12,475 nucleotides of DNA from Prevotellaceae bacterium (lineage in GTDB: Bacteria; Bacteroidota; Bacteroidia; Bacteroidales; UBA932). A model generated the notes under the pieces. That model was not told the origin of the DNA, made no database searches, and was given only the letters and a program-made list of their open reading frames with translations. Each line of letters begins with the position of its first letter. Positions within the stretch are counted from its first letter, which is position 1. Positions 1-12,475 of the stretch are shown here, piece after piece. The position numbers and the translations under genes were made by a program. The stretch is taken from the NCBI GenBank assembly GCA_031288885.1, contig JAITQP010000253.1:1-12475 (forward strand). Direction: 5' to 3'.

Positions 1-5
1 AACAT

Positions 6-1202
6 ATGCCAAGAATTTCGGAGAAAGGTTTATACATGCCGTCATCGCCTATACGCAAGCTGGCGCCGTACGCGGAGGCGGCAAAGCGTATGGGGCGAAA
101 AGTCTACCACCTCAACATCGGGCAGCCCGATATCGCCACGCCGCAAGCCGCGCTGGACGCCATAAAAAATTGCTCCAAAAGCATTGTAGAGTACGGCCCC
201 TCGGCGGGAAACGAATCCTACCGCCGCGGGCTGGCAAAGTACTACCAAGACTTGGGAATAAGCGTAAGCTTCGACAACATTCTCATCACCAACGGAGGCT
301 CGGAGGCAATCCTGTTCTCGTTCATGGCCTGCTTCAACCCGGGCGACGAGGTGATTATTCCGGAACCCTTCTACGCCAACTATTGGGCTTACGCGATTGA
401 GGCGGACGTGAACGTGAAGCCCATCACATCGAGCATTGACGACGACTTTGCGCTGCCCCCCATTGAGGCGTTTGAGCGCCTGATAACGCCCAAAACAAAG
501 GGAATATTCATCAGCAACCCCAACAACCCCACCGGATGCCTGTACTCCAAAGCCGACTTGGAGCGGCTGGCGGTTATCATTAAAAAGTACGATTTGTACC
601 TCTTTTGCGACGAGGCGTACCGCGAATTTTGCTACGACGGCCAGCAAAGCTACTCCGCCCTGCAGCTGCACGGGCTGGAGGAGCACGTTGTGCTGATAGA
701 CTCCGTGTCGAAGCGGTACAGCATGTGCGGCGCGCGGGTGGGCGCCATTATCAGCCGAAACAGGGACGTGCTTGCGGCGGCGCTCAAGTTTGGGCAAGCC
801 CGCCTGTGCCCCCCTTTTTACGGGCAAATAGCCGCCGAAGCCGCGCTGGCTACGCCCGCCTCATACTTCGAAACGGTGCACCACGAGTACGTCAGCCGCC
901 GCGACTTTATGGTTGACGAGCTCAACCGGATAGAGGGCGTTTACTGCCCCAGACCGCAGGGCGCATTCTACGCCATGGCGCGCCTGCCCGTTGCAAACTC
1001 GGACAGGTTTGCGCAGTGGCTGCTCGAAGAGTTCAGCTACAAAAACCAAACGGTAATGGTGGCGCCCGCCACCGGATTTTACTTTACGCTCGGCTTAGGC
1101 CTAAATGAGGTCAGGCTGGCGTACGTTCTCAACATTCACGATTTGCAAAGCGCGATAGCGTGCCTGAAGGAAGCGCTAAAAATTTATCCCGAAAGAGTAT
1201 GA
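6..1202 (+). CDS. PLP-dependent aminotransferase, class I/II (aspartate aminotransferase-like)
   Basis: A 398-residue fold-type I aminotransferase that would move an amino group from an amino acid to a 2-oxo acid in the cytoplasm. Its substrate cannot be read from sequence. Visible landmarks are the SNPNNPTG motif (residues 170-177, N174 near the cofactor), D202 in CDEAYREF (pyridine nitrogen of PLP), K236 in DSVSKRYSMCGARVG (Schiff-base lysine) and R370 in NEVRLAY (substrate carboxylate). All the expected catalytic residues are present and the length is normal for the family. The ATG at 6 gives the N-terminus MPRISEKG, followed by the MPSSPIRKL stretch I associate with Bacteroidota homologues. 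Only five bases precede it, so an upstream start cannot be excluded. Its stop overlaps the rfbC start (ATGA), so the two are probably cotranscribed and translationally coupled. A role in sugar-nucleotide or amino-sugar synthesis is possible from that link but unproven. Confidence 0.9.
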   Translation: MPRISEKGLYMPSSPIRKLAPYAEAAKRMGRKVYHLNIGQPDIATPQAALDAIKNCSKSIVEYGPSAGNESYRRGLAKYYQDLGISVSFDNILITNGGSEAILFSFMACFNPGDEVIIPEPFYANYWAYAIEADVNVKPITSSIDDDFALPPIEAFERLITPKTKGIFISNPNNPTGCLYSKADLERLAVIIKKYDLYLFCDEAYREFCYDGQQSYSALQLHGLEEHVVLIDSVSKRYSMCGARVGAIISRNRDVLAAALKFGQARLCPPFYGQIAAEAALATPASYFETVHHEYVSRRDFMVDELNRIEGVYCPRPQGAFYAMARLPVANSDRFAQWLLEEFSYKNQTVMVAPATGFYFTLGLGLNEVRLAYVLNIHDLQSAIACLKEALKIYPERV

Positions 1203-1747
1203 ACTTCATAAAATCAGCCTTAGACGGCGCATGGATTATTGAGCCGAAAGTATTTGCCGACGCCCGCGGATACTTTATGGAAACCTACCGCGAAAGCCTG
1301 CTTGAGCAGCACGTGGGCAGCGTACGCTTTGTGCAGGACAACGAGTCCAAGTCCATGCGCGGCGTGCTGCGGGGGCTGCACTACCAGCTGCCGCCGTTTG
1401 CCCAGAGCAAGCTGGTGCGCGTCATTAGCGGCGAGGTGCTCGACGTAGCGGTGGACATTCGCAAAAATTCGCCCACCTTTGGGCAGCACGTGGCCGTAAC
1501 GCTAACGTCGGAGAACAAGCGGCAGCTGTTCATTCCGAGGGGATTTGCGCACGGATTTTTGGTGCTCAGCAGCGAGGCGATTTTTACCTACAAAGTCGAC
1601 AACGCCTACTCCCCCCAGCACGAGCGCAGCATTCGCTTCGACGATCCGGACATTGGCATAGCGTGGGGAATGGAGGCAAGCCAGCTGCTGCTCTCGGAGA
1701 AAGACAAAAACAGCGCAAAATCGCTCCGCGAAGCGGAGATTTTTTAG
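1199..1747 (+). CDS. rfbC: dTDP-4-dehydrorhamnose 3,5-epimerase (RfbC/RmlC)
   Basis: A 182-residue cupin-fold epimerase that converts dTDP-4-dehydro-6-deoxy-D-glucose to dTDP-4-dehydro-L-rhamnose, the third step of dTDP-L-rhamnose synthesis for surface polysaccharide. The family signature is clear: the DARGYFMETY N-terminal motif, QDNES, GVLRGLHYQ with the catalytic-base candidate H61, the VDIRKNSPTFG strand, FIPRGFAHGF, and Y131/Y137 in the TYKVDNAYSP region where the family keeps its acid tyrosine. A DDPDIGIAW motif lies near the C-terminus. A longer reading frame opens at 1160, but ATG 1199 gives the usual N-terminus and length and forms the ATGA overlap with the upstream aminotransferase. 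rfbA, rfbB and rfbD partners are not visible here, so the remaining pathway genes must lie elsewhere or left of the window. Confidence 0.93.
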   Translation: MNFIKSALDGAWIIEPKVFADARGYFMETYRESLLEQHVGSVRFVQDNESKSMRGVLRGLHYQLPPFAQSKLVRVISGEVLDVAVDIRKNSPTFGQHVAVTLTSENKRQLFIPRGFAHGFLVLSSEAIFTYKVDNAYSPQHERSIRFDDPDIGIAWGMEASQLLLSEKDKNSAKSLREAEIF

Positions 1748-1770
1748 TCCGCCGCAGCCTGCCAATAAAA

Positions 1771-1816
1771 TAGCCCTGAAAGAACGGAATAATTTTTCTT
1801 CCGGCTTTCAGGGCTA
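1771..1816 (-). terminator. long hairpin between convergent genes, terminator mainly for the minus strand
   Basis: Perfect 12-bp inverted repeat, TAGCCCTGAAAG (1771-1782) with CTTTCAGGGCTA (1805-1816), extended inside by CGGAA/TTCCG. On the minus strand the stem is followed by a short T-rich run (TTTTATT), as expected for an intrinsic terminator of the OmpA gene that ends at 1837. On the plus strand the U-run is poor, but the hairpin may also limit read-through from rfbC. Confidence 0.75.
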
Positions 1817-1836
1817 AGCATTTGCCGCTACAATAC

Positions 1837-3483
1837 TTACAGCTCCACTATTTTAACCTCCACTCTTCGGTTGAGCGCTTTGCCGTCGTCGGTTTTATTG
1901 GAGCTGAGAGGTTGGGTATCGCCGTAGCCTATGGCGCTCATCCGGTCGGCCTCAACTCCTCTCTCCACGAGGTACTCCACCACGCTCGCCGCGCGATCTT
2001 GCGAAAGCTTCAGGTTTTTCTTTTTGCTGCCAACGTTATCCGAGTGACCTGATATTTCAATCTTTATGGACGGAAAGTAGAGCATCAGCCGGTAAAGCTG
2101 ATCCAGCTGCTTGTGGGATTTGGGCAGCAACGTGGCTTTAGCATTAGCAAACTGAATATTCTGAAGGTAAATTTTCATGCCTACCACTACGCTATCCGTA
2201 GGGAAGCTATTGTAGCCTTTCTTGCTCAGCAGCTTGGTTTCGCTTGGCTTAAGCTTATCGCTCGGCTTGAGCGCTTTTTGGGCGTCCTCCACAGATTTCA
2301 GGTAGGCTGTGCGCAGCTTCTCCCGCTCCTCTTCGCTCATAATTCTGCCGTAGTAGGTAACCAAGTGTATGTCATACATTCCGGAGCCATCCGCCCTTTC
2401 GGACGAGTAGTAGGCGCACTTGGGGTTACCCGGCACAAGCGTGTAGTAAATATCGTCGTTGGGCGTGTTGATGGGGTAGCCAAGGTGCACGGGCTCTCCC
2501 CAAGAGCTTGTAGCGTCCGCGTACTCCGAGCGGTAAATGTCCAGCTTACCAAACCCCGTATGCCCGTTGGAGGAAAAGAAGATAGCTTTTCCGTCGGGTT
2601 GCAGCGAAACGGAAATCTCATCGCCCTCCGTGTTTACCGCAGCGCCCAAGTTGACCAGCTTGTCCCACGATTTTGAGGAGGCGTCGTAGGTCGTTTGCCA
2701 GATGTCGTATCCGCCGCGCCCGCCCATTTTTCCCTGATCGTTCATGCACAGGTAGATGGCGTTGCGCTCCATGTTTATCGCCAGAGACGAGATGTGGTAG
2801 TCATCGTTCAGCTTCAGGTTGTAGATTTTGGATAGCGGGGTAAAGGGTATATCTTCGGCGTTAACCTCCTTTTGGGCGTCAAAGTTAAACACAAAAAGAT
2901 TGCCGCTGCCACGAAAGATGAAGAACTCCTTCCCGTCGGGGGACATCCCCGTCACGCCTTCGTGGTAATTTTTCCTACTTTTCTTGCCCACCAAGCTAAC
3001 GTTCCACCGCTGCTTGGGCGCGCTTTCGAACTTTGCCATGTACACGTGATCCAGCACCTCGTCTTTTCCGTCTTCGGGGCGGGTGGAGGTAACAAAGAGG
3101 TGCTCTTTGCCGCCGGCAAAGGCGTTTATGTTAGAAACTTTGGGCTTATTAACATCTGTGCCCAGCTTGGTCACAGTTACCTGCTCCGGTCGGGACTTGC
3201 GCTTAGCGCCGTACTCGCAATGCTCTATATTTTTTAGGATAATGTTGGACACACCGTTCACCTTATTGGCCTGATCTTCCATAGCCTTGCGATACTGCTC
3301 CAGCGCCTCCTTATATAACCCCCGCTGGTGAAAGCCTATCGCTTTTTTGTAGGCAGCGCCGGTGGGTTGCTGTTCAATTTTCCTGCTGGGTTGCGCCATA
3401 AGCTGCTGGCTGATAAAAAGCAAGAGCAGCCACAGCGCGAATTGTTTGAGTATTAATTGTCTGGTGAAAAAAGTATTTTTCAT
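1837..3483 (-). CDS. OmpA-family protein with TPR-like N-terminus and PD40/WD40-like beta-propeller
   Basis: A 548-residue envelope protein. A signal peptide (residues 1 to about 30, cleavage after QQLMA) is followed by a TPR-like helical pair at about 44-75 (AAYKKAIGFHQRGLYKEALEQ). Then comes a beta-propeller region at about 105-375 with PD40-type repeats (EISVSLQPDGKAIFFSS, GKLDIYRSEY). The C-terminal OmpA peptidoglycan-binding domain spans about 430-548, with IEISGHSDNVGS, LSQDRAASVVEYL and IGYGDTQP, including the conserved Asp and Arg expected to hold diaminopimelate. It probably sits in the periplasm or outer membrane and tethers it to peptidoglycan. The TPR-propeller-OmpA order recalls PorE of type IX secretion, but I see no carboxypeptidase-regulatory-like domain and the protein is shorter, so I do not assign that role. 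It lies 110 nt downstream of the barrel gene on the same strand. No clear -7 box was found in the gap. Confidence 0.88.
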   Translation of the reverse strand: MKNTFFTRQLILKQFALWLLLLFISQQLMAQPSRKIEQQPTGAAYKKAIGFHQRGLYKEALEQYRKAMEDQANKVNGVSNIILKNIEHCEYGAKRKSRPEQVTVTKLGTDVNKPKVSNINAFAGGKEHLFVTSTRPEDGKDEVLDHVYMAKFESAPKQRWNVSLVGKKSRKNYHEGVTGMSPDGKEFFIFRGSGNLFVFNFDAQKEVNAEDIPFTPLSKIYNLKLNDDYHISSLAINMERNAIYLCMNDQGKMGGRGGYDIWQTTYDASSKSWDKLVNLGAAVNTEGDEISVSLQPDGKAIFFSSNGHTGFGKLDIYRSEYADATSSWGEPVHLGYPINTPNDDIYYTLVPGNPKCAYYSSERADGSGMYDIHLVTYYGRIMSEEEREKLRTAYLKSVEDAQKALKPSDKLKPSETKLLSKKGYNSFPTDSVVVGMKIYLQNIQFANAKATLLPKSHKQLDQLYRLMLYFPSIKIEISGHSDNVGSKKKNLKLSQDRAASVVEYLVERGVEADRMSAIGYGDTQPLSSNKTDDGKALNRRVEVKIVEL

Positions 3484-3593
3484 ATATTTAAAATTGGCAA
3501 AAAGCCATCAGCTTGCAAGCTTTACCTTGCAACGTTGGCTTACGTATAATCAAATTTTAGCGTAAAATTCTTCCTAATCGGGCTAAAACGAGC

Positions 3594-4574
3594 TTAGGAT
3601 GAAAGGTAGCGGACGTCAAATAGCCTGCTGTTACGATTTCTAATATTCTTGCGGAACATAAAACCTATCCGCACCGTAACGCCAAATGAGAGCAGGTAGG
3701 TTGCCTTAGCGCCGCCGCCCGCTACGCTTGCAGACGGATTATAGCGGAGCTGATAGTAGGTGGGCGCCGGTTGCGTTTCGTACTCCATTAAAGCCGACGA
3801 GGAGGAGCTGGCAGCGCTGTTATAAAAGCAATACTCCCCAAACACCCCTGCATACAGGGCATATTTGTCCGTCAGCTGCTGCCTAAATCCCATCTCAAGG
3901 TGGCCTACGGCGTGTAAGCCTAAATCCATGTTCGCCTTTACGTCAACGTCACCCTTATTTCCGAAGCCTAAATATGGCGGCGCTTCCGTAATCTCAACAT
4001 TTTCATAAGCCAGCTTTCCGCTAACGGCTAACCCCTTAATGCTGGCATTGCTGCTACCGGCGATTGAGTAGCCGGCCTTTACGCCTCCGGTGGCATACCA
4101 GCCTATGTACTTGCTGCCCGAGAACAGGGTTTCAAGCTCAACCAGCAGCGGAACCTGCACGTAAAGCGCAGACTTCTGAGCCGCGTAGTCGCTTATCTTA
4201 ATGTTAGCTTGGTAATCGTTGTAGTCATTACCCATTTCTTTGGGGGGTTGCCCGCTTTCCCACCACCCCAGCTCGTCGGGGAAAGTTCCCTGCATGCTTT
4301 CGCTTATCCCAGACATGTCCGTTGTGCTCTGGTAGTAGTTGACATGAAGACCCGTCCTGACGCTTAGGGCGCTGGAAAAGTGGCAGGAGTATCCCATTCC
4401 TCCCCCGTAGCCTATGCCGTAGCGGCTATTCCCCGACGACGTAGGGGCAAGGTTGGAGTTGAGCATGCTAAGACTTCCTAATATTTCATGATTAAATCCT
4501 GCTGCCGATGCAACCGGAGTACTATTCCCCGCCAACAACATTGGCAAGAAAAAAACAAATTTCTTCAAGTTCAT
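3594..4574 (-). CDS. outer-membrane beta-barrel protein, porin-like, function unknown
   Basis: A 326-residue protein with an N-terminal signal peptide (MNLKKFVFFLPMLLAG, cleavage near ASA-AG at about residue 24). The rest alternates short amphipathic strands rich in Tyr, Gly and Ser, such as RYGIGYGGGMGYSCHF, GLHVNYYQS, GWYATGGVKAGYSI and YALYAGVFGEYCF. This is the pattern of a small outer-membrane beta-barrel of the OmpW/porin-like kind. The final strand, LLSFGVTVRIGFMF, is followed by a basic tail. The OMP end signal is therefore not at the very C-terminus, which is slightly unusual. No family beyond beta-barrel is recognised, and it lacks the PorP/SprF N-terminal signature. It lies upstream of the OmpA-propeller gene on the same strand, so the pair may form an outer-membrane/peptidoglycan complex. 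A promoter and long leader lie upstream (4575-4877). Confidence 0.72.
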   Translation of the reverse strand: MNLKKFVFFLPMLLAGNSTPVASAAGFNHEILGSLSMLNSNLAPTSSGNSRYGIGYGGGMGYSCHFSSALSVRTGLHVNYYQSTTDMSGISESMQGTFPDELGWWESGQPPKEMGNDYNDYQANIKISDYAAQKSALYVQVPLLVELETLFSGSKYIGWYATGGVKAGYSIAGSSNASIKGLAVSGKLAYENVEITEAPPYLGFGNKGDVDVKANMDLGLHAVGHLEMGFRQQLTDKYALYAGVFGEYCFYNSAASSSSSALMEYETQPAPTYYQLRYNPSASVAGGGAKATYLLSFGVTVRIGFMFRKNIRNRNSRLFDVRYLSS

Positions 4575-4863
4575 AACCTTATCACTTTTGTTTAAAATTC
4601 AAATATTCAACGTGTTTTCAGGACGTTGAGCAGAACTTTAAGCGTTCCCCTCTTTTGATTTTCGACTTTTGAATTAGTCTTACTCGCATTTGATGAGGTG
4701 TAGCCATCAAATTAGGTGCAGCTTAATGCTTTCAGAATTTCACATTCTCAGCGTTGGAGCTAACCGAAGCGATTCATCGCTTGGAGTCTTGTGCACCATA
4801 AGGAAAACCACGTATGTAGGCTAAGTTTTCAACACTCTGTTAATAACTTTTGTGGTGTGAGGT
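4575..4863 (-). ncRNA. long structured 5' leader of the beta-barrel gene (candidate cis-regulatory RNA)
   Basis: If the -7 box at 4870-4877 is used, the barrel mRNA carries a leader of about 290 nt without a convincing ORF. It contains several compact stems: AAGCGAT/ATCGCTT with a 2-nt loop (4767-4782), TTTGATG/CATCAAA with a 9-nt loop (4689-4711) and AGAAT/ATTCT (near 4734-4749). A leader this long and folded suggests a riboswitch, attenuator or sRNA target. I do not recognise a known class. Alternatively it could be an independent small RNA. Confidence 0.35.
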
Positions 4864-4869
4864 ATGGTG

Positions 4870-4877
4870 CAAAGGTA
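4870..4877 (-). promoter_or_regulatory. Bacteroidota -7 promoter box for the beta-barrel gene
   Basis: On the minus strand this reads TACCTTTG followed by CA, a perfect match to the Bacteroidota housekeeping -7 consensus TAnnTTTG. Transcription would start near 4863 and run toward the barrel gene. No good TTTG -33 element is seen at the usual spacing, only an A/T-rich stretch. Confidence 0.55.
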
Positions 4878-5023
4878 ATGCTTTTTTCGTTATAAATAAG
4901 AAATCCTTGTTTTTAAAGTGTAATCTTGAGTTACTTTGCGTTAATTCGGCAATAAACGCGACAATTTGCCCCAAGTTCCCACGTTGCTACTTCCACGCTT
5001 CTCCACATCCCCTCCGCATTCTT

Positions 5024-5057
5024 CCCGCATGGCTATTCGGTAGCGGGTTTATTTTTT
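5024..5057 (+). terminator. terminator-like hairpin with T-run on the plus strand
   Basis: CCCGC (5024-5028) pairs with GCGGG (5043-5047), with an inner CTA/TAG pairing, and is followed by TTTATTTTTT (5048-5057). No plus-strand gene precedes it. It may end a short non-coding transcript, perhaps started near an imperfect -7 box TTACTTTG at 4931-4938. That transcript is speculative. Confidence 0.4.
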
Positions 5058-5133
5058 CACGGCATGCCGGCTGTAACCTCATGCCGCGCCGCCCCTTATC
5101 AGGCTTTTGAGGCCGAAGTGCATGCATATTTTG

Positions 5134-5152
5134 CCCCCGCAGGCTGCGGGGG
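5134..5152. repeat. GC-rich perfect hairpin
   Basis: CCCCCGCA pairs with TGCGGGGG around a 3-base loop, with weaker pairing of flanking T- and A-rich arms. There is no U-run directly after it on either strand, so it is more like a REP-type palindrome than a normal terminator. Confidence 0.5.
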
Positions 5153-5258
5153 AGCATAAAAAACCGCCCTCCTGCAAAAAAAATATCGCAGCTATATATA
5201 AATTCAGAAAAATATTTTGTATAATACGCGCGCGCGATACTACGTAACTCGCTGACCG

Positions 5259-5323
<65 letters not shown>

Positions 5324-5452
5324 GAGAAATGAGGAATAGAAATTATCCCGCCCAAAAAAGCGAGCGGCGAGGCAGGGAAAATGGAGGGCAATATTTGCGT
5401 TTGTTTTCATATTGTGTGGTTAAGCTGCATGGTTTCAGATACAAAAACGTAA

Positions 5453-5460
5453 CAAAAGTA
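5453..5460 (-). promoter_or_regulatory. possible minus-strand -7 box reading into the GT tract
   Basis: The minus strand reads TACTTTTG, a match to TAnnTTTG, with only T-rich sequence where the -33 element should be. Transcription from here would cross the GT microsatellite. No convincing gene follows, so function is uncertain. Confidence 0.3.
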
Positions 5461-5566
5461 TGGAAAATTTTTAGCGTGTAAAACCTTTTTTGCATGAATA
5501 AAAGTTAAACATCGTCAACTTATCGATTGCTGCAAAAATCATGCGCCAAATCATTATGCCATCTCG

Positions 5567-6445
5567 CTAACTTGCCGCGCCGTTGAGGTTGTTGTACTTG
5601 CTCCTGTAGCATTTGGGCGTTGTTCCCGTATGCTGCTTAAAGATGCGGTTGAAGTAGGAAACGTTCTCTATGGAGAGCTCAAACGACACGTCGCTCACCG
5701 GCATGTCGGTGGTGAGCAGCAGCAGCTGGGCTTTTTCTATCTTCTTCAGGTTGATGTACTGCAGCGGCGTTAGGCACAGCTCCTTTTTAAAGATGCGAAT
5801 AAAGTGGTCTTCGCTAATGCACGAAATGTCCGCCAAGTGCGACACCGAAATGGGCTGGCATATCTGCGCGTGAATGTGCTGCAAGGCTTTGCTTATCCGC
5901 GTATCCTTGTGCTCCGGCTTTGCCGCTGCCAGCGTGATGAACCTTGACATCAGCTGCAGCAAAATCCCCCGCGTTTCGGCAATAACGTGGAGCGGCATCC
6001 GGCTATTGGCGGCAATGTACTGCGAAAAGGTGGGGATGTTGTCGTACTGCGCGGGGTCGAAGTGGGGCAGGTAGCTGTCGGGGTTAATCTGCGTCAGCCG
6101 CTCCGACAGGAGCAGGTCGATTTGCGTAGCCCGCACGGACAGCGGAAAATCGTACCGGTCAAAGACGGACTCGCAGTTGAGCGCCTTTTCGTAAAAGTGG
6201 ATGTAGTAGAGCGCAAAGTAGCCGTCGCACTCGTCGTCGTGGAGGGTGAAGGGCGGCATGAGGTAGAGGCAGTCCGGCTCAAGGACGTAGCCCCGACCGC
6301 TCACGTAGGTCTTTGCCCGCCCCTCCTTTACGTAGTATATGCGGGCAAAGGGGCTGCACACCTTTTTCCAGTTCCAGCTGGCGTTTTGCTCCGAAAATCC
6401 CACGTTAAGCAGGTTCAGGTTGAGGCTGTCTAAGGCGTTGCTCAT
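5567..6445 (-). CDS. AraC-family transcriptional regulator of the fucose genes
   Basis: A 292-residue regulator with an N-terminal sugar-sensing cupin-like half. That half includes the segments YYVKEGRAKTYVSGRGYVLEPDCLYLMPP and HDDECDGYFALYYIHF at about residues 35-90. The C-terminal half is a double helix-turn-helix AraC domain at about 190-290, with ISVSHLADISCISEDHFIRIFKKELCLTPLQYI, then VSDVSFELSIENVSYFNRIFKQHTGTTP. The frame extends 14 codons further to an ATG at 6487, but a -7 promoter box (TATATTTG, 6475-6482) lies inside that extension. ATG 6445, giving MSNALDSLN, is therefore the likely start, with a leader of about 20 nt. It is transcribed divergently from fucI, and AraC regulators commonly activate the neighbouring sugar genes on ligand binding. 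Bacteroides thetaiotaomicron uses a GntR-type FucR for fucose, so the control here appears to differ. The ligand is inferred from neighbours only. Confidence 0.88.
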   Translation of the reverse strand: MSNALDSLNLNLLNVGFSEQNASWNWKKVCSPFARIYYVKEGRAKTYVSGRGYVLEPDCLYLMPPFTLHDDECDGYFALYYIHFYEKALNCESVFDRYDFPLSVRATQIDLLLSERLTQINPDSYLPHFDPAQYDNIPTFSQYIAANSRMPLHVIAETRGILLQLMSRFITLAAAKPEHKDTRISKALQHIHAQICQPISVSHLADISCISEDHFIRIFKKELCLTPLQYINLKKIEKAQLLLLTTDMPVSDVSFELSIENVSYFNRIFKQHTGTTPKCYRSKYNNLNGAAS

Positions 6446-6474
6446 AGTCGGTTTTTTGTTATGAGATATCAGCA

Positions 6475-6482
6475 CAAATATA
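6475..6482 (-). promoter_or_regulatory. -7 promoter box of the araC-type regulator gene
   Basis: The minus strand reads TATATTTG, an exact TAnnTTTG match, inside an 11-base block ATATATTTGTG (6473-6483). It places the transcription start near 6468 and so supports ATG 6445 over ATG 6487 as the translation start. Confidence 0.55.
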
Positions 6483-6493
6483 TTCATTTATTT

Positions 6494-6563
6494 GCAATAA
6501 ACGCCTTATGTTAAAAATAAAATCGATATTGTGCTATATAGTTATCGAAATAGTGGCAATAAA
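6494..6563. promoter_or_regulatory. candidate operator region between the divergent promoters
   Basis: Three symmetric or repeated signals lie between the two -7 boxes. They are a direct repeat GCAATAAA (6494-6501 and 6556-6563, 62 bp apart), an inverted repeat TCGATA (6523-6528) / TATCGA (6543-6548), and the shared -7 blocks flanking them. The centre of the palindrome lies close to the midpoint of the promoters. This is the expected place for AraC-type binding sites, but no consensus is known to me for this regulator. Confidence 0.35.
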
Positions 6564-6579
6564 TCTTAGCGGCAAGGGA

Positions 6580-6587
6580 TATATTTG
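6580..6587 (+). promoter_or_regulatory. -7 promoter box of fucI-fucP
   Basis: TATATTTG, an exact match to TAnnTTTG, within the 11-base block ATATATTTGTG (6579-6589) that also occurs, reversed, at the regulator promoter. A start near 6594 would give a leader of about 38 nt. The -33 position lacks a TTTG, as expected for an activator-dependent promoter. Confidence 0.6.
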
Positions 6588-6631
6588 TGGGCTTCATTTC
6601 TCACCAAAAAGTAAACGTAAAAAAATATACC

Positions 6632-8416
6632 ATGAACAGTAGATTTCAAGGAGAATGGCCTAAAATCGGCATCCGCCCCACCATCGACGGGCGCATGGGG
6701 GGCGTGCGCGAGTCCCTCGAAGAGCAAACCATGAACATGGCAAAGAGCGTGACGCTGCTGCTCACGTCCACGCTCAAAAATCCGGACGGCACGCCCGTTT
6801 CGTGCGTCATTGCCGACAGCACCATCGGCAGGGTGGCGGAGAGCGCCGCCTGCGCCGAGAAGTTCCGGCGCGAGGGCGTGGGCGTTACCATCACCGTTAC
6901 CCCCTGCTGGTGCTACGGCAGCGAAACGATGGACATGGAGCCGCACACGGTGAAGGCCGTTTGGGGCTTCAACGGCACGGAGCGCCCGGGCGCCGTGTAC
7001 CTCGCGGCGGTGCTGGCGGGGCACGCGCAGAAAGGGCTGCCGGCGTTCGGCATCTACGGGCGCGACGTGCAGGACGCGGGCGCGACCGAAATCCCCGACG
7101 ACGTAAGGGTTAAGCTGCTCCGCTTTGCCAGAGCGGCTATGGCGGTGGCCACCATGCGCGGCAAGTCCTACCTCTCCATCGGCGCGGTGTGCATGGGCAT
7201 TGCGGGGTCTATCGTCAGCACCGGCTTTTTTGAGGACTACCTCGGCATGCGCTGCGAGGGCGTGGACGAGGTGGAAATCATCCGGCGCATGAGCGAGGGC
7301 ATTTACGACAAGGAGGAATTTGAAGCGGCGCTGGCGTGGGCCAAAAGCCGCTGCCGCGAGGGCGAAGACGCTATCAACCGCGCCGACCTCAAGAAAGACC
7401 GCGCCGGACGGGATAAGGACTGGGAGTTTATTGTGAAAATGACGCTCATTGTGCGCGACCTGATGACGGGCAACCCCAAGCTAAAGGAAATGGGATTTGG
7501 GGAGGAAGCGCTGGGGCACAACGCCATCGCCGCCGGATTTCAGGGGCAGCGGCAGTGGACGGACTTCTACCCCAACGGCGACTTTACGGAGGCCATCCTC
7601 AACTCGTCGTTCGACTGGACGGGCGTCCGCGCGCCCTACGTGCTGGCCACCGAAAACGACGCGCTGAACGGCGCCGCCATGCTCTTTGGCTACCTGCTGA
7701 CGCACACCGCGCAGGTGTTTGCCGACGTGCGAACGTACTGGAGCCCCGAGGCGGTGGAGCGCGTTACCGGCAAAAAGCTCGAGGGGCCGGCCTCCGGCGG
7801 GATGATACACCTGATTAACTCGGGCGCAGCGTCGCTCGACGGCAGCGCCCGCCAAACGGGTGCAGACGGGAAGCCAGCCATGAAGCCGTTTTGGGACATT
7901 ACGGAGGCCGAGGCCAAAGCCTGCCTTGAGGCCACCACGTGGATGCCCGCCAACCGCGAGTACTTCCGCGGAGGCGGCTTCTCCTCCAAGTTCCTCACGC
8001 GCGGCGGAATGCCCTGCACCATGGTTCGCCTAAACCTCGTGAAGGGGATAGGCCCCGTGCTACAGCTCGCGGAGGGCTGGACGGTGGACGTTGACCCCGC
8101 CATCCACAAAATTCTGGACGAGCGAACGGACAGGGGCTGGCCTACCACGTGGTTTGCCCCCCGCCTGACGGGCAGCCCCAACTTCAAGGACGTGTACTCG
8201 GTGATGAACATGTGGGGCGCCAACCACGGCTCCATCAGCGGCGGGCACATTGGCGCCGACCTCATTACGCTGGCGTCCATGCTGCGCATACCCGTCTCCA
8301 TGCACAACGTGAGCGACGACGACATCTACCGCCCCGCCGCATGGGCTGCCTTTGGCATGGATAAGGAGGGCGCCGACTACCGCGCCTGCCAAACCTACGG
8401 ACCATTGTATAATTAA
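6632..8416 (+). CDS. fucI: L-fucose isomerase
   Basis: A 594-residue cytoplasmic isomerase converting L-fucose to L-fuculose; family members also isomerise D-arabinose. Residues corresponding to the E. coli FucI (591 aa) metal and catalytic positions Glu337, Asp361 and His528 are all present at a constant offset of four: E341 in [10 protein letters not shown]365 in [10 protein letters not shown] and H532 in ANHGS. The N-terminus ([13 protein letters not shown]) and C-terminus ([12 protein letters not shown]) match the family. The frame extends to 6587, but ATG 6632 gives the normal N-terminus, and the upstream part overlaps the promoter. There is no obvious Shine-Dalgarno site, only an A-rich stretch before the start. 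fucP follows after 86 nt and is probably cotranscribed. Fuculokinase and fuculose-phosphate aldolase are not in the window. Codons look GC-rich compared with the flanking intergenic DNA. Confidence 0.97.
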
Positions 8417-8500
8417 GAATTACGAATTAGGAATTAGGAATTAGGCTGACGCGTTAGCTTAATTTCTAATTTGTAATTCGTAATTTCCAACTCGTAATTC
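8417..8500. repeat. inverted array of GAATTAG-type heptad repeats
   Basis: Left arm: GAATTAC, GAATTAG, GAATTAG, GAATTAG in tandem from 8417 to 8444. The right arm (about 8459-8500), read on the other strand, gives GAATTAC, GAGTTGG, AAATTAC, GAATTAC, AAATTAG, AAATTAA. The arms can fold into a long imperfect hairpin with a small loop near GACGCG. It fills the whole fucI-fucP gap and begins directly at the fucI stop codon. It could act as an mRNA stability or differential-expression element. Confidence 0.8.
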
Positions 8501-8502
8501 AC

Positions 8503-9798
8503 ATGGAAAAAATTGTACCCAAAGCGTTAATCTTCCCGTTCATTCTGGTAACAACGCTGTTTGCCCTATGGGGCTTTGCGAACGACATCACCAACCCCAT
8601 GGTGGCCGCCTTTAAAAACATTCTGCTCATCTCCAACTTTGAGAGCTCGCTGGTGCAGTTTGCCTTCTACGGCGGTTACTGCCTGATGGCAATTCCGGCG
8701 GCGATTTTCATAAAAAAATTCAGCTACAAAAGGGGGATTTTGGTGGGGCTTGGGCTGTACTCTGCGGGATGCTTTCTGTTCATTCCCGCCGGAAATACCA
8801 TGGCATTCTGGGCGTTTCTCATGGCCTACTTTGTGATGACCTGCGGCTTGGCGTTCCTCGAAACCACCTCCAACCCCTACATTCTGTCGATGGGCGCGGA
8901 GGAAAGCGCGACGCGCCGCCTCAACCTTGCGCAGGCGTTCAACCCCATTGGCTCGCTCACGGGAATGCTGGTGGCCAAGGAGGTGATACTTTCGCGGCTC
9001 AACAAAGCCACCGAAGCCGACCGGCTCGCGCTGCTGAATGGCGACCCCGAAGCCCTCGCCGCCGTTCAGCAATCCGACCTCAACATCGTCAGCGGCCCCT
9101 ACCTGATGCTCGGGGCGGTGGTGCTCGCGTTCTTCATCATTTTTGCCGTGTCGAGGTTGCCGCAGGCTACCGCCTCGCAGGGCGTGGCGCGGCAGTCCTC
9201 CACCCGCGCGGTGGCGCGGCGGCTTTTGGGCAACAAGCTCTACATCCGGTCGGTGATTGCGCAGGCGTTTTACGTTGGCGTGCAGATTATGGTGTGGACG
9301 TTCATCATCCAGTATGCCGAGCAGGAGCTGGGCATGAGCAAAGCCACCGCGCAGGGCTACAACATGGTCGCCATGGCGCTATTTGTTTCGAGCCGGTTTA
9401 TCTGCACCTTCCTGCTGAAGTACTTCAAGCCGAGCGCGCTGCTCACGTGGCTTGCCGTAGGCGGCGCCCTGTGCACCGCAGGCGTTATATTCATACACGG
9501 CATGGTTGGGTTGTGCTGCTTAGTCGCCATTTCGGCGTGCATGTCGCTCATGTTCCCCACCATCTACGGGATTGCGCTGAAAGGCTTGGGCGACGACGCC
9601 AAGCTGGCCTCCGCCGGCCTGATACTCGCCATTGGCGGCGGTTGCCTGATGCCGCCCTTGCAGGGCTTGCTCATCGACAAGGCGGTTTGGTTTGGCGACG
9701 CGCTGTCGTCGGTGCGCGTTTCGTTTGCGCTGCCGCTGGTATGCTTCATCGTCATTGCGCTGTTTGGGAGCTGGGTGGGGAGAAGAATTAGGAATTAA
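8503..9798 (+). CDS. fucP: L-fucose:H+ symporter, major facilitator superfamily
   Basis: A 431-residue inner-membrane transporter importing L-fucose with protons. About twelve hydrophobic segments are visible from PFILVTTLFALWGFAND to the C-terminal LPLVCFIVIALFGSW. The residues matching the two acidic positions essential in E. coli FucP (Asp46 and Glu135) are D28 in GFANDITNP and E120 in GLAFLETTSNP. Other family motifs are QFAFYGGYCLMAIPA, RRLNLAQAFNPIGS and FPTIYGIALKGLG. It lies 86 nt downstream of fucI, has no -7 box of its own in the heptad-repeat gap and is presumably expressed with fucI. The last four residues and the stop codon (RIRN then TAA) are encoded by a heptad repeat that continues after the gene, so the C-terminus has probably been altered by repeat insertion or growth. 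Confidence 0.95.
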   Translation: MEKIVPKALIFPFILVTTLFALWGFANDITNPMVAAFKNILLISNFESSLVQFAFYGGYCLMAIPAAIFIKKFSYKRGILVGLGLYSAGCFLFIPAGNTMAFWAFLMAYFVMTCGLAFLETTSNPYILSMGAEESATRRLNLAQAFNPIGSLTGMLVAKEVILSRLNKATEADRLALLNGDPEALAAVQQSDLNIVSGPYLMLGAVVLAFFIIFAVSRLPQATASQGVARQSSTRAVARRLLGNKLYIRSVIAQAFYVGVQIMVWTFIIQYAEQELGMSKATAQGYNMVAMALFVSSRFICTFLLKYFKPSALLTWLAVGGALCTAGVIFIHGMVGLCCLVAISACMSLMFPTIYGIALKGLGDDAKLASAGLILAIGGGCLMPPLQGLLIDKAVWFGDALSSVRVSFALPLVCFIVIALFGSWVGRRIRN

Positions 9799-9812
9799 GA
9801 ATTAGGAATTAT
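9785..9812. repeat. four tandem GAATTAG-type heptads overlapping the fucP stop
   Basis: GAATTAG, GAATTAA, GAATTAG, GAATTAT in direct tandem. This is the same unit as in the fucI-fucP gap. The TAA stop of fucP lies in the second unit. Confidence 0.85.
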
Positions 9813-9977
9813 ATTAAGTCCAATAAAAAGTTACATTAACGGAGATGCACACCTTGCGTCATTGCGAGACCCGAACCCATAATACGGGAAAAAAGAGAAA
9901 AGACGAGGTGCTAATAATATGTTTAAGCAATTCGTCATTGTTAAGGTAGCGCGACTTGAAAAGCCGGATTTTCATAA

Positions 9978-9998
9978 CCTCAGGTCGCTGACCTGAGG
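9978..9998. repeat. perfect 9-bp hairpin
   Basis: CCTCAGGTC pairs with GACCTGAGG around loop GCT. No T-run follows, so it is more REP-like than a terminator, though it could stop read-through from fucP in part. Confidence 0.6.
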
Positions 9999-10000
9999 AG

Positions 10001-10028
10001 GGTAGAGGCGGCATGCATTGCGTCTCTA
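10001..10028. repeat. palindromic REP-like element
   Basis: GTAGAGGCG and CGTCTCTAC are complementary at 8 of 9 positions around a core with GCATGCATTG. It resembles GTAGAGACG-type palindromes repeated in many bacterial genomes. A competing pairing, AGGCGGC with GCCGCCT, extends to about 10038. Confidence 0.5.
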
Positions 10029-10078
10029 CGCCGCCTGCCATTCAGGGCTTTCTGCGAGGTGTAGATTTTGTGTAACAA

Positions 10079-10093
10079 TTCCCCGCAGGGGAA
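10079..10093. repeat. perfect small hairpin
   Basis: TTCCCC pairs with GGGGAA around GCA. It is followed on + by an A-run and preceded by few T's, so it is not a convincing terminator for +. Its core sequence echoes the CCCCGCA hairpin at 5134-5152. Confidence 0.5.
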
Positions 10094-10271
10094 AAATATT
10101 CATAGCAAAAGCACCCAAATTCTCCGTCTCTCCCCTTTCCCGTAGGGGATTAACCGCCATTTACAGTTAAAGAGTGCTTTACAAAAAATTTTATTAATTT
10201 GGTTGTCGGCTATTTGTATAGACAGTGTAAAATATTTTTAGGAGTGATGGAATTTTGTCAAGAAAAAATGT

Positions 10272-10279
10272 TACCTTTA
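10272..10279 (+). promoter_or_regulatory. possible -7 box of the SUMF1-domain gene
   Basis: TACCTTTA, one base off TAnnTTTG, about 60 nt upstream of the start codon in A/T-rich DNA. No -33 TTTG lies at the standard spacing (one is at 10254-10257, too close). Weak but best placed. Confidence 0.35.
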
Positions 10280-10339
10280 CGCTTTATTTCTCATTAATGC
10301 AAGAAGTGTAATTAATTATCAACTCAAAAACAATTAAGA

Positions 10340-11512
10340 ATGATGAAAAGTACAACAATTTTAGGAATTTCCATGCTGTTAGCAGGGATAGCAGGCATGG
10401 CGCCCGCCAGGGTACAGGCTGCGAGCATGGCGGTGCTGGTGGTAGGTTTAGAGACAGATGCGGCGAGCGACGTGTTTGCGGCGGGCATACGGTACGAATT
10501 TGGGCAAAAGGGGTACACGATGATAACCAGCCCCGCGGTTTCAGCCAAGCAAACCGCGCTGCGCAACCTGCACAAGCAGAGCCAGCCGGTAGACACGGCG
10601 GGCCTGGCGGCGTGGGGTAGGGAGAACAGCATAGACTTTGTGCAGCTGGTGGTAGAGAACGATTGTACGATAACGATAGAAGGGGTAGCAAAGAGCGGAC
10701 GTGAGCAGCTAGCGCAGGTAGTACGCTGCGGCGTGGCGCAGTACTCGGAGCGCGGTTATTACCGGACACGGTTCATTCCGCAGCCGCCCGACCCCAATCC
10801 CAATTTAGGGACAGGCTTTGAGGAGATGGTGTATGTAGCGGGAGGTGTATTTGAGATGGGGTGGAAGAGTGGCAGGGATGGGACGCCCTACAACGGCAGT
10901 GAGAAGCCGTGTCACTACGTGCGGGTTAACAGTTTTTACATAGGGAAGTATGAAGTAACGCAAGCGCTGTGGAAGAAAGTGATGGGATCGAATCCGAGTG
11001 CATACAGCGGGGATAACAAGCCGGTGGAGCAGGTAAGTTGGGAGGATATAACGAATAGCACGAGTGGGTTTCTTAAGAAGTTGAATGCACTTACGGGGAA
11101 AAACTACCGGTTACCGACGGAAGCGGAGTGGGAGTACGCGGCGCGTGGGTGCAACGCTGGAGTATGCGAGAGTTACGAGTACAGCGGGAGCAACACGGTA
11201 GGGGACGTGGCTTATTGTGGCACTTCAGGGGGGGCAACGACAGTAGGCAGCAAGCGAGCGAATGGGCTAGGTCTTTACGACATGAGCGGGAATGTAGCTG
11301 AGTGGTGCGGGGACTTGTATAGCGATACATATTATCCCTCAGGCACAACAGCGTCTAGTCCGCAGGACAACCCCACGGGGCCTACGAGTGGCTCTGACCG
11401 CGTGAACCACGGTGGCAGTTGGAGCCACGCCGCGAGCTACAGCCGTGTAGCCCGTCGCGGCAGCAACGGGCCTAATTTCCGCGGCGACGGAAATGGTTTC
11501 CGCCTAGTGTAG
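10340..11512 (+). CDS. secreted SUMF1/FGE-sulfatase-domain protein with a DGR-type variable C-terminus
   Basis: A 390-residue exported protein. The signal peptide spans residues 1-27 (cleavage VQA-AS). An N-terminal domain (about 28-150, SMAVLVVGLETDAASD to the ENDCTITIEG region) may be of the CsgG/TolB-N kind seen in similar Bacteroidota proteins; this is tentative. A proline-rich linker (QPPDPNPN) leads to a SUMF1 domain with C-type-lectin fold from about residue 163 (MVYVAGGVFEMG). Its motifs are FYIGKYEVTQALW, PVEQVSWED, YRLPTEAEWEYAARG (from R257) and YDMSGNVAEW (M315 onwards), ending in GFRLV. The two cysteines needed for formylglycine generation fall in the CxxxxC region, where this protein has S368 and R373. 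It is therefore probably a binding scaffold, not an enzyme. Residues 351-390 are the variable repeat matched by the template-like copy at 11752-11904. The start is the first of two adjacent ATGs and there is no Shine-Dalgarno. The likely role is ligand binding outside the cytoplasm. Confidence 0.88.
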   Translation: MMKSTTILGISMLLAGIAGMAPARVQAASMAVLVVGLETDAASDVFAAGIRYEFGQKGYTMITSPAVSAKQTALRNLHKQSQPVDTAGLAAWGRENSIDFVQLVVENDCTITIEGVAKSGREQLAQVVRCGVAQYSERGYYRTRFIPQPPDPNPNLGTGFEEMVYVAGGVFEMGWKSGRDGTPYNGSEKPCHYVRVNSFYIGKYEVTQALWKKVMGSNPSAYSGDNKPVEQVSWEDITNSTSGFLKKLNALTGKNYRLPTEAEWEYAARGCNAGVCESYEYSGSNTVGDVAYCGTSGGATTVGSKRANGLGLYDMSGNVAEWCGDLYSDTYYPSGTTASSPQDNPTGPTSGSDRVNHGGSWSHAASYSRVARRGSNGPNFRGDGNGFRLV

Positions 11513-11541
11513 CCGTAGCTCCGCTAGTTTTGGTTTGGCCT
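11389..11541 (+). repeat. variable repeat (VR) of a DGR-like pair
   Basis: This covers the last 40 codons of the SUMF1-domain gene, its stop and 29 nt beyond. It aligns without gaps over 153 nt to 11752-11904. By hand count over the 41 codons from GGC TCT, there are 34 differences. Seventeen fall on the 29 adenines of the other copy and 17 on its 94 other bases. The final 30 nt (11512-11541) are identical in both copies. Changes mainly alter residues at the lectin-fold ligand face, such as AAC codons replaced by AGC, CAC, TAC, GGC, TTC or GGA. Confidence 0.8.
11512..11541 (+). promoter_or_regulatory. identical 30-nt tail shared by VR and TR, candidate initiation-of-mutagenic-homing (IMH) site
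   Basis: The 30 bases at 11512-11541 recur exactly at 11875-11904. They start at the last base of the VR stop codon and include a small hairpin, TAGC-TCC-GCTA, and complementary ends GCC/GGC. A conserved block at the 3' border of VR and TR is where DGRs start target-primed homing. That role is inferred from position and identity. Confidence 0.5.
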
Positions 11542-11579
11542 TAAAGTTTATCCTGTTGGCGTTCTATCTTTCCTGTAAG

Positions 11580-11632
11580 TTCTCGCTTCGCCGGTCTGCG
11601 GAGCGGAGCGGAGCAGGACAAGGCGAAGCGAG
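11580..11632. repeat. 11-bp perfect stem downstream of the VR
   Basis: CTCGCTTCGCC (11582-11592) pairs perfectly with GGCGAAGCGAG (11622-11632). The 29-nt loop contains GGAGC-type repeats, and two more outer T/A pairs form if GCGA bulges. It begins 40 nt after the VR tail. Some DGR targets need a hairpin just after the VR, though this one is larger and further away than the model case. It may instead be a plain REP-like element. Confidence 0.55.
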
Positions 11633-11638
11633 CGAGAA

Positions 11639-11665
11639 GCCGCCTGTGGCGGCAAATTTTTTTTT
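11639..11665 (+). terminator. intrinsic terminator of the SUMF1-domain gene
   Basis: GCCGCC (11639-11644), loop TGT, GGCGGC (11648-11653), then AAA and nine T's (11657-11665). It is a strong rho-independent signal. It separates the variable gene from the template-like copy, which must therefore be transcribed from another start or by read-through. Confidence 0.85.
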
Positions 11666-11751
11666 GATTTTGACAATTAACGGCTTTTAGGAGTTTTTTT
11701 AACGTGTAGGGGATGACCTTGGTTCTTCCCCTCATCGGGAGCCCGCCACAA

Positions 11752-11904
11752 TGGCTCTAACCGCGTGCTCCGCGGTGGCAGTTGGAACAACGACGCGAGC
11801 AACAGCCGCGTAGCCTATCGCAACAACAACACGCCTAGCAACCGCAACAGCAACGTCGGCTTGCGCCTTGTGTTGCCGTAGCTCCGCTAGTTTTGGTTTG
11901 GCCT
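11752..11904 (+). repeat. template repeat (TR)-like copy, non-coding
   Basis: A second copy of the VR, without a gene body. Upstream sequence shows no SUMF1 motifs, and the copy starts abruptly near TGGCTCT. Read in the VR frame it encodes [13 protein letters not shown]... to ...GLRLVLP and a stop, with nine AAC codons exactly where the VR varies. AAC-rich templates are the hallmark of DGRs, because adenine-specific mutagenesis of AAC cannot create a stop codon. The 3' end is identical to the VR tail. It could alternatively be the remnant of a second SUMF1 gene, but only its last 41 codons and tail exist. Confidence 0.75.
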
Positions 11905-12050
11905 CAGCTTACAGGTAAAGACGGATGTCATCAAGTAAACAGGCGGGATGCCCAGACCCTCGCGCAGGTGGGGGCGAATAGCGGGGGAGTTTCTCCCCCC
12001 AGAAAGGTGGTGCTAGTAGCTACGCGCGAACGTGAAACCTTTCTTTTTAG
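11905..12050 (+). ncRNA. hairpin-rich segment following the template repeat (possible 3' part of a TR RNA)
   Basis: Directly after the TR tail are two strong stems: GGGGGAG/CTCCCCC with loop TTT (11983-11999), and AGAAAGGT (12001-12008) with ACCTTTCT (12037-12044). The second stem has a 28-nt loop and ends in TTTTT then AG. In DGRs the RNA downstream of the TR is folded and needed for cDNA synthesis; the position and structure fit, but conservation was not tested. One frame stays open from 11839 to a stop at 12072 but has no good start, so I do not call a gene. Confidence 0.4.
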
Positions 12051-12308
12051 TGATTATATGGTTAATGATTAATAGCGCAAGGCGTGCGTAGCGGCGTCAG
12101 CACCGCCGCAGGTGGTCGGAAAATTGGTGATTTGGGTAATTTGCCGCGGTTGCATTCCATTCCTAGCGGATGTTGCAGCTGCTTCTATAGCCAATATAAT
12201 ATCGTTGCAACAACGTTAGAGCGAATTGTTACAGGCAAGCATCAGGTTCAAGTCCTGAATTGCTCACTAGATTAGGGGTCACTGCTTGCATACCCGTAGC
12301 CTGACCGA
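12051..12308. other. unassigned DNA where a DGR reverse transcriptase would be expected
   Basis: No reverse-transcriptase motif or accessory-protein sequence is visible. A 63-codon GTG-started frame (12084-12275) has no recognisable family. A small stem CGTTG/CAACG lies at 12203-12215. A nested fold at 12217-12266 pairs GAGC...AATT with AATTGCTC around a hairpin TCAGG/CCTGA with loop TTCAAGT, which looks like a tRNA T-arm without the rest of a tRNA. Confidence 0.45.
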
Positions 12309-12337
12309 GCCGGTGATTTATCACCGGCATTTTTTTA
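12309..12337 (+). terminator. strong intrinsic terminator
   Basis: GCCGGTGA (12309-12316), loop TTTA, TCACCGGC (12321-12328), then A and seven T's. It shows that something upstream on + is transcribed, most simply an RNA that starts before or within the TR-like copy, or an unrecognised small transcript from 12051-12308. Confidence 0.88.
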
Positions 12338-12372
12338 TTCCTAATTGAAAATGGTTACTCGCAAAAAATTTA

Positions 12373-12380
12373 TACCTTTG
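12373..12380 (+). promoter_or_regulatory. -7 promoter box of the downstream gene
   Basis: TACCTTTG followed by CA, an exact match to the Bacteroidota TAnnTTTG consensus, 44 nt before the start codon at 12424. No good TTTG -33 element is seen at 19-21 nt spacing. Confidence 0.6.
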
Positions 12381-12423
12381 CAACGTCTCAGCAAATTTAG
12401 GGTAACGCTAATAATTTTCTACT

Positions 12424-12475
12424 ATGACCATCCACAGGGAAGGAACCATGACCATAACGCTGACGCTGGCGGTGC
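12424..12475 (+). CDS. psd: start of a probable phosphatidylserine decarboxylase (partial, cut by window end)
   Basis: Only 17 codons are present, reading MTIHREGTMTITLTLAV. The IHREGT motif followed at once by a hydrophobic segment matches the N-terminus I know from Bacteroidota phosphatidylserine decarboxylases. These convert phosphatidylserine to phosphatidylethanolamine at the inner membrane. The preceding terminator and perfect -7 box make it the first gene of a new unit. The call rests on a short motif, and the catalytic part lies beyond the window. Confidence 0.55.
   Translation, partial: MTIHREGTMTITLTLAV

What the first reader, a model, noticed from the sequence alone, without database searches (positions are those of the whole stretch)
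11389..11904. VR/TR pair of a diversity-generating retroelement at a secreted SUMF1-fold protein
Directly visible: the 3' end of the SUMF1-domain gene (11389-11541) is duplicated gap-free at 11752-11904. The second copy is non-coding and AAC-rich. By hand count 17 of its 29 adenines differ in the gene copy, against 17 of 94 other bases. Established: DGRs diversify C-type-lectin-fold proteins, including SUMF1-like ones, by adenine-specific mutagenic retrohoming from a TR. Inference: this locus is or was a DGR target, so the protein displays a variable binding surface.
Basis: partly seen in the sequence, partly recalled or inferred. Interest (0 to 1): 0.9.

Follow-up and report, generated by a model that had tools for sequence, protein, structure and literature searches.

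The report
Detached template of a hypermutation retroelement
A short non-coding stretch beside a receptor-like gene is the RNA template of a targeted-mutation system whose copying enzyme was not found next to it, and the same genome carries many similar genes whose tips vary at the positions the template marks.

Summary
The repeat is real: 153 bases, gap-free, 34 mismatches; 17 of 31 template adenines differ against 17 of 122 other bases (p=6e-6). 11752-11904 is a genuine DGR template repeat (TR): a structured spacer RNA follows it (11906-12046), found at E=1e-14 by a covariance model built only from other genomes' RT-linked spacers, and its adenines mark the variable columns of paralogues and homologues. 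No RT was found on this contig. Two DGR-type RTs lie on other contigs, without a TR downstream. The assembly holds a second detached TR (C170) with a clean product (C120), and 58 SUMF1-domain matches against 3-23 in ten congeners. Correction: the neighbouring VR is not a clean product of this TR; 8 of its 18 amino-acid changes cannot come from adenine mutation, whereas the best-fitting metagenomic homologue has 10 of 11 allowed. Best reading: a DGR whose template RNA genes are detached from the RT and act in trans. Detached TRs also occur in other genomes and trans activity is published. Whether an RT lies farther along the chromosome is unresolved.

The parts
10340..11512 (+). SUMF1/FGE-sulfatase-domain gene (390 aa), signal-peptide-like start (by eye), domain at residues 161-390
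   Evidence: ORF list; Pfam PF03781 1.4e-41; best solved relative by sequence 2y3c 2.5e-30
11389..11512 (+). VR: variable 3' end of the gene, up to and including its stop codon
   Evidence: 57 homologues: identity to this VR 0.16 at the 18 TR-adenine codons against 0.73 at the 22 other VR codons
11513..11541 (+). non-coding tail shared by VR and TR (IMH-like by position; name recalled)
   Evidence: 29 bases without a mismatch to 11876-11904; present after several other copies in the genome
11695..11751 (+). 5' leader of the TR unit, conserved with the second TR (C170); short stem in both
   Evidence: alignment; the match to C170 starts at window 11695; folding energy of 11707-11755 not better than shuffles (z 0.33), that of C170's leader better (z -2.25)
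11752..11904 (+). TR: non-coding template repeat rich in AAC codons
   Evidence: resembles TRs found next to DGR RTs in other genomes
11906..12046 (+). Sp: structured spacer RNA downstream of the TR; terminal hairpin (12001-12008 with 12037-12044) followed by a T-run
   Evidence: covariance model R1, 59.3 bits, E 1.2e-14; covariation; but energy z-score only 0.15
12424..12475 (+). start of the next ORF (MTIHREG..., phosphatidylserine-decarboxylase-like by recall, not tested); the contig ends inside it
   Evidence: translation

Best explanation
11695-12046 is the template-RNA gene (leader, TR, spacer RNA) of an HRDC-type diversity-generating retroelement, and 10340-11512 is one of many SUMF1-fold genes of the target type in the same genome. 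RNA made from the unit would be bound through its spacer by the RT and HRDC protein encoded elsewhere (contig C67, possibly the RT of C272 too), copied with random bases at adenines, and written into the VR-type 3' ends of SUMF1 genes, giving receptor-like proteins with varied tips. Shown here: the TR, the spacer RNA, two RTs without a downstream TR, the adenine-marked variation, and one clean TR/VR product pair elsewhere in the genome. Inferred: transcription, action in trans, present activity, and what the proteins bind.
For: Covariance model R1, built from 33 RT-linked spacers of other genomes, hits the window at 59.3 bits and C170 at 56.4 bits; in the own genome these are the only matches below E 0.1 (where 150 of 497 first-look candidates were scored). 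On 43 aligned spacers (window, C170 and 41 others, 33 of which built the model) 253 cells changed on both sides against 73.9 in shuffles (0 of 500), 91.5% of cells paired. Paralogues C282/C174 differ at 19 of 29 columns where the window TR has A and at 4 of 91 others (p=2e-11); C142/C131 at 23 of 29 and 21 of 91 (p=8.5e-8). Unselected, end-anchored set of 55 copies: entropy at codon positions 1-2 is 1.86 at A columns and 1.43 elsewhere, 0 of 5000 permutations as high. C170 TR to C120 VR: 7 of 24 adenines and 1 of 111 other bases differ. RT, and HRDC-domain ORF overlapping its start on C67. P0009, the best-fitting of 120 listed proteins: 10 of 11 differences from the window TR allowed by A-to-N.
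Against: The adjacent VR is not a clean product of this TR. The window spacer folds no better than shuffles (z 0.15; C170 z -2.29) and breaks about 5 of the 18 model pairs where C170 breaks about 2, so it may be decaying. One covariation measure is not above shuffles (15 pairs with a change on both sides against 14.1; 188 of 500), and the alignment was fitted to the model. Contigs end 429 bases after the spacer, 30 bases before the HRDC ORF of C67, and inside the RT of C272, so linkage at a distance is not excluded: two other genomes have the order TR, target gene, HRDC, RT (L201, L203). No perfect hairpin (stem 5 or more, loop 3-5) was found in the 75 bases after the gene, although BPP-1 needs one (PMC3240598, passages). 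NCBIfam names no DGR model for the RTs; the best match is group II intron RT, below its cut-off, so 'DGR-type' rests on the relatives' TR/VR pairs.
Confidence: 0.84

Rival explanations
1. The TR unit is a decaying relic: it once served as template here, but the working template is now C170 or an unassembled TR, and the window VR was last written from another template.
For: Window VR has 17 non-adenine mismatches and 8 unreachable changes; weak folding of the window spacer; four VRs (window, C149, C19, C171) share a 3' end that differs from this TR; the genome is only 79% complete.
Against: The window spacer scores higher than C170's against the model (59.3 and 56.4 bits); P0009 of another assembly fits this TR with one exception.
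Confidence: 0.35
2. The TR is linked to an RT farther along the chromosome, beyond the contig end, so this is an ordinary cis DGR broken by assembly.
For: The contig ends 429 bases after the spacer; two RTs and two TRs are in the assembly; two of eight inspected non-adjacent cases in other genomes have the TR upstream of target gene, HRDC and RT.
Against: Another ORF begins at 12424; both own RTs lack a downstream TR, whereas 46 of 57 spacer matches in 39 genomes lie 0-700 bases downstream of an RT.
Confidence: 0.25
3. 11752-11904 is just the broken 3' end of a duplicated SUMF1 gene, with no retroelement role.
For: It encodes a recognisable SUMF1 C-terminus (Pfam match 27.9 bits).
Against: A conserved spacer RNA follows it, a leader shared with C170 precedes it, its adenines predict variation elsewhere, and a second copy has the same flanks.
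Confidence: 0.03

Closest known systems
HRDC-type DGR of Treponema denticola (PMC4891356, passages seen)
   Same: FGE-sulfatase-domain targets, HRDC accessory, remote targets away from the core
   Different: There the accessory lies between TR and RT in all nine DGR isolates; here the TR unit stands without RT or accessory on its contig, and two TR units and two RTs are assembled
Thiohalocapsa PB-PSB1 DGRs (PMC10907252, section 5 and passages seen)
   Same: Several DGR loci in one genome, some lacking key parts, some targets best explained by action in trans
   Different: There each class keeps one complete locus and 15 targets are reported; here no complete locus is assembled and 58 SUMF1 matches are found (not all proven targets)
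Cyanobacterial DGRs with remote variable proteins (PMC7517822, passages seen)
   Same: Paralogous targets far from the RT
   Different: There the TR is described inside the DGR locus; here the TR itself is away from the RT
Bordetella phage BPP-1 DGR (PMC3240598 and PMC12875486, passages seen)
   Same: TR followed by a structured spacer that recruits the RT complex; adenine-specific mutation
   Different: Avd instead of HRDC; parts in one locus; a hairpin after the VR is required, none found here by a simple search

Membership tests
Diversity-generating retroelement (DGR) | TR/VR near-repeat with mismatches concentrated at TR adenines | tested here: met
   17 of 31 against 17 of 122, p=6e-6; cleaner pair C170/C120: 7 of 24 against 1 of 111
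Diversity-generating retroelement (DGR) | Adjacent VR is a recent clean product of the adjacent TR | tested here: not met
This bears on the 'pair' claim; it does not define the family
Diversity-generating retroelement (DGR) | DGR-type RT in the genome | tested here: met
   C67 (336 aa) and C272 (partial), 80% identical; 71 of 80 GTDB relatives of the C67 RT gave an A-biased repeat near the RT end, one of them spurious
Diversity-generating retroelement (DGR) | RT in the same locus as the TR | tested here: inconclusive
   No RT match on the window contig and no TR or spacer downstream of either own RT, but contigs end nearby
Diversity-generating retroelement (DGR) | Accessory protein | tested here: met
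   HRDC domain 1.9e-15 in the ORF overlapping the RT start on C67; C272 is cut before that place
Diversity-generating retroelement (DGR) | Structured spacer RNA 3' of the TR | tested here: met
   Model R1, E 1.2e-14; covariation; folding energy of the window copy not better than shuffles
Diversity-generating retroelement (DGR) | Target with FGE (C-type-lectin-like) fold, VR at the 3' end | tested here: met
   by sequence only:
Diversity-generating retroelement (DGR) | Hairpin/cruciform just after the VR | tested here: inconclusive
   No perfect hairpin with stem 5 or more in the 75 bases after the window gene; the same search also returned none for 13 of the 15 relatives' VRs read in full
Diversity-generating retroelement (DGR) | Ongoing adenine-restricted variation in a population | not testable with these tools
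   No reads available; paralogues and homologues used instead
Rfam Chlorobi-1 RNA (RF01696) | Score above the family's gathering cut-off | tested here: not met
   16.7 bits against 50 in the window; no such match in 13 RT loci

The most novel reading that the evidence does not exclude
A fully split DGR: free-standing template-RNA genes, each with leader and spacer, serve RTs encoded at separate loci that have no templates of their own, and together they diversify several dozen SUMF1 receptor-like genes in one small genome, like a dispersed receptor repertoire with interchangeable templates; one template carries a stop codon and so can write targets off.
Probability: 0.35. Interest if true: 0.8.

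Novelty: new variant of a known kind. Interest (0 to 1): 0.6.

Why it matters
Template RNA that works away from its RT would make a DGR modular: templates could duplicate, diverge and be exchanged independently of the enzyme. The conserved spacer gives a handle (a covariance model) for finding templates without an RT next to them, which searches anchored on the RT would miss; it reached no Rfam 15 family's gathering score in the window or in 13 RT loci. 58 SUMF1 matches in a 2.5-Mb assembly, against 3-23 in ten congeners, would be a large DGR-type repertoire for a bacterium of unknown lifestyle.

Tried and rejected
Rfam Chlorobi-1 RNA as the identity of the spacer: a weak hit in the window, rejected after no gathering match in 13 RT loci. 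Broken duplicated gene end: rejected (see rivals). Phage or viral origin: no DNA match in 50,697 phage records; the viral-contig scan with the RT gave one pattern match and no confirmed relative. Synteny of the window in congeners: the MFS transporter was found in all ten, seven stretches were fetched; what follows differs or the contig ends, uninformative. Contig-end overlaps to link RT and TR contigs: none found; only C282 and C174 share a 119-base end, so they may be branches of one assembly graph or strain variants rather than distant loci. VR hairpin: inconclusive. The TR/VR finder found no pair on C67 or the first 9 kb of C272. The 15-copy entropy test selected copies on low non-adenine mismatch and is biased by that; the unselected test is the one to rely on. 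A literature search for 'orphan TR' and similar phrases showed no DGR paper among the ten listed of 51.

Full report
OBSERVATION. The hand count is exact for the first 123 bases: 17 of 29 adenines of the non-coding copy and 17 of 94 other bases differ. For all 153 bases: 17 of 31 against 17 of 122, p=6e-6; with the roles of the copies reversed the bias is weak (10 of 24 against 24 of 129, p=0.03). The repeat is real and directional, but half of the mismatches are not at adenines, which a recently written VR would not show.

THE GENE. 10340-11512 encodes 390 residues with Pfam FGE-sulfatase (SUMF1) at 1.4e-41. Among solved structures the best match by sequence is T. denticola variable protein 1 (2y3c, 2.5e-30), ten orders better than the next, a formylglycine-generating enzyme.

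THE NON-CODING COPY IS A TEMPLATE. Relatives of the own-genome RT were fetched from GTDB genomes (90 confirmed, the best 80 kept). A scan for adenine-biased repeats near the RT end returned one in 71 of 80 (part of the listing was cut); L175 is low-complexity and spurious by eye. L175 and L158 gave no TR end, leaving 69; six lacked the start motif, and after dropping short and near-duplicate ones 47 of 63 were kept. I aligned 33 of the 47, chosen by hand for clean ends. A covariance model of these 33, none from the own genome, finds the window at 11906-12046 (59.3 bits, 1.2e-14) and C170 at 4174-4317 (56.4 bits), and nothing on C67 or the first 12 kb of C272. In the whole own genome these two are the only matches below E 0.1; the first look scored 150 of 497 candidates. 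Structure test on 43 spacers (window, C170, 41 others of which 33 built the model): 91.5% of cells paired against 62.0 in shuffles, 253 double changes against 73.9, and sliding the partners drops pairing to 34.6-48.5%; the number of pairs with a double change (15) is not above shuffles (14.1), and the alignment was fitted to the model. Against the window copy, its spacer folds no better than shuffles (z 0.15) while C170's does (z -2.29).

ADENINES OF THE TEMPLATE MARK THE VARIABLE POSITIONS. I compared nine pairs of own-genome copies at columns of the window TR (29 A, 91 other). Seven were taken from the 25 flank-similar pairs listed, leaving out the others, many of which have insertions relative to the TR; two were added by hand. 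C282/C174 differ at 19 and 4 (p=2e-11), C142/C131 at 23 and 21 (p=8.5e-8); five further pairs among C79, C114, C174 and C282 and the pair window/C149 gave p from 8.8e-11 to 2.8e-5; C170/C120 gave 6 and 2 (p=0.0025). Pairs sharing a gene are not independent. C282 and C174 share a contig end, so they may be strain variants; their differences still fall on the template's adenines. All 55 copies with enough sequence, end-anchored and unselected: entropy at codon positions 1-2 is 1.86 at A columns and 1.43 elsewhere, 0 of 5000 permutations as high. Of 58 homologous proteins examined (P0002-P0059), 57 have an ungapped VR (53 from outside sources, four with no source listed): identity to the window VR is 0.16 at the 18 TR-adenine codons and 0.73 at the 22 others, while the rest of the protein is 0.68-0.88 identical in the 14 rows printed.

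WHICH TEMPLATE WROTE WHICH GENE. The C170 template and the C120 gene end differ at 7 of 24 adenines and 1 of 111 other bases; in protein terms 6 changes, none unreachable. Both contain a TAG stop; C120 lacks the N-terminal part of the domain. So the neighbours in the window are relatives, not immediate donor and product; the window VR shares its 3' end with C149, C19 and C171 and was probably last written from a template not assembled (inference).

WHERE THE ENZYME IS. RVT_1 finds two places in the own genome, C67 and C272, none on the window contig; the two are 80% identical. On C67 an HRDC-domain ORF (1.9e-15) overlaps the RT start. NCBIfam gives no DGR name to the RTs (best: group II intron RT below cut-off). 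Neither RT has a TR downstream. I gave 40 of the 80 relatives' loci as handles; 39 genomes were held and searched (L112 was not), with 86 candidates scored per genome, and 35 of 39 have a spacer match. Of 57 spacer matches 46 lie 0-700 bases downstream of an RT; of the 52 closest RT rows 44 have such a spacer, one of the eight misses being half of an RT listed in two rows. Of the 11 spacers without that neighbour I looked at eight: L197, L198 and L199 have a TR and a SUMF1-type gene and no RT match on the contig; L201 and L203 have TR, target gene, HRDC, RT in this order; L200 and L204 lie near contig ends; L202 has no TR. Detached templates are thus not unique to this genome, and a distant linkage here is not excluded.

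SCALE. The own genome (2.49 Mb, 79% complete) gives 58 SUMF1 matches, two of which are the templates and some of which are pieces of one gene; ten congeners give 3 to 23. Sixteen places besides the two templates match the window TR as DNA at E below 1e-3. None of the ten congeners showed the spacer (150 candidates scored per genome), and one has a distant RT (35% identity). How many of the 58 are DGR targets today is not proven.

LITERATURE. Trans activity and incomplete loci are described for Thiohalocapsa (PMC10907252: section 5 and passages), remote targets for cyanobacteria (PMC7517822: passages) and T. denticola, which also has HRDC accessories and FGE targets (PMC4891356: passages), several TRs or VRs per DGR in a genome survey (PMC6642488: passages), and the role of the spacer for BPP-1 (PMC12875486: passages). 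For PMC8144416 I saw three passages, none on this point. In the listings I saw no description of free-standing TR-spacer units together with RTs lacking templates; the library holds open-licence papers only.

VERDICT. A genuine DGR template unit and a DGR-type target; a new variant by its detached template and the size of the gene family; present activity and true distance to the RT remain open.

Noticed in passing
L035 (C170) 4021-4172; L036 (C120) 551-702: A template repeat that contains an in-frame TAG, found also in the gene end that matches it; adenine mutation of the TAG could remove the stop again, so such a template may switch targets off.
   Followed up: partly
L093 (C282), downstream of 69-359: A SUMF1 gene end is followed by what looks like the 3' half of the spacer RNA, a remnant suggesting recombination between a target and a template unit.
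   Followed up: partly
own genome G000: 58 SUMF1-domain matches in a 2.49-Mb, 79% complete genome, against 3-23 in ten congeners.
   Followed up: yes
L197, L198, L199: Template-spacer units with a SUMF1-type gene but no RT match on the contig in three other genomes.
   Followed up: partly
L112-L191: The roughly 140-base spacer RNA of HRDC-type DGRs is conserved and covarying; no Rfam gathering match was found at it in 13 loci.
   Followed up: yes
window 8401-8500 and 9783-9811: Short ATTAGGAATTA-type repeats lie on both sides of the MFS transporter gene; those before it form an 85% complementary inverted repeat.
   Followed up: no
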